From: an uncultured Eubacteriales bacterium
GTDB taxonomy: Bacteria; Bacillota; Clostridia; Christensenellales; Aristaeellaceae
Direction of reading: 5' to 3'
Length of the DNA stretch: 52,293 bases
NCBI GenBank assembly: GCA_902785105.1
Contig: CACZXF010000020.1
Span: forward strand, 1 to 52,293
Shown here piece after piece: positions 1 through 52,293 of the stretch; the first letter of the stretch is position 1, and the number at the start of each line of letters is the position of its first letter. Below the pieces are notes generated by a model. The model did no database searches and was not told the origin of the DNA. It was given only the letters and a program-made list of their open reading frames with translations. The position numbers and the translations under genes were made by a program.

Positions 1-95
1 TACTTGAATCCATGTTATGATGTAGCGCCGTATACCTGACCGGTACGTACGGTGCAACGGGAGGGGCGAGGGCTATGGCCCTCCTTCTACCCTAT
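1..95 (+). mobile_element. 3' end of a group IIC intron (domains V and VI)
   Basis: Domain V folds at 25-55: lower stem 25-32 with 48-55 carrying a CGC-type catalytic triad (bases 26-28), a two-base CG bulge at 46-47, and an upper stem 33-36 with 42-45. Domain VI follows: 68-73 pairs with 78-83, and the A at 89 is the likely branch-point bulge. The intron should end close to base 95, at the CCCTAT. A CGC rather than AGC triad is typical of bacterial class C introns. The rest of the intron, including any reverse transcriptase, lies left of the window. Confidence 0.75.
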
Positions 96-533
96 TGGAT
101 CACGGCCGTTCCTGACATTCCATCAATCTTTGACGGTGAGCACTGTCCAAATTGCCACAAGGGCAGGGTTCGGCAGGTCAAGTCAGAGGATCCCTGTTAC
201 CTGACGGAAAAGGGTTTGCCATGGGACGGGATGCTGGAAGACGTGCTTCGTCAAAACGATATTCCCTTCATGACAGGAGGGTGCCTGGGAGCAGGACTAT
301 CGACTTATGTTGGGTCAATTCTGGAAGTGACCCGTTTCTATGTGCGTTGGAGCGATCTGGAAAAGGCGGGAGAGATCGTGGAAGCACTCTTTGGAGAGGA
401 CTCGGGCATTGGTACGGAAGCTGCTCGATATGAGACGTGCGAGGAGACAGGTATGTCCTGTATCCATCCAAATGGTCACCCCGGTTATTTCAAAAAACGT
501 GTTGAAGATAAAAAAATTGAAAAAAAACTATAG
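96..533 (+). CDS. DUF2007-like protein, 5' end interrupted by or adjoining the intron
   Basis: The frame is open from inside the intron to base 533. The only upstream ATG (75-77) is the terminal loop of intron domain VI, so it is unlikely to be the native start; no ATG follows the intron before the conserved part. That part has a CPNC zinc-knuckle-like motif, then DMLEDVLRQNDIPF-like helix/strand text and a final RFYV...EIVEALFG segment, resembling the DUF2007 putative signal-transducing family. The C-terminus is lysine-rich. Either the 5' exon lies beyond the left edge, or the gene lost its start when the intron inserted. The family call is from memory of the motif order. Confidence 0.5.
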   Translation, partial: WITAVPDIPSIFDGEHCPNCHKGRVRQVKSEDPCYLTEKGLPWDGMLEDVLRQNDIPFMTGGCLGAGLSTYVGSILEVTRFYVRWSDLEKAGEIVEALFGEDSGIGTEAARYETCEETGMSCIHPNGHPGYFKKRVEDKKIEKKL

Positions 534-593
534 ACTGAGGTCGTCATAATCAGATATAATAATAAAGGAAAATTATATTCAGGAGGTATCGCT

Positions 594-2645
594 ATGTCTA
601 AGGAATTCAGTCGCAGGGCATTTTTGAAGGGCGCGGCGGCATCCGCCGTGACCGCGGCGCTTTACGGCGCCACCGGCGTATCTCTGGCGGAATCAAAACC
701 CGCTGTGAGCTACACGCCCGGCACCTACACCGCCACCGCCACGGGCATGGGCGAAGTGACCATGACCGCCACCTTCTCCGAGAGTGCCATCACCGATATC
801 GTGCTGGACGTCTCCAATGAAACGGAAGAGATCGGCGTGGCCGCCCATGACGAACTGGTGAAACAGCTCATGGCCGCTCAGGGCGCGGACATCGACGGCG
901 TCTCCGGCGCATCCCTCACCTCACAGGCGGCGCGGGAGTGCCTGAACAACTGTATCGCTCAGGCCACCGGCACCACCGTCAGCGCGGTGGTGGAGACGCC
1001 CGCTGTCGAGAGCAAAGGCGCATGGTATGACGAGGCCTACTTCGCCAAGCCGGACCCCATCACCGACATTGCCGAGACCGTGGAGACCGACGTGGTCGTG
1101 GTCGGCGCGGGCAACGGCGGTCTGGTCGCCGCCGCCTCCGCCGCGGACCTGGGCGCGAAGGTCATACTGATCGAAAAGAACGCCACCTGGATCACCTGGG
1201 CCGGCGAGATGGGCGCTTACAACTCCAAGGTGATGAAGGAAAAGTACGGCATCGAGTACACCGACGATGAGCTTCTGGAGATCTCCAATGAGATCTGCCG
1301 CTATGCCGGTTACGAGTGCGACCAGCGGCTCATCAACCTCTGGCTGTTCAACTCCGGCCGCACCATGGACTGGTTCGTCGATCGGATGGAGGAAAAGGGC
1401 CTCCATATGTTCCTGGAGACGGACATGAAGGACACCCGCTACATGAACAAGCCCCAGACCCACACGGTCTACGAGAACTTCGAGGAGCTGGGCCCCAACC
1501 AGATGGGTGCTCAGCTGGCCAACCCCAAGTGGGTGGAGATCATCGAGGAAAAGGGCGGCGAGATCCGCTGGCAGCACACCGCGAAGCAGCTCATACAGGA
1601 TGAGAGCGGCCGCGTGACCGGCATCATCGTCCAGCGGGCCGAGGACGGCGCCTATATCCAGATCAACGCCGCCAAGGGCGTCATACTCTCCACCGGCGGC
1701 TACGGCGGCAATCCCGAGATGATGGACGCGCTGCATTATCGCGACAAGGATGTCATCTGCAACAACCTGGGCTGCGGCTTCGCCATGGGCGACGGCATCA
1801 AAATGGCCATGTGGTGCGGTGCGGACATCGACCGCAACCATGCCGGCGGCGTGGCCTTCGACCGCGCGGCGGTGGACCTGGATCACCACACCGGCGCGCC
1901 CTATACCAGTGGCCTGGGCGACATCTGGTGGCCCGGCAGCCAGCCCTGGCTGAACCTGAATACCCGCGGTGAGCGCTTCTGCAACGAGGATAACACCTAC
2001 GACTTCCACATCAACTCCTGGCTGACCCAGCCCGGTCACTTCGCCTTCCAGATCTTCGACAGCAACTACTGGTCGGACGTGGTGGCCTTCCACACCACCA
2101 TTTGCAGCCGCGTGGTGGCTGTGCCCGGTGCGCGCAACAGCGAGGTGTTGCCCAACGTCATGCCCTGCAAGGACGGCGAGCAGTTCTACAATGTGTACAT
2201 CAAGCCCGCGTTGGACAGCGGCAAGCTGATGCAGGCCGACACGCTGGAGGAGCTGGCGGACAAGCTGGGCTTCGAGGGCGAATACAAGGAGAACTTCTTA
2301 AAGAGCATCGAGCGCTACAACGCGCTGTGCGACGGCGGCGTGGACCTGGACTTCGGCAAGATGTCCAAGGACATGACCCCCATCAAACAGGGCCCCTTCT
2401 ACGGCATCGCCGTGGGAAGCTGGCTGCTGGCGACCATGAATGGCGTCCGGGTCAACACCAACCTCGAAGCCATCACCCCCGAGGGCGATGCCATCCCCGG
2501 CCTCTACGTCATCGGCAACGATATGGGCGGCTTCTTCTCCAACAGCTATCCCCAGATGTTTGGTGGCACCGCCCACGGCAAGACCGTCTGCTTTGCCCGC
2601 CTGGCCACCCTGCACGCGGTAACCGGATCGATCTATGAAGCCTGA
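594..2645 (+). CDS. Tat-exported FMN_bind/FAD flavoprotein reductase (fumarate/urocanate-reductase-like)
   Basis: The 683-residue protein starts with a twin-arginine signal (SRRAFLKG, residues 6-13) and an alanine-rich core, so it should be exported folded with cofactors. Residues about 35-120 form an FMN_bind domain with the covalent flavinylation motif SGAS at 104-107 after a DG pair. A Rossmann FAD motif GAGNGG lies at 171-176, and the rest follows the fumarate-reductase/UrdA flavoprotein fold. Known relatives reduce a carbon double bond outside the membrane as a respiratory electron sink, with FMN attached by ApbE. The substrate cannot be read from sequence. No haem motif is present, so electrons must come from another carrier. 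An AGGAGG RBS sits 8 bases before the ATG. It appears monocistronic, with a terminator just downstream. Confidence 0.9.
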   Translation: MSKEFSRRAFLKGAAASAVTAALYGATGVSLAESKPAVSYTPGTYTATATGMGEVTMTATFSESAITDIVLDVSNETEEIGVAAHDELVKQLMAAQGADIDGVSGASLTSQAARECLNNCIAQATGTTVSAVVETPAVESKGAWYDEAYFAKPDPITDIAETVETDVVVVGAGNGGLVAAASAADLGAKVILIEKNATWITWAGEMGAYNSKVMKEKYGIEYTDDELLEISNEICRYAGYECDQRLINLWLFNSGRTMDWFVDRMEEKGLHMFLETDMKDTRYMNKPQTHTVYENFEELGPNQMGAQLANPKWVEIIEEKGGEIRWQHTAKQLIQDESGRVTGIIVQRAEDGAYIQINAAKGVILSTGGYGGNPEMMDALHYRDKDVICNNLGCGFAMGDGIKMAMWCGADIDRNHAGGVAFDRAAVDLDHHTGAPYTSGLGDIWWPGSQPWLNLNTRGERFCNEDNTYDFHINSWLTQPGHFAFQIFDSNYWSDVVAFHTTICSRVVAVPGARNSEVLPNVMPCKDGEQFYNVYIKPALDSGKLMQADTLEELADKLGFEGEYKENFLKSIERYNALCDGGVDLDFGKMSKDMTPIKQGPFYGIAVGSWLLATMNGVRVNTNLEAITPEGDAIPGLYVIGNDMGGFFSNSYPQMFGGTAHGKTVCFARLATLHAVTGSIYEA

Positions 2646-2676
2646 TGGGGTTTCCAAACGCAATTTTATAAATGTC

Positions 2677-2705
2677 GGGTCAGCCTTTGCGGCTGACCCT
2701 TTTTC
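2677..2705 (+). terminator. Rho-independent terminator of the flavoprotein gene
   Basis: A perfect 9-bp stem (2677-2685 with 2691-2699), a 5-base loop and a T run from 2700 form a canonical intrinsic terminator 31 bases after the stop codon. Confidence 0.9.
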
Positions 2706-2786
2706 TCTTCCATAGCGGAATATAATGCTGTCTGTGTCATTTCCGATCCTGGATTTGGAGTGCACGATTTCAAGGTGAGCTGCGCT

Positions 2787-2958
2787 TAAAAAAGCCTACA
2801 GTATCAAATCCGACGGGCATGATGAACCTGCCTCCGAGATCGGTGACCTCGCCCTCATAGGGCGAAACCCCCGCTTCGTCGCCCACATAGACGATTTTGT
2901 CGCATTTCACCGCGAGGACGGTCGCCTGTGGTTTGCTCTGATTGAAAGTGGAAATCTT
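2787..2958 (-). pseudogene. N-terminal remnant of a YtcJ-type amidohydrolase
   Basis: Minus-strand translation gives about 55 residues that follow the amidohydrolase_3 (YtcJ) N-terminus: KPQATVLAVKCDKIVYVGD, then a spacer and TDLGGRFIMPVGFD. The family normally reads DLGGR..LPGFIDSH here, so the reading is lost just before the first metal-binding His pair. There is no start codon and no catalytic part. It lies downstream of the membrane gene at 3008-3580 on the same strand, which suggests an operon that decayed. The rest of 2706-3007 shows nothing else. Confidence 0.55.
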
Positions 2959-3007
2959 TGCGTTCTTTTCCTTTCTGTTGACGGTTCCGCAGCCTGACCG
3001 TTACGCC

Positions 3008-3580
3008 CTATTTCTCCTGCGCCTGGGCTTCTTCTTTTACTGAAACAAAGCAGGCCACCAGTCCGTAGATGAGTGTCGGGCGAATCCAGATCTCCGTGAG
3101 CATGTAGTTGGTGTACTCGTTGACGGGACTGTTGGCAATGACATAGTGGTACAGCCCCGCAATGACCATGTCAATGACGAACAGCATCCACAGGTTGCCC
3201 TTGGTGTAGCTCTTCCAGTCCTTGCGGGCATAGAAGAAGGTGAGCATCAGCAGCAGTGCCACCGAGAGCGTCAGGCAGATCAAATGGATGGGGTAACTCT
3301 CCAGCGGCGGCAGAAAGAGGATGTCGCGCAAGAGCACGGTAACGCCTATACATACCGAGCACCAATAATTGAAGCGCTGGGTGTCGATCCGCTTGAAGAA
3401 GTACATGCCCATCATCACCAGGCACGCAATGTAGAACAGGTTGAGCACCAATTCGTTCCAGGCGTTGGCAAGTCCGAAATGGATGACGCCAAAGAGCGTC
3501 GTGCCCACCGAGAGCAATCCACCCAACGCTGTGACCGAGATGTCAAAGATCTGCGATTTCTTTTTGAACCTTGTTTCCAT
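3008..3580 (-). CDS. Multispanning membrane protein of unknown function
   Basis: The 190-residue protein has about six hydrophobic segments (near residues 14-36, 45-62, 75-92, 97-117, 130-150, 163-183) separated by short charged loops. The C-terminus is a charged KEEAQAQEK tail, probably cytosolic. No domain is recognised. A GAGGAGG RBS precedes the ATG at the expected spacing. It sits between two fragments that both resemble parts of a YtcJ-type amidohydrolase, so it may once have been the transporter partner of that enzyme; this is inference only. Confidence 0.75.
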   Translation of the reverse strand: METRFKKKSQIFDISVTALGGLLSVGTTLFGVIHFGLANAWNELVLNLFYIACLVMMGMYFFKRIDTQRFNYWCSVCIGVTVLLRDILFLPPLESYPIHLICLTLSVALLLMLTFFYARKDWKSYTKGNLWMLFVIDMVIAGLYHYVIANSPVNEYTNYMLTEIWIRPTLIYGLVACFVSVKEEAQAQEK

Positions 3581-3625
3581 AATCTGCCTCCTCTTATTGA
3601 ATTAAAACTCTGTCTGTATGCCAGG

Positions 3626-3694
3626 TCACTTCAACTGCTTTGCGCCGTTGATGGTATAGCCCGGCAACATCTCCTCAATCTGATCCGCCTTCAT
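3626..3694 (-). pseudogene. 22-codon remnant, possibly amidohydrolase C-terminal segment
   Basis: A good RBS (AGGAAAGGAG) precedes an ATG opening 22 codons that end in LPGYTINGAKQLK and a stop. YTINGA(K/R)QL is a characteristic string shortly before the C-terminal GSIEVGKKADLVVLD motif of YtcJ amidohydrolases. The family motif then stops abruptly. With the N-terminal remnant at 2787-2958 it may record a rearranged, deleted amidohydrolase gene. It could instead be a short leader ORF for the membrane gene. Confidence 0.35.
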
Positions 3695-3708
3695 GCCGTT
3701 CTCCTTTC

Positions 3709-3726
3709 CTGTGCGCATACGCACAG
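3709..3726. promoter_or_regulatory. 18-bp palindrome upstream of the membrane gene
   Basis: CTGTGCGCATACGCACAG is palindromic except for the central pair. It lies immediately upstream of the RBS of the 22-codon ORF and just downstream of an AT-rich, promoter-like stretch on the minus strand (3727-3760). This is where a repressor operator would sit. No regulator is identified. Confidence 0.4.
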
Positions 3727-4094
3727 CATATTAAAAATACGAATTTATAATAGCACATTTTATTGAATGAAACAATGCGTTGTTCCAGATTGTCAAGTTT
3801 TTGTATATTATTGGCGCACGCGAAACAGCCCAGCTGCGTCACCAGCCTGGCTGCCTTCTATGGGACTTTTTTACAACCCTCGCGGCTTGATTCATTCCGC
3901 AAATCCACCACTCACTTATTGCTGTATTTTCGATGCTGTGGTAAAATAGGCTCGAAGCAGGGGCCTCGTATGATACCTTTTGAGAAAGCCGTTGATCTAT
4001 TGCGCAGTTTGTCAGAGGCAGACTATGGCCTTGTACGTCGTTGAGACGTCCTGTATATGTCATCACATCGACCAGAAAAAGGAGATGAATACCC

Positions 4095-5489
4095 ATGAAA
4101 AAACTGACCACAATGCTTGCCGCCATGCTGTTGTGCGCGGCAGTCTCGGCCCCCGCGTTCGCCGTCTCCTATTTTCCCGGCGTGACCGGGGAAATGACGG
4201 ACCCGGCGTATTGGTCGAGCAGCCAGGACCTTCTGGCCACGGCGGAAGAGATCCGGGAGAGGAATGAAGCGGCCCTGTCATCGGAAGGGACGCATCTTAT
4301 GGACCTGAAAGCCCTGCCGGAGACCTTCGAAGGCGCGCTGGAGAATGAAAAGGCGCTGCAGCAGGCACGGGAAAACAAGGCGGAGTACCTCGGCTGGACC
4401 TTTGATGGCTCCGGAAAGGCGCTGGAGGCGGCGGATTTTGACGCGCTGATCGCGGCCTGCGACGATCCCGGAGCTGTGGGCGAGCAGCCGGTCCGGTACG
4501 CCATCGCCACAGAGCGGACGCATCTCATGATTTATCCCACGGACGAGCCGATCCTGGACGACCCGGAGGACCCGGATTTCGACTACCGATACAACACGGC
4601 GGTCCGGCTGAACGAGCCGCTGTTGATCTACACCACCTCCGCGGATGGCCAGTGGTACAACGCCAGAAGCACCTGCTACACCGGATGGGTGAAGGCCGGC
4701 GACGTGGCGATTTGCGCGGATCGGGAGGAATGGCTCGGCGCGTGGGACTATCCCGCCGACCGGACGCTCGTGGTCTACGGGGACAGGCTCTACACCGAGG
4801 ATTCCAATTACGCCCCCGAAACGGCCAACCGCCTGCTCACCATGGGCACGACGCTGGAGCTGACGGCATCGGAAGCGCCCGACGCCCTGGTCGGAAACCG
4901 CGTCACCTGGCACAACCATGTGGTATTTTTCCCTGTGCGCAGCGAGGATGGAACCTATCGGAAGCAGACCGCCCTGATCTCCGAAAACAGAAAGGTACAC
5001 GTCGGCTTTCTGCCGCTGACATCGGGCAATCTGGCCTCCGTCGCCTTTGAAGCGCTGGGCGACGCCTACGGCTGGGGCGGGATGCTCCGCTCGGACGACT
5101 GCTCCGGTTACGTCCGCAATATCTATAAATGCTTTGGCCTGGAGTTGGCACGGGACTCGGACTGGCAGGCGGCCATGCCGGTGGCGGGCAAAGATATTTC
5201 CGGCATGTCCGATGATGATAAGCGCGCGCTTTTTGATCGACTGCCCCTTGGCGCGGTGCTTTACTTCAAGGGCCATGAGATGCTGTTCCTCGGCAGCGAC
5301 AACGGGCAGTATTATGTCGTGAACTCCGTCAGCAGTATGCTGGACCCCTGGGATGAGACGAAGCGCCAGCGGGTCAGAGGCGTCGTCATCACGACGCTGG
5401 ACGCTCAGCGCGCCAATGGCAATGCCTGGATCACGGAATTGAATTATGTCAACATACCCTACCTTGGGAATGATTTGGAGATAGAATGA
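4095..5489 (+). CDS. Secreted SH3-NlpC/P60 cell-wall endopeptidase
   Basis: The 464-residue protein has a signal peptide (KK, hydrophobic core, AxA site near residue 23). Residues about 130-310 contain SH3-like segments, including a GWVKAGDVAI bacterial SH3 signature near 197-207. The C-terminal NlpC/P60 domain runs from about 312: YGWGG, the nucleophile Cys336 in DCSGYV, and His394 in GHEMLFLG as the general base. The architecture matches secreted gamma-D-glutamyl-diaminoacid endopeptidases that trim peptidoglycan stem peptides. Length and order fit the SH3b1-NLPC_P60 family. The start follows an AAAGGAG RBS. A truncated membrane-protein ORF begins 7 bases after the stop. Confidence 0.88.
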   Translation: MKKLTTMLAAMLLCAAVSAPAFAVSYFPGVTGEMTDPAYWSSSQDLLATAEEIRERNEAALSSEGTHLMDLKALPETFEGALENEKALQQARENKAEYLGWTFDGSGKALEAADFDALIAACDDPGAVGEQPVRYAIATERTHLMIYPTDEPILDDPEDPDFDYRYNTAVRLNEPLLIYTTSADGQWYNARSTCYTGWVKAGDVAICADREEWLGAWDYPADRTLVVYGDRLYTEDSNYAPETANRLLTMGTTLELTASEAPDALVGNRVTWHNHVVFFPVRSEDGTYRKQTALISENRKVHVGFLPLTSGNLASVAFEALGDAYGWGGMLRSDDCSGYVRNIYKCFGLELARDSDWQAAMPVAGKDISGMSDDDKRALFDRLPLGAVLYFKGHEMLFLGSDNGQYYVVNSVSSMLDPWDETKRQRVRGVVITTLDAQRANGNAWITELNYVNIPYLGNDLEIE

Positions 5490-5495
5490 TGCCCT

Positions 5496-5621
5496 GTGAA
5501 AAACAGAACCGCACAGTTGATCGGGCAAACCTTCTATTGCACGCTCGTCCTGGTCGCCATCATTGGCAGCGTGGGTTTCTACGACATGATATTCACCGGT
5601 GATTATTACATCTATCAGTAA
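5496..5621 (+). pseudogene. Truncated N-terminus of a Pr6Pr-like membrane protein
   Basis: A GTG-started ORF of 41 codons encodes a basic start (KNRTAQLIGQTF), one hydrophobic helix (YCTLVLVAIIGSVGFYD) and a tail ending IFTGDYYIYQ. This resembles the first helix of Pr6Pr-type membrane proteins, which usually continue for four to five more helices through a YFTNLSNY-like motif. The reading stops exactly where that motif would come. A functional single-span peptide cannot be excluded. Confidence 0.5.
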
Positions 5622-5669
5622 TTACCGGCTGCCGTTTTCATGCTTGTTGAATTGCTTTAGACGGCGAGA

Positions 5670-5702
5670 AAGCGCGGCGGTGGCTTTGTCACCGTCGCGC
5701 TT
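5670..5702 (+). terminator. Strong hairpin, likely terminator
   Basis: A 13-bp stem (5670-5682 with 5690-5702, one mismatch) with a 7-base loop follows the NlpC/P60 and truncated ORF. The T tail is poor (TTGATAC), so termination strength is uncertain. Confidence 0.6.
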
Positions 5703-5708
5703 GATACA

Positions 5709-5735
5709 TAACACACCTGAAACATAGGTATGTTA
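5709..5735. promoter_or_regulatory. Inverted repeat before the methyltransferase-STAS gene
   Basis: Ten-base arms TAACACACCT (5709-5718) and AGGTATGTTA (5726-5735) match at nine positions around a 7-base centre. It lies 30 bases before the start codon, so it may be an operator or a 5'-UTR hairpin. Confidence 0.4.
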
Positions 5736-5764
5736 TTCTAACCTCACTATCCTTGAAAGGCGGC

Positions 5765-7000
5765 ATGAATATGAATCAGCAGGAGCTTTTGAAATCCGTC
5801 AATCCAAGCTACACCACCGGAAAAGGGTGCCTCGCCATGCTGCTGGGCACCGGTGACCCTGACGCTAAAGAGCTTGTCAAGGCCATCGACCTCTCTGAAC
5901 TGCAAAGGAACAATTCCACGCCGGATAATCAGACGGCAAGGGATATCGTCAGAAGCTATATGGTCGGCCAGGATGCGCGCTACAGCGTCTGGAACAAAAT
6001 CGCTCTGGACGCAGACTGCGACGTCATCATTGATCTTCCCTGCGGCTATCTGCCCCATGGCCTGGCCGTGGCCCGAATGGGGAAGACCTACTATGGCTTT
6101 GACCTTCCCGTGGTCATCAACGAAATCGCGCCCGCCATATACGGCATCTGCGAAAAGGAGCAGGGCATTTCAAAGGAGAATATCCATTACTGCTCCGTAG
6201 ACGCTACCAATTACGAATCCATGAAGAAGGCCCTGGAGGGCGTAAAGGGGAAAATCTGCATCATTACCGACGGTATGCTGGGGCTGTTCAATCGCAGTGA
6301 ACTGGATCAGGTGTGCAGGGCCGTCCGGAAGCTGCTGGTGGACTTTGGCGGAGAATGGTATACCTCTGACGCGATGAGCGTCGAGCTGATGGCGCTCAGC
6401 TATGAGGGCGTCTTTCAGAGGGACCCGCAGATCGTCCGGGCCGCCGTGGTTTCCGGGTCTGCCGCAAAATCGGATATTGAAAACTCAGAGAATCCGTTTA
6501 TCAGCTGGACTTGCGAACGGCTGAAAAAATACATGGAAGAAAGCGGCTTCAGGGTAGAGGAGTTTCCGTTTTCCGGGAAGCTCCCCGTGCTGCGCAGCGT
6601 AGACGAGGAGACTCTAAAGCGGCTGAAGGCGAGTTACGCGAAGATGATCGAATGGCGGCTCGTTCCCCGGAATGAAACCGTGGTCATCGATCCAAATCTT
6701 CCCTTTGAAGTGAAAAGCGAAGTGAAGGATGGCGTATTCATCGCCTCCATCCAGGGCCGCATGGACACGATCACGGCGCTGGAGCTGCTAAAGCGTTATC
6801 AGGAAGCGGACAGTGGCATTAATGCGATCCGGCTGGATGTGAGCCGCATGGCCTACATATCCTCCGCGGGCCTCCGGGTGCTGCTTATGATGTATAAATC
6901 CCTGCCCGACAGGGAACAATTCGACATGACCGGCGTAAGCAGCGAGGTGCGGGAGATCATGGAAACGACCGGCTTTGATCAGTTCCTGCTGAAGGACTAA
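5765..7000 (+). CDS. Class I methyltransferase-like domain fused to a C-terminal STAS domain
   Basis: The first 310 or so residues resemble an SAM-dependent methyltransferase of the leucine-carboxyl-methyltransferase type: a DVIIDLPCGYLPHGL motif I, an acidic YYGFDLP strand, and later a YCSVDATNY segment and an IITDGMLGLF strand. Residues about 320-410 form a STAS domain with the hallmark YISSAGLRVLL; in anti-sigma-factor antagonists the second Ser is the site phosphorylated by an anti-sigma kinase. A start at 5765 (or 5771) fits the AAAGGCGG RBS; an upstream TTG does not. A serine phosphatase of the SpoIIE/RsbU type is encoded at 9677-12880, so this protein may be its target. That link, and the methyl acceptor, are inference. 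Confidence 0.8.
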   Translation: MNMNQQELLKSVNPSYTTGKGCLAMLLGTGDPDAKELVKAIDLSELQRNNSTPDNQTARDIVRSYMVGQDARYSVWNKIALDADCDVIIDLPCGYLPHGLAVARMGKTYYGFDLPVVINEIAPAIYGICEKEQGISKENIHYCSVDATNYESMKKALEGVKGKICIITDGMLGLFNRSELDQVCRAVRKLLVDFGGEWYTSDAMSVELMALSYEGVFQRDPQIVRAAVVSGSAAKSDIENSENPFISWTCERLKKYMEESGFRVEEFPFSGKLPVLRSVDEETLKRLKASYAKMIEWRLVPRNETVVIDPNLPFEVKSEVKDGVFIASIQGRMDTITALELLKRYQEADSGINAIRLDVSRMAYISSAGLRVLLMMYKSLPDREQFDMTGVSSEVREIMETTGFDQFLLKD

Positions 7001-7073
7001 CAGCCACGGCGAGGGACGCTTTGCGCGAAAGCGTCTCACATTCCGTCAAATCTATAGAATCCGCTCATAACAA

Positions 7074-7101
7074 TGCAGGGGCGTCGATGGACGCCCCTGC
7101 A
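7074..7101. terminator. Bidirectional terminator between convergent genes
   Basis: A perfect 12-bp GC-rich stem (7074-7085 with 7090-7101) and 4-base loop lie between the convergent methyltransferase-STAS and phosphoglycerate mutase genes. Only short T-rich tracts flank it. Confidence 0.7.
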
Positions 7102-7133
7102 ATGTTGTTGTTCCTGGTATCATACCTCTGAAT

Positions 7134-8771
7134 CTACCTCTCCGGTTTCCTGATCAGCAGCGACTTTCCCGTCATCTCCTCCGGCTTCTCCATGCCCATC
7201 ATCTCAAGCAGGGTGGGCGCGACATCGGCCAGACAGCCGCCCTCCCTGAGGGTATAGGCGGGATCGTAATTCACCAGAATGAAGGGAACGGGATTGGTGG
7301 TGTGGGACGTCAGGGGCGCTCCCGTCTCCCTGTCCACCATCACCTCGGCGTTGCCGTGATCAGCGCAGATGAACATCTGGCCGTCCACCGCCTCGACGGC
7401 CTCCACCACCCGGCCAATGCACTTATCCAGGAAAGCGACGGCCTCTATGGCAGCCTTCTCCACGCCGGTGTGACCCACCATATCCGAGTTGGCGAAGTTC
7501 GTGATGATCACGTCATATTCGCCGGAATGGATCTTCTCCACCAGAGTATCGCAGATTGCCTGCGCGCTCATCTCCGGCGCAAGATCGTAGGTCGCCACCT
7601 TCTGGGACGGGATCAGGAAGCGGTCCTCGCCCGGGTTGGGCTCCTCCACGCCGCCGTTGAAGAAGAAGGTCACGTGGGCGTATTTCTCCGTCTCGGCGAT
7701 CCTGGCCTGCTTCCTGCCGTTGGCGGCCAGCCACTCGCCGAGGGTATTTTTTATGGTGATCTCCTCAAAGGCGACCTCCTTGTTGGGGATCGTCACGTCA
7801 TAGTCCGTAAAGCATACATAGGTCACCTGCTTCCGGGGGCCCCGGTCAAATTCGTCAAAGTCGTCGCAGCAGAAGGCGCGGGTCAGCTCCCTGGCGCGGT
7901 CCGGGCGGAAATTGAAGAAGATGATGGAATCCCCGTCGTCGATGGTGGCCACCGGCGCGCCGTCCTTCATCACCACCGTGGGGAGTATGAACTCGTCAGT
8001 CTCGCCCTTCTCATAGGACTGGGTCACGGCCTCCAGAGCGGAATCTGCCATCACGCCCTCGCCGAGGGTCAGGGCCCGGTACGCCTTTTCAAGGCGGTCC
8101 CAGCGGTTGTCCCGGTCCATGCCATAGTACCGGCCGCCCACCGTGGCGATGGCGCCGCAGCCGATCCGGTCCATCTGCTCCTGCAATTCCCGAATAAAAT
8201 CCACACCGGATTCCGGGGGCGTGTCCCGCCCGTCCATGAAGCAGTGCACATAGACCTTCTCCAGCCCCTGACGCTTCGCCAGCTCCAGCAGGGCATAGAG
8301 GTGCGTATTGTGGCTGTGTACGCCGCCATCGGAGAGCAGACCGCAGATGTGCAGGCTCGTCCCCTTTTCCTTCGCGTTGTCCATGGCCTTCAGCAGCGCC
8401 TCATTCTCGAAGAAATCGCCGTCCTCGATGGCCTTCGTGATCCGGGTGAGATCCTGATACACGATCCGCCCGGCGCCGATGTTCAAATGGCCCACCTCGG
8501 AGCTGCCCATCACCCCGTCCGGAAGGCCTACGGCCAGGCCGCTGGCATCGCCGGTCACAAAGGGACATTCCTTCATCAGGCGGTCCATCACCGGGGTGTC
8601 TGCCAGCGCGATGGCATTGTGCTCCGTTTCATCGATCACGCCGTAGCCGTCGAGGATGAGCAGCACAGTCGGTCGCTTGTGAGTTACCTCTTCCGCCGCG
8701 GCCGTCAGAGCTGTAGTAAATAACAGCGCCGCCAGCACAAACAGCAGCAACGATTTGAACCTGTGTTTCAT
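7134..8771 (-). CDS. gpmI: Exported 2,3-bisphosphoglycerate-independent phosphoglycerate mutase
   Basis: The enzyme interconverts 3- and 2-phosphoglycerate with Mn in glycolysis. All visible catalytic motifs are intact: LLILDGYG (Asp41), MGSSEVGHLN (nucleophile Ser91), SDGGVHSH, NSDMVGHTG, ADHGNAE and TSHTTNP. Length of the mature part (about 520) is normal. The oddity is the N-terminus: MKHRFKSLLLFVLAALLFTT followed by an ALTAAAEE cleavage region is a textbook signal peptide, so this glycolytic enzyme appears to be exported. The ATG at 8771 is preferred because GGGAGG lies 7 bases upstream; the ATG at 8795 has no RBS, and either start keeps the hydrophobic segment. It follows an exported MtnN gene by 28 bases, probably one operon. 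The cell presumably has a normal mutase elsewhere. Confidence 0.9.
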   Translation of the reverse strand: MKHRFKSLLLFVLAALLFTTALTAAAEEVTHKRPTVLLILDGYGVIDETEHNAIALADTPVMDRLMKECPFVTGDASGLAVGLPDGVMGSSEVGHLNIGAGRIVYQDLTRITKAIEDGDFFENEALLKAMDNAKEKGTSLHICGLLSDGGVHSHNTHLYALLELAKRQGLEKVYVHCFMDGRDTPPESGVDFIRELQEQMDRIGCGAIATVGGRYYGMDRDNRWDRLEKAYRALTLGEGVMADSALEAVTQSYEKGETDEFILPTVVMKDGAPVATIDDGDSIIFFNFRPDRARELTRAFCCDDFDEFDRGPRKQVTYVCFTDYDVTIPNKEVAFEEITIKNTLGEWLAANGRKQARIAETEKYAHVTFFFNGGVEEPNPGEDRFLIPSQKVATYDLAPEMSAQAICDTLVEKIHSGEYDVIITNFANSDMVGHTGVEKAAIEAVAFLDKCIGRVVEAVEAVDGQMFICADHGNAEVMVDRETGAPLTSHTTNPVPFILVNYDPAYTLREGGCLADVAPTLLEMMGMEKPEEMTGKSLLIRKPER

Positions 8772-8799
8772 TGGGAGCCTCCCTTCCCGCTGCATGGCC

Positions 8800-9594
8800 T
8801 CAATGTGCGATCATATACCTTGTAACGGCTGCGCAGCGCTCAGCAGCAGCCTTTTCAAATTCCACATAGGATACTTCTTCAGAATCGTCCGCCTTATCCG
8901 ATATGGCCCGGATGATCACGTAAGGCGTACCATTCAGCCAGCAGACCTGCGCGATGGCCGCGCCTTCCATTTCACAGCACAGACCGCCGAATTCGGAAAT
9001 GATGGCGTCCTTTTGCGCATGAGACGCGATGAATTGATCTCCGCTGCAAACGCGGCCTTCAAAAACGTGAATTTCCGGGGCCACGGCTGCGACGGCCTGC
9101 ACCGCGCTCTTTCGCATTGCTTCATCCGCGGGGAATACGGATACTTCACTGTATGGGATCTCTCCCCGTGCATAGCCAAGCGGCGTCACGTCCATGTCAT
9201 GCTGCACAGCTTCTGTGGAGACAACGATATCGCCGATGTCAATTTCGGCATCCAGAGAACCGGCGACGCCCGTATTGATGATCCGATCAACGCCGAACGC
9301 GCTGATCAGAAGCTGCGCGCAGCAGGCGGCGTTCACCTTGCCGACATTGCATTTCACAACGACAGCATCCGCGCCGTCCAGTTTTCCTTCGTGGAACGCC
9401 ATGCCCGCGATGACGCTGACGCGGTCATCCGTCATCGCTTCTATGAGCGAGGTCACTTCTTCCTCCATCGCGCCGATGATACCGGTCTTGGGCGATGGGT
9501 CCGCACTGATCTCCGCATAACACGGGCATGTGAAAACCATTATGAGCGCAACGAGCACTGCGCTCAAAAAACGGATACTCCTGGTGTTCTTCAT
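8800..9594 (-). CDS. mtnN: Exported 5'-methylthioadenosine/S-adenosylhomocysteine nucleosidase
   Basis: MTAN cleaves adenine from MTA, SAH and 5'-deoxyadenosine. Residues 37-264 align along the whole family: GIIGAMEEEV (general acid equivalent Glu46), INTGVAGSL, GDIVVSTEAVQHD, SGDQFI, CEMEGAAIAQVC and RAISDKAD (catalytic Asp). Residues 1-28 are an added signal peptide, MKNTRSIRFLSAVLVALIMV then FTCPCYAE, so the mature enzyme should act outside the membrane. Secreted MTAN is known in Borrelia (Bgp), otherwise the family is cytosolic. The ATG at 9594 has GGAGGA 7 bases upstream; a TTG at 9600 is less likely. It lies between the sensor phosphatase and the exported GpmI on the same strand. Confidence 0.9.
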   Translation of the reverse strand: MKNTRSIRFLSAVLVALIMVFTCPCYAEISADPSPKTGIIGAMEEEVTSLIEAMTDDRVSVIAGMAFHEGKLDGADAVVVKCNVGKVNAACCAQLLISAFGVDRIINTGVAGSLDAEIDIGDIVVSTEAVQHDMDVTPLGYARGEIPYSEVSVFPADEAMRKSAVQAVAAVAPEIHVFEGRVCSGDQFIASHAQKDAIISEFGGLCCEMEGAAIAQVCWLNGTPYVIIRAISDKADDSEEVSYVEFEKAAAERCAAVTRYMIAH

Positions 9595-9676
9595 GTTCAA
9601 TTCCTCCTCATAATGAATGGGATATGTTGGGTCAAAATATGGATGCCGCTTCTGTGCCCTGTGATCCGCGTCCCGC

Positions 9677-12600
9677 TCATGCCTCGTGGTCGGCGGGACC
9701 GTTGTATTTCAGGCACAGCATGGTGATGTCGTCAAACTGCTCCGCGTTCTCCACAAAGATGTCGATGCCGTGCATGACGTTCGAAAGCACCGCTTCGGGC
9801 TTCGCGTCGGGATCGACGTTCAGAGCGTCGATCATGCGCTCGTTGCCAAACAGCTCGTTCTGGGCGCTGGTGGCCTCCGCCACGCCGTCGGTGTAGACGA
9901 ACAGGCTGTCGCCGGGGTTGAGCTCGAAGCTGTGCTCCCTGAACCGCATGCCCTCCATGGTGGCGACGGCAGGGGAATGGCGGTAGATTTGAAGCTCATA
10001 CGCCCCGTTCGCCCTGCGCAGCGCGGGATGCTCGTGACCGGCGTTGGCGGCGACGCCCTTGCCCGTGCTGATCTCCAGCACTGCCGCCCACACGGTGACG
10101 AACAGCTCCGCCTCATTGCCCTCGCAAAGCTGCTCGTTGGCGTTCTCCAGCGCCTTGGCGGGGCTCAAACCGTTCTGCAGATGGGCCCGGATCAGCGCCC
10201 GCGCGACCATCATGAACAGCGCGGCGGGCACGCCCTTGCCGGAGACGTCGGCCATGACCAGGCCGAGGTGATCGTCGTCGATCAGGAAGAAGTCGTAGAA
10301 ATCGCCGCCGACCTCCTTGGCGGGCGTCATGCTGGCGTAGATGTCGAATTCATTGCGATCAGGGAAGGCCGGGAAGGTGTGGGGGAGTACGGAGGCCTGG
10401 ATGTTCGTCGCCAGTTGAAGCTCATTCTCAATGCGCTCTCGCTTGGCCTCCTCGCGGTGTTTGGCCTCCAGCTCGCGCATTCTCCTAGCGACATACAGCT
10501 TCACCAGCAGGGCGGTCAGCAGTATCAGCGCCAGTCCCACGAGGATGTAGAACCACACCTGCTCGTAGAACGCCTTCTCCTTGACGATCTGCACGGACAC
10601 TTCCCTGTCGCCGCGGCCCATGGAGTCCTTCAGCTCCATCGTGTAATGATAGGTGCCGCCGCGCAGGTTGGTGTAGTCCACGGGCACCATATCGCTGCGG
10701 TTGACCGTCGTGCCGCTGTGCTCGAAGCCATCCAACTGGTAGCTGACCTGGGGGTCGCTCAGCGAATAGTTGAACACATAGCTGTAAACCGTCAGCTTCT
10801 GGGTATTTGATGGGATCGTGAACCCGCCATCCGCGCTGGGATAAACCGTCTCACCATCCACCTCCACGAATGGGACCGTCGCTTTCAGGTCGTCCACATT
10901 CTCAAAGGGCTGCTCGATGTTGACCTTGCAGATGCCGGTGGTGCCGGCGATGTACAGATCCCCACTGTCGGTCAGCTCGCTGTAGGAATTGGCCGTGGTG
11001 ATGCAGGGCAGGCCGTTGGCGATGCTGTAGTAGACGGGGTTGATCTCCCCGTTGGCGATCATTTCCTCGGCGGGTGTCACGTAGATGCCGTTGCTGGAGA
11101 GCACCCACATGTCGCCCTTGCTGTTCTCAAAGAGGTCGAAGTTGTTGCTGTAGGGGAACTTCTGCACCGTCGTCACCTGGTAATCCGGCGTCATGTAGGC
11201 GATGGCACTGCTGGTGACGATCCAGATCAGATCCCGCTTCGGGTCGCGCTTTAAGCGCATCACGATGTCGGAGGGGAGCCCGTCCTCCACATTGATGTTC
11301 CGCACGCCGGATTCGTTGATGATGTAAAGGCCGCCGCCGTTGGAGCCGAGGACGATGTCGCCGTCCGTTCCTTCGCAGACGGTGAGGCTCTCGGTATTGA
11401 CGATGCCGTCCGCCTCGCCGTAGGAGGCGACGATGCTCTCGCCGTCGATGACGTTCACGCCGCCGGTGAGCGCCACGAGGATCGTGCCATCCCTGCGTTC
11501 ACAGACGGCGCGCATGCTGTTGGACAGCGGGCCGTCGCCCTGGGCAAACACGGTCAGCTCGCCCTTCGCGTAGCGCAGCAGCCCGTACTTGCGCCAGGTG
11601 GAGATCCAGAGCCGGTCCTGGCTGTCGCGGATGATGGAGCGGATGCGGCAGCCGTCCAGCAGCTTGATCAGGTCATCCGTCTCCACATCCGCCTCAAACG
11701 CCGCGCCGGTGTTGGTCACGGCCTTTGTCAGCGGAAGGCTGGAAACCGGGCCGTTTTCGCCAATGACGATCAGTCCCGCGTCCGTGGCGACGAACAGCTT
11801 GCCCTCGCACATGCAGGTGGAATTCACCACCTGCGTCGGCAGACTGTACCGCTCAAACAGGTCGGAAAACTGGTTGGGCACCACCTTCATCACGCCCTGG
11901 CGTGTGGAGGTGAACCAGAGATTGCCCAGGTAGTCCCGCATCACATGGCCGATGGAGTTGTTCATCGGCAGGTCCTCCAGCACCCGGATGCCGCCGTCCG
12001 TCAGCACGCCGATGCCGTGGGAGGCGCAGATCCACACCTTCCCGTCGATGTATTCCATCTGCTGAACGGAACTCAGCGGCTGAATGTCGATAGGTTCAAG
12101 ATCGGTGAGGTTGTCCCCGTAGGTCGCGTGATAGAAGCCGAAGTCGCCGCCCTCAAACCAGAGCTTGCCGGGCTCCGACGGATCGGGGAGCATGGATGCC
12201 ACGCCCTGCACGGGGCTTTCCTCCGCACTGAGGAAGCTGATCAGCGCGCCGTCCTTGATCTTCATCAGGTCGCCGAAGTTGGTCAGGCCGTAGATGATGC
12301 CGTCGCTGCCCATACGCAGATCCCGCATGTTCGCCTCGGCAATGGCTTCATCTTCCATCATCCGCAGGTTTCCCTCCGGATCGATCACCGCGATGCCGCA
12401 GGTCGTGGCGACGTAGATCGTGCCGTTTTCATCGCCCGTGATGGCGCGGGTGTGTGCCGACAGCATGCCGTCCAGCTTGCCCCACTTGCGCAGCTCGCCT
12501 TTTTCCAGCACCGCGACGCCGTTGTCGTTGGTCCCGATCCACAGGCGGTCCTGTCCGTCCACGAACAGGCACTTGATGCTGGTGATGCCGCTGGTGGAAT

Positions 12601-12880
12601 CCATGCGCACGAAGGTATTGCCGTCGTAACGGATCAGCCCGCCATAGCTGCCGATCCATATGAAGCCCTCCGAGGTCTGCACGATGGCGTTGGCTTCAGA
12701 GGTAGGCAGACCATTGGTATTGTCATACAGCATCGCGGAGAAGTTTTCGGGCTGGTTCACGGGGTCCACGGTGCGCACGCCGTCCGCGCTTGCCGCGCTT
12801 AAATTCAGTATCATGAGGAGCGCCACAAACAGATACAAACAGCGGTGCCGACTTCTCTTGTACCTTTTCTTTTTCGTCAC
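9677..12880 (-). CDS. Two-component-propeller sensor with SpoIIE/RsbU serine phosphatase output
   Basis: The 1067-residue protein has a basic signal/anchor sequence, then about 650 residues of regulator-propeller repeats (GLPTSEANAIVQTSEGFIWI, DRLWIGTNDNG, GNLWFTSTRQG, and so on) that should form extracellular beta-propellers. A Y_Y_Y Ig-like domain comes next (about 690-755), then a transmembrane helix (near 765-790), a coiled coil rich in E/R/K, and a PP2C domain from about 820 with EVGGDFYDFF, MADVSGKGVPAALFM and LFVYTDGVAEA. This is the Bacteroidetes hybrid-sensor layout with the kinase replaced by a SpoIIE phosphatase that would dephosphorylate a STAS antagonist. The start is GTG, ten bases after GGGAGGA, with a good promoter upstream. 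The ligand is unknown. Confidence 0.9.
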   Translation of the reverse strand: MTKKKRYKRSRHRCLYLFVALLMILNLSAASADGVRTVDPVNQPENFSAMLYDNTNGLPTSEANAIVQTSEGFIWIGSYGGLIRYDGNTFVRMDSTSGITSIKCLFVDGQDRLWIGTNDNGVAVLEKGELRKWGKLDGMLSAHTRAITGDENGTIYVATTCGIAVIDPEGNLRMMEDEAIAEANMRDLRMGSDGIIYGLTNFGDLMKIKDGALISFLSAEESPVQGVASMLPDPSEPGKLWFEGGDFGFYHATYGDNLTDLEPIDIQPLSSVQQMEYIDGKVWICASHGIGVLTDGGIRVLEDLPMNNSIGHVMRDYLGNLWFTSTRQGVMKVVPNQFSDLFERYSLPTQVVNSTCMCEGKLFVATDAGLIVIGENGPVSSLPLTKAVTNTGAAFEADVETDDLIKLLDGCRIRSIIRDSQDRLWISTWRKYGLLRYAKGELTVFAQGDGPLSNSMRAVCERRDGTILVALTGGVNVIDGESIVASYGEADGIVNTESLTVCEGTDGDIVLGSNGGGLYIINESGVRNINVEDGLPSDIVMRLKRDPKRDLIWIVTSSAIAYMTPDYQVTTVQKFPYSNNFDLFENSKGDMWVLSSNGIYVTPAEEMIANGEINPVYYSIANGLPCITTANSYSELTDSGDLYIAGTTGICKVNIEQPFENVDDLKATVPFVEVDGETVYPSADGGFTIPSNTQKLTVYSYVFNYSLSDPQVSYQLDGFEHSGTTVNRSDMVPVDYTNLRGGTYHYTMELKDSMGRGDREVSVQIVKEKAFYEQVWFYILVGLALILLTALLVKLYVARRMRELEAKHREEAKRERIENELQLATNIQASVLPHTFPAFPDRNEFDIYASMTPAKEVGGDFYDFFLIDDDHLGLVMADVSGKGVPAALFMMVARALIRAHLQNGLSPAKALENANEQLCEGNEAELFVTVWAAVLEISTGKGVAANAGHEHPALRRANGAYELQIYRHSPAVATMEGMRFREHSFELNPGDSLFVYTDGVAEATSAQNELFGNERMIDALNVDPDAKPEAVLSNVMHGIDIFVENAEQFDDITMLCLKYNGPADHEA

Positions 12881-12962
12881 TTAAAATCAATCCTCCCTTT
12901 TCAAATGCGCTGGTGTACGGTCAGAGCATTACTCGTTAAGATTTGCGCTTTGATTCAATATA

Positions 12963-12991
12963 ATTATAACGAATCATTCATAAAGCTTCAA
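12963..12991 (-). promoter_or_regulatory. SigA-type promoter of the sensor-phosphatase gene
   Basis: On the minus strand TTGAAG (12991-12986), a 17-base spacer and a perfect TATAAT (12968-12963) lie about 83 bases before the GTG start. They may drive the phosphatase-mtnN-gpmI group. Confidence 0.65.
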
Positions 12992-13016
12992 GAGGTTTTT
13001 TCGGATTGTCAAGTAC

Positions 13017-13475
13017 CTATTCTGATGACGTGAACGGGACCGTCACCACGGTACTACCGCCATCGTTGGCAGGATGAAAGCCGCGGCCATCGTTCGTGAC
13101 GATGATCTCGCTGCCGGAATCCGTCTTTCGCGTCCGAATGGAAATGTGGAACGGTCCGTCGTAAGTATCTCTGCCGTGCTTGACGGCGTTTTTCGCGATG
13201 GGCTGCAGGGTCAGCGGCGGCAGGCGAAACATGGTGTGTGGCGTGTCCTATTCGACAAACAGGCTGTCCTCATATTGGGCCTGCTCCACGGCAAGGTATT
13301 CGATCGCCTCCTGAGGCCATATAAAGCCCGTGATCGTGGCGTACGGCAGGCGGCTGGCGTTTTTCCAACAGGCGATGGTGGAATGGTTGACAAACAGCCG
13401 TTTTCTGAGCGCTTTCTGTGAAAGCCATTTTCCCTCCCGCAGCTTCCGCAGGGTCGCCGCAAACAGTGCGTTCAC
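13017..13475 (-). pseudogene. Chimeric remnant: XRE-type HTH joined to a broken LytS-like histidine kinase
   Basis: The first 45 or so residues are a helix-turn-helix (FAATLRKLREGKWLSQKALR ... STIACWKNASRLP). They run directly into kinase text, IEYLAVEQAQYEDSLFVE, an in-frame TAG where Tyr is expected, then DTPHTMFRLPPLTLQPIAKN, an N box with Glu changed to Lys (KNAVKHG), and the G1-like NDGRGF. The reading then jumps to GGSTVVTVPF, a C-terminal strand, so the G2 region is missing. The stop, the altered N box and the deletion make kinase activity impossible. A deletion probably fused two genes. The first half could still be translated as a 75-residue DNA-binding protein. Confidence 0.7.
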
Positions 13476-13496
13476 TCAAAGCACCTCCATTTTATA

Positions 13497-13703
13497 CTAT
13501 AGTGTGTTTCCAAAGTTGCCGCATTGCAATTTCGGCGTCTTTGCCTGCATTTCCGCGTTATTTTTCATTGACTTATCCCCACTAAGCCTGCGGAAAAATG
13601 CTTTGAACTGCAAGCAAAGGTGTGAAAACCTAAATGGCTTTCAGCCTCTTCGCTCGAACTTGCAGCACTTCGGCTTTGGAAAGACACTCTGATCACTCTA
13701 TAG
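13497..13703. repeat. MITE-like element with CTATAG ends
   Basis: Both ends carry CTATAG (13497-13502 and 13698-13703), and the arms continue inward as GTGTTTCCAAAG and CTTTGGAAAGACAC, separated on the right by a few extra bases. The roughly 207-bp interior has no credible ORF. The layout suggests a non-autonomous miniature inverted-repeat element. Bases 13704-13774 and 13816-13947 show nothing recognisable. Confidence 0.5.
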
Positions 13704-13774
13704 GGCTGGATAGCAAGTTAATTCTGAACATATTCTGCACAAATATCCGGCACTGGATTTGTATATAAAGAAAG

Positions 13775-13815
13775 CGGCTATACAAGAGCAATTTCGCTCT
13801 TGCATAGCCGTTTTT
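13775..13815. terminator. Bidirectional hairpin terminator downstream of the hydrolase
   Basis: A 15-bp stem (13775-13789 with 13796-13810, one mismatch), a 6-base loop and TTTTT on the plus strand. On the minus strand a T-rich CTTTCTTT follows, suiting the hydrolase operon that ends at 13948. Confidence 0.65.
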
Positions 13816-13947
13816 CTCTTGTCCGCCCGAAGAACGTCAGTTCAAATATGGTTCGTTTCCGAAATCCCTAATTTGAACCGGATTTTGGCGGCGCAAGCCA
13901 GTGGGCACAGCAGTGTGATGGCCGCGTGGCACCACAGCGCCATTTTC

Positions 13948-14946
13948 CTACATACTCTTTTCAAAGAACACTTTGATTCTGTCGAAGGGGATGGCATCCT
14001 TCCCGCCGCCGTCGTACAGGTCGGTGTGCACCGCGCCGGGGATCAGCACAAGCTCCTTGTTGTCGGCATACTGGCTGTCCTTCACCATGTCGGCGTAGGC
14101 GTCCTTGCCCAGATAGCAGGAGTGGGCTGCATCGCCGTGCAGCACCATCACTGCGGAGCGGATCTCGTTGGAGTACTTCAGAATGGGCTGGTTGATGAAG
14201 CTTTCGCAGCCGATCACATTCCAGCCGCCGTTGGAGTTCAGCGAACGAGGATGATACCCCCGGGGCGTCTTGTAGTAGTCGTAGTAGTCCTTCACGAAGA
14301 AGGGCGCGTCCTCCGGCAGCGGGTCCACCACGCCGCCGCCCAGCCTGTATTCGCCGGCCTTCAGATCGGCAAGCCGCTGGGCACACATGGCGGCCTTCTT
14401 CTGATAGCGGGCTTCCTCGCTGTCCTCGGAATCGAAGTAGCCCTTGGCGTTGACGCGGGTCATGTCGTACATCGTGGAGGCCACCGTCGCCTTGATGCGG
14501 GTGTCCAGCGCGGCGGTGTTGATGGCCATGCCGCCCCAGCCGCAGATGCCAATGATGCCGATGCGCTCGGGATCGACCTTCTCGTTCAGCGACAGGAAGT
14601 CCACCGCCGCCATGAAGTCCTCGGTGTTGATGTCCGGAGAGGCCATGTAGCGGGGCTGGCCGCCGCTCTCGCCGGTGAAGGACGGGTCGAAGGCAATGGT
14701 AAGAAAACCCCTCTCCGCCATGGTCTGGGCATACAGCCCGGAGCACTGCTCCTTCACTGCGCCGAAGGGGCCGCACACCGCGATGGCGGGCAGCCTGCCC
14801 TCGATGTCCTTCGGCACATACATGTCCGCTGCCAGCGTGATGCCGTATCGGTTCACGAACGTCACCTTGCTGTGCTCCACCTTGTCGCTCTTCGGGAAAG
14901 TTTTGTCCCACTCCTGGGTCAGTTTCAATGCTTCAGGCTTGATCAT
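13948..14946 (-). CDS. YcjY/dienelactone-hydrolase-like alpha/beta hydrolase with Cys nucleophile
   Basis: The 332-residue protein follows the YcjY alpha/beta-hydrolase family. It has an RYGITLAADMYVP strand pair, an oxyanion-region CGPFGAVKEQCSG, and the nucleophile elbow GIICGWGG-like text with Cys135 (read as G-I-C-G-W-G-G) in place of the usual Ser, as in dienelactone hydrolases. A VLHGDAAHS loop and GAVHTDLYD supply the acid and His. No signal peptide is present, so it is cytosolic. The substrate is unknown. It lies downstream of a 76-residue helical protein, and the pair is divergent from a LysR regulator that probably controls it. Confidence 0.85.
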   Translation of the reverse strand: MIKPEALKLTQEWDKTFPKSDKVEHSKVTFVNRYGITLAADMYVPKDIEGRLPAIAVCGPFGAVKEQCSGLYAQTMAERGFLTIAFDPSFTGESGGQPRYMASPDINTEDFMAAVDFLSLNEKVDPERIGIIGICGWGGMAINTAALDTRIKATVASTMYDMTRVNAKGYFDSEDSEEARYQKKAAMCAQRLADLKAGEYRLGGGVVDPLPEDAPFFVKDYYDYYKTPRGYHPRSLNSNGGWNVIGCESFINQPILKYSNEIRSAVMVLHGDAAHSCYLGKDAYADMVKDSQYADNKELVLIPGAVHTDLYDGGGKDAIPFDRIKVFFEKSM

Positions 14947-14965
14947 GGTCGATGCATTCCTTTCT

Positions 14966-15196
14966 CTATTTCGTCTCCATTGTTTTTTCGGTTTGTCGTA
15001 TCAGGGTGTCCAGGCAGTCCACGCGCTTCTGGCTTTCGTGCAGCATGTCCATCAGCTCGCACCGGCGGAGGCGAAGGTGCCGGATCAGATCCCTGGTGCG
15101 ACCGGCCTCCCAAAGCTGCTCGGCCTTCTCGATGGCCTCCTGATCGAAGCCCGCGTCGGACAGCGTGATTGTCAGGTTCTCCTTTTGTACGTTCAT
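14966..15196 (-). CDS. Small helical protein, unknown function
   Basis: This 76-residue, highly charged protein is almost all predicted helix, with heptad-like stretches (AIEKAEQLWEAGRTRDLIRH and LMDMLHESQKRVDCLDTLIR). It is not recognised beyond resemblance to small helical proteins encoded beside regulators in Clostridia. An AAGGAAT-type RBS region precedes the ATG. It is the first gene of the operon that continues into the hydrolase 19 bases later, and it faces the LysR gene across a shared promoter region. A partner or co-regulator role is possible but unsupported. Confidence 0.65.
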   Translation of the reverse strand: MNVQKENLTITLSDAGFDQEAIEKAEQLWEAGRTRDLIRHLRLRRCELMDMLHESQKRVDCLDTLIRQTEKTMETK

Positions 15197-15232
15197 CGAT
15201 GTGATTCCTTTGTTTCATTGGCTTGCAGTCTT

Positions 15233-15288
15233 ATTATACACGCTTGCAAAGTGCTTTGCTAATGGTTATAATGAATATCATGATATTC
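15233..15288. promoter_or_regulatory. Divergent promoter region with a perfect 16-bp palindrome
   Basis: Plus-strand promoter: TTGCAA (15244-15249), 17-base spacer, TATAAT (15267-15272), serving the LysR gene. On the minus strand a TATAAT (15238-15233) serves the small-protein/hydrolase operon. The perfect palindrome GAATATCATGATATTC lies at 15273-15288 and a near-perfect one, GCAAAGTGCTTTGC, at 15246-15259 overlaps both -35 regions. This is the expected arrangement of LysR recognition and activation sites. Confidence 0.7.
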
Positions 15289-15315
15289 TAAAACGGAATA
15301 ACGGAGGAATGTTCT

Positions 15316-16191
15316 GTGGAAATACGCATTCTGAGATACTTTCTCGCGGTGGCCCGGGAGGAGAACATGACCCGCGCGGCGGAGCTGCTTCATGTTACCC
15401 AGCCGACGCTCTCCAAGGCGTTGAAGGCGCTGGAGGATGAACTGGGAAAGAAGCTGTTCACCCGCCACAGCTTCTCGATCGCCTTGACGGAGGAGGGCGC
15501 GCTGCTGCGGAACCGGGCGGAGGACCTGGTCACGATGGCGGACAAGATCGAAAAGGAATTCCTCTCGCTGGACGACATCACCGGCGGCGAGCTGTACTTC
15601 GGCCTTGCGGAATCCTACCAGATCCGCTATCTCGCCAGGGAACTGCGCACCCTCAAGGCACAGTATCCCGGTCTTAAATACCACATCACCAGCGGCGACA
15701 CTGAGCAGGTGACAGAAAAGCTGGATAAGGGTTTGCTGGACTTCGCCGTGATCTGCGATGCGCCCAATGAGAAGAAGTATGATTCCATCGCCTTTCCGGA
15801 GGGCGATATCTGGGGCCTGATTCTCCCCGCAGATGATGCACTGGCACAAAAAGAGACCATTCGCGTGGATGATCTCGTCGGTCTGCCGCTGTTCACCTCC
15901 GAGCAGGGATGGGAGGGAGACATTCGGCGTTGGGCAGGGGACCGCTTTCCGGAGCTTCACCTGGAGGGCTCCTTCCGCCTTGCCTACAACGCCTCCATGT
16001 TTGTACGGGAGAGCCTGGGATACCAGCTGTCTTTCCGGCATCTGGTGGATGTCTCAGAGAGCAGTGGGCTGGCGTTCAGGCCATTGGAACCCAGGCTGGA
16101 GACCCAACTGTATTTGATCTGGAATCGGTATCAGGCTTTTACGCCTATCGCGGAGAAGTTTATCGAACAGATCGGGCGCAGCTTTGTGTGA
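15316..16191 (+). CDS. LysR-family transcriptional regulator
   Basis: The 291-residue protein has the N-terminal winged HTH of the family (MEIRILRYFLAVAREENMTR, then AAELLHVTQPTLSKALKALE) and a periplasmic-binding-like effector domain beginning at GGELYFGLAE near residue 90. It should bind the palindromes at 15246-15288 and control the divergent small protein and hydrolase, a layout common for this family. The start is GTG with ACGGAGGAA seven bases upstream. The effector is unknown; a substrate or product of the hydrolase is a fair guess. Confidence 0.9.
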   Translation: MEIRILRYFLAVAREENMTRAAELLHVTQPTLSKALKALEDELGKKLFTRHSFSIALTEEGALLRNRAEDLVTMADKIEKEFLSLDDITGGELYFGLAESYQIRYLARELRTLKAQYPGLKYHITSGDTEQVTEKLDKGLLDFAVICDAPNEKKYDSIAFPEGDIWGLILPADDALAQKETIRVDDLVGLPLFTSEQGWEGDIRRWAGDRFPELHLEGSFRLAYNASMFVRESLGYQLSFRHLVDVSESSGLAFRPLEPRLETQLYLIWNRYQAFTPIAEKFIEQIGRSFV

Positions 16192-16211
16192 GCCCATATC
16201 CTCGATAACGC

Positions 16212-16988
16212 TCATGTTTTCTCTCCATTGTTTACTTCCGTCAGCACTTTTCCGATACTATCATGGAAGACAAGATCAGCCTCTCTGTCCATCAGAGTCT
16301 TGCTCTTATTGATGATGACCAGGTGATCGCCACTGAATTGACGTGCCAGGCCCGCTGCTGAACCGACTTGCAGCGACGTACCTCCAATGATCAGAAGGTC
16401 GGCATTCTTGATCAATTTTCTTGCATTTTCATGTGCTTCCTTCGGTAAGAACTCTCCGTAGAGGGTGACATCGGGCCGAACCATGCCACCGCATCGCAGG
16501 CACTTTGGCTTACCTGCGCTGTCGAAGATGAAGTCCACACCGTAAACGGCGCTACAGACGGTGCAGTGGTTTTTCCACGTCGTTCCATGTATCTCCTGGA
16601 CATTAAGACTTCCTGCCTTTTGGTGCAGCCCATCAATATTCTGCGTGATGATGCCAGCCAGTTTGCCCTCCTTCTCCCACTGAGCGAGAATCCTGTGTGC
16701 TGCATTGGGCTGGATATTGCGGGCATCCAGGTGGCTTCGATAGTAATCAAAGAATACATCCGGCTCGTTGCGCAGACACTCGTAAGAGAGCAGGTATTCC
16801 GGCTGATAGCGGGCAAACCGCTTTTCAGTCTTATGATACAGGCCATCCTTACTGCGGAAATCGGGAATACCGCTTTCGGTGGACACACCAGCGCCGCCGA
16901 GGAAAACGACAGAGGAGGCGTTATTGAACATGACCCGAAAGGCAGAAAGCCTCTGCTCGTCGGTCATGCGGGTAAAAGGATGCTTCAT
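16212..16988 (-). CDS. NAD-dependent protein deacylase, Sir2 family
   Basis: Sirtuins remove acyl groups from protein lysines using NAD. The 258-residue protein shows the full set: GGAGVSTESGIPDFRS (31-46), TQNIDGLHQKAG (115-126), catalytic His134 in EIHGT, a four-Cys zinc site (Cys142, Cys145, Cys163, Cys166), RPDVTLYGE and GGTSLQVGSA. It is about the usual length and has no signal peptide. It is convergent with the LysR gene and lies downstream of the MATE exporter by 43 bases, possibly co-transcribed. Confidence 0.95.
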   Translation of the reverse strand: MKHPFTRMTDEQRLSAFRVMFNNASSVVFLGGAGVSTESGIPDFRSKDGLYHKTEKRFARYQPEYLLSYECLRNEPDVFFDYYRSHLDARNIQPNAAHRILAQWEKEGKLAGIITQNIDGLHQKAGSLNVQEIHGTTWKNHCTVCSAVYGVDFIFDSAGKPKCLRCGGMVRPDVTLYGEFLPKEAHENARKLIKNADLLIIGGTSLQVGSAAGLARQFSGDHLVIINKSKTLMDREADLVFHDSIGKVLTEVNNGEKT

Positions 16989-17031
16989 GTCTACCGCTCC
17001 CCCTCATTTTAATGTGTGCAGACAATTAAGG

Positions 17032-18399
17032 TTATCTCGTCAGATTTTGAACCCACTTGTACTTTCTGAAGCGATACATTACCCAGGGTATTTTTCCGAC
17101 TTCATCCAGGCAGGTGCAGGTATACACCACCAGCACTGGCCAGTGGAACACAAACGCGCCCAGAAGCGCCAGCGGTATGGCGATGCCCCACATGCACACC
17201 GCCAGGCTGTACATGTCAAACAGCGTATCACCGCCGCCGTCCATGATGCCGTTGATGGTAATGGTATTGACGCATCGCCCGATCATATAGATCGCCATGA
17301 TGATCATCATGCCTGTCAGGTAGCCGTGAGCGGTATCGGTCAGAATCACCATGCGGACCACCAGGGGCGTCAGAGCGAGGACGATGGCAGTGGATGCAAA
17401 CCCGATGACGTAGGAGATATTTTTAAGCCGGATGCCATAGGCCTTGCCCTGGGCCAGGTTGCCCGCTCCCAGCTCGTTTCCGACCATGATGCCGGCGGCA
17501 CTGGCCACGCCGTTGCACATGCAGCAGATCAGATCGCGAATGACAGCCGCCACTGAATTTGCCGCCGCCGCATCGGTGCCCATGTGCCCCAGTATGGCAG
17601 TATAAGAGGTGAAGCCCACTCCCCAGAACAGCGAGCCGCCCATCAGCGGCAGGCATTGCCTTTGAAAATCCCGTGAGAGGGCCCTCTGGCGCGACAGGAA
17701 ACGGCTCCATGCGGGCCGGAGGTATTCTTTTCCCGCGCTGATGCCCAGGCAAAGCGCCAGCTCGATCACCCGGGAAAGCGTCGTCGCCAGCGCCGCGCCC
17801 CGGGCCTGCATCCCCGGCATGCCCAGCAGTCCGAAAATAAAGACCGCGTTCAGAGCAATATTCAGGATGACCACAGTGGAGCTGATCCATGCGCTGGGAG
17901 CGACATGATCGGTGACCTTCATTATGGTCATGTAGCACTGGGAGATGCCTGTGATCAGATAGGACCAGCCGGCAATGCGAAGATAGGCGCTGCCGATGGC
18001 GATCAGCGCGTCATCGTGGGTGAAGATGTGCATCAGTGCGCCGGGAAACAGTTCACAGGCGAAAAAGAAGATCAGTGATACGACGCCGCACCAGCGCAGC
18101 ATCAGATTGAAAAGATCCTCCAGGGTCCGCTTGTCGCCCTTTCCCCAGTATTGCGCGCCAAGAATGGCTCCGGCGCCGGTCACCGCTGCCAGAAACATGT
18201 TCTGCACGAACTGGATCTGAGTCGCCAGTGAGACCGCCGTCATTTCGTTTTGCGCCACTCTGCCGAGCATCAGCGCGTCGCCTGCGGCAACCGAAGCCAG
18301 CATCAGACTCTGAAATGCGATAGGGAGCGCCAGCTGTCCGAGCCGGCGGTAGAATAATTGATTCGATATTAGGCTTGAAGGTCGTTTCACTGTTACCAC
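17032..18399 (-). CDS. MATE-family multidrug/cation exporter
   Basis: The 455-residue protein has about twelve hydrophobic segments in two homologous halves. Family signatures include MLGRVAQNEMTAVSLATQIQ near residue 45, GAGAILGAQYWGKGD near 75, and the second-half GIMVGNELGAGN. MATE proteins export drugs or metabolites against Na or H. It has no recognised regulator. The sirtuin gene follows on the same strand. The N-terminal VTVKRPSSL segment is short and the start is supported by a weak RBS (GGAGAAGTGGTAACA). Confidence 0.92.
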   Translation of the reverse strand: MVTVKRPSSLISNQLFYRRLGQLALPIAFQSLMLASVAAGDALMLGRVAQNEMTAVSLATQIQFVQNMFLAAVTGAGAILGAQYWGKGDKRTLEDLFNLMLRWCGVVSLIFFFACELFPGALMHIFTHDDALIAIGSAYLRIAGWSYLITGISQCYMTIMKVTDHVAPSAWISSTVVILNIALNAVFIFGLLGMPGMQARGAALATTLSRVIELALCLGISAGKEYLRPAWSRFLSRQRALSRDFQRQCLPLMGGSLFWGVGFTSYTAILGHMGTDAAAANSVAAVIRDLICCMCNGVASAAGIMVGNELGAGNLAQGKAYGIRLKNISYVIGFASTAIVLALTPLVVRMVILTDTAHGYLTGMMIIMAIYMIGRCVNTITINGIMDGGGDTLFDMYSLAVCMWGIAIPLALLGAFVFHWPVLVVYTCTCLDEVGKIPWVMYRFRKYKWVQNLTR

Positions 18400-18406
18400 T
18401 TCTCCA

Positions 18407-18586
18407 TTATTTTATTCGGCCAGGGGTCTTTAACGCATAGACGAGCTTTGATGCCTTTCTACAGCATGGGCAATACCCCGGGCTCTCTTTTACATCGCGG
18501 TGACTGAGGCGTCCCCTATATCTGGCGTCAAAGCAGCATTGGCAGAGGTGATCATCAAATTCGACGATGGTTTTCTGGAGTTTCAT
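18407..18586 (-). CDS. Putative 59-residue zinc-ribbon protein
   Basis: Two CxxC pairs (CQCC and CPCC, about 24 residues apart) in a small basic protein suggest a zinc ribbon. The ATG overlaps the TGA of the upstream fragment (ATGA), typical of translational coupling, and GGGAGG lies 12 bases upstream. An in-frame upstream ATG at 18637 lengthens it but would ignore that coupling. It ends 8 bases before the MATE start. Function is unknown; it may be a leftover of a phage-like gene pair. Confidence 0.4.
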   Translation of the reverse strand: MKLQKTIVEFDDHLCQCCFDARYRGRLSHRDVKESPGYCPCCRKASKLVYALKTPGRIK

Positions 18587-18726
18587 GGCGTGTGGATGCC
18601 TCCCAGGCGGATGCTTGCCTTTATTCTCTGCAAGCACTCCCTAAAAGTCATTATTTCAGCCACCCGGTTATAACCTTTGTCATCGTAAGCGATGAATCCA
18701 CTGGGAATGGTCTCATACCAATAGAT
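18583..18726 (-). pseudogene. Truncated ORF upstream of the zinc-ribbon gene
   Basis: An open frame starts after a TAA at 18727-18729 and reads IYWYETIPSGFIAYDDKGYN followed by a charged helical stretch ending GGIHTP. It has no start codon at its beginning but overlaps the next gene by ATGA, so it looks like the coding 3' end of a gene whose 5' part has been replaced by mobile-element DNA. A start at the internal ATG (MTFRECLQ) is possible. Confidence 0.35.
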
Positions 18727-18823
18727 TTATGTTAGTATCTTTATTCTACCACACATATAGTCTTTCGGCAACAAAAAAGAGCCTCAGTTAAAAAAGGCTC
18801 AGCTCGTAAGCTGGCCCACATCC

Positions 18824-19403
18824 TTAACAGGCATACCTGAACATTTGCTCCAGTTCCCGATATAAAGCCTCCCGGAAGCTCTGGCTATAGGTATACCGGA
18901 CACTCGGCTCGTCCTTCCGGCCGTTTGCTGTCAAATGTGTAGCGTTGACCGTCTTGGGTGTATTGTCTGCCCACAAAATGTTATCACCTTTGTTTGGATT
19001 GTTTTCAATGCTTTGTCCACGCTCATAATATAGCACAATGGGACTATTTCATCGCGCAGCCCTCGAACATCAAGGTGAATCGGCTGTTTTGCCGTTCGAA
19101 TGGCGCGTTGACCTGCTGAGCACCACACTTTTCACACAGCACCCTGAGGCGCTGATAGTGAACACAGCAGGGAAATAACAGGCAAACTGCATGCTGCCAT
19201 GACCGCTCATAGGGTTCATAGCCATAGCGCTTAACCTGTGACCCGCATCGTGGACAGGTAAATACGACATGGTCCCGGACCTTTACCCAGATGTCCATCT
19301 GCTGCTCCTTCGAGTCGGATGATGCGCCGGCAACATACCATGGTCCCTGAAGCTGGAGGGATGCTGTCAAAATGCTATCGAAGTTTTCTATCATCTCGAT
19401 CAC
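18824..19403 (-). mobile_element. Remnant of an ISL3-family transposase gene
   Basis: The 119-codon ORF at 19044-19403 carries the ISL3 N-terminal zinc-finger region: a CPRCGS knuckle, YGYEPYERSWQH, then VLCEKCGAQQV and SRFTLMFEG. In intact ISL3 transposases the DDE catalytic domain follows for about 300 residues, but here it stops. Bases 18824-19036 hold an unrelated 70-codon ORF ending ALYRELEQMFRYAC that I do not recognise. A small hairpin at 18779-18800 (GAGCC/GGCTC) may mark an end. No complete terminal repeats were identified. Confidence 0.6.
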
Positions 19404-19467
19404 CCTGTGGTGATTATACCATATCCATTAAATTGGGAGTAGAGCCTTATTTCTGGCCACCTGCCCG

Positions 19468-19632
19468 ATGACCCGGACCAGGCGCACCGAGTGGGACGAA
19501 AGGATGCTCACGGATCCGGGCGTGGCGGCGGAAATCCGCCGGGACATCGGCAGGTTCGCGTACAGCGACTGGGAAAGGAAGCTGAACGCCGAATCATCGC
19601 TGTTTGAGATCTGCGCGAGGAGAGTAAAATAG
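19468..19632 (+). pseudogene. C-terminal fragment of an unidentified gene
   Basis: A 54-codon frame (MTRTRRTEWDERML, then PGVAAEIRRDIGRFAYSDWE) ends at a TAG and is followed by a terminator-like hairpin. The frame stays open upstream to about 19436, next to the ISL3 remnant, without a ribosome-binding site, so it is probably the 3' end of a gene broken by that element. No family is recognised. Confidence 0.35.
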
Positions 19633-19644
19633 TTATTAAATGAT

Positions 19645-19686
19645 GGCTCCGATATCCCCCCCTGGGGCTTCCGGAGCTATTATTTT
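19645..19686 (+). terminator. Probable terminator
   Basis: GGCTCCG (19645-19651) pairs with CGGAGC (19672-19677), with an inner CCCC/GGGG pairing, followed by TATTATTTT. It sits right after the broken ORF. Between here and 19868 there is only a 48-codon ORF (19716-19862) of doubtful reality and the RBS of the next gene. Confidence 0.55.
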
Positions 19687-19868
19687 GCCTTTATAATTAA
19701 ATCAGTTCGTTGATAATGCGGAGAACGCTGGCTTTCGGAAGCGGCGTAGTACAGCTAACGGAAGAGCCGATTGCCCGGCAGATGATCGGAAGGGACTCCT
19801 TCTTCAGACTTTGCCTGTTTATTGATTACAAAACCGACCGTTGGGTGCCGGGAAAGGAGTGAGGCTTC

Positions 19869-20810
19869 ATGGGTCGATATACGGTAAGGCGCCTGATTCA
19901 GCTGATCCCGATACTGATCGGCATCACCTTCCTGTCCTTTGCCATGATGCGGCTGGCGGGCAGCGACGCCGTGACGGAGATGTATGCGAACAAGGGCGCT
20001 GTGTCCCAGGAGGTCATCGACCTAAAGCGCGCTGAGCTGGGCCTGGACAAGCCCTTCGTGACTCAGTACTTCGCCTGGCTGGGCGGGATGCTCCGGGGGG
20101 ATATGGGCGTCAGTTATGTCTCCGGGCGCGACGTGTTCCAGACCTTCGTGTCCAAGCTCCCGGCCACGCTGCTGCTGACCGCGCTGTCCATCGTGCTGAC
20201 CATCGTCATCTCCATCCCGCTGGGCGTGCTGGCGGCGGTGAAGCACGATAAAATCACCGATTACTGCCTGCGTTTTTTGAGCTTCATCGGCAACTCATTG
20301 CCGAACTTCTTCGTGGCGCTCCTGCTGATGCAATTACTGGCCATCAAGCTCAACTGGCTGCCTGTCATTTCAAATGGAACCTCCATCCGCAGCGCCATGA
20401 TGCCCACGCTGACGCTGGCCATCTCCATGTCCGCCAAGTACATGCGCCAGGTCCGGGCCACGGTGCTGGAGGAGCTGAACAAGGACTACGTCATCGGCGC
20501 GCAGGCGAGGGGTGTTCGCAGCAGCGTCGTGCTCTGGCGGAGCGTCATCAAGTCCTCGATGCTGACCATCGTGACGCTGCTGGCGCTGTCCATCGGCAGC
20601 CTGCTGGGGGGCACGGCCATCATCGAATCCATATTCATGTGGGACGGCGTGGGCAAGCTGGCGGTGGACGCCATCACCATGCGCGACTATCCGCTGATTC
20701 AGGCCTATGTGGTGTGGATGGCGGTGATTTATGTGTTGGTGAACCTCATTACTGATTTGCTGTATCACGCGCTTGACCCGCGCATCAGACTGGGGGCGGT
20801 GGACGGATGA
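19869..20810 (+). CDS. Nik/Dpp-type ABC importer, permease 1 (operon 1)
   Basis: The 313-residue protein is a DppB/NikB-class permease. It opens with MGRYTVRRLIQLIPILIGIT as the first helix, has about six transmembrane segments, and carries the binding-protein-dependent transport EAA-like loop around VLEELNKDYVIGAQARGV before a GSLLGGTAIIESIF segment. The DPRIRLG C-terminus is typical. It would pair with the next gene to form the channel. An AAAGGAG RBS precedes the ATG, and the stop overlaps the next start by four bases (ATGA). Substrate class (peptide, nickel or metallophore) cannot be decided from this subunit. Confidence 0.93.
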   Translation: MGRYTVRRLIQLIPILIGITFLSFAMMRLAGSDAVTEMYANKGAVSQEVIDLKRAELGLDKPFVTQYFAWLGGMLRGDMGVSYVSGRDVFQTFVSKLPATLLLTALSIVLTIVISIPLGVLAAVKHDKITDYCLRFLSFIGNSLPNFFVALLLMQLLAIKLNWLPVISNGTSIRSAMMPTLTLAISMSAKYMRQVRATVLEELNKDYVIGAQARGVRSSVVLWRSVIKSSMLTIVTLLALSIGSLLGGTAIIESIFMWDGVGKLAVDAITMRDYPLIQAYVVWMAVIYVLVNLITDLLYHALDPRIRLGAVDG

Positions 20811-21661
20811 TGAAGCAGCCCACCGTTCGCCCCGCCAAGATCAGACGGGACACTGTAAAAGCGAGATTGATCGTATTCAGCATACTGGCCGTACTGCTGA
20901 TCCTCTGCTCGCTGTTTTCCGAATATCTGACGCCCTACGACCCCTATTTGCAGGATCTCTCCAATGCCAAGGCCGCGCCCACGGCTCAGCACATCTTCGG
21001 CACGGACCGCTACGGGCGGGACATGCTCTCCCGTGTGATCGTGGGCAGCCGCACGTCCATCTTTTCGACACTGCTGCTGGTGGCGGTGATTACAGTCATC
21101 GGCACGGTGATCGGAGTGTTCTGCGGCTGGCACGGCGGCAAGATCGACACGGTGCTGATGCGCATATCGGACATGTTCCTGGCTTTCCCGGGCCTGGTGT
21201 TTGCGCTGGCCGTGGCCGGCGTGCTGGGCGGCGGCCTGCACAACGCCATATTCGCGCTGGCGGCCATCAGCTGGCCGAAGTACGCCCGCATCGCCCGCAG
21301 CCAAACGCTTTCCCAGAAAGAGACGCCCTATCTCCGTGCTGCGCGGCTGTCCGGCAGCGGCACGGTCAAAATACTGGCGATGCACATACTGCCCAATATC
21401 ATCGGCCCCATACTCGTCACATCCATGCTGGACATCGGCACGATGATGATGGAGCTGGCGGGTCTGTCCTTCCTGGGCCTCGGCGCGAAGCCGCCGATTG
21501 CCGAGTGGGGCAGCATGATGAGCGAGAACCGGGCCCTGATGACCACGGTGCCGTGGATAACCATGGCCCCCGGCCTGGCGATCTTCGTTTCTGTTATGAT
21601 ATTCAACCTGCTCGGCGACACCGTGCGCGACTACGCCGACCCGAAAGCGAGGGGGCGGTAG
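20807..21661 (+). CDS. Nik/Dpp-type ABC importer, permease 2 (operon 1)
   Basis: The 284-residue DppC/NikC-class permease has an N-terminal helix, the family segment FGTDRYGRDMLSRVIVGSRT near residue 65, and an EAA loop ETPYLRAARLSGSGTVKI that docks on the ATPases, followed by a GLSFLGLGAKPPIAEWG region. Six transmembrane helices are expected. ATG overlaps the stop of permease 1 and the next gene starts 1 base after the stop, so the operon is tightly coupled. Confidence 0.93.
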   Translation: MMKQPTVRPAKIRRDTVKARLIVFSILAVLLILCSLFSEYLTPYDPYLQDLSNAKAAPTAQHIFGTDRYGRDMLSRVIVGSRTSIFSTLLLVAVITVIGTVIGVFCGWHGGKIDTVLMRISDMFLAFPGLVFALAVAGVLGGGLHNAIFALAAISWPKYARIARSQTLSQKETPYLRAARLSGSGTVKILAMHILPNIIGPILVTSMLDIGTMMMELAGLSFLGLGAKPPIAEWGSMMSENRALMTTVPWITMAPGLAIFVSVMIFNLLGDTVRDYADPKARGR

Positions 21662-21662
21662 T

Positions 21663-22442
21663 ATGGCAGAAATACTGAGATACGAGCATGTGGACATCGC
21701 CTACAACGGAAAAGTCGTGGTGCAGGATGTCAGCTTTACGCTGGATGACGGGGAGATCCTCGGCATCGTCGGCGAGAGCGGCAGCGGCAAGTCCACGGTC
21801 ATCAAGGCGGCCATGGGGCTGCTGGGGCCCGCCGGCCAGGTGACGCGGGGCGACATCTATTACAAGGATTATGATTTGCCCGACCTGTCCCCGGCGCAGA
21901 TCCGAAAATTGAACGGCCCGGAGCTGGGAATGATCTTCCAGATGGCGGGCGCGTCCTTCTGCCCGATACGCACCGTGGGCGCTCAGCTTTACGAGAGCAT
22001 GACCGAGCATGAATCCATCGGCAGGGATGCTTTCAACCGCCGCGCCGTGGAGCTGCTTACAAAGATCGGCTTCGATAACCCGCAAAGAATCCTGGACAGC
22101 TATCCCTTCGAGCTGTCCGGCGGTATGCAGCAGCGCGTGGGCATCGCGGCGGCCATGCTGCTGAATCCGAAGATATTATTGGCGGACGAGCCCACCTCGG
22201 CGCTGGACGTATCCGTCCAGAAGCAGGTGGTGGAGGAGATGCTGCTGGTCAGAAAGACCTTCGGCACGGCCATCGTCATCGTCACCCACAACATCGGCGT
22301 CATCGGCGCGATGGCGGACCGGGTGCTGGTGATGAAGGACGGCAGGATGGTGGAGTATGGCGAGACCCGCCAGGTGCTGGACCATCCGAAGGAAGCCTAC
22401 ACCCAGAAGCTGATGGCCGCCGTGCCGAAACTGCGGAGGTGA
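21663..22442 (+). CDS. Nik/Dpp-type ABC importer, ATPase 1 (operon 1)
   Basis: This ATPase has Walker A GESGSGKST (about 37-45), signature LSGGMQQR, Walker B LLADEPTSALD and the H-loop VTHN. At 259 residues it lacks the C-terminal oligo_HPY extension of DppD and is the size of NikD. It should heterodimerise with the next gene product to power import. The stop codon overlaps the next start. Confidence 0.93.
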   Translation: MAEILRYEHVDIAYNGKVVVQDVSFTLDDGEILGIVGESGSGKSTVIKAAMGLLGPAGQVTRGDIYYKDYDLPDLSPAQIRKLNGPELGMIFQMAGASFCPIRTVGAQLYESMTEHESIGRDAFNRRAVELLTKIGFDNPQRILDSYPFELSGGMQQRVGIAAAMLLNPKILLADEPTSALDVSVQKQVVEEMLLVRKTFGTAIVIVTHNIGVIGAMADRVLVMKDGRMVEYGETRQVLDHPKEAYTQKLMAAVPKLRR

Positions 22443-23206
22443 TGACCGTGGGACCGATTTTGAGGGTGGACAATCTCACCAAGGTGTTTACCCGAAAGGG
22501 CCAGCCGCCCTTCACCGCCGTGGACCACATCGGTTTTGAACTGATGCCCGGAGAATGCCTCGGCATCATTGGCGAGAGCGGCAGCGGGAAGAGCACCGCG
22601 GTCAACATGGTGACCCGGCTGACGGACGCCACCGAGGGCACGATCATACTGGACGGGGAGGACATCACCCATAAGAAGGGCAGGCAGCTTCAGAACGCCT
22701 ACCGCAAGATGCAGATGGTTTTCCAGACACCCACGGAATCCTTCGACCCCCGGCACACGCTGGGGGACGGCATTGGCGAGAGCCTTCGAAACTTCGGCCA
22801 TTGCAGGGCGGAGGTTGATCGGCAAGTGGCGGGGCTGCTGAAGCAGTGCGGCCTGCCCGCCGACTTTGCGAAACGCTATCCCCATCAGGTGTCCGGCGGC
22901 CAGTGCCAGCGCGCCGCCATCGCCCGGGCCATCGCCATAAAGCCTAAGCTGCTCATATGCGACGAGGCCACCTCGGCGCTGGATGTGACCATCCAGAAGG
23001 AGGTACTGGCATTGCTCAGGCAGCTTCGGCAGGAGCTCAGCCTTTCCATACTGTTCATCTGTCACGACATCGCGCTGGTGCAGCAATTCTGCGACCGGGT
23101 GCTGGTGCTGTACAGGGGCAGCATCGTGGAAGAGGGCATACCCAACGAAGTCATCCGCAACCCGCGGAATGATTATACAAGGCGTCTCATTGACAGCATA
23201 CTTTAA
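22442..23206 (+). CDS. Nik/Dpp-type ABC importer, ATPase 2 (operon 1)
   Basis: The second ATPase has Walker A GESGSGKST, a Q-loop QMVFQTP, signature VSGGQCQRAAIARA, Walker B LICDEATSALD and H-loop CHD. It ends at about 255 residues with no oligo_HPY tail, like NikE. Several starts are possible: ATG 22442 overlaps the previous stop, but GGAGG at 22435-22439 is better spaced for GTG 22448. The signature glutamine-cysteine (GGQC) is an unusual variant of GGQQ. Confidence 0.92.
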   Translation: MTVGPILRVDNLTKVFTRKGQPPFTAVDHIGFELMPGECLGIIGESGSGKSTAVNMVTRLTDATEGTIILDGEDITHKKGRQLQNAYRKMQMVFQTPTESFDPRHTLGDGIGESLRNFGHCRAEVDRQVAGLLKQCGLPADFAKRYPHQVSGGQCQRAAIARAIAIKPKLLICDEATSALDVTIQKEVLALLRQLRQELSLSILFICHDIALVQQFCDRVLVLYRGSIVEEGIPNEVIRNPRNDYTRRLIDSIL

Positions 23207-23221
23207 GGGGAGGAAGAAAAC

Positions 23222-24742
23222 GTGAAGAAGATCCTGATTCTCGCGCTGTGTCTGATGCTTGCCTTTACGGCCTTTGCCGAGGGCAAGACCATGACCATCG
23301 GTGATACCACCTTCAATTCCGAGAACTGGGAGGAGACCGTCGATCCCCACCGCACCTACAACGGCTGGGCCTGCATCCGCTACGGCATCGGCGAGACCCT
23401 GGTACACTACACCGACACCATGGAGCTGGAGCCTTGGCTGGCCACCGAGTGGGTAAGCGACGGCAACCTGACCTGGACCATCACCCTGCGGGACGGCGTG
23501 AAGTTCTCCTCCGGCCGCGACATGGACGGCGCGGCGGTGAAGCAGTGTCTTGAGCATCTTCTTGAGGTCCACGACCGCGCGCCCTCCGACACCATGATCG
23601 ACACCATCGAGGCCGACGGCCAGACCCTGACCATCACCACCAAGGAGCCCCTGCCGGCGCTGATGAACTATCTGGGCGACCCCTACGGCTGCATCATCGA
23701 CGTGGACGCAAGCGACTTCGACGCGGGCATCGCCGTGGGCACCGGCCCCTATGCCGTCAAGGACATGGTGACCGACGACCACCTGACCCTGGTTCCCAAC
23801 GAGTACTACTGGAACGGCACGCCGAAGCTGGACGAGCTGACCATCCGCACCATCTCCGACGGCAACACCCTGGCGATGGCGCTGCAGGCCGGCGAGATCG
23901 ACGCGGCCTACGGCATGGCCTACGAGAGCTATCCGCTGTTTGAGAATGGCAACTTCCAGTTCTCCGCCATCCAGACCTCCCGCGCCTTCTTCGCCTCCAT
24001 GAACATGACCAGCCCCGTCATCCAGGACCCCGCTGTGCGCAAGGCCATTGCCATGGGCATCGACAAGGAGGGCTTCGTGGCGGTGCTGCTGGACGGCCAC
24101 GGCGTGCCCGGCCACGGCGCGTTCCCGGACGGCTTCTCCACCTTTGGCGGCGAGCATGTGACCACCGAGGGCTACGACCCCGAAGGCGCGAAGGCTCTGC
24201 TGGAGGAAGCGGGCTGGGTGGATATCGACGGCGACGGCATCCGCGAAAAGGACGGCACCAAGCTGGTCATCCGCTGGCTGACCTATCCCAGCCGTCAGGA
24301 GCTGCCCCTGCTGGCCGAGTCCGTGCAGGCGACGCTCAAGCAGATCGGCATCGAGGTGGACATCAACTGCACCGCCAGCCGCCGCGAGTTCCTGGCTGAC
24401 ATGACGAGCTTCGACATCTACGCCTCCGCGCTGGTGACCGCCCCCTCCGGCGACCCCCAGTACTTCTTCACCACCTCCTGCCTGCCAGGCATGAGCTACA
24501 ACTTCGGCGCTTACGAGAACGCGCACGTCAACGACCTGATGAACCAGATGGCCACCGAGTTCGACACCGCCAAGCGCGGCGAGCTGGCCGTTGAGCTTCA
24601 GCAGGCGATACTGGACGACAACGCCTACATCTTCTGCTCCTTCCTGCAGATGAACATGATCTCCAAGGTCAATGTGAGCAATTACACCGCCCACGCCTGC
24701 GACTACTACCAGGTGACGGCTGATCTGGACATCGACAAGTAA
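23222..24742 (+). CDS. Family 5 extracellular solute-binding protein (operon 1)
   Basis: The 506-residue SBP_bac_5 protein captures substrate for the importer. It begins at GTG with GGGGAGGAA upstream, then a signal peptide MKKILILALCLMLAFTAFAEG. There is no Cys at the cleavage site, so it looks like a freely secreted or ionically held protein rather than the lipoprotein normal in Gram-positives. The family core is clear: YGIGETLVHY, LRDGVKFSSGRDMDGAAVK, GTGPYAVKD, AVRKAIAMGIDKEGF, and a lobe ending near DYYQVTADLDIDK. The layout resembles NikA-type proteins, and substrate is open. Confidence 0.9.
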   Translation: MKKILILALCLMLAFTAFAEGKTMTIGDTTFNSENWEETVDPHRTYNGWACIRYGIGETLVHYTDTMELEPWLATEWVSDGNLTWTITLRDGVKFSSGRDMDGAAVKQCLEHLLEVHDRAPSDTMIDTIEADGQTLTITTKEPLPALMNYLGDPYGCIIDVDASDFDAGIAVGTGPYAVKDMVTDDHLTLVPNEYYWNGTPKLDELTIRTISDGNTLAMALQAGEIDAAYGMAYESYPLFENGNFQFSAIQTSRAFFASMNMTSPVIQDPAVRKAIAMGIDKEGFVAVLLDGHGVPGHGAFPDGFSTFGGEHVTTEGYDPEGAKALLEEAGWVDIDGDGIREKDGTKLVIRWLTYPSRQELPLLAESVQATLKQIGIEVDINCTASRREFLADMTSFDIYASALVTAPSGDPQYFFTTSCLPGMSYNFGAYENAHVNDLMNQMATEFDTAKRGELAVELQQAILDDNAYIFCSFLQMNMISKVNVSNYTAHACDYYQVTADLDIDK

Positions 24743-24755
24743 TAGCATGATAATG

Positions 24756-24779
24756 CGCCGGGGGCTTCGGCTCCCGGCG
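24756..24779 (+). terminator. Hairpin after the binding-protein gene
   Basis: CGCCGGGGGC (24756-24765) pairs with GCTCCCGGCG (24770-24779) around a TTCG loop. The downstream tract TTTCGTGCT is a weak tail, so partial termination before the methyltransferase is likely. Confidence 0.6.
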
Positions 24780-24805
24780 TTTCGTGCTGTCATAATGAGG
24801 TAAAA

Positions 24806-25522
24806 ATGGAAAGCATCAAAAGGGAAATCACCGACTACTGGACCGGGCGCGTCGAGAAATTCGAGGCGCTCCGTCTCGATGAATTGAAAAGCAACAAGCG
24901 TGAACGCTGGCTTTACGAGCTGCACCATTACCTTCCCAAAGGAAGAAAGCTGGACATCCTGGACATCGGCACCGGCACGGGCTTTTTCAGCTTCCTGCTG
25001 GCAGCGGAGGGACACAATGTGACGGGCGTCGACCTGACGGAGGAGATGATCCGCGGGGCGAAGCACTCGGCGGAGCTGCTCGATCTGCACCCCACTTTCC
25101 TGGTGATGGACGCCGAAAACCCGACCTTTGAACCCGAGTCCTTTGACGCCATCGTGACCCGCAACCTGACATCCTTCCTGCCAAATCTGCCGGAGGCCTA
25201 TAAGAAGTGGCACGCTCTGCTGAAAAAAGACGGCATCCTCATCAATTTTGACGGCGACTATCACCACGATCATTCCGACGCGCCGCTGCCGGAGAATCAC
25301 GCCCACAAGGACCTGACGGCGGCACAGAACGCCGCATATGTCCATATCGAAAGTGAGATGCGTGAGCTCCAGCAGCCCCGCCCAAACTGGGATATGGCGC
25401 TGCTGGCAGGCGCGGGCTATCGGGACCGCAGGGTGGACCGGGACTGCTACCACCGCATCTACCGTGAGATCGACAAATTCTACAATCCCACGCCCATCTT
25501 CTGCATCACCGCGAGGAAATGA
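24806..25522 (+). CDS. Class I SAM-dependent methyltransferase linked to the importer
   Basis: The 238-residue protein has motif I LDIGTGTGFFS (near 51-61), acidic motif II GVDLTEEMI, motif III-like FDAIVTRNLTSF and a LKKDGILINFDGD strand. It is a small-molecule-type methyltransferase. The C-terminal segment has several His and Asp residues (HHDHSDAP, then NHAH). Immediate placement after the binding-protein gene, past a leaky hairpin, suggests a shared role, for example modifying or releasing an imported compound. The substrate is unknown and this is inference. Confidence 0.85.
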   Translation: MESIKREITDYWTGRVEKFEALRLDELKSNKRERWLYELHHYLPKGRKLDILDIGTGTGFFSFLLAAEGHNVTGVDLTEEMIRGAKHSAELLDLHPTFLVMDAENPTFEPESFDAIVTRNLTSFLPNLPEAYKKWHALLKKDGILINFDGDYHHDHSDAPLPENHAHKDLTAAQNAAYVHIESEMRELQQPRPNWDMALLAGAGYRDRRVDRDCYHRIYREIDKFYNPTPIFCITARK

Positions 25523-25574
25523 CATGAACGAATCCATATTAAGGGAAGAATTTGGCTCAGGTACGAGAGAAGGT

Positions 25575-26462
25575 TTATAGCGGGAATGCAACGGCATCGC
25601 GATACAGCTTTTTCAGAATGCTGAGAAAGGCGGCTACGCTGGGGCGATTATCGGTCCTGTGGGTGCAGAGAACGCAGGAAAAAGTCTCCTTGCAGTCAAA
25701 GGGAATCCACGCGAACTGGCCGCTGTGGTCATTCAGAAAACCGGGAGCGAGGCAGATGCCCTTTCCGGCAGCGACATTGATGCGGGTCGTGTCGTGGTCC
25801 GGACTGTTGAAATACTGGATTTTACCGGAGGCGATCAGGCGGTGCTGAACAGTGCGGAGCGCTGGAGGTGAACCGCCGCCCACCATCAGCGTGTGCCCGT
25901 ATAGATCCTCCTCGTTGATAAGGTTTTTAGCCGCCAGGGGGTCGTTTTTATCTGTGATCAGATAGATGCGGCTCTCAAACAAGTCGTGCACGGCAATGCC
26001 GGGAATGTGCTTTGTCTGCTCTTTCAGGGCGAACAGTATATCTACTTCGTTCCGCAGGAAAGTTTCGACGCCGTTTTCATACTGAAATATGGGCGTGATC
26101 TGCACATCCGGGTGGATCTCTCCGAACAGCCGCATGGCTTCGGGCAGGAAATACACGGCCTGGAATACCATCAAACTGATGGAGATGCTGTCTGTGTACT
26201 TCGCGCTGAAATTCTGCCCCTGTTCGATGGCGCGCTTCAGGTCCTCGCGCAGATTCGCCAGTGCTGCGACAAACTGTGCTCCGGCCGGGGTCAGCGCCGC
26301 GCCTTTGCCGCTGCGTTCGAATACGGCAAAGCCGATCTCATCTTCCAGCAATTTAATCTGGTAGGAGAAGGTTGGCTGGCTGACAAACATGTTCTCCGCC
26401 GCCCTGCTGAAATTGAGGGTATGTGCAAGCTCGATGCAGTAATCGATCTGTTTGGTGGTCAT
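25575..26462 (-). CDS. LysR-family transcriptional regulator
   Basis: The 295-residue regulator has the winged HTH (TKQIDYCIELAHTLNFSRAA ... FVSQPTFSYQIKLLEDEIGF) and a two-lobed effector domain beginning near residue 92. It is divergent from the flavodoxin operon across 112 bases, so it probably regulates those redox genes as well as itself. Effector unknown. It is convergent with the methyltransferase gene, separated by about 50 bases. Confidence 0.92.
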   Translation of the reverse strand: MTTKQIDYCIELAHTLNFSRAAENMFVSQPTFSYQIKLLEDEIGFAVFERSGKGAALTPAGAQFVAALANLREDLKRAIEQGQNFSAKYTDSISISLMVFQAVYFLPEAMRLFGEIHPDVQITPIFQYENGVETFLRNEVDILFALKEQTKHIPGIAVHDLFESRIYLITDKNDPLAAKNLINEEDLYGHTLMVGGGSPPALRTVQHRLIASGKIQYFNSPDHDTTRINVAAGKGICLAPGFLNDHSGQFAWIPFDCKETFSCVLCTHRTDNRPSVAAFLSILKKLYRDAVAFPL

Positions 26463-26510
26463 GTCGGCCTCCTGCTATTTAAATATCAAATCAATTATAC
26501 AGCATTTGAA

Positions 26511-26540
26511 TTGGACTTTGCAATATCTTTGATGTATAAT
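26511..26540 (+). promoter_or_regulatory. Promoter of the flavodoxin operon
   Basis: TTGGAC (26511-26516), an 18-base spacer and a perfect TATAAT (26535-26540) precede the flavodoxin RBS. The AT-rich repeats AAATATCAAAT and CAATATCTTTG around it may be LysR sites. Confidence 0.65.
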
Positions 26541-26574
26541 AAGACCATCAAGAACAGATTTGGAGGATAAAACC

Positions 26575-27096
26575 ATGGCCAAGACTTTGATCGCATATTT
26601 CTCCAGGGCGGATGAGAACTACTTCGGCGGCGCGATGCGCTATGTGAAGGTGGGCAACACGGAGATCGTCTGCAACCTCATGAAGGAAGTGATCGACGCG
26701 GATACCTTCAAAATCGAGATGAAAGAGCCCTATTCCCCGGTCTACATGACCTGCATCGAAGAGGCCAAGCGCGACCTGCGGGCCAAGGCGCGGCCGGAGC
26801 TGGTCTCGCTGCCGGAATCCATCGACAGCTACGATACCATCGTGCTGGCCTATCCCAACTACTGGGGCACGATGCCGATGGCGGTGTTCACCTTCCTGGA
26901 GGCCTTTGACTTCTCTGGCAAAAGTATTCTCCCTCTTTGCACCAACGAGGGCAGTGGCATGGGCGGCAGTGAACGTGACATCAAGCGTACCTGCCCCGGT
27001 GCTGAAGTGAAGAAGGGCCTTTCCATCACCGGCAGCCAGGCGGCAAATTCCAAAGGCGCTGTACAGAAGTGGCTTTCCGTGAACGGATTGATGTAG
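26575..27096 (+). CDS. Cytosolic flavodoxin-like protein
   Basis: At 173 residues it has a flavodoxin fold: TLIAYFSRADENYFGG at the FMN phosphate loop, IVLAYPNYWGTMPMAVFTFL (aromatic pair packing the isoalloxazine) and LCTNEGSGMGGSERDI. The start is ATG 26575, with GGAGGA eight bases upstream; an upstream TTG is not used. It has no signal peptide, in contrast to its paralogue at 27488. Likely a one- or two-electron donor to the reductases downstream. Confidence 0.9.
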   Translation: MAKTLIAYFSRADENYFGGAMRYVKVGNTEIVCNLMKEVIDADTFKIEMKEPYSPVYMTCIEEAKRDLRAKARPELVSLPESIDSYDTIVLAYPNYWGTMPMAVFTFLEAFDFSGKSILPLCTNEGSGMGGSERDIKRTCPGAEVKKGLSITGSQAANSKGAVQKWLSVNGLM

Positions 27097-27098
27097 TC

Positions 27099-27467
27099 AT
27101 GAACGAACGGGAGATCATACAGGAGATGTACCGGAAATACTGGCGGTACATGATTGAAAAGGATGCGGACGGTCTGCGGAGCCTGATGGCGAAGGACTAC
27201 TATCTCATGCACATGACTGGCGTGAAGCAGTCCGCGGAGGTGTTTCTGAAGGGACTGCTGGATGGGACATTCAACTACTATTCCGCCGAACACGACAGCA
27301 TTGAGGTCAAAATTGACGGTGACCGGGCGACGATGATCGGACGCAGCCGTGTGTCCGCTGCCGTGTACGGCGGGCGTAGGAGCCCCTGGCGCTTGCAGGG
27401 GGATTTCACTCTGCGGAAGGAGCGGGGAATATGGCGCTTCACCAGCTCCCGGGCATCGACCTATTGA
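27099..27467 (+). CDS. NTF2-like/SnoaL-type small protein
   Basis: The 122-residue protein matches nuclear-transport-factor-2-like folds: an N-terminal helix (REIIQEMYRKYWRYMIEKDA), a DYYLMHMTG strand and later strands VKIDGDRATMIGRSRV and FTLRKERGIWRFTSSRAS. Members are small enzymes or ligand-binding cones. The start is set at ATG 27099, right after the flavodoxin stop; a GTG further upstream would overlap it. It sits inside the redox operon, 20 bases before the next gene. Confidence 0.8.
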   Translation: MNEREIIQEMYRKYWRYMIEKDADGLRSLMAKDYYLMHMTGVKQSAEVFLKGLLDGTFNYYSAEHDSIEVKIDGDRATMIGRSRVSAAVYGGRRSPWRLQGDFTLRKERGIWRFTSSRASTY

Positions 27468-27487
27468 CGAGGAAAGGAAATCGAAGC

Positions 27488-28063
27488 ATGAAAAGAATTG
27501 CTATTCTGCTGTTTGCCCTGATGCTGATGAGCGGTTCTCTGGCCGAGGGGGTTCTGGTAACCTATTTCTCCCATGCGGGCGAGAACTACAACGTGGGCGT
27601 GATCGAGGAGGGCAACACCGCGAAGCTGGCAAAGGTGATCGCGGAACAGACCGGCGCGGAGCTGTTTGAGATCGTGCCCGTCGTTGACTATCCCCATTCC
27701 TACGACGAATGCCTGGAGGTCGCCACCGCCGAGCAGCGCAAGGGCGCCCGCCCGGAGTACGTGGGCGACGTGGAGAATTGGGATCAGTACGATACCGTCT
27801 TCATCGGCTATCCGATCTGGTGGGGCGAGATTCCCAACATCGTGTATACCTTCATGGAGAACCACGATTTCGCGGGCAAGACCGTAATTCCCTTCAATAC
27901 CCATGAAGGCAGCGGTCAGTCCCACAGCCAGCGGGACATCGAAAAGACGCTGCCCGGCGCAACCGTGTTGAAGGGACTTGCGGTGCGCGGCGCGACCGCG
28001 CAAAACGACGCGGACGCCACGTCGAAGGCGGTTTCGGATTGGCTGAGCGGACTTGGAATGTAA
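27488..28063 (+). CDS. Exported flavodoxin-like protein
   Basis: The 191-residue protein has a clear signal peptide (MKRIAILLFALMLMSGSLAE) followed by a full flavodoxin: LVTYFSHAGENYNVGVIEEG, then NTAKLAKVIAE, an IGYPIWWGEIPNIVYTFM aromatic loop and FNTHEGSGQSHSQRDIEK. It should carry FMN outside the membrane, unusual for this family. The start is chosen because a longer frame from 27431 lies inside the previous gene and AGGAAAGGA precedes ATG 27488. It may pass electrons to exported flavoproteins such as the one at 594; inference. Confidence 0.87.
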   Translation: MKRIAILLFALMLMSGSLAEGVLVTYFSHAGENYNVGVIEEGNTAKLAKVIAEQTGAELFEIVPVVDYPHSYDECLEVATAEQRKGARPEYVGDVENWDQYDTVFIGYPIWWGEIPNIVYTFMENHDFAGKTVIPFNTHEGSGQSHSQRDIEKTLPGATVLKGLAVRGATAQNDADATSKAVSDWLSGLGM

Positions 28064-28078
28064 CGGGAGGGCATAGAT

Positions 28079-29212
28079 ATGGTACAGAACAGGCATTTTC
28101 CTGAAATCCACGGCAACTTTGGCTTTGGCTGTATGCGCCTGCCCATGAAGGGCGGACAGGTGGACTACGGCGAATTCTGCCGGATGGCGGACGCCTTTAT
28201 CGCCTCCGGACTCAACTACTTCGATACCGCCCACGGTTACATCAACGGCCAGTCTGAGACGGCCATCCGGGACTGCGTGGCAAAGCGCTACGACCGAAGT
28301 CGGTTTCTGCTGACCGACAAGCTGACCGCTCCGTACTTCAGGAAGCAGGAGGACATCCGCCCCTTCTTTGAAAATCAGCTCAAGTGGTGCGGCGCGGATT
28401 ATTTCGACTTCTACCTGATGCACGCCCAGGACAGGAATAATTACAAAAAGTACCAGCGCTGCAGGGCCTATGAGACCTGTTACGCATTCAAAGAGGAGGG
28501 ACTGATCCGCCACTTCGGCATCTCCTTCCACGACAAGGCCGAGGTGCTGGACATGATATTGACCGAGCACCCGGAGATCGAGGTCGTCCAGATTCAGTTC
28601 AACTATGTGGACTATGAGGATGCCTCGGTGGAATCGAAGAAGGTCTACGAGGTGTGTGAGAAGCACGGCAAGCCCGTCATCGTCATGGAGCCGGTGAAGG
28701 GCGGCAGCCTTGTGAACCTGCCCGCCGAGGCGGACAAAATCCTGCGGGATCTGAACGGCGGCAGCAATGCCAGCTATGCCATACGCTTCGCGGCTTCCTT
28801 CCCGCAGATGGCCGTGGTGCTCTCCGGTATGAGCGATATGGCCCAGATGACGGACAATCTGAGCGCTATGGCAGACTTCAAGTCGCTGAACGAACGGGAA
28901 ATGGCGGCTGTGCGCAAAGTCAACGACATCTTCCACAGCCTGAATCTGATCCCCTGCACCTCCTGCCGCTACTGCGTGGAGGAGAACGAGTGTCCCAAGG
29001 GCATCCGCATCCCGGATATGTTCGCCTCCATGAACGCGCATGAGGCCTTCCACAACTGGAACACGGGATTCTACTACAACAGCGTACTCACGGGCGGCGA
29101 TCACGGCAAGGCGTCCGACTGCCTCCAGTGCGGCAAGTGCGAAAAGGTCTGCCCCCAGCACCTGCCCATCCGGGAGCTGCTGAAAAACGTGGCAAAGACA
29201 TTCGAGAGGTGA
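28079..29212 (+). CDS. Aldo/keto reductase with C-terminal 2x[4Fe-4S] ferredoxin domain
   Basis: The N-terminal 270 residues are an AKR barrel with the catalytic tetrad Asp49, Tyr54 (YFDTAHGYING), Lys81 (LTDKL) and His115 (LMHAQD). The tail holds two Cys clusters, CTSCRYCVEENECPKG and CLQCGKCEKVCPQ, so two iron-sulfur clusters can deliver electrons from ferredoxin or flavodoxin. This is the standard clostridial AKR-Fe-S fusion, and its association with two flavodoxins fits a local electron chain. GGGAGG lies upstream of the ATG and no signal peptide is present. Confidence 0.92.
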   Translation: MVQNRHFPEIHGNFGFGCMRLPMKGGQVDYGEFCRMADAFIASGLNYFDTAHGYINGQSETAIRDCVAKRYDRSRFLLTDKLTAPYFRKQEDIRPFFENQLKWCGADYFDFYLMHAQDRNNYKKYQRCRAYETCYAFKEEGLIRHFGISFHDKAEVLDMILTEHPEIEVVQIQFNYVDYEDASVESKKVYEVCEKHGKPVIVMEPVKGGSLVNLPAEADKILRDLNGGSNASYAIRFAASFPQMAVVLSGMSDMAQMTDNLSAMADFKSLNEREMAAVRKVNDIFHSLNLIPCTSCRYCVEENECPKGIRIPDMFASMNAHEAFHNWNTGFYYNSVLTGGDHGKASDCLQCGKCEKVCPQHLPIRELLKNVAKTFER

Positions 29213-29217
29213 GCATA

Positions 29218-29379
29218 TGAACAGGGAAGCCATGAGGCTTGAAGCTTCGCTGCAGTTTCGTCACCGGCGCAGGCCAGATCAGCATGGCCATTGCCCGCAG
29301 GATCGGCTGCGGCAAGAAGATCATACTGGGCGACAAGAAGATAGAGAACGCCAACGCTATACGACCAAAAGATCAATGA
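29218..29379 (+). pseudogene. Broken N-terminus of a short-chain dehydrogenase
   Basis: An ATG (29218) six bases after the previous stop begins a short frame, but the SDR motif is in another frame from 29257: FVTGAGQISMAIARRIGCG then KKIILGDKKIENANAI, the Rossmann TGxGxIG and the acidic end of strand 2, before a TGA at 29377. A frameshift separates start and motif, and the body is replaced by IS DNA. This looks like the former last gene of the redox operon, disrupted by insertion. Confidence 0.55.
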
Positions 29380-29439
29380 CAGCACAGGCTGTAAGTGTAT
29401 TCTCGTGGCTCCCGTGCTCGGTGGCAACGCTCGGCAGAC

Positions 29440-29570
29440 TCTGATTGACTTCCTCGACTACTATAACAACCGCAGGTTCAAGACAAAACTTGAGGGCTTG
29501 CTCCCTGCTATCCGCAGGTAACAAGCCCTCGCCTGTCCAACTTTGGGGACACTTCAAAACTGCGCCTCTC
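29440..29570 (+). mobile_element. 3' remnant of an IS3-family insertion sequence
   Basis: Plus-strand translation gives LIDFLDYYNNRRFKTKLEG then LLPAIRR and a stop, the C-terminal end of an IS3/IS150-type DDE integrase. Just downstream TGTCCAACTTTGGGGACACTT resembles an IS3-family terminal end. No other part of the transposase is present. The remainder of 29380-29609 has nothing recognisable. Confidence 0.6.
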
Positions 29571-29609
29571 CAGGGTTATTATGTCTCATCAATATAAACT
29601 GAGCGGCTT

Positions 29610-29991
29610 CTACCTCTCCCGGATGTGCTGAACCAGGTTGATGACGAACCCGGAGGGTGCGATCATCACGGCGGACTTTGAAGAGGGATTCTCCACTGTG
29701 TGGTCGCCGTAGAAATTCCTGAAGCCGCGGGCGGTGAGCAGTTGGAAGGCCTCGTCGAATTCATCCACATTCATGCGTATGGCCTCGATGCAATCGACGG
29801 GCAGCCGGTCACTTTGGGAGATGTCCACGTAGAATCCATTGGCAGGCATCCTTCATGCGAATGCCTATGACGTCCAGCTCGCCGATGTCCTGCTTGGTGT
29901 GTCGTCTTTCAAAGCCCAGCGCTTCAAACAGGGCAACGGCGGACTTGGCGTCCTTCGTGATGATCTGCGGGTTGAAAGTCGTGATCTTCAC
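29610..29991 (-). pseudogene. VOC paralogue J, frameshifted
   Basis: This tenth member (last in transcription order) starts at GTG overlapping the previous stop (GTGA). It reads KITTFNPQIITKDAKSAVAL then FEALGFERRH to RMKDA, where TGCC is duplicated (TGCCTGCC near 29850), shifting frame by one. The second frame resumes at NGFYVDISQ ... IRMNVDEFDEAFQLLTARGF ... IAPSGFVINLVQHIRER. Removing one TGCC would restore a normal copy of about 126 residues, so decay is recent or phase-variable. Confidence 0.85.
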
Positions 29992-30380
29992 TTTTCCTCT
30001 TCATCCTTTCGGATGTGATAGGCCAGATTGATGGCAAAGCCGGAGGGGGAGATCATCAGGGTCGCGCGGGAGGAGCTGGTGTCGGTGACCTTGTCGCCTT
30101 GGGCATTCTTAAAGCCGTGGTCGATCAGAAAATTGTAGGCTTCGTCGAAGTCGCGCACGTTCATGCGGATGGCGGTCATGTCCTTGGGCATGTGGCCGGG
30201 CTCCACCTGGGCCACGTCCACATGGAAGCCGTTGGCATCCTTCATGGATACGCTGGTGATGTCCTTGTCGTTGATGCCAGTCTTTTTGTGGCGGCGCTCA
30301 AAGCCCAGGGCCTCGAAAAGGGCGATGACCTCGTCGGCCTTTTCGGTGAGTACGAAGGGATTGAAAGAAGTGATCTGCAT
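29988..30380 (-). CDS. VOC-fold paralogue I
   Basis: A 130-residue single-module vicinal-oxygen-chelate protein with the array's conserved scaffold: MQITSFNPFVLTEKADEVIA, FEALGFERRH, MKDANGFHVDV, IRMNVRDFDEAYNFL and ISPSGFAINLAYHIRK. Variable loop text is KKTGINDKDITSVS. Strand 1 lacks the usual His/Gln metal ligand and the final strand has N in place of the common Glu, so canonical VOC metal catalysis is doubtful. Relatives in the VOC family include glyoxalase and bleomycin-resistance proteins. Its good RBS lies beside the MITE at 30396. Confidence 0.85.
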   Translation of the reverse strand: MQITSFNPFVLTEKADEVIALFEALGFERRHKKTGINDKDITSVSMKDANGFHVDVAQVEPGHMPKDMTAIRMNVRDFDEAYNFLIDHGFKNAQGDKVTDTSSSRATLMISPSGFAINLAYHIRKDEEEK

Positions 30381-30395
30381 GGGGTATTCCTCCTT

Positions 30396-30542
30396 ATACT
30401 ATTCTCAACCTAAAATCTATACATCTTCGGGCGTCTTTTTCGCCCTGTCGTTGCTTCACTCCGGTCAACGTAGCGCTGCTACGCCTCCCTTCGTCGAAAA
30501 ATCTGCTCCGAATCTGTATATGTTTTAGATTGAGAATAGTAT
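30396..30542. mobile_element. 147-bp MITE with 28-bp terminal inverted repeats
   Basis: The left arm (30396-30423, ATACTATTCTCAACCTAAAA...) matches the inverted right arm (30515-30542) at 25 of 28 positions. The interior holds smaller palindromic stretches and no ORF. It separates VOC copies I and H, and it probably interrupts their transcription. Such elements recur in gut Clostridia and are mobilised by transposases encoded elsewhere. Confidence 0.75.
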
Positions 30543-30546
30543 TATA

Positions 30547-30924
30547 TCATTCCTTGATGTGCTGACAGAGGTCGAAGGCAAAGCCGGTGGGGGAGACCAT
30601 CATCGCGGAGCGGTTGGTCCGGGTGTCCAGCGTCTCGCCGCCCCTGGCACCCTTGAAGCCCCGCGCGGTCAGAAACTCATAGGCCTCGTCGAAGTCGGGC
30701 ACGTTCATGCGGATGAGGGACAGGTCCTGCTTCAGGTTCGGCGCCTGAGCCACGTCCACATAGAAGCCGCCTAAGTCCTTCATGCGCACGCTGATGATCT
30801 CCACCCCGTTGTCCTCGGTGGCGACGACCCTGTGGCGGCGCTCAAAGCCCAGCGCCTCAAACAGTGCGATGACAGGCTCCGGGTCCTTGGTGACGATCAG
30901 GGGATTGAAAGATGTGATCTTCAT
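30547..30924 (-). CDS. VOC-fold paralogue H
   Basis: 125 residues, from MKITSFNPLIVTKDPEPVIAL to the FDLCQHIKE end. The start follows a GGAGGAAC RBS; a longer frame to 31113 runs into copy G. Its loop is the most divergent in the array (RRHRVVATEDNGVEIISVRM) and it reads LGGFYVDVAQ instead of ANGFHVDV. FDEAYEFLTARGFKGARGGE and MVSPTGFAFDL follow. Fold as for the other copies; the ligand is unknown. Confidence 0.85.
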   Translation of the reverse strand: MKITSFNPLIVTKDPEPVIALFEALGFERRHRVVATEDNGVEIISVRMKDLGGFYVDVAQAPNLKQDLSLIRMNVPDFDEAYEFLTARGFKGARGGETLDTRTNRSAMMVSPTGFAFDLCQHIKE

Positions 30925-30940
30925 GAAAAGTTCCTCCTTT

Positions 30941-31318
30941 TCAATCATGATTTTTGATGTGCTGTGATACCGCGAGGATGAAGCCGGAAGCGGACACCAT
31001 GATGTTGAACCGGGAGGACCCCGTATCAATCGTCTTATTGGCGACGTCGTGCCTGGCCTTGTGGAATCCATGGGCTTCGAGAAGCTCGATGGCTTCCTCC
31101 AGATTGTCCACATTCATTCGGATCATCATCCATTCGCCGGTGCCCTGTGTGACATCCACATGAAAGCCGTTGGCGTCCTTCATCCGGACATCGGTGCTGT
31201 TGTTGATGCTGATCCCTTCTTTGGTATGCTTCCTTTCAAATCCCAGCGCCTCGAAAAGCGCGATGGCGGATTCCGAGTCCTTGGTGACGATCAGGGGGTT
31301 AAAGGATGTAATCTTCAT
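30941..31318 (-). CDS. VOC-fold paralogue G
   Basis: 125 residues starting MKITSFNPLIVTKDSESAIA with an AAGGAGAAC RBS. Differs from the others in the second module: LEEAIELLEAHGF replaces FDEAYEFLTARGF, and the end is VSASGFILAVSQHIKNHD. The loop reads TKEGISINNSTDVRM. Sixteen bases separate it from copy H, so both are likely co-transcribed. Confidence 0.85.
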   Translation of the reverse strand: MKITSFNPLIVTKDSESAIALFEALGFERKHTKEGISINNSTDVRMKDANGFHVDVTQGTGEWMMIRMNVDNLEEAIELLEAHGFHKARHDVANKTIDTGSSRFNIMVSASGFILAVSQHIKNHD

Positions 31319-31337
31319 GTTGCTCTGTTCTCCTTGC

Positions 31338-31724
31338 TCAATCATGTTTCCGGATATGCTCTGCGATGCTGATGGTAAAGCCGGAGGGCGAAACCATCGT
31401 CGTTGCCTTCGAGGTAGGGGTTTCGGTGATCTTATCCCCTTGGGCATTCTTAAAGCCCTTCGCCTCCAGCATGTGATATGCCTCATCAAAGTCGCGGACG
31501 TTCATGCGAATGGTGGTCATGTCCTGCGGAACGGGCACCTGGGCCACATCCACATGGAAGATCTTGCCGTCTTCGCCCGTGTACCGCATACGAACGCTGG
31601 TGATATCGGAATCGTTGATACCAGTCTTCATGTGGCGGCGTTCAAAGCCGAGGGCTTCAAAGAGGGCGATGGCGGACTGCGCGTCCTGTGTGATGATCAG
31701 CGGGTTGAAGCTGGTGATGGTCAT
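31338..31724 (-). CDS. VOC-fold paralogue F
   Basis: 128 residues starting MTITSFNPLIITQDAQSAIA; the ATG at 31724 has a GGAGAAA RBS, while the ATG at 31754 has none. Loop KTGINDSDITSVRMR continues with an insert YTGEDGKIFHVDV in place of KDANGFHVDV. It keeps FDEAYHMLEAKGFKNAQGD and VSPSGFTISIAEHIRKHD. It is the first VOC copy downstream of the HD-kinase gene and of the palindromic repeat at 31773-31943. Confidence 0.85.
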   Translation of the reverse strand: MTITSFNPLIITQDAQSAIALFEALGFERRHMKTGINDSDITSVRMRYTGEDGKIFHVDVAQVPVPQDMTTIRMNVRDFDEAYHMLEAKGFKNAQGDKITETPTSKATTMVSPSGFTISIAEHIRKHD

Positions 31725-31772
31725 GGGTGTTTTCTCCTTTTTTAACAAATGCAAAGTTTAACACGATAAATT

Positions 31773-31943
31773 GGAATTTGTCGGGATGAGCGGGTAGGCC
31801 ACCTCATCCGCCCTCACGGGCACCTTCCCCTCAAGGGGAAGGCAAGGTTAGAAACTGAGGCAACCCAAAAGCCTTCCCCTTGAGGGGAAGGTGGCGCGAA
31901 GCGCCGGATGAGGTGGACTTCGAACGACATCCCGATAAATCCC
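31773..31943. repeat. Palindromic repeat element, copy 1
   Basis: Outer 13-base arms (31773-31785, GGAATTTGTCGGG; 31931-31943, CCCGATAAATCCC) enclose CCACCTCATCCG (31799-31810) with its inverse CGGATGAGGTGG (31905-31916). Two near-perfect 20-base palindromes built on CCTTCCCCT(C/T)AAGGGGAAGG lie within (31823-31842 and 31872-31891). No ORF is present. The same core recurs at the right edge of the window. Confidence 0.75.
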
Positions 31944-31966
31944 TTTTTATATACGTAGTTCCTCCG

Positions 31967-33445
31967 TCAGAATGCCAGGCTGTCCAGCCTTTCCGTCAGC
32001 TCAGCGATCTTCTCCGCACAGTGGCGAACCACCCGGTGGTCCGCGTCGGAGGGCTTTCTCTGTTTGCGAATCTTCCGGATCATGCGGCTGTAGCCGATGA
32101 GCGACGCCTTCTCCGCGACCTCGTCAAGCCGCGCCTCATCCTCCGTACCCAGATAGTGCTTCAGGAAGAAGCGGAAAAATCGCTGAGAGGTTTCGTAGGA
32201 AAAGCCCATGAAGCGCTCGATGACGCCGGGGTCATCCTCCCCGAGGAGCACGTAAAAGTAATACAGGTCGCTGAGTTCCACGATGGGATGCCCCACGGCG
32301 AGGCGGTCCATGTCGATCAGCAGCGGCTCGCCCCGCTGGAGGAATACGTTGCCCGTGTGGAAATCGCCATGGAGCAAAGTGTCGGTCCGGGGCAGCGCTT
32401 CCAGGAGTGCCATGACCTTTCCGGCCAGGTCCGGGTCCTCACGGCCGATGCCGCCCTCGATGTAGTCGCGTATGCGGTCCATGACGCCGGGGAAGCCGTC
32501 GTCCGCCGTCACCTCCGTGTCGTGGATGGTGTGCGCCACCTCCGACATCAGCTTCGCGTAGGCCTCCACCTGGCCGGGGTCCCTGGCAATACAGTAGGAG
32601 ATGGTTTCGGAATCCACCAGCTCGTACATGGCCCCGTAATGATCCCCCACGGCCACGATGCCGAAGGAGATGGCGGTGGGGATGCCCAGTATGAAGGCCT
32701 TGCGGGCCATGGCGATCTCCCGCTCCACGTCGTTGTAGGTGTTGTTCTGATTGTAAACCTTGATGATCAGCTCGTCGTCGTAGCGGTACACATCGCCCTT
32801 GGCCCCGCGCCCGATGCGCTTGCAGCCCTCCACGGACACCTCCCGGTACTTCCGGTATCGCGCCTTTTCGGAATCGAAGGAGCCGGGCCAGATGAAATTG
32901 ATGTGCTTGATGAACTCCTTGAACGCGCCGGTCTTGTTCAGAGACAGCTCAAGCTGCTCCGCGATGGTCTGGTAGTACCAGTGGTGCATTTCGGGGTCGT
33001 GCTGATGGAAGCTCTCCCACACCTTTTCCCCATGCTCGGAGTAGTTGCCCGCCAATGACCGGATGTTGGCCAGCTTGTCCGCCAGCCACAGCATCCTGAC
33101 GCCCTGGTCGTCGGCGTTCCTGAGCACCTTCAGGGATTCCTCCTTGCGCCGCTTCCAGCTCTCGCTGCGGCTCTCGCCGGGATAATTATTCTCCGATTCG
33201 GAGGACACCAGCAGCGCCACGCGCTCGCCGAAGCGCTTTTCGATCTCCTGAAGCGTGCCGTCGGTGTCCTCCACGATGTCGTGCAGTATGCCCGCGGTGA
33301 TGACGTCCTGGTCGTCGGTCATCGTCGCCAGGATCTGCGCCACCTCCAGCGGATGCAGTATGTAGGGGATGCTTCCCAGCTTGCGCACCTTGCCCTGGTG
33401 CATCACAGTGGCATAGATGATGGCTTCCTCGATCTTGTTCATCAT
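31967..33445 (-). CDS. RelA/MESH1-type HD hydrolase fused to an APH-like kinase
   Basis: The N-terminal 180 residues carry the HD signature of (p)ppGpp hydrolases: His31 in YILHPLEV, HD at 55-56 in AGILHDIVEDT with Glu59-Asp60, and Asp123 in LWLADKLANIRSL. There is no synthetase, TGS or ACT domain. From about residue 210 a protein-kinase-like phosphotransferase begins: RIGRGAKGDVYRYDD as the nucleotide loop, ELIIKVYN with the Lys, then catalytic HGDFHTGNVFL and metal-binding LLIDMDRLAVGH. Helical text ends the protein. Separately, MESH1-like HD and APH-like modules are well known; their fusion inside a VOC array is unusual. The RBS is weak. Both halves keep their catalytic residues. Confidence 0.85.
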   Translation of the reverse strand: MMNKIEEAIIYATVMHQGKVRKLGSIPYILHPLEVAQILATMTDDQDVITAGILHDIVEDTDGTLQEIEKRFGERVALLVSSESENNYPGESRSESWKRRKEESLKVLRNADDQGVRMLWLADKLANIRSLAGNYSEHGEKVWESFHQHDPEMHHWYYQTIAEQLELSLNKTGAFKEFIKHINFIWPGSFDSEKARYRKYREVSVEGCKRIGRGAKGDVYRYDDELIIKVYNQNNTYNDVEREIAMARKAFILGIPTAISFGIVAVGDHYGAMYELVDSETISYCIARDPGQVEAYAKLMSEVAHTIHDTEVTADDGFPGVMDRIRDYIEGGIGREDPDLAGKVMALLEALPRTDTLLHGDFHTGNVFLQRGEPLLIDMDRLAVGHPIVELSDLYYFYVLLGEDDPGVIERFMGFSYETSQRFFRFFLKHYLGTEDEARLDEVAEKASLIGYSRMIRKIRKQRKPSDADHRVVRHCAEKIAELTERLDSLAF

Positions 33446-33478
33446 GACGTTGTTTCCTGCCTTCCGGTTACTGGATGA

Positions 33479-33519
33479 TCAATGGGCGAATCGTGAAAAA
33501 CCATCGATTCGCCCATTGA
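33479..33519. promoter_or_regulatory. Perfect 15-bp hairpin between VOC copy E and the HD-kinase gene
   Basis: TCAATGGGCGAATCG (33479-33493) is the exact inverse of CGATTCGCCCATTGA (33505-33519). No T run follows on either strand, so it is more likely an mRNA-stability or attenuation hairpin than a full terminator. Confidence 0.5.
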
Positions 33520-33521
33520 GA

Positions 33522-33902
33522 TTATCGGTCTTCCTTCCTGATGTGCTTGATCAGGTTGATGGCGAAGCCGGAGGGCGAAACCATCATGGTCGCGTGGGAG
33601 GAACCCGTATCCGTCACCTTCTCGCCCTGGGCATTCTTGAAGCCGCGGGCGGTCAGGAATTCATAAGCCTCGTCGAAGTCGTCCACGTTCATGCGGATCG
33701 CCATGATGTCCCGCGGAAAATTGTCCACCTGAGTGACGTCCACATGGAAGCCGTTGACGTCCTTCATGCGGACGGTGGTGATGTCCTCGTCGTTGATGCC
33801 CGTCTTCGTGTGCCGCTGCTCGAAGCCCAGCGCCTCGAAGAGGGCGATGGCGGTTTCAGCGTTCCCAGTGATGAGGCCGGGGTTAAAGGATGTGATCTTC
33901 AT
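33522..33902 (-). CDS. VOC-fold paralogue E
   Basis: 126 residues, start MKITSFNPGLITGNAETAIA. Loop TKTGINDEDITTVRMKD and core VNGFHVDVTQVDNFPRDIMA place it in the same subgroup as copies F and I. It keeps IRMNVDDFDEAYEFLTARGF and MVSPSGFAINLIKHIRKEDR. A shorter start is used because the in-frame ATG at 34040 lies inside copy D. Ten bases separate it from copy D. Confidence 0.88.
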   Translation of the reverse strand: MKITSFNPGLITGNAETAIALFEALGFEQRHTKTGINDEDITTVRMKDVNGFHVDVTQVDNFPRDIMAIRMNVDDFDEAYEFLTARGFKNAQGEKVTDTGSSHATMMVSPSGFAINLIKHIRKEDR

Positions 33903-33912
33903 ACTGTTGACC

Positions 33913-34305
33913 TCACTTCCTGTCTTCCTTTTTGATGTGCTTGACGAGGGAAATGCTGAAGCCAGAGGGGGAGACCATCGACAGTCCCTTCGCGGATGTG
34001 CTTTCGGTGACCGGGTTCCCGCCCTGGGGCTTAAAGCCATGGTCTATCAGGAGCTTGTAGACCTCGTCGAAGTCGTCCACGTTGATTCGGATGCTGGTTA
34101 TGTCCCGCTCAAGCTTTGCGGCGGTGTTGACCACGTCCACCCGGAAGCCGTTTGCGTCGCCCATGCGATAATCGGTATAGTCGTTGCCGGAAGCCGCCGT
34201 GTTGCTGGGCGCATGGCGCTTCTCAAAGCCCAGGGCCTCAAACAGGCTGACAATGGACTCCGCGTCCTTCGTGGCAATCAGAGGGTTAAAGCTGGTGATC
34301 TTCAT
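33913..34305 (-). CDS. VOC-fold paralogue D
   Basis: 130 residues, start MKITSFNPLIATKDAESIVS after GGAGAAAACCCC. Loop text KRHAPSNTAASGNDYTDYRM groups it with copies B and C, which share the APSNT or PTGTS insert. Then GDANGFRVDVVNTAAKLERD, IRINVDDFDEVYKLLIDHGF and VSPSGFSISLVKHIKKEDRK. ANGFR replaces ANGFH. Confidence 0.87.
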   Translation of the reverse strand: MKITSFNPLIATKDAESIVSLFEALGFEKRHAPSNTAASGNDYTDYRMGDANGFRVDVVNTAAKLERDITSIRINVDDFDEVYKLLIDHGFKPQGGNPVTESTSAKGLSMVSPSGFSISLVKHIKKEDRK

Positions 34306-34321
34306 GGGGTTTTCTCCTTCC

Positions 34322-34708
34322 TCAGGCATGGTCCTTGATGTGCTGGATCAGATTGATGGCGAAGCCGGAGGGAGAGTACAGTATGCACGCCTTGGCCGAG
34401 CCGGTATTCGTAACGGAACCGTTCTGTCCGTTCCCGAAGCCGCGGGCGGTCAAAAACTCATAGGCTTCCTCGAAGTTGTCCACATTCATGCGAATGGCGG
34501 TCAGGTCCTGGGTCCGCGGCGCGGTGGAGGTGGTGACATCCACGTGGAAGCCGTTCGCGTCGGTCATGCGATAGGCGACGTATTCGTTCCCGATGGCGGA
34601 CGTGCCGGTGGGATTGTGCTTCTTCACAAAGCCCAGCGCCTCAAACACGCTGACGACCTCTTCCACATTGTTGGTGACGATCAGGGGATTGAATGATGTG
34701 ATCTTCAT
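34322..34708 (-). CDS. VOC-fold paralogue C
   Basis: 128 residues with a GGAGGAA RBS; start MKITSFNPLIVTNNVEEVVS. The loop FVKKHNPTGTSAIGNEYVAY is followed by RMTDANGFHVDVTTSTAPRT, IRMNVDNFEEAYEFLTARGF and YSPSGFAINLIQHIKDHA. Same subgroup as B and D by the longer loop. Confidence 0.88.
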   Translation of the reverse strand: MKITSFNPLIVTNNVEEVVSVFEALGFVKKHNPTGTSAIGNEYVAYRMTDANGFHVDVTTSTAPRTQDLTAIRMNVDNFEEAYEFLTARGFGNGQNGSVTNTGSAKACILYSPSGFAINLIQHIKDHA

Positions 34709-34726
34709 GGTATTGTTCCTCCTTAT

Positions 34727-35110
34727 TTATTCGTGATCTTTGATGTGCTTGACGATGGAGATCCGGAAGCCGGAAGGCGCTTCCATCGTCGCGAACGTGG
34801 CGCTGCGGGTCCCGTCGATCCGATCCCCGTGGACATTCTTATAGCCGCGGGCGAGCAGAATGTTATAAGCTTCCTCAAAATCATCTACGTTCATGCGGAT
34901 GAGCGTCCTATCCCGCGAGATGGCCTCTGAGGTTCCCACCACATCCACATGATAGCCGTTGGGGTGCTTCATGCGATAGCTGGTCACATGTTTGTCTGCA
35001 ATGGTGTTGGACGGCGCATGGGTATTTTCAAAGCCCAGGGCTTCAAAAACCTTCTTGGCAGCCTCAACCTCCGGAGTGACGATGATGGGATCAAGGGATG
35101 TAATTTTCAT
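34727..35110 (-). CDS. VOC-fold paralogue B
   Basis: 127 residues with GGAGGCG before the ATG; start MKITSLDPIIVTPEVEAAKK, a variant first strand. The loop ENTHAPSNTIADKHVTSYRM and KHPNGYHVDVVGTSEAI, then IRMNVDDFEEAYNILLARGY and EAPSGFRISIVKHIKDHE. It is the most divergent copy in the first module, which suggests an older duplication. Confidence 0.87.
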   Translation of the reverse strand: MKITSLDPIIVTPEVEAAKKVFEALGFENTHAPSNTIADKHVTSYRMKHPNGYHVDVVGTSEAISRDRTLIRMNVDDFEEAYNILLARGYKNVHGDRIDGTRSATFATMEAPSGFRISIVKHIKDHE

Positions 35111-35139
35111 GGTGCCGCCTCCTTCACAAATGATATGGC

Positions 35140-35514
35140 TTATTCATGGTCCTTGATGTGCTTGACGATGTCGATGCCAAAGCCGGAGGGCGAGGTCATC
35201 AGCACGGACTTGGAGGAAGGCGTGAGAGAATTGCTGCCATCCACAGCCTTAAAACCATGGGCGGTGAGCAGATTAAAGGCTTCATCCAGATCATCCACGT
35301 TCATGCGAATGATCATCATATCCCGTTCCATCATGTTCGCCTGGGTGATGTCGATATGAAAGCCGTTGGCGTCCTTCATGCGAACGGTATTGATGTCCTC
35401 GCTGACGCCGCTGACCTTGCTATGGCGCTTTTCAAAGCCAAGCGCCTCGAACAATTCCATGCTCTCAGCCTGCTTCCTGGTGACGATCAACGGGTTAAAA
35501 GAGGTGATCTTCAT
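35140..35514 (-). CDS. VOC-fold paralogue A (first in the array)
   Basis: 124 residues and first in transcription order, with GAGAGGAGAC upstream. Start MKITSFNPLIVTRKQAESME; loop SKVSGVSEDINTVRMKDANG; core FHIDITQANMMERDMMIIRM, NVDDLDEAFNLLTAHGF and TSPSGFGIDIVKHIKDHE. Only short gaps of 29 bases or less link A to E, so A-E are one transcription unit, probably continuing into the HD-kinase gene. Confidence 0.88.
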   Translation of the reverse strand: MKITSFNPLIVTRKQAESMELFEALGFEKRHSKVSGVSEDINTVRMKDANGFHIDITQANMMERDMMIIRMNVDDLDEAFNLLTAHGFKAVDGSNSLTPSSKSVLMTSPSGFGIDIVKHIKDHE

Positions 35515-35608
35515 GGTTCTGTCTCCTCTCTGATAATCGCAAAAGCTGTCGATCTTCCCCGGTCACTGGTATGCTCTGGAAATCGCTTCTGCCTATCTTT
35601 ATCATAAT

Positions 35609-35627
35609 AGCATACTAATATTATGCT
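35609..35627. promoter_or_regulatory. Inverted repeat upstream of the VOC array
   Basis: AGCATA (35609-35614) and TATGCT (35622-35627) flank a 7-base AT-rich centre, about 95 bases before the first VOC start in the array's likely promoter region. A plausible operator; no regulator is assigned. Between 35628 and 35777 a minus-strand frame reads GALRRGDKGDEVRKL, which hints at a peptidoglycan-binding-1 remnant but is too short to call. Confidence 0.35.
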
Positions 35628-35777
35628 CACGTAAAAAATGAATGGTTTTACAACATCTATACTGACGTAGCTGCCGTCAGCGCTGTCCGCCAGAACATGT
35701 AACTTCCTGACTTCGTCGCCCTTATCTCCCCGACGCAGGGCGCCATCCGGGTCAAATTCCTGAGTTGTTTTTGTGGC

Positions 35778-35918
35778 TCAAACCTGGTACTTGTGCGCGC
35801 CTCCCATTTCATGGATCGGTTTGTCGGGCGGCTCGCCGTTGCTGGTGAACACGACGGTCAAAGCGCTGTTTTCTCTGGTCAGGCACACCATCATGGTATC
35901 GCCCCGGCGTGCTTCTAT
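35778..35918 (-). pseudogene. Fragment of a histidine-kinase ATPase domain
   Basis: About 40 codons read RRGDTMMVCLTRENSALTVV then FTSNGEPPDKPIHEMGG. In LytS-like kinases this is the strand before, and the whole of, the G1 box (F(T/S)NNG.PP...E.GGL), which should continue as GGLSNLRRRVE. Here it changes to AHKYQV and stops. The N-terminal part of the ORF up to 36038 is not kinase-like. It is a second kinase relic in the window, distinct from the one at 13017. Confidence 0.45.
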
Positions 35919-36144
35919 AGTAACAAAACATATATTATTTGCGTTTTTCTGAGGTTCTCCTTGAAAAAACAAGATAGTCGGAGTATAATGGTAAGTGAAA
36001 TCTAACATGACTTTTTCGCCCATCCTGCGGCGCGTCAAGGTTGGACGGCTGTGCGGTGGGCTTTCATAATGAGTGTGGGTTAGATAAATCTAATGATATC
36101 AACGATTATAAAGACATGACCCGGCATCATGAGGAGGGAACGAT

Positions 36145-36765
36145 ATGAAGGACTACGAAGCATTGTCGAAGAAGCATTTTGATGGGCAGGCTGCCGAATA
36201 CGATCAGCGCGACACCTATTATTACTCGCAAAACGGAAAAATCAGTTGTCGCGACATTGCGGAACAGATAAGGAACGTTCCCTATGAAGCGCTTTTGGAC
36301 GTGGGCTGTGGGACCGGATTTCTGATCGACATTCTTGCGAAGGAAAAACCCGCGAGATACTGCGGCGTGGATCTGTCAGATGAGATGATACGCGTAGCGA
36401 AGCGCAAGGTGATTTCCGGCGCGGCGTTCACCGTGGGCTCTGCCGACAAGCTGCCCTATCCGGATGGGAGCTTCGATATCGTCACATGCTCCCAGAGCTT
36501 CCATCACTATCCCTACCCTGAAAAGGCGATGCGGGAGGCAAAGCGCGTGCTGAAGCCCGGTGGATTGTATATCCTCTCCGACACTGGCATCGGCGGTATC
36601 GGCGCGTGGATCGACAATCACATTCTCTTTAAGTTGATGACGAGCGGCGACTGCCACACCACAAACCGCAAGGGCATTGAAAAGATGATGAAAGGCGCGG
36701 GATTTACAATTACGGATTCCCGGCAGATCAAGGGCATGATCTATACCGTCACAGGAAAAAAGTAA
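36145..36765 (+). CDS. Class I SAM-dependent methyltransferase (UbiE-like)
   Basis: The 206-residue protein has motif I LLDVGCGTGFL (near 50-60), motif II YCGVDLSDEMI, FTVGSADKLPYPDGSFDIVT and the post-motif LKPGGLYILSD. This is the UbiE/Methyltransf_11 arrangement, so the acceptor is probably a small molecule. An AGGAGGGAACGAT RBS supports the ATG. It stands alone; no operon partner is obvious, and the upstream 105 bases hold only AT-rich DNA. Confidence 0.88.
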   Translation: MKDYEALSKKHFDGQAAEYDQRDTYYYSQNGKISCRDIAEQIRNVPYEALLDVGCGTGFLIDILAKEKPARYCGVDLSDEMIRVAKRKVISGAAFTVGSADKLPYPDGSFDIVTCSQSFHHYPYPEKAMREAKRVLKPGGLYILSDTGIGGIGAWIDNHILFKLMTSGDCHTTNRKGIEKMMKGAGFTITDSRQIKGMIYTVTGKK

Positions 36766-36980
36766 AGTCGGGGAGAATAGGCAGACACTTGGCGTGATGT
36801 TCTTCATGGATCTCTGCGCACTTGTCGGCGCAGCCGGGGGATTTTGACAGGGCTTTGGGCCTGTCTCTGACTCGATGATATGGAGCGGCGTCAATGATAG
36901 CTGCCTTTCCGGACCGGATGCTGTTTCCCGCTGCGCTGATGGGATGTTCGGTCGCATGGAGACGGCAAGGGGAGAAAAAC

Positions 36981-37676
36981 ATGAACAGAGAAAAAGCGGA
37001 GCGATATCTGAAAATCGGCCTGTTCGGCGCGATATTGACGCTGATCGGCGATCTTCTGATCGGCGCGGCGAAATTTCCGGACGGGATGAATATGATCGAT
37101 GGCTACTTCGCCATCGCGCTGACCCTGCCGGCCTGGCGGCCGGTCCTGGGCGGCCTGATCGGCTTTGTGGGAATATGCCTGGAATTCTGCGGCCTTATAA
37201 CCATTTACCCGTTGATTCGGGAGAAGATGCCGCGGGGCGGTCGGTTCTATAAACTGTCGATGTATGTCTATCTTGCCATCGGTGGCGGAGCGGTACATCT
37301 GCCCTGCGGCACGTTCATGTGGCTCTATAAGTCAGTTACCGATGCGGCAGGACAGGCCGCGGGCCATGACATCGCCCTTAATTACCTTCTGTACTTTCTG
37401 CTTCCGTCCGCGGCCGTCTTTGGGGTATTCTTTGCCGGCGCTAATGTGGTGCAGTTCATCGCCTTCGCCAGGTGCTATACCCCCTTTCCCAAATGGTACT
37501 GCGTGTTCAATCTGATGATAGGGAAGATCTTTTTCAACGGGATGCGGCGGCTCGGCAACACGGCGCTGATCAATGGGATCGGAACGTCGAATATGAGCCT
37601 CGGTGCGATCGTCATGTTCACGGCGCTGCTGCTTGGCTGGAAGAGGTACGTGGGCGACAGGGAATATGACTTGTGA
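36981..37676 (+). CDS. Seven-helix membrane protein of unknown function
   Basis: The 231-residue protein starts MNREKAERYLKIGLFGAILT with GGGGAG upstream; the longer frame from 36894 lacks an RBS. About seven hydrophobic helices, with PDGMNMIDGYFAIA and ALTLPAWRPVLGGLIGFVG near the start, may place it in the DUF6796-type membrane family; this is tentative. No active-site motif is seen. It is followed by another membrane protein 39 bases on. Confidence 0.75.
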   Translation: MNREKAERYLKIGLFGAILTLIGDLLIGAAKFPDGMNMIDGYFAIALTLPAWRPVLGGLIGFVGICLEFCGLITIYPLIREKMPRGGRFYKLSMYVYLAIGGGAVHLPCGTFMWLYKSVTDAAGQAAGHDIALNYLLYFLLPSAAVFGVFFAGANVVQFIAFARCYTPFPKWYCVFNLMIGKIFFNGMRRLGNTALINGIGTSNMSLGAIVMFTALLLGWKRYVGDREYDL

Positions 37677-37715
37677 GCATTTTGTACAATAATAAGCCTT
37701 CAGGAGGGGAATGAC

Positions 37716-38213
37716 ATGCTGTTAACGTTATTTCTTGCGATGGTATTCTGTGGGGCGATAACGCTCCTGCTGATATCGGCGGTGGCTTTTGTTCAGGACA
37801 ACCGATTTTTCTCGTCAGCTCCGAAAGAGGCTCTGGAGGTCTTAAAACCAAGAAGCGGGGAACTGTTCTATGGCGCCAGGGCCATGGGATGGGTGTTGAT
37901 GATCCTGAGCGTATTGTCGATATTGGGTGTAGGCGTGGTCTCGATCTGGGACGGCATCAGAAGTGGCTTTAACTTTGGACAGTTCTTCTTGCGCTTTGTG
38001 CTCATCTTCACGATCTACAAGGCCTACGACATGATCTTCTTTGACTGGTTTCTCCTTTGCAAATTCCACTTCTTCCAGTATTACTACCCTGAGGTGGAGC
38101 GTGTGTACAACGGCAGAAAGTATGGGTTTAATTTGAAAAGCCAGCTTCTGAAGCTGCTCATCATCTTTCCTGCGGCATCTGCCCTGGCGGCCTGGATATG
38201 TACGCTGTTTTAA
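37716..38213 (+). CDS. Membrane protein of unknown function
   Basis: The 165-residue protein has hydrophobic helices near residues 3-26, 57-78, 89-115 and 145-163, and an aromatic segment IFFDWFLLCKFHFFQYYYPE between the last two. AGGAGGGG lies before the ATG. It follows the previous membrane protein on the same strand and may be co-transcribed. No family is recognised with confidence. Confidence 0.75.
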   Translation: MLLTLFLAMVFCGAITLLLISAVAFVQDNRFFSSAPKEALEVLKPRSGELFYGARAMGWVLMILSVLSILGVGVVSIWDGIRSGFNFGQFFLRFVLIFTIYKAYDMIFFDWFLLCKFHFFQYYYPEVERVYNGRKYGFNLKSQLLKLLIIFPAASALAAWICTLF

Positions 38214-38302
38214 CCCCTGATTCTCGGCGGTTACGCAATATGAGGCGGCAAATCCCGCCGCCTGACAAATCCCCTGTTAGCTTAATTTTACGCCTTTTAC
38301 TG

Positions 38303-38331
38303 TTGCATTGAGAATGGTAAAATGATATACT
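38303..38331 (+). promoter_or_regulatory. Promoter of the riboswitch-controlled ABC operon
   Basis: TTGCAT (38303-38308), a 17-base spacer and TATACT (38326-38331) lie just before the cobalamin riboswitch. Confidence 0.7.
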
Positions 38332-38349
38332 ATTTACACAATAGAATAT

Positions 38350-38535
38350 ACGGGTATCCACGGGTGTCCAAACGTCCGCGCATCAACGTCGATCGGACGT
38401 GAGGAAGAATAGGGAACGGAGTGTGAATCTCCGACAGGACCGCTGCTGTGAGGTCGAGCCGGGGCCATAGACCATTGATCTTCGGATTGAGAAGGGGCCG
38501 GGGCGAGGAAGCCGAGTCAGAAGACCTGCCTGTGG
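38350..38535 (+). ncRNA. Cobalamin riboswitch
   Basis: The conserved core is clear. A GAATAGGGAAC segment and GTGTGAATCTCCGACAGGAC lead into CGCTGCTGTGA (38441-38451). A variable GC-rich arm follows, then GAAGCCGAGTCAG and the B12 box AGTCAGAAGACCTGCC at 38515-38530. These elements define the corrinoid-sensing aptamer. It lies between a promoter and a terminator, so ligand binding probably ends transcription before the ABC genes when corrinoid is ample. Confidence 0.88.
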
Positions 38536-38652
38536 AAAGATATATTGGATTCTTCGGACTCAAGAATGATATGTCCCAAAGGACCGCAGAGGCGCTGCGC
38601 CTGTCTGCGGGTTTCTCGTAGCGCCGCTCTACGCATTTGGCGCGGACGATTA

Positions 38653-38697
38653 CAGGACATGCTTGAACGGGGATTCAGGCATGTCCTGATTCTTTTT
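38653..38697 (+). terminator. Terminator acting as riboswitch expression platform
   Basis: CAGGACATGCTTGAA (38653-38667) pairs with TTCAGGCATGTCCTG (38674-38688), with one G-T pair, followed by ATTCTTTTT. It precedes the ABC operon and is well placed to be controlled by the riboswitch. Another hairpin (CCGCAGAGGCG... near 38584-38610) lies between them. Confidence 0.8.
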
Positions 38698-38714
38698 GGA
38701 AGGAAAGCGAATCA

Positions 38715-38774
38715 ATGAAAACTGTGATCTATGAAAGTGCGCACGGCGACAGGGTCAGTGCTGAACAATCATGA
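38715..38774 (+). CDS. Possible 19-codon leader ORF
   Basis: An ATG with GGAAGGAAAG upstream opens 19 codons (MKTVIYESAHGDRVSAEQS) ending in a TGA that overlaps the permease ATG (ATGA). The overlap suggests it couples translation of the permease. No family is recognised, and it could equally be a worn remnant of a longer gene. Confidence 0.35.
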   Translation: MKTVIYESAHGDRVSAEQS

Positions 38775-39709
38775 AGCGTTATATTATTGGTCGGGTGTTG
38801 TTCGTCATACCCATCATGCTGATCCTCTCCTTTTTCACCTTCGCGCTGACCTATCTGTCCCCCTCCGACCCGATCACGCTGAAGTACGAGCGCATGGGCG
38901 CGGTGCCGGACAAGGCGCTGGTGGAGGCGGAGAAGACGGAAGCGGGGCTGAACGATCCCTTTCTCGTTCAGTATTTGCGCTGGCTAAGGAACGTGCTGCG
39001 CGGGGACCTCGGAAAGTCGTATTTTTACAGCACCTCCGTGTGGTCGGAGATGACCAAGCGCATCCCCAATACGCTGATCCTCACCGGGGCGACGCTGTTG
39101 TTGACGGTGATTTTCGCCACGCCGCTGGGCATACTCTCGGCGGTGAAGCAGGGCACCTGGGTGGACGGGCTGATCCGCTTCATCTCCTTCTTCGGCGTTT
39201 CGATGCCCTCCTTCTGGGTGGGCACGCTGCTGATGTACGCCTTCGGTGTGAAGCTGAAGCTGCTGCCCATCCTCGGCAGCGGCGATTTCCAGCACCTGAT
39301 ACTGCCCGCGGCCACGCTGGCCTTCTGGATGGTGTCGTTGTATGTGCGGCGGGTGCGCGGCAGCATGCTGGAGGAGATGAACAAGGACTACCTCACCGGC
39401 GCGCTGGCCCAGGGCATGAGCCGCAGGCGCGTGATACTGAAGCAGATATTGCCCAATTCGCTGCTGTCGGTCATCACCATGTTCGCCATGTCCATTGGCA
39501 GCCTGCTGGGCGGCGCGACCATCGTGGAGACCATCTTTGAATGGAAGGGCGTGGGCAAGATGGCCGTGGAGGCCATCTCCGTGCGCGACTATCCCATCAT
39601 ACAGGGCTACGTGCTGTGGATGGCCATCATCTATGTGACGGTCAACCTGGTGGTGGACCTGTCCTATCACTATCTCGACCCGAGGATCAGACTGGGGGGC
39701 CGCCGATGA
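38771..39709 (+). CDS. Nik/Dpp-type ABC importer, permease 1 (operon 2)
   Basis: 312 residues; MKRYIIGRVLFVIPIMLILS first helix, then SFFTFALTYLSPSDPI, an EAA loop MNKDYLTGALAQGMSRRRVI and the GSLLGGATIVETIFEWKGVG segment. DppB/NikB class, a parologue of the protein at 19869. It follows a cobalamin riboswitch, so its substrate is probably linked to corrinoid or cobalt supply. The start overlaps the leader ORF. Confidence 0.93.
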   Translation: MKRYIIGRVLFVIPIMLILSFFTFALTYLSPSDPITLKYERMGAVPDKALVEAEKTEAGLNDPFLVQYLRWLRNVLRGDLGKSYFYSTSVWSEMTKRIPNTLILTGATLLLTVIFATPLGILSAVKQGTWVDGLIRFISFFGVSMPSFWVGTLLMYAFGVKLKLLPILGSGDFQHLILPAATLAFWMVSLYVRRVRGSMLEEMNKDYLTGALAQGMSRRRVILKQILPNSLLSVITMFAMSIGSLLGGATIVETIFEWKGVGKMAVEAISVRDYPIIQGYVLWMAIIYVTVNLVVDLSYHYLDPRIRLGGRR

Positions 39710-40581
39710 ATGCCTATGTGAAAAAGACCCTGCACAGCCCTTCGTTCATGATCCTGCTGTGCCTGTCCGTCATACTGATACTGATCCCCATATTCGCGCC
39801 CCAGCTCGCGCCTCACGACCCGCTGGAGACCAACTACGCCGCCTCCATGGTGGAGCATTCCGCGGAGTACCCGATGGGCACCGATCAGATCGGCCGATGC
39901 ATACTCTCCCGGCTCATCTGGGGTGGTCGGACCTCGCTGCTGATCGTGTTCTGGGTGGTGGCTATCGTGGCCGCGGTGGGCATACTGCTGGGGGTGCTGG
40001 CGGGCTTTATGGGCGGCTGGGTGGACATGCTCATCACCCGCTTCAACGACATCGTGGTCGCCATCCCCTCCACCGTGTTCGTCATCGCGCTGGTCAGTGT
40101 GCTGGGGCCCAGCCTGCACAACACCGTGCTGGCCATGTCGCTGGTGGGCTGGACGGAATACTGCCGGGTGTCCCGGGCGCTGGTGCTGTCGGTGCGGGAG
40201 AACAACTACGTGGACATGGCCCGCATGGGCGGCCTTTCAGAGGCGCAGGTCATCCGCAGGGTGATACTGCCCAACGTGTTTCCCTATCTGCTGGTGAACA
40301 TCACTCAGGACATCGGCGCGAACCTGCTGACCCTCAGCGGCCTTTCCCTGCTGGGGCTGTCCTCCCAGCCGCCCACGCCGGAATGGGGATTCATGCTGTC
40401 GGAGGGCCGCAAGTTCATCACCTCCGCGCCGTGGCTGATCATCTGGCCGGGCAGTATCATCGTGCTGCACGTCATCATATTTAATCTCCTGGGCGACAGC
40501 CTTAGAGATATACTGGACCCCCGCTACGAAAAGAAAAACAGAAAATGGAGGAAGATGAAGCAATGGCAAGCAAACGCATGA
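39706..40581 (+). CDS. Nik/Dpp-type ABC importer, permease 2 (operon 2)
   Basis: 291 residues from the ATG that overlaps the stop of permease 1; longer frames upstream are out of register with translation. MGTDQIGRCILSRLIWGGRT, the EAA loop NNYVDMARMGGLSEAQVI and SLLGLSSQPPTPEWGFML mark the DppC/NikC class. Six helices are expected. Its 3' end overlaps the start of the binding-protein gene by 19 bases. Confidence 0.93.
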   Translation: MNAYVKKTLHSPSFMILLCLSVILILIPIFAPQLAPHDPLETNYAASMVEHSAEYPMGTDQIGRCILSRLIWGGRTSLLIVFWVVAIVAAVGILLGVLAGFMGGWVDMLITRFNDIVVAIPSTVFVIALVSVLGPSLHNTVLAMSLVGWTEYCRVSRALVLSVRENNYVDMARMGGLSEAQVIRRVILPNVFPYLLVNITQDIGANLLTLSGLSLLGLSSQPPTPEWGFMLSEGRKFITSAPWLIIWPGSIIVLHVIIFNLLGDSLRDILDPRYEKKNRKWRKMKQWQANA

Positions 40582-42071
40582 TTTCCCGCATCCTCGCCTT
40601 GGCCCTGTGCCTGTGCCTGATGGGCGCGGCCTTCGCCGAGGGCAAGCACCTGAACGGCGCGCTGTACTGGTTCGGCTCCAGCCTGGACCCCGCCACCGAG
40701 TGGGACGGCTGGACCACCTGCCGCGCGGGCATCACCGAGACCCTGGTCACCGTGAACGAGAAATATGAGATCGTGCCCCTGCTGGCGGACAGCTGGGAGC
40801 AGAAGGACGACACCACCTGGGTCCTGCACGTGCGCGACGGCGTGACCTTCCACAACGGCAAGCCCGTGGATGGCGAGGCCGTGAAGAAGAGCTTCGAGCG
40901 CGCCATGTCCTTGCAGGACCGCGCGGTGTCCGCCGCGAAGATCGCATCCATCGAGGCCGACGGCCAGAATGTGACCATCACTACTACCGAGCCCTTCGGC
41001 GCGTTCCTGGCCAACATCTCCGAACCCATGTACTCCATCGTGGATGTGGACGCCAGCACTGATTTTGCCAGCGCGCCCGTGGCCACCGGCCCCTTCATGG
41101 TGACCGGCTTTGAGGTGAACACCCGGATCGACCTGGCCAAGTACGACGGCTACTGGGGCGGCGCGTCCGACATCGACACCATGACCATACTGATGATCGA
41201 CGACGACAGCACCCGCGGCATGGCCCTGCAGGGCGGCCAGGTGGACATCGTGCAGCGCATCGCCTGGACGGACATCCCAACCTTCCAGGCCGACAGCAAC
41301 ATGCAGGTGTTCGATACCCAGGGCGCCCGCACCCGCATCATCTCCTTCAACTACGAGAACCCCTTCCTGGCCGATGTGAACGTGCGCAAGGCCATCGCCG
41401 CCGGTATCAACTACGAGGCGCTGGTGGGCGTGCTGGGCAGCGGCGTGAGCGTGGCGGGCGCGCCCTATCCGGCCTCCTCGCCCTACGGCTATGAGACGCT
41501 GAACCGCCAGAGCTACGACGCCGAGGCCGCGCAGAAGTACCTGGCCGACGCGGGCTTCGCGGACGCGGACGGCAACGGCTATGTGGAGAAGGATGGCCAG
41601 GAGCTGATGCTGACCATCACCTATTCCAACGGCTCCTTCACCACCATGCTGGAGGCCGTCCAGGACATGCTCAAGCAGGTGGGCATCCACATCGAGCTTC
41701 AGATCGTGGACAGCACCAGCGAGCTGGGCGAGAGCGGCAGCTTCGACATGCTCTGCGGCAACACCCAGGTGCTCTCCACCGGCGACCCCCAGTGGTACCT
41801 GGATTCCTTCTTCAAGACCGGCTCCTCCAACAACGTGACCCACTACTCCAACGCCGCGCTGGATGAGGTGATCGACAAGCTGGCCCAGACCTTCGACATC
41901 GCGGGCCGCGAGGAGCTGACCATCGAGGCCGAAAAGATCATGCTGGACGACTGCGCCGCCATCTGGCTGGTGGGCGAGAACAACTTCGTGGTCGCGAACA
42001 GCAAGGTGAGCAGCATCACGCCCTATCCCATCGACTACTACTTCGTGGACAACCACCTGACCATCGACTGA
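40563..42071 (+). CDS. Family 5 extracellular solute-binding protein (operon 2)
   Basis: The 502-residue SBP_bac_5 protein begins at ATG 40563, with GGAGGA ten bases upstream inside the permease gene; the ATG at 40545 would leave charged residues before the signal peptide. MASKRMISRILALALCLCLM then GAAFAEGKH is a type I signal; cysteines sit in the core rather than at a lipobox. YWFGSSLDPATEWDGW and a LRDGV-like DGVTFHNGKPVDGEAVKK are family hallmarks. It is a paralogue of the protein at 23222. A corrinoid- or cobalt-related ligand is suggested by the riboswitch only. Confidence 0.9.
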   Translation: MASKRMISRILALALCLCLMGAAFAEGKHLNGALYWFGSSLDPATEWDGWTTCRAGITETLVTVNEKYEIVPLLADSWEQKDDTTWVLHVRDGVTFHNGKPVDGEAVKKSFERAMSLQDRAVSAAKIASIEADGQNVTITTTEPFGAFLANISEPMYSIVDVDASTDFASAPVATGPFMVTGFEVNTRIDLAKYDGYWGGASDIDTMTILMIDDDSTRGMALQGGQVDIVQRIAWTDIPTFQADSNMQVFDTQGARTRIISFNYENPFLADVNVRKAIAAGINYEALVGVLGSGVSVAGAPYPASSPYGYETLNRQSYDAEAAQKYLADAGFADADGNGYVEKDGQELMLTITYSNGSFTTMLEAVQDMLKQVGIHIELQIVDSTSELGESGSFDMLCGNTQVLSTGDPQWYLDSFFKTGSSNNVTHYSNAALDEVIDKLAQTFDIAGREELTIEAEKIMLDDCAAIWLVGENNFVVANSKVSSITPYPIDYYFVDNHLTID

Positions 42072-42084
42072 TCGACGACAATTC

Positions 42085-42118
42085 ATCCCGGGAAAGGCTT
42101 TCCTGCCTTTTCCGGGAT
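42085..42118 (+). terminator. Hairpin between binding-protein and ATPase genes
   Basis: ATCCCGGGAAAGG (42085-42097) pairs with CCTTTTCCGGGAT (42106-42118). No poly-T follows. It probably lowers downstream expression so the binding protein is made in excess over the ATPases. Confidence 0.6.
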
Positions 42119-42134
42119 ACAGCGGGGGAACGCA

Positions 42135-42935
42135 TTGGAGATTCTTTCGATTGACAACTATTCCGTCTCCTACGACGGATCAAAGAGCGCCGTGGACGCC
42201 GTTTCACTCTCGGTCTCCCAGGGGGAGATCCTCTCCATCGTGGGGGAGAGCGGCAGCGGCAAGTCCACGCTGCTGCATGGCGTGCTGGGACTGTTGCCCC
42301 GAGGCGCGTTCACGCGGGGCGGCATGGTGCTGTTCGGTCGCGAGGTCACCCGGATGGACGACCGTGAGCGACGAGCGCTCTGTGGCAGCAGCGTATCCAT
42401 GATCTTCCAGGACACCGGGCGCTACATGAACCCCATCGCCCGGGTCGGCGCGCAGTATGATGAGTTCCTGCGCATCCACGGCATGAACGACAGGCAGCGG
42501 CGCCGGGATCTACAGCGGGAGATGCTGCTGAAGCTGCACCTGACCGACCCGGAGCGGGTGCTGAATGCCTATCCCTTTGAACTTTCCGGCGGTATGCGAC
42601 AGCGGGTGGGCATCGCCATGGCGATGTCGCTCAAGCCAAAGCTGCTGCTGGCGGACGAGCCCACCAGCGCCCTCGACGTGACCGTGCAGGCCCAGGTCAT
42701 CCGTCAGATGCTGGAGCTGCGGGCCTCCACCGGCACCGCCATCGTGATGGTGACCCACAATATCGGTGTGGCGGCCTATCTGTCCGACCGCATCGGCGTC
42801 ATGCAGCATGGGAAGCTGGTGGAGCTGGGCCAGACAAGGGATGTGATCGAACATCCGTGTCACGAATACACCCACGGCCTTCTGGACGCCGTGGTAGAAA
42901 TCGACGATGAAAGGCTGATCGCAAGTCATGGCTGA
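42135..42935 (+). CDS. Nik/Dpp-type ABC importer, ATPase 1 (operon 2)
   Basis: 266 residues starting at TTG with GGGGGAA upstream; no ATG fits the family N-terminus (ILSIDNYSVSYDG). Walker A GESGSGKST, signature LSGGMRQR, Walker B LLADEPTSALD and VTHN are intact. It ends without an oligo_HPY tail, as in operon 1. The next gene overlaps its end by 8 bases. Confidence 0.92.
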   Translation: MEILSIDNYSVSYDGSKSAVDAVSLSVSQGEILSIVGESGSGKSTLLHGVLGLLPRGAFTRGGMVLFGREVTRMDDRERRALCGSSVSMIFQDTGRYMNPIARVGAQYDEFLRIHGMNDRQRRRDLQREMLLKLHLTDPERVLNAYPFELSGGMRQRVGIAMAMSLKPKLLLADEPTSALDVTVQAQVIRQMLELRASTGTAIVMVTHNIGVAAYLSDRIGVMQHGKLVELGQTRDVIEHPCHEYTHGLLDAVVEIDDERLIASHG

Positions 42936-43881
42936 GACACTGTTGGCGCTGAGGGGCCTGACCAAGATATTTCCCGTGGGCAGGCATGAAAGCCTCCGGG
43001 CGGTGCGGAGCGTCGATCTGACGCTGAAACGCGGCGAAAGCCTGGGCATCGTGGGGGAAAGCGGCTGCGGCAAGAGCACCATCGCCCGCATGGTGGCCCA
43101 GTTGACGGAGGTCACCGATGGACAGATACTGTTCGAGGGCAGGGACGTGACCCGCCTGTCCCGCTCCCAGCGGCGCGAGCTGTGGCGGAATGTGCAGATG
43201 GTGTTCCAGGACCCCTATTCCGTGTTCAGCCCGCGCATGACGGTGGGCGATTTCCTCACCGAGGGCCTCGTGCACTTCGGCATCGCCTCCCGTTCCCAGG
43301 CGCGGGACATGCTGCCGGAGCTGCTGGGACGCGTGGAATTGCCTGTGGAGCTGGCGGAACGGCTGCCCCATCAGCTCTCCGGCGGCCAGCAGCAGCGGGT
43401 GGTCATCGCCCGTGCGCTCTCCATTCAGCCGAAGCTGCTGATCCTGGATGAGGCCACCAGCGCCCTGGACGTGTCCGTGCAGCGTCAGATTTTGAAGCTG
43501 CTCATGCGGCTCAAGGATGAAATGGATCTGACCATGCTGTTCATCGGCCACGATCTGGCCGTGGTGCGCAGCGTCACCGATCGGATCGCGGTGATGTACG
43601 CGGGACAGCTCGTCGAGGAATTGCCAGGCGAAGGGCTCCGCGAACAGGCGTCGCATCCCTATACCCGACGGCTGCTCGATTCGGTGTTTTCCACCGGGGA
43701 CAGGGGCCGCAAACAGATCGCCATTGAAGACCTGTCCCTCATCGACCGCGGACGCCGCATGGAGGGCTGCCCTTACCAGCCCCGATGTGCCGAGGCCCAG
43801 GCTCGATGCGCCAATGAATGTCCCAGGCTTAGAACTGTCGGCGACGGCCATGGGATCGCCTGTTTTGCAAGAGAGAAATGA
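42928..43881 (+). CDS. Dpp/Opp-type ABC importer, ATPase 2 with oligo_HPY tail (operon 2)
   Basis: 317 residues with Walker A GESGCGKST, signature LSGGQQQRVVIARA, Walker B LILDEATSALD and H-loop GHD. Unlike the other three ATPases in the window it has the C-terminal oligo_HPY extension, with GCPYQPRCAEAQARCANECP; its Cys cluster may bind iron-sulfur as in some Dpp/Opp subunits. Its pairing with a short ATPase 1 is asymmetric. Start overlaps the previous stop. Confidence 0.92.
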   Translation: MAETLLALRGLTKIFPVGRHESLRAVRSVDLTLKRGESLGIVGESGCGKSTIARMVAQLTEVTDGQILFEGRDVTRLSRSQRRELWRNVQMVFQDPYSVFSPRMTVGDFLTEGLVHFGIASRSQARDMLPELLGRVELPVELAERLPHQLSGGQQQRVVIARALSIQPKLLILDEATSALDVSVQRQILKLLMRLKDEMDLTMLFIGHDLAVVRSVTDRIAVMYAGQLVEELPGEGLREQASHPYTRRLLDSVFSTGDRGRKQIAIEDLSLIDRGRRMEGCPYQPRCAEAQARCANECPRLRTVGDGHGIACFAREK

Positions 43882-43966
43882 AATGTTCCCTCATTCGCTG
43901 TCTGGACCGAACCCATCAACAAAACATGAAGAACCACTTCTTGCGACTTCGACCGTCTGGACATAG

Positions 43967-44030
43967 ATGCTCCCCCTGAAGCTCACTGGTTTGTGTTTTT
44001 CCAGTGTCTGCTTCAGAGGGAGCATTTTAA
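43967..44030. terminator. Bidirectional terminator between operon 2 and the protease
   Basis: ATGCTCCCCCTGAAGC (43967-43982) pairs with GCTTCAGAGGGAGCAT (44010-44025) around an inner CACTGG/CCAGTG stem, followed by TTTTAA. It lies between convergent genes. Confidence 0.75.
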
Positions 44031-44050
44031 TCGTGGAAGGCTACTTGTGT

Positions 44051-45202
44051 TTAATCCAGCAGCTCCAGTTGCATTTCAGCTTCGATCTCAGTGTAGCCCT
44101 TGGTGAGGTTGCCGTCGGTGTCGTAGTTATAGCGATAGACCTTGAGCTTGACGGACTCCCCGGCCGCGCACTTGTCGATGGCATTGACCACGTCGCTGGC
44201 GGAGCGGACGCGGACGCCGTTGACCTCATAGATGATGTCGTTGATGATGAGTCCGGCCTTCTCGGCGGGCGCGCCGGTCTCCACGGTGACCACCTGAGCG
44301 CCGGCGGGCGGGAAGCGGTTCATGGCCTCCTCGGGGCCGTCGATGGAAACCACGGTGATGCCCATGCGGGGACGGATGACCTTGCCGCTGTCGATGAGCT
44401 GCTCGATGTAGTCCTTCACCGCGCTGATGGGGATGCAGAAGCTGAGCCCCTCGAACAGGTCGGTGTAGGTCAGGCCCATCTTCAGCGTGGGGATGCCCAC
44501 CAGCTCGCCCTTCGCGTTCAGCAGCGCGCCGCCGGAGTTGCCGCTGTTGATGGGCGCGTCGGTCTGGATGACGTTGATGGAGCGGCTGAAGTTGCCAGCG
44601 TTGATGTCCTCACGCTGGAGGCCGGAGATGATGCCGGCGGTGACAGTACCGTAGAGCATCTGGGTGGAGGTGCCGGGATTGCCGATGCAGATGGCCAGCT
44701 CGCCGATGACGAGCTGATCGGAATCGCCCATGGGGATGGGCTCCACGTCGGCGGGCGCGGCGTCCTCGAAGCGCATCACGGCGATGTCGGTGCCGTCGTC
44801 ATAGCCCACCAGCTCGATGTCCATCTCCGTGCCGTCCAGCCAGCGGGCCTTGAACACGTCGCCGTCCTTGATGATGTGGTAGTTGGTCAGCAGATAGCCG
44901 CCGGTGCCGTCCTCATCCTCGCGGATGAAGGTGGCGGAGCCGAAGGACACCGGGTCCACCGAGGATACGCGGGTCTCGGGATTCCAGCTCTCCACATGAT
45001 TTGAGATGTCCACGATGGCCGGGCGGCAGCGCGCCGCGATCTCCGGGATGGGGTTGGAGGAGGAATAGATCACATCATAGGTCGTCGATTCAGCGGGCGC
45101 GGCCTCTTCGGGCGCGGTCTCCGCCAGCGCCGGCAGGCCGGTCAGCAGCATCAGCGCCGTCGCGAGGGCGATGCCCCGGCGGAAGTTCTCTCTGATTTTC
45201 AT
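44051..45202 (-). CDS. Secreted HtrA/DegP-type serine protease with PDZ domain
   Basis: The 383-residue protein has a type I signal (MKIRENFRRGIALATALMLL, LPALAETA). The trypsin-like triad is intact: His109 in TNYHII, Asp139 in DDGTDIAV and Ser223 in GNSGGALL. A PDZ domain follows from about residue 270 (GAPAEKAGLIINDIIYEVNG). HtrA proteases degrade misfolded exported proteins. Without a transmembrane anchor it should be free in the wall space. ATG 45202 is chosen over TTG 45208 because AGAGG is 7 bases upstream. Confidence 0.93.
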   Translation of the reverse strand: MKIRENFRRGIALATALMLLTGLPALAETAPEEAAPAESTTYDVIYSSSNPIPEIAARCRPAIVDISNHVESWNPETRVSSVDPVSFGSATFIREDEDGTGGYLLTNYHIIKDGDVFKARWLDGTEMDIELVGYDDGTDIAVMRFEDAAPADVEPIPMGDSDQLVIGELAICIGNPGTSTQMLYGTVTAGIISGLQREDINAGNFSRSINVIQTDAPINSGNSGGALLNAKGELVGIPTLKMGLTYTDLFEGLSFCIPISAVKDYIEQLIDSGKVIRPRMGITVVSIDGPEEAMNRFPPAGAQVVTVETGAPAEKAGLIINDIIYEVNGVRVRSASDVVNAIDKCAAGESVKLKVYRYNYDTDGNLTKGYTEIEAEMQLELLD

Positions 45203-45381
45203 GCGCAAACCTCTTTTCTTTGGGATGGTCGCGGCAAACCGGTGTCACCGCAATGGGTTTCTACTTAATTATACATGTTTGACCCCGCCATGCAAGGGGG
45301 AAATTGTGACGTTTTTGGGTAAAAGAAAGGTGGAGGGAGGGGTATAGGATCAATTGAAGTTTATCAGGGAGTCAATCCAAC

Positions 45382-45465
45382 CCTGTAGGGGCGCCGTTTC
45401 GGCGCCCGCCCTCCCGCGAGACGAAACGCTCTATCGGGCGGGCGGCGCAACGCCGCCCCTACAGG
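45382..45465. repeat. Palindromic repeat with CCTGTAGGGGCG ends
   Basis: CCTGTAGGGGCG (45382-45393) and its inverse CGCCCCTACAGG (45454-45465) bracket GC-rich sub-palindromes. No ORF is present. The rest of 45203-45605 holds the promoter at 45546 and nothing else that I recognise. Confidence 0.65.
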
Positions 45466-45545
45466 AGAGCGTGAAACTCCACGACAAATTCCCGTTTGGC
45501 GTCTGCTCTGAAATGTCCCCTTCCACTGATATAATACAATCTCAA

Positions 45546-45574
45546 TTGACTTTTTAAGTACATTCGTGTATATT
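45546..45574 (+). promoter_or_regulatory. Promoter of the secreted-protein/beta-galactosidase operon
   Basis: TTGACT (45546-45551), a 17-base spacer and TATATT (45569-45574), then the RBS CGGAGG, 31 bases before the start. Confidence 0.72.
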
Positions 45575-45605
45575 GTGAATAGAATGAAAAATTCGGAGGT
45601 GCGTT

Positions 45606-49267
<3,662 letters not shown>

Positions 49268-49270
49268 ACG

Positions 49271-49312
49271 ACGCCCCGGAGGAAGCGATTCCTCCGGGGC
49301 GTGATATTTTTT
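49271..49312 (+). terminator. Strong terminator after beta-galactosidase
   Basis: A perfect 12-bp GC stem (49271-49282 with 49291-49302) and TTTTTT around 49307-49312. Confidence 0.92.
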
Positions 49313-49325
49313 AAGGCGGAAAATT

Positions 49326-49440
49326 GGAATTTGTTGGACAATTCATAATTCATAATGCGTAATTCGTAATTATGAAAATGCTGAAACGATAGGTATTTTC
49401 CAATTACGCATTATGAATTATGCATTACCCGACAAATCCC
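49326..49440. repeat. Palindromic repeat element with shared outer ends
   Basis: Outer ends GGAATTTGTTGG (49326-49337) and CCCGACAAATCCC (49428-49440) match those of the 31773 element. Inside, AATTCATAATGCGTAATT (49347-49364) is the inverse of 49402-49419. The interior differs from the CCACCTCATCCG core. Confidence 0.65.
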
Positions 49441-49455
49441 TGCTTATAGCGATTC

Positions 49456-50247
49456 TCATTCCTCCCTTCCATCTGCCTCCGCCATCTGTGCCTCCAGTTC
49501 CCCAATCCTTTGGGCGACATTGGCGCAGAAATCATCGGCGGCCTCGGCGCGGGCCTGGGCGGAGAGGGCGATGAACTCCTTGACGGGGTCCACCACCGCC
49601 TGCACGGCCCCGGTGAGGGCCGACCCGGCGACGATCCGCTGGCCGCGGAGGTACTGGGCCAGCACGTCGCAGGCCCGGGCCAGCTCCGCGTCGCCGGTGC
49701 GGCGGGCCTCGGCGGTCAGCTCCTCGCTGGATGTGCCCACGTCGGCCCGGACCCGATGGTTCACCTGGGGCGTATCGCAGGCCACACCCTTCTCGTTCAG
49801 CTTTTCCACCATTTCCTTCACATACTCCGGGCGGCTCTTGATGACCGCCCGGTATTTATTCTGATACCGGAGCATCAGGCTGTGATCCCCGTTAGCCAGC
49901 TTTTGAAGGCAGGAGCGCACAGACTGGCCCTCAGCCCGTGCCGTCAGTACCTGCTCCATCAGCCAGTCCACCTCCTGCTGTGTAAAGGGCACGAACCGCG
50001 CCGCGTGGGCCTGGCCGTCCTCGTGCTGGCGCACCTGGGCGTAATAATAATTGCGGATGCTGTTGGGCCTGCGGCCCGTCTGCCGGGCGATCTGGTCGAA
50101 CACCGCCTTCAGCGGCAGGCCCTGCTGCTGGGCCTCGTCCGCCGTCTCCCAGAGCAGTTGATTTTCAGATTCCGACCAGCCCGAGCGCCGACCGCCCCGG
50201 GGAAATGCCTCTCGGCTTATGCTTTCGTGGGAAATTGCCTGATCCAT
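49456..50247 (-). CDS. RsfA-like regulator with two Myb/SANT-type DNA-binding repeats
   Basis: The 263-residue protein has a first helical module near residues 22-75 (SGWSESENQLLWETADEAQQ ... RRPNSIRNYYYAQVR) and a second, FTQQEVDWLMEQVL ... LMLRYQNKYRAV, near 86-140. Each fits the tryptophan-spaced Myb/SANT fold of RsfA, the prespore transcription factor family. The rest is acidic helical text. It is the only regulator in the right part of the window. Targets are unknown; RsfA proteins act in spore development in Bacilli. Confidence 0.75.
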   Translation of the reverse strand: MDQAISHESISREAFPRGGRRSGWSESENQLLWETADEAQQQGLPLKAVFDQIARQTGRRPNSIRNYYYAQVRQHEDGQAHAARFVPFTQQEVDWLMEQVLTARAEGQSVRSCLQKLANGDHSLMLRYQNKYRAVIKSRPEYVKEMVEKLNEKGVACDTPQVNHRVRADVGTSSEELTAEARRTGDAELARACDVLAQYLRGQRIVAGSALTGAVQAVVDPVKEFIALSAQARAEAADDFCANVAQRIGELEAQMAEADGREE

Positions 50248-50432
50248 ATTTGCCTACCTCCCAAGAACTTCATGATAGAGAGTATGCGCTTCATGTGCCG
50301 GGAATATACTGAAATCCCCCGCCGCATAAAGATTTTATATTTTCCTTTGTGGGAAATAGAGATAGCATTATGGATTCTATATGCGCTAAAAATGGCAAAT
50401 ATGACAAAAATAAAGGGGAAATTGAGTGTTCC

Positions 50433-51329
50433 TCAATTTCCCTGAAGGCTTTCCAGGAATGCCGCGACCCATTGTTTATACTCATCGTAATTGACGAGTA
50501 CCGACTCCGCGTGCCTGGCTCCCGGCATGAGATGGAAGTCCGACGGGCCGCGCGTGGCGTCACGCATGGCGACGCCGTGGGAATAGGGGATGAAAGTGTC
50601 ATCCTCGCCGTGGATGAACAGTATGGGAACGTCGTTTTCCCGGAGGGCGTCGATGGGCCGCATGTCGTTGAAATCATAGCCGCTGCCCACCTTGGCGCAC
50701 AGTCTTGTGACCTCGTACATGAACTCCGGGAAATAGGACCGCTTCAAACCCGCTTTCAATATTGACGCGATCTCCGAAAAGCCGCAGTCCGCCACGGCAA
50801 AGTCCACCTGGGGCTTATATTGCATGGAAGCCACCGTGGTGGCCGCGCCCAGGGATTCTCCGTGGAGGCCGAGGGTCGTCATATCCGGCCAGCGTTTCCG
50901 GGCTTCCTCGACCATGGCACAAAGGTCGCGGCTCTCGCGGATGGAATAGGTGCAGAAGGTCGGCACGTTCTCCCCATGGCCCCGCAGGTCGTAGATCACG
51001 CAGTTAAAGCCAAAATCAAGGTAAAAACGAACGTATTTCAGCGAGCCGATGCGGGTGCCGGTGTGGCCGTGGGTCAGTATGATATATTTCTGAGTCGGCT
51101 CCGGGTTCTTCAGCAGTTGCGCGTGGAGCACATAGCCGTCGTAGCTCGGGACCTCATAATCCACCTTTTCAAGGGCGTCATAAAAGCTCGTATCATAGTG
51201 ATCCGACTCCCATGCAAGGGATTCCTCGTGGGTCATCCTCTTGCTCCGAAGGATGACGCGGAAAGCATATATGCCCAGGCCCAGGACAATCACCAGAATG
51301 ACCGCAAGTATTATACAAATCTTCTTCAT
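50433..51329 (-). CDS. Membrane-anchored alpha/beta hydrolase
   Basis: The 298-residue protein has an N-terminal transmembrane anchor (residues 4-27) and an alpha/beta-hydrolase domain facing outward. The nucleophile elbow is LGLHGESLGAAT (Ser in HGESLG), with the acid in HGEDDTFIP and His in PGARHAESV. The oxyanion region is LTHGHTGTRIGS. It resembles YqkD/Bem46-like serine hydrolases. The substrate is unknown. It is monocistronic and divergent from the VTC gene. Confidence 0.88.
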   Translation of the reverse strand: MKKICIILAVILVIVLGLGIYAFRVILRSKRMTHEESLAWESDHYDTSFYDALEKVDYEVPSYDGYVLHAQLLKNPEPTQKYIILTHGHTGTRIGSLKYVRFYLDFGFNCVIYDLRGHGENVPTFCTYSIRESRDLCAMVEEARKRWPDMTTLGLHGESLGAATTVASMQYKPQVDFAVADCGFSEIASILKAGLKRSYFPEFMYEVTRLCAKVGSGYDFNDMRPIDALRENDVPILFIHGEDDTFIPYSHGVAMRDATRGPSDFHLMPGARHAESVLVNYDEYKQWVAAFLESLQGN

Positions 51330-51449
51330 CTTATCACTTGTATAAGAATTATTTATTGTATTTTAGCATGTCTCCCATTTCATGTCAACTTCAATCTTGG
51401 TTTAAGCTTCCCATGCTAAAACTATGCCATCAAACAGGGAGGCGATCCC

Positions 51450-52124
51450 ATGATCTACCGAAATGAAATCAAGCACGTCATCGACGCGGGGGACAGGGCG
51501 GCCATCATCGCCAGCCTGCGCCGGGTGGCGAAGCCCGACCCCCACGCGGGGAGGGACGGACGCTACCTGATCCGCAGCCTCTATTTCGACAACATCGCCG
51601 ACAAGACTCTGCGGGAAAAGCGTGACGGCGTCAACGAGCGGGAGAAGTTCCGCATCCGCTATTACAACGGCAATACCGACTTCATCCAACTGGAAAAGAA
51701 GGTGAAGCGCAACGGCCTGGGCTATAAGGTTTCCGCGCCGCTGACCGCCAAAGAGGCCCAACGCATCGTGAACGGCGACACCGCCTGGATGGCTGCCAGC
51801 GGACGGGGCCTCATCATCGAGCTGTACGCCAAGATGAAGGCCCAGGGCCTGCGCCCCCGGACCATCGTGGATTACACCCGCACACCCTTCGTCTACGGTC
51901 CGGGCAACGTCCGCGTCACCATCGACGAAAACATCCGCACCGGCCTGCGATGCACGGATTTCCTCAACCCCCAATGCGTCACCATACCCGCCGGACCGCC
52001 GGTGATTATATTGGAGGTCAAGTGGGATGCCTACCTCCCCACCTGCATCCGCCACGCCGTACAGGTCAGAAACCGCCGGGAGGGCGCGTTTTCCAAGTAT
52101 GAGGCGTGCAGGATGTATGATTGA
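51450..52124 (+). CDS. VTC-domain protein, probable polyphosphate polymerase
   Basis: The 224-residue protein opens YRNEIKHVIDAGDRAAII and keeps the basic beta-tunnel residues of VTC domains: SLYFDN, REKFRIRYYN, LEKKVKRNGLGYK, IVDYTRTPF, RVTIDENIR and ILEVKWD. VTC domains make polyphosphate from ATP in yeast; bacterial single-domain members are often encoded beside DUF4956 membrane and CotH proteins, which would lie right of the window. AGGGAGG lies upstream of the ATG. The polymer product is inferred from the family. Confidence 0.88.
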   Translation: MIYRNEIKHVIDAGDRAAIIASLRRVAKPDPHAGRDGRYLIRSLYFDNIADKTLREKRDGVNEREKFRIRYYNGNTDFIQLEKKVKRNGLGYKVSAPLTAKEAQRIVNGDTAWMAASGRGLIIELYAKMKAQGLRPRTIVDYTRTPFVYGPGNVRVTIDENIRTGLRCTDFLNPQCVTIPAGPPVIILEVKWDAYLPTCIRHAVQVRNRREGAFSKYEACRMYD

Positions 52125-52149
52125 GGGAAATCCCTCTTCTCGATAAACG

Positions 52150-52293
52150 GGGATTTGTCGGGGCGTCGTTCGATGCCACCTCATCCGCCCTCACGGCACC
52201 TTCCCCTCAAGGGGAAGGCAAAGGGCTGGGAACGACGGAACCCAAAAGCCTTCCCCTTGAGGGGAAGGTGGCGCGAAGGCAACTTTGCCTTTG
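52150..52293. repeat. Palindromic repeat element, copy 2, cut by the window end
   Basis: GGGATTTGTCGGG (52150-52162) and GTCGTTCGATG lead into the CCACCTCATCCGCCCTCACGG core (from 52177) and the CCTTCCCCTCAAGGGGAAGG palindromes found at 31773-31943. The right end is not in view. Confidence 0.7.

Follow-up and report, generated by a model that had tools for sequence, protein, structure and literature searches.

Locus organization

Within the window (the whole 52,293-nucleotide stretch of DNA analysed), genes for a SpoIIE-type phosphatase, MtnN and GpmI form a single directon, behind which is a terminator-like hairpin. The SpoIIE-type gene lies 82 bases upstream of mtnN on the same strand, and 28 bases (8772-8799) separate mtnN from gpmI. 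The hairpin is also 3' of a convergent STAS gene on the opposite strand. Features of the locus are as follows.

5753..7000, forward strand: STAS domain gene (anti-sigma antagonist type), convergent neighbour (Pfam STAS, 2e-10)
7074..7101, reverse strand: terminator-like hairpin with a 12-bp stem, 3' of gpmI (consensus match only)
7134..8771, reverse strand: gpmI paralogue encoding a 2,3-BPG-independent phosphoglycerate mutase with an N-terminal Sec leader, 545 aa (P0001; Pfam, TIGR01307)
8499..8504, reverse strand: GpmI codons 90-91 (Ser90, 8502-8504; nucleophile Ser91, 8499-8501)
8694..8771, reverse strand: predicted GpmI signal peptide, 26 codons, cleaved between AAA and EE (own leader scan)
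8778..8783, reverse strand: Shine-Dalgarno sequence of gpmI, GGGAGG (by eye)
8800..9594, reverse strand: mtnN paralogue encoding an MTA/SAH nucleosidase with an N-terminal Sec leader, 264 aa (P0002; Pfam, NF004079, TIGR01704)
9514..9594, reverse strand: predicted MtnN signal peptide, 27 codons, cleaved between CYA and EI (own leader scan)
9603..9608, reverse strand: Shine-Dalgarno sequence of mtnN, AGGAGG (by eye)
9677..12880, reverse strand: SpoIIE-type PP2C phosphatase with a Reg_prop propeller, 1067 aa (Pfam SpoIIE, 9e-46; Reg_prop, 5e-22)

An initial annotation of this DNA had proposed that gpmI and mtnN each encode a signal peptide ahead of a complete catalytic domain, and our analysis confirmed the coordinates, strand and spacing of the genes, their leaders and the completeness of both domains. 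The Pfam domains iPGM_N (1.6e-92) and Metalloenzyme (4e-82) cover the whole of GpmI, which scored 725.7 bits with TIGR01307 (cut-off 330.65); the NF003897 cut-off of 862 was reached neither by this protein (685) nor by the leaderless GpmI of the same genome (634). MtnN matched PNP_UDP_1 (8e-54), NF004079 (259.6 bits, cut-off 169) and TIGR01704 (168.2 bits, cut-off 73.8). By eye, the N-terminus of the SpoIIE-type phosphatase is hydrophobic and the N part of the STAS gene product, which has no Pfam match, is methyltransferase-like.

Leaders and predicted localization

Leaders were called with a simple purpose-made scan, part of those in relatives were judged by eye, and cleavage sites are our predictions. 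At the true start of both proteins the scan identified a positive n-region, a hydrophobic h-region and an A-x-A-like c-region: MKHRFKSLLLFVLAALLFTTALTAAA in GpmI, with predicted cleavage before EE, and MKNTRSIRFLSAVLVALIMVFTCPCYA in MtnN, with predicted cleavage before EI. Both ATG codons follow a good Shine-Dalgarno sequence, and neither gene has an in-frame start codon after its leader and ahead of the opening strand of the catalytic domain; thus, a later start cannot yield a whole leaderless domain from either. Both proteins would be made as Sec precursors. Among GpmI sequences, the scan was positive for 10 of 11 members of the exported clade and for 0 of 98 others, bearing out the signal peptides read in the initial annotation. 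Of 32 MTAN sequences 16 were positive, and the start codon of each of the others lies 2-6 codons from the domain. The relatives and the 0/98 control exclude a chance origin of the leaders.

Mis-called starts, a chimeric contig or contamination could produce such genes artificially, and the source assembly is indeed fragmented (131 contigs, 91.9% complete, 1.8% contamination). Such an artefact is hardly credible: nine other genomes, of which two are near copies of each other, encode leader-bearing GpmI orthologues with 76-89% identity to that of the window, three genus mates carry orthologues of the exported mtnN, and the starts are well placed and lack an alternative. The GpmI leader in one further genome (G222) is broken, possibly through assembly error.

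Mature GpmI and MtnN are acidic and resemble exported proteins. Charge per residue averaged -0.073 in exported GpmI versus -0.048 in Lachnospiraceae-type GpmI, and was -0.093 in the window MtnN (charge was readable for 20 of 33 MTAN sequences); the genome's other leader-bearing soluble proteins have a median of -0.087 (n = 41) and its leaderless proteins a value of -0.020 (n = 189). The cysteine content of GpmI (11 residues, 2.0%) and MtnN (10 residues, 3.8%) misfits exported proteins of anaerobes, medians being 0.95% for other leader-bearing proteins (n = 50) and 1.7% for leaderless proteins (n = 189). Members of the exported GpmI clade carry 9-12 cysteines each versus 7-11 in six leaderless sisters. 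Obligate anaerobes tend to keep cysteine out of exported proteins, a tendency and not a rule (PMC12453122).

High cysteine content would fit proteins that are N-terminally anchored in the membrane, or poorly exported and acting mainly inside, as would the long hydrophobic stretch, anchor-like to the eye, in the GpmI leader of RUG11951 (L072). We consider this very improbable, given an acidity close to that of exported proteins and the A-x-A-like site that, by eye, ends many GpmI leaders ahead of charged residues; moreover, proteins anchored on the outside still count as exported. MtnN and GpmI presumably end up outside the cytoplasmic membrane, in released or anchored form.

Leaderless copies and other exported-type enzymes

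The initial annotation made its case for export depend on cytosolic copies elsewhere in the genome, and both were found: a leaderless gpmI (C16:30448-31956) behind an apparent pgk-tpi, and a leaderless mtnN (C10:34149-34829) behind an apparent ispDF, with neighbours identified by eye. A second, leaderless PGM occurs in 10 of the 11 exported-gpmI genomes, being of the unrelated dPGM type in three of them; glycolysis is therefore probably not the job of exported GpmI. Judged from these sequences, housekeeping would be left to leaderless enzymes encoded elsewhere.

A third exported-type enzyme of the same genome is a prephenate dehydratase (PDT), which suggests a wider habit of exporting such enzymes; PDT genes lie near ABC genes in 4/21 cases. 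Exported chorismate mutase / cyclohexadienyl dehydratase fusions are likewise exported central-metabolism enzymes; cytoplasmic versions occur elsewhere, some of the genes adjoin transporter and binding-protein genes, and roles in signalling or in interactions between bacteria have been proposed for them (PMC10520331). They differ in belonging to Proteobacteria and in their reactions and folds, and are relevant mainly to the exported PDT. We also surveyed leaders in 425 kb, comprising the window and 20 stretches drawn non-randomly from contigs with earlier matches. Among 351 genes called there were 52 soluble leader-bearing candidates, 33 of which (a set of 29 and a further four) were run against Pfam. 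Nine of the 29 had no family and most others belonged to typical secreted families; clear cytosolic types were PDT and a flavodoxin, beside GpmI and MtnN. The survey gives no support to the notion that cytosolic-type enzymes of this genome commonly carry leaders.

Ancestry and catalytic residues

We take 15 residues of GpmI (1ejj numbering: D12, S62, H123, R153, D154, R185, R191, R261, R264, K336, D403, H407, D444, H445 and H462) to serve metal binding, nucleophilic attack and substrate contact. All 15 are kept in the alignment in 11/11 exported sequences and 98/98 others, so that the metal-binding site is intact, as initially described. The nucleophile, Ser91 (Ser62 of 1ejj), is Ser in every sequence of both groups. 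The preceding column 90 is Ser in all 11 exported sequences versus Asn in all 98 others, and exported GpmI thus departs from the Asn-before-nucleophile motif (MGNSEVGH), which in our judgement defines the family. Equivalents of E12, E174 and D197 (E. coli numbering), presumably the catalytic residues of MTAN, are kept in 32/32 sequences, one of 33 having been dropped from the alignment.

Of 594 confirmed stretches in relatives, the 80 best were surveyed. Members of the exported GpmI clade are few and scattered, occurring in 11 of 308 genomes of the family, with the leader intact in 10, and in three of 396 genomes of the order, all three already among those found. By a quick tree method, all exported GpmI sequences group in a single clade (SH-aLRT 100) within Lachnospiraceae-type GpmI, from which, on this phylogeny, it descends. 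A recent duplication of the genome's own gpmI was rejected, since the tree puts the window gene in the Lachnospiraceae-type group and the leaderless copy elsewhere. Exported GpmI is under purifying selection, nine pairs giving dN/dS values of 0.13-0.26. In G172, the operon copy is split across two frames, again possibly by assembly error; this copy and the broken G222 leader imply that the gene may be dispensable. Intact sites and selection point to enzymes that would be catalytically active outside.

Compared with GpmI as known (TIGR01307; PDB 1ejj), the window protein is complete in domain architecture and keeps each of the 15 residues listed, but differs in its Sec leader, the Ser before the nucleophile, its greater acidity and the presence of a second PGM in the genome. 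Extracellular glycolytic enzymes are usually put down to leaderless moonlighting or leakage, and their surface forms have been widely written about. Among the titles and abstract openings that formed our literature base, we found no Sec-exported bacterial iPGM.

The initial annotation recognized a single precedent for an exported MTAN. That count was too low, as Borrelia burgdorferi has at least two, Bgp (BB0588) and the plasmid-borne MtnN (BBI06) (PMC7557402), and exported MTAN recurs in the present family. The Borrelia enzymes likewise combine a signal peptide on an MTA/SAH nucleosidase with a leaderless paralogue alongside (PMC7557402). They differ in phylum; here, leader-bearing MTANs are two divergent clades in one Clostridia family.

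Bgp serves as an adhesin as well as an MTAN (PMC7557402), and Schistosoma reportedly has a phosphoglycerate mutase ectoenzyme (PMC9461710). Display of the window proteins as adhesins or binding proteins, with catalysis incidental, would be in keeping with these examples, with surface glycolytic enzymes in general and with the binding of glycosaminoglycans by surface-displayed Bgp. We nevertheless judge structural moonlighting very unlikely: catalytic residues superfluous for pure binding are kept in 11/11 exported GpmI and 32/32 MTAN sequences, and Pfam gives neither of the two window proteins an additional domain for binding or anchoring. With a Bgp-like adhesin, the window MtnN appears to share only the leader and the MTAN domain.

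Gene neighbourhoods and co-occurrence

That gpmI and mtnN are encoded together, as initially noted, holds for the window. A conserved mtnN-gpmI pair is not supported, as only one of 13 exported-gpmI loci (the window) has mtnN anywhere within the flank covered; some flanks are short, and the G192 contig ends ~0.6 kb upstream of gpmI. Within the genus, exported GpmI and exported MTAN do co-occur (5/6 versus 3/22; Fisher 0.003, kinship ignored), with Fisher values of 0.028 in the 17 genomes ≥90% complete and of 0.02 and 0.19 for the MTAN clades taken singly. MTAN loci were built from the best 30 matches, and counts of leader-bearing MTANs are consequently to be read as "at least". The interpretation given in the initial annotation is partly supported; the finding as noted there passes over the SpoIIE-type gene immediately upstream, the Ser-for-Asn change next to the GpmI nucleophile and the exported-type PDT.

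At 6/13 loci, exported gpmI has a gene for a SpoIIE-type phosphatase, a MATE protein or a STAS protein nearby; none of the three was seen, with few seed proteins, in the flank covered at the other 7/13. In G172:C44, the second gene upstream of gpmI encodes a SpoIIE protein 90.6% identical to that of the window. A MATE gene is directly upstream of exported gpmI in 3/13 loci (G258, G172:C44 and G204). Amino-acid-type ABC permease genes occur at 3/13, adjoining gpmI in G258 and G172:C44 and 6 kb off in G283. Homologues of the window STAS protein (38-41% identical) are encoded in G258, not far from exported gpmI, and in G108, where a gpmI remnant is the neighbour. Of an RsbU/RsbV/RsbW set, SpoIIE and STAS are present, and the C-terminal domain of the MATE protein matches HATPase_c_2 below the cut-off (E = 0.18). 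An AMP-binding gene lies within about 7 kb in 3 of 13 exported-gpmI loci and a condensation-like gene pair, recognized by eye with no Pfam match, at 1/13. MATE genes also occur at 6/15 leader-bearing MTAN loci (window locus excluded), a lead only, because the proteins are mostly of different subfamilies and MATE genes are numerous in these genomes (26-80 domain matches across 16 of them). Matches to SpoIIE are rarer, at 7-13 across 4 genomes.

Plain nutrient salvage from lysed rumen microbes, with adjacency to SpoIIE and MATE incidental, is a reasonable possibility that we hold with some reservation; two 'uncultured Clostridiales' relatives, RUG103 and RUG11052, are presumably rumen genomes. 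MtnN would cut MTA, SAH or 5'-deoxyadenosine to adenine and a ribose derivative for uptake, and GpmI would handle phosphoglycerates of the lysate as mutase or phosphatase. Intact active sites in both enzymes, amino-acid permease genes at three loci and seven loci where no regulatory neighbour was seen are all compatible with salvage. Conversion of 3PG to 2PG by a mutase brings no nutrient, however, and the rumen is phosphate-rich, so that scavenging phosphate there is of no obvious use. Synteny with SpoIIE (90.6% identity) and the fixed Ser-for-Asn change suggest something more specific. For MtnN, a role in adenine or MTA salvage is possible, adenine supply having been proposed for the exported Borrelia MTANs (PMC7557402).

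Discussion

The reading that we favour, which may well be correct but is held at somewhat less than even confidence, is that exported GpmI and MtnN process released metabolites outside the membrane as parts of a regulated exchange module. As alignment and tree show, this GpmI derives from a Lachnospiraceae-type gene that gained a leader, and it carries Ser for Asn before the nucleophile. GpmI may then act as mutase or phosphatase on an extracellular phosphate ester and MtnN may cleave a 5'-thio- or 5'-deoxy-adenosine, with substrates likely to be metabolites from the cell itself or its neighbours. Linkage in some loci points to SpoIIE phosphatase, MATE exporter and ABC importer genes as candidate partners in the module.

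A bolder proposal, which we regard as unlikely, is that leader capture and the Ser-for-Asn change turned a phosphoglycerate mutase into a new extracytoplasmic enzyme. As a phosphatase or phosphotransferase, it would complete or inactivate a phosphorylated metabolite sent out by a MATE protein like that encoded beside it in relatives; exported MTAN would carry out the corresponding step on a metabolite that bears adenosine, and both would be under the control of a SpoIIE/STAS switch. StrK-type secreted enzymes of the alkaline-phosphatase superfamily dephosphorylate an exported antibiotic precursor. Exported GpmI is likewise an exported-type metalloenzyme of this superfamily, with MATE, AMP-binding or condensation-like genes nearby in some relatives; it differs in belonging to the GpmI family, not to alkaline phosphatases, and such neighbours occur at some loci only. 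No gene phosphorylating a product was recognized at the 13 exported-gpmI loci.

This lineage appears to reserve for the outside a GpmI of its own, which has a leader, is under selection and is slightly altered, with another mutase encoded for glycolysis. Genetics and enzymology can therefore directly address the function of a glycolytic enzyme outside the cell. Collectively, exported GpmI, MTAN and PDT suggest that some gut anaerobes run pieces of central metabolism, or signalling derived from it, beyond the membrane.

Organization of the mtnN-gpmI locus

The initial annotation described leaders ahead of complete catalytic domains in two genes 28 bases apart, and coordinates, Pfam matches and equivalog cut-offs agree with that description. 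The features concerned are:

9677-12880, minus strand as for mtnN and gpmI, SpoIIE-type phosphatase with a Reg_prop propeller (1067 aa)
9594-8800, minus strand, mtnN (264 aa; Pfam PNP_UDP_1)
8771-7134, minus strand, gpmI (545 aa; Pfam iPGM_N and Metalloenzyme along the whole length)
7074-7101, terminator-like 12-bp hairpin 3' of gpmI

mtnN lies 82 bases downstream of the phosphatase gene and ahead of gpmI; the three genes thus make up one directon and may be co-transcribed. GpmI exceeds NCBI equivalog cut-off TIGR01307 (phosphoglycerate mutase, PGM), and MtnN exceeds NF004079 and TIGR01704 (MTA/SAH nucleosidase, MTAN). Both have a classical N-terminal leader and a good ribosome-binding site, and neither gene contains an in-frame start between leader and the domain's first strand.

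Leaderless copies and origin of exported GpmI

A lack of second cytosolic copies would have refuted the initial proposal, but leaderless gpmI (C16:30448-31956) and mtnN (C10:34149-34829) are both present elsewhere in the genome. The exported GpmI clade occurs in 11 of 308 family genomes and 2 of 50 genera (E <= 1e-215); an order-wide search of 396 genomes recovered it in three, all known carriers. A separate leaderless PGM accompanies it in 10 of the 11 genomes, being an iPGM of another type in the window's genome, G222, G283, G204, G112, G218 and G300, and the unrelated dPGM in G086, G192 and G258; none was seen in G172 (89% complete). Exported GpmI is thus retained mostly in genomes whose glycolysis can rely on a different PGM.

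The leader is intact in 10 of these 11 genomes, near copies G218 and G300 included, and broken in G222 (the same as locus L134). A purpose-written leader scan was positive in 10/11 exported rows and 0/98 other GpmI rows. RUG11951 (L072) is an additional leader-bearing clade member, G172 carries a second copy split across two frames, and a C-terminal remnant is all that is left in G108. In a 109-row tree (quick method, no bootstrap), the 11 exported rows formed a single clade (SH-aLRT 100) within a starred group alongside six Lachnospiraceae-type rows, apart from all but one of the 28 ordinary GpmI sequences that the window's own family contributed. This one clade, grouped with Lachnospiraceae-type sequences and separate from own-family GpmI, points to the probable acquisition of a Lachnospiraceae-type gpmI and a single gain of the leader. 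The mature portions of exported GpmI are under purifying selection (dN/dS 0.13-0.26 across nine pairs).

Active sites

At 15 positions that we take to be metal, nucleophile or substrate ligands of the reference structure 1ejj, all residues are retained in 11/11 exported and 98/98 other GpmI rows, which bears out the intact metal site noted initially. The column before the nucleophile serine is Ser in all 11 exported rows and Asn in all 98 others; columns 448 and 452 also satisfied the exported-versus-other scan, with mostly hydrophobic exchanges. Three catalytic MTAN residues are retained in 32/32 rows, a count that leaves out L057 (start motif not found).

Separately, a circularly permuted PGM, matching GpmI residues about 247-540 first and 33-241 second, was seen at L278 (G103:C31, two genes), L279 (G055), L280 (G018), L281 (G105), L282 (G061), L283 (G087), L284 (G100) and L285 (G258:C19). 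It is one open frame in all six loci whose frame was read, and Pfam places Metalloenzyme before iPGM_N at L278. No such case was found among the matches listed in literature searched by title and abstract start.

Exported MTAN

Searching 300 family genomes gave MTAN matches in 257, and loci were taken from the best 30, so that leader counts are lower bounds: leader-bearing mtnN orthologues (61-85% identity) occur in at least 11 other genomes. L056 is a further leader-bearing MTAN at 51% identity. A second clade, about 36% identical, is present in 10/308 genomes, with a leader by eye in seven and the remaining three not located by motif. Overall, a leader was called in 16/32 MTAN rows; L052 and L054 lack one though they lie within the first clade, and branches of the tree are long. 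The initial annotation was right that exported MTAN has a Borrelia precedent, but PMC7557402 gives two such proteins rather than one.

Charge and cysteine content

Across 425 kb of the window's genome, soluble leader-bearing proteins have a median net charge per residue of -0.087 (n=41) versus -0.020 without a leader (n=189; p about 1e-13). The mean for exported GpmI is -0.073, against -0.048 for Lachnospiraceae-type rows, with ranges that barely touch. For MTAN (measurable in 20/33 rows), values are -0.071 to -0.106 in leader-bearing first-clade rows (11), -0.035 to -0.061 in leaderless rows (six) and -0.056 to -0.111 in the second clade (three). This acidity lends leader-independent support to life outside. 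The cysteine content of both window proteins argues against it: both are cysteine-rich, which is unusual in exported proteins of obligate anaerobes (PMC12453122), and the exported GpmI clade shows no cysteine loss.

Gene neighbourhood and co-occurrence

Among 13 exported-gpmI loci compared (near copies L187 and L179 excluded), mtnN adjoins gpmI in the window only; the two are thus encoded together there, but not as a recurring pair. A SpoIIE-type phosphatase lies near exported gpmI in the window, G172:C44 and G283, a MATE protein directly upstream in G258, G172:C44 and G204 (mutual identity 89-98%), and a STAS protein nearby in the window, G258 and at the G108 remnant; none of the three was seen in 7/13 loci. 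AMP-binding enzymes lie within about 7 kb in G172:C9, G283 and G204, and an amino-acid ABC permease lies alongside in G258 and G172:C44 and at 6 kb in G283. The order in G172:C44 is SpoIIE, MATE, gpmI, ABC transporter; its SpoIIE is 90.6% identical to that of the window across 1067 aa, and mtnN in the window occupies the MATE slot. At the exported-mtnN locus of G288 (L155), mtnN, SpoIIE, MATE and AMP-binding genes are consecutive.

In the window's genus, exported GpmI goes together with exported MTAN (5/6 versus 3/22 in 28 genomes; Fisher 0.003, phylogeny uncorrected), also in the 17 genomes at least 90% complete (4/5 versus 2/12; Fisher 0.028, phylogeny uncorrected).

Other features were observed in passing. 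At window 5753-7000 (plus strand), a STAS domain follows a SAM methyltransferase-like part, with homologues by the G258 exported gpmI and the G108 remnant. In G283, a second-clade exported MTAN follows a protein sharing a leader and related start (L168:5760-6452 and 6595-7386). L181:6126-8752 (minus strand) encodes two related proteins without a Pfam match, of which the one read shows an HxxxDG motif like that of condensation/acyltransferase enzymes.

Implications

The sequences themselves establish the leaders, the additional copies, the single GpmI clade, its selection, the intact sites, the Ser-for-Asn difference and the neighbouring SpoIIE gene. From these we infer that GpmI and MtnN are exported, cleaved and active outside the cell. 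They would process exported or environmental metabolites rather than serve glycolysis, and this processing may be part of a regulated module; plain salvage is a close rival to such a module. Exported MTAN is already known from Borrelia (PMC7557402). Among the matches listed in literature searched by title and abstract start, no precedent for Sec-exported GpmI was found, a weak negative.

The window's genome also encodes a leader-bearing prephenate dehydratase (C40, L240:5357-6271), with relatives in 38/308 genomes including its own (E <= 1e-60) and a leader by eye at 26 of 30 loci read (L188-L217). Amino-acid ABC genes (matches >= 33%) lie within about 4 kb at 4/21 loci (own genome, G108, G146 and G222). 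At L202:262-2313, a HAD-type phosphatase-like domain, slightly below cut-off, precedes prephenate dehydratase in one frame, an arrangement also apparent by look at L213 and L189. A flavodoxin-family protein at window 27431-28063 (plus strand) has a Sec-type leader. A published parallel to the prephenate dehydratase is provided by exported chorismate mutase/cyclohexadienyl dehydratase fusions, for which the authors suggested a role in signalling or interbacterial interaction (PMC10520331). Alongside exported GpmI and MTAN, the leader-bearing prephenate dehydratase may reflect a wider habit of exporting such enzymes.
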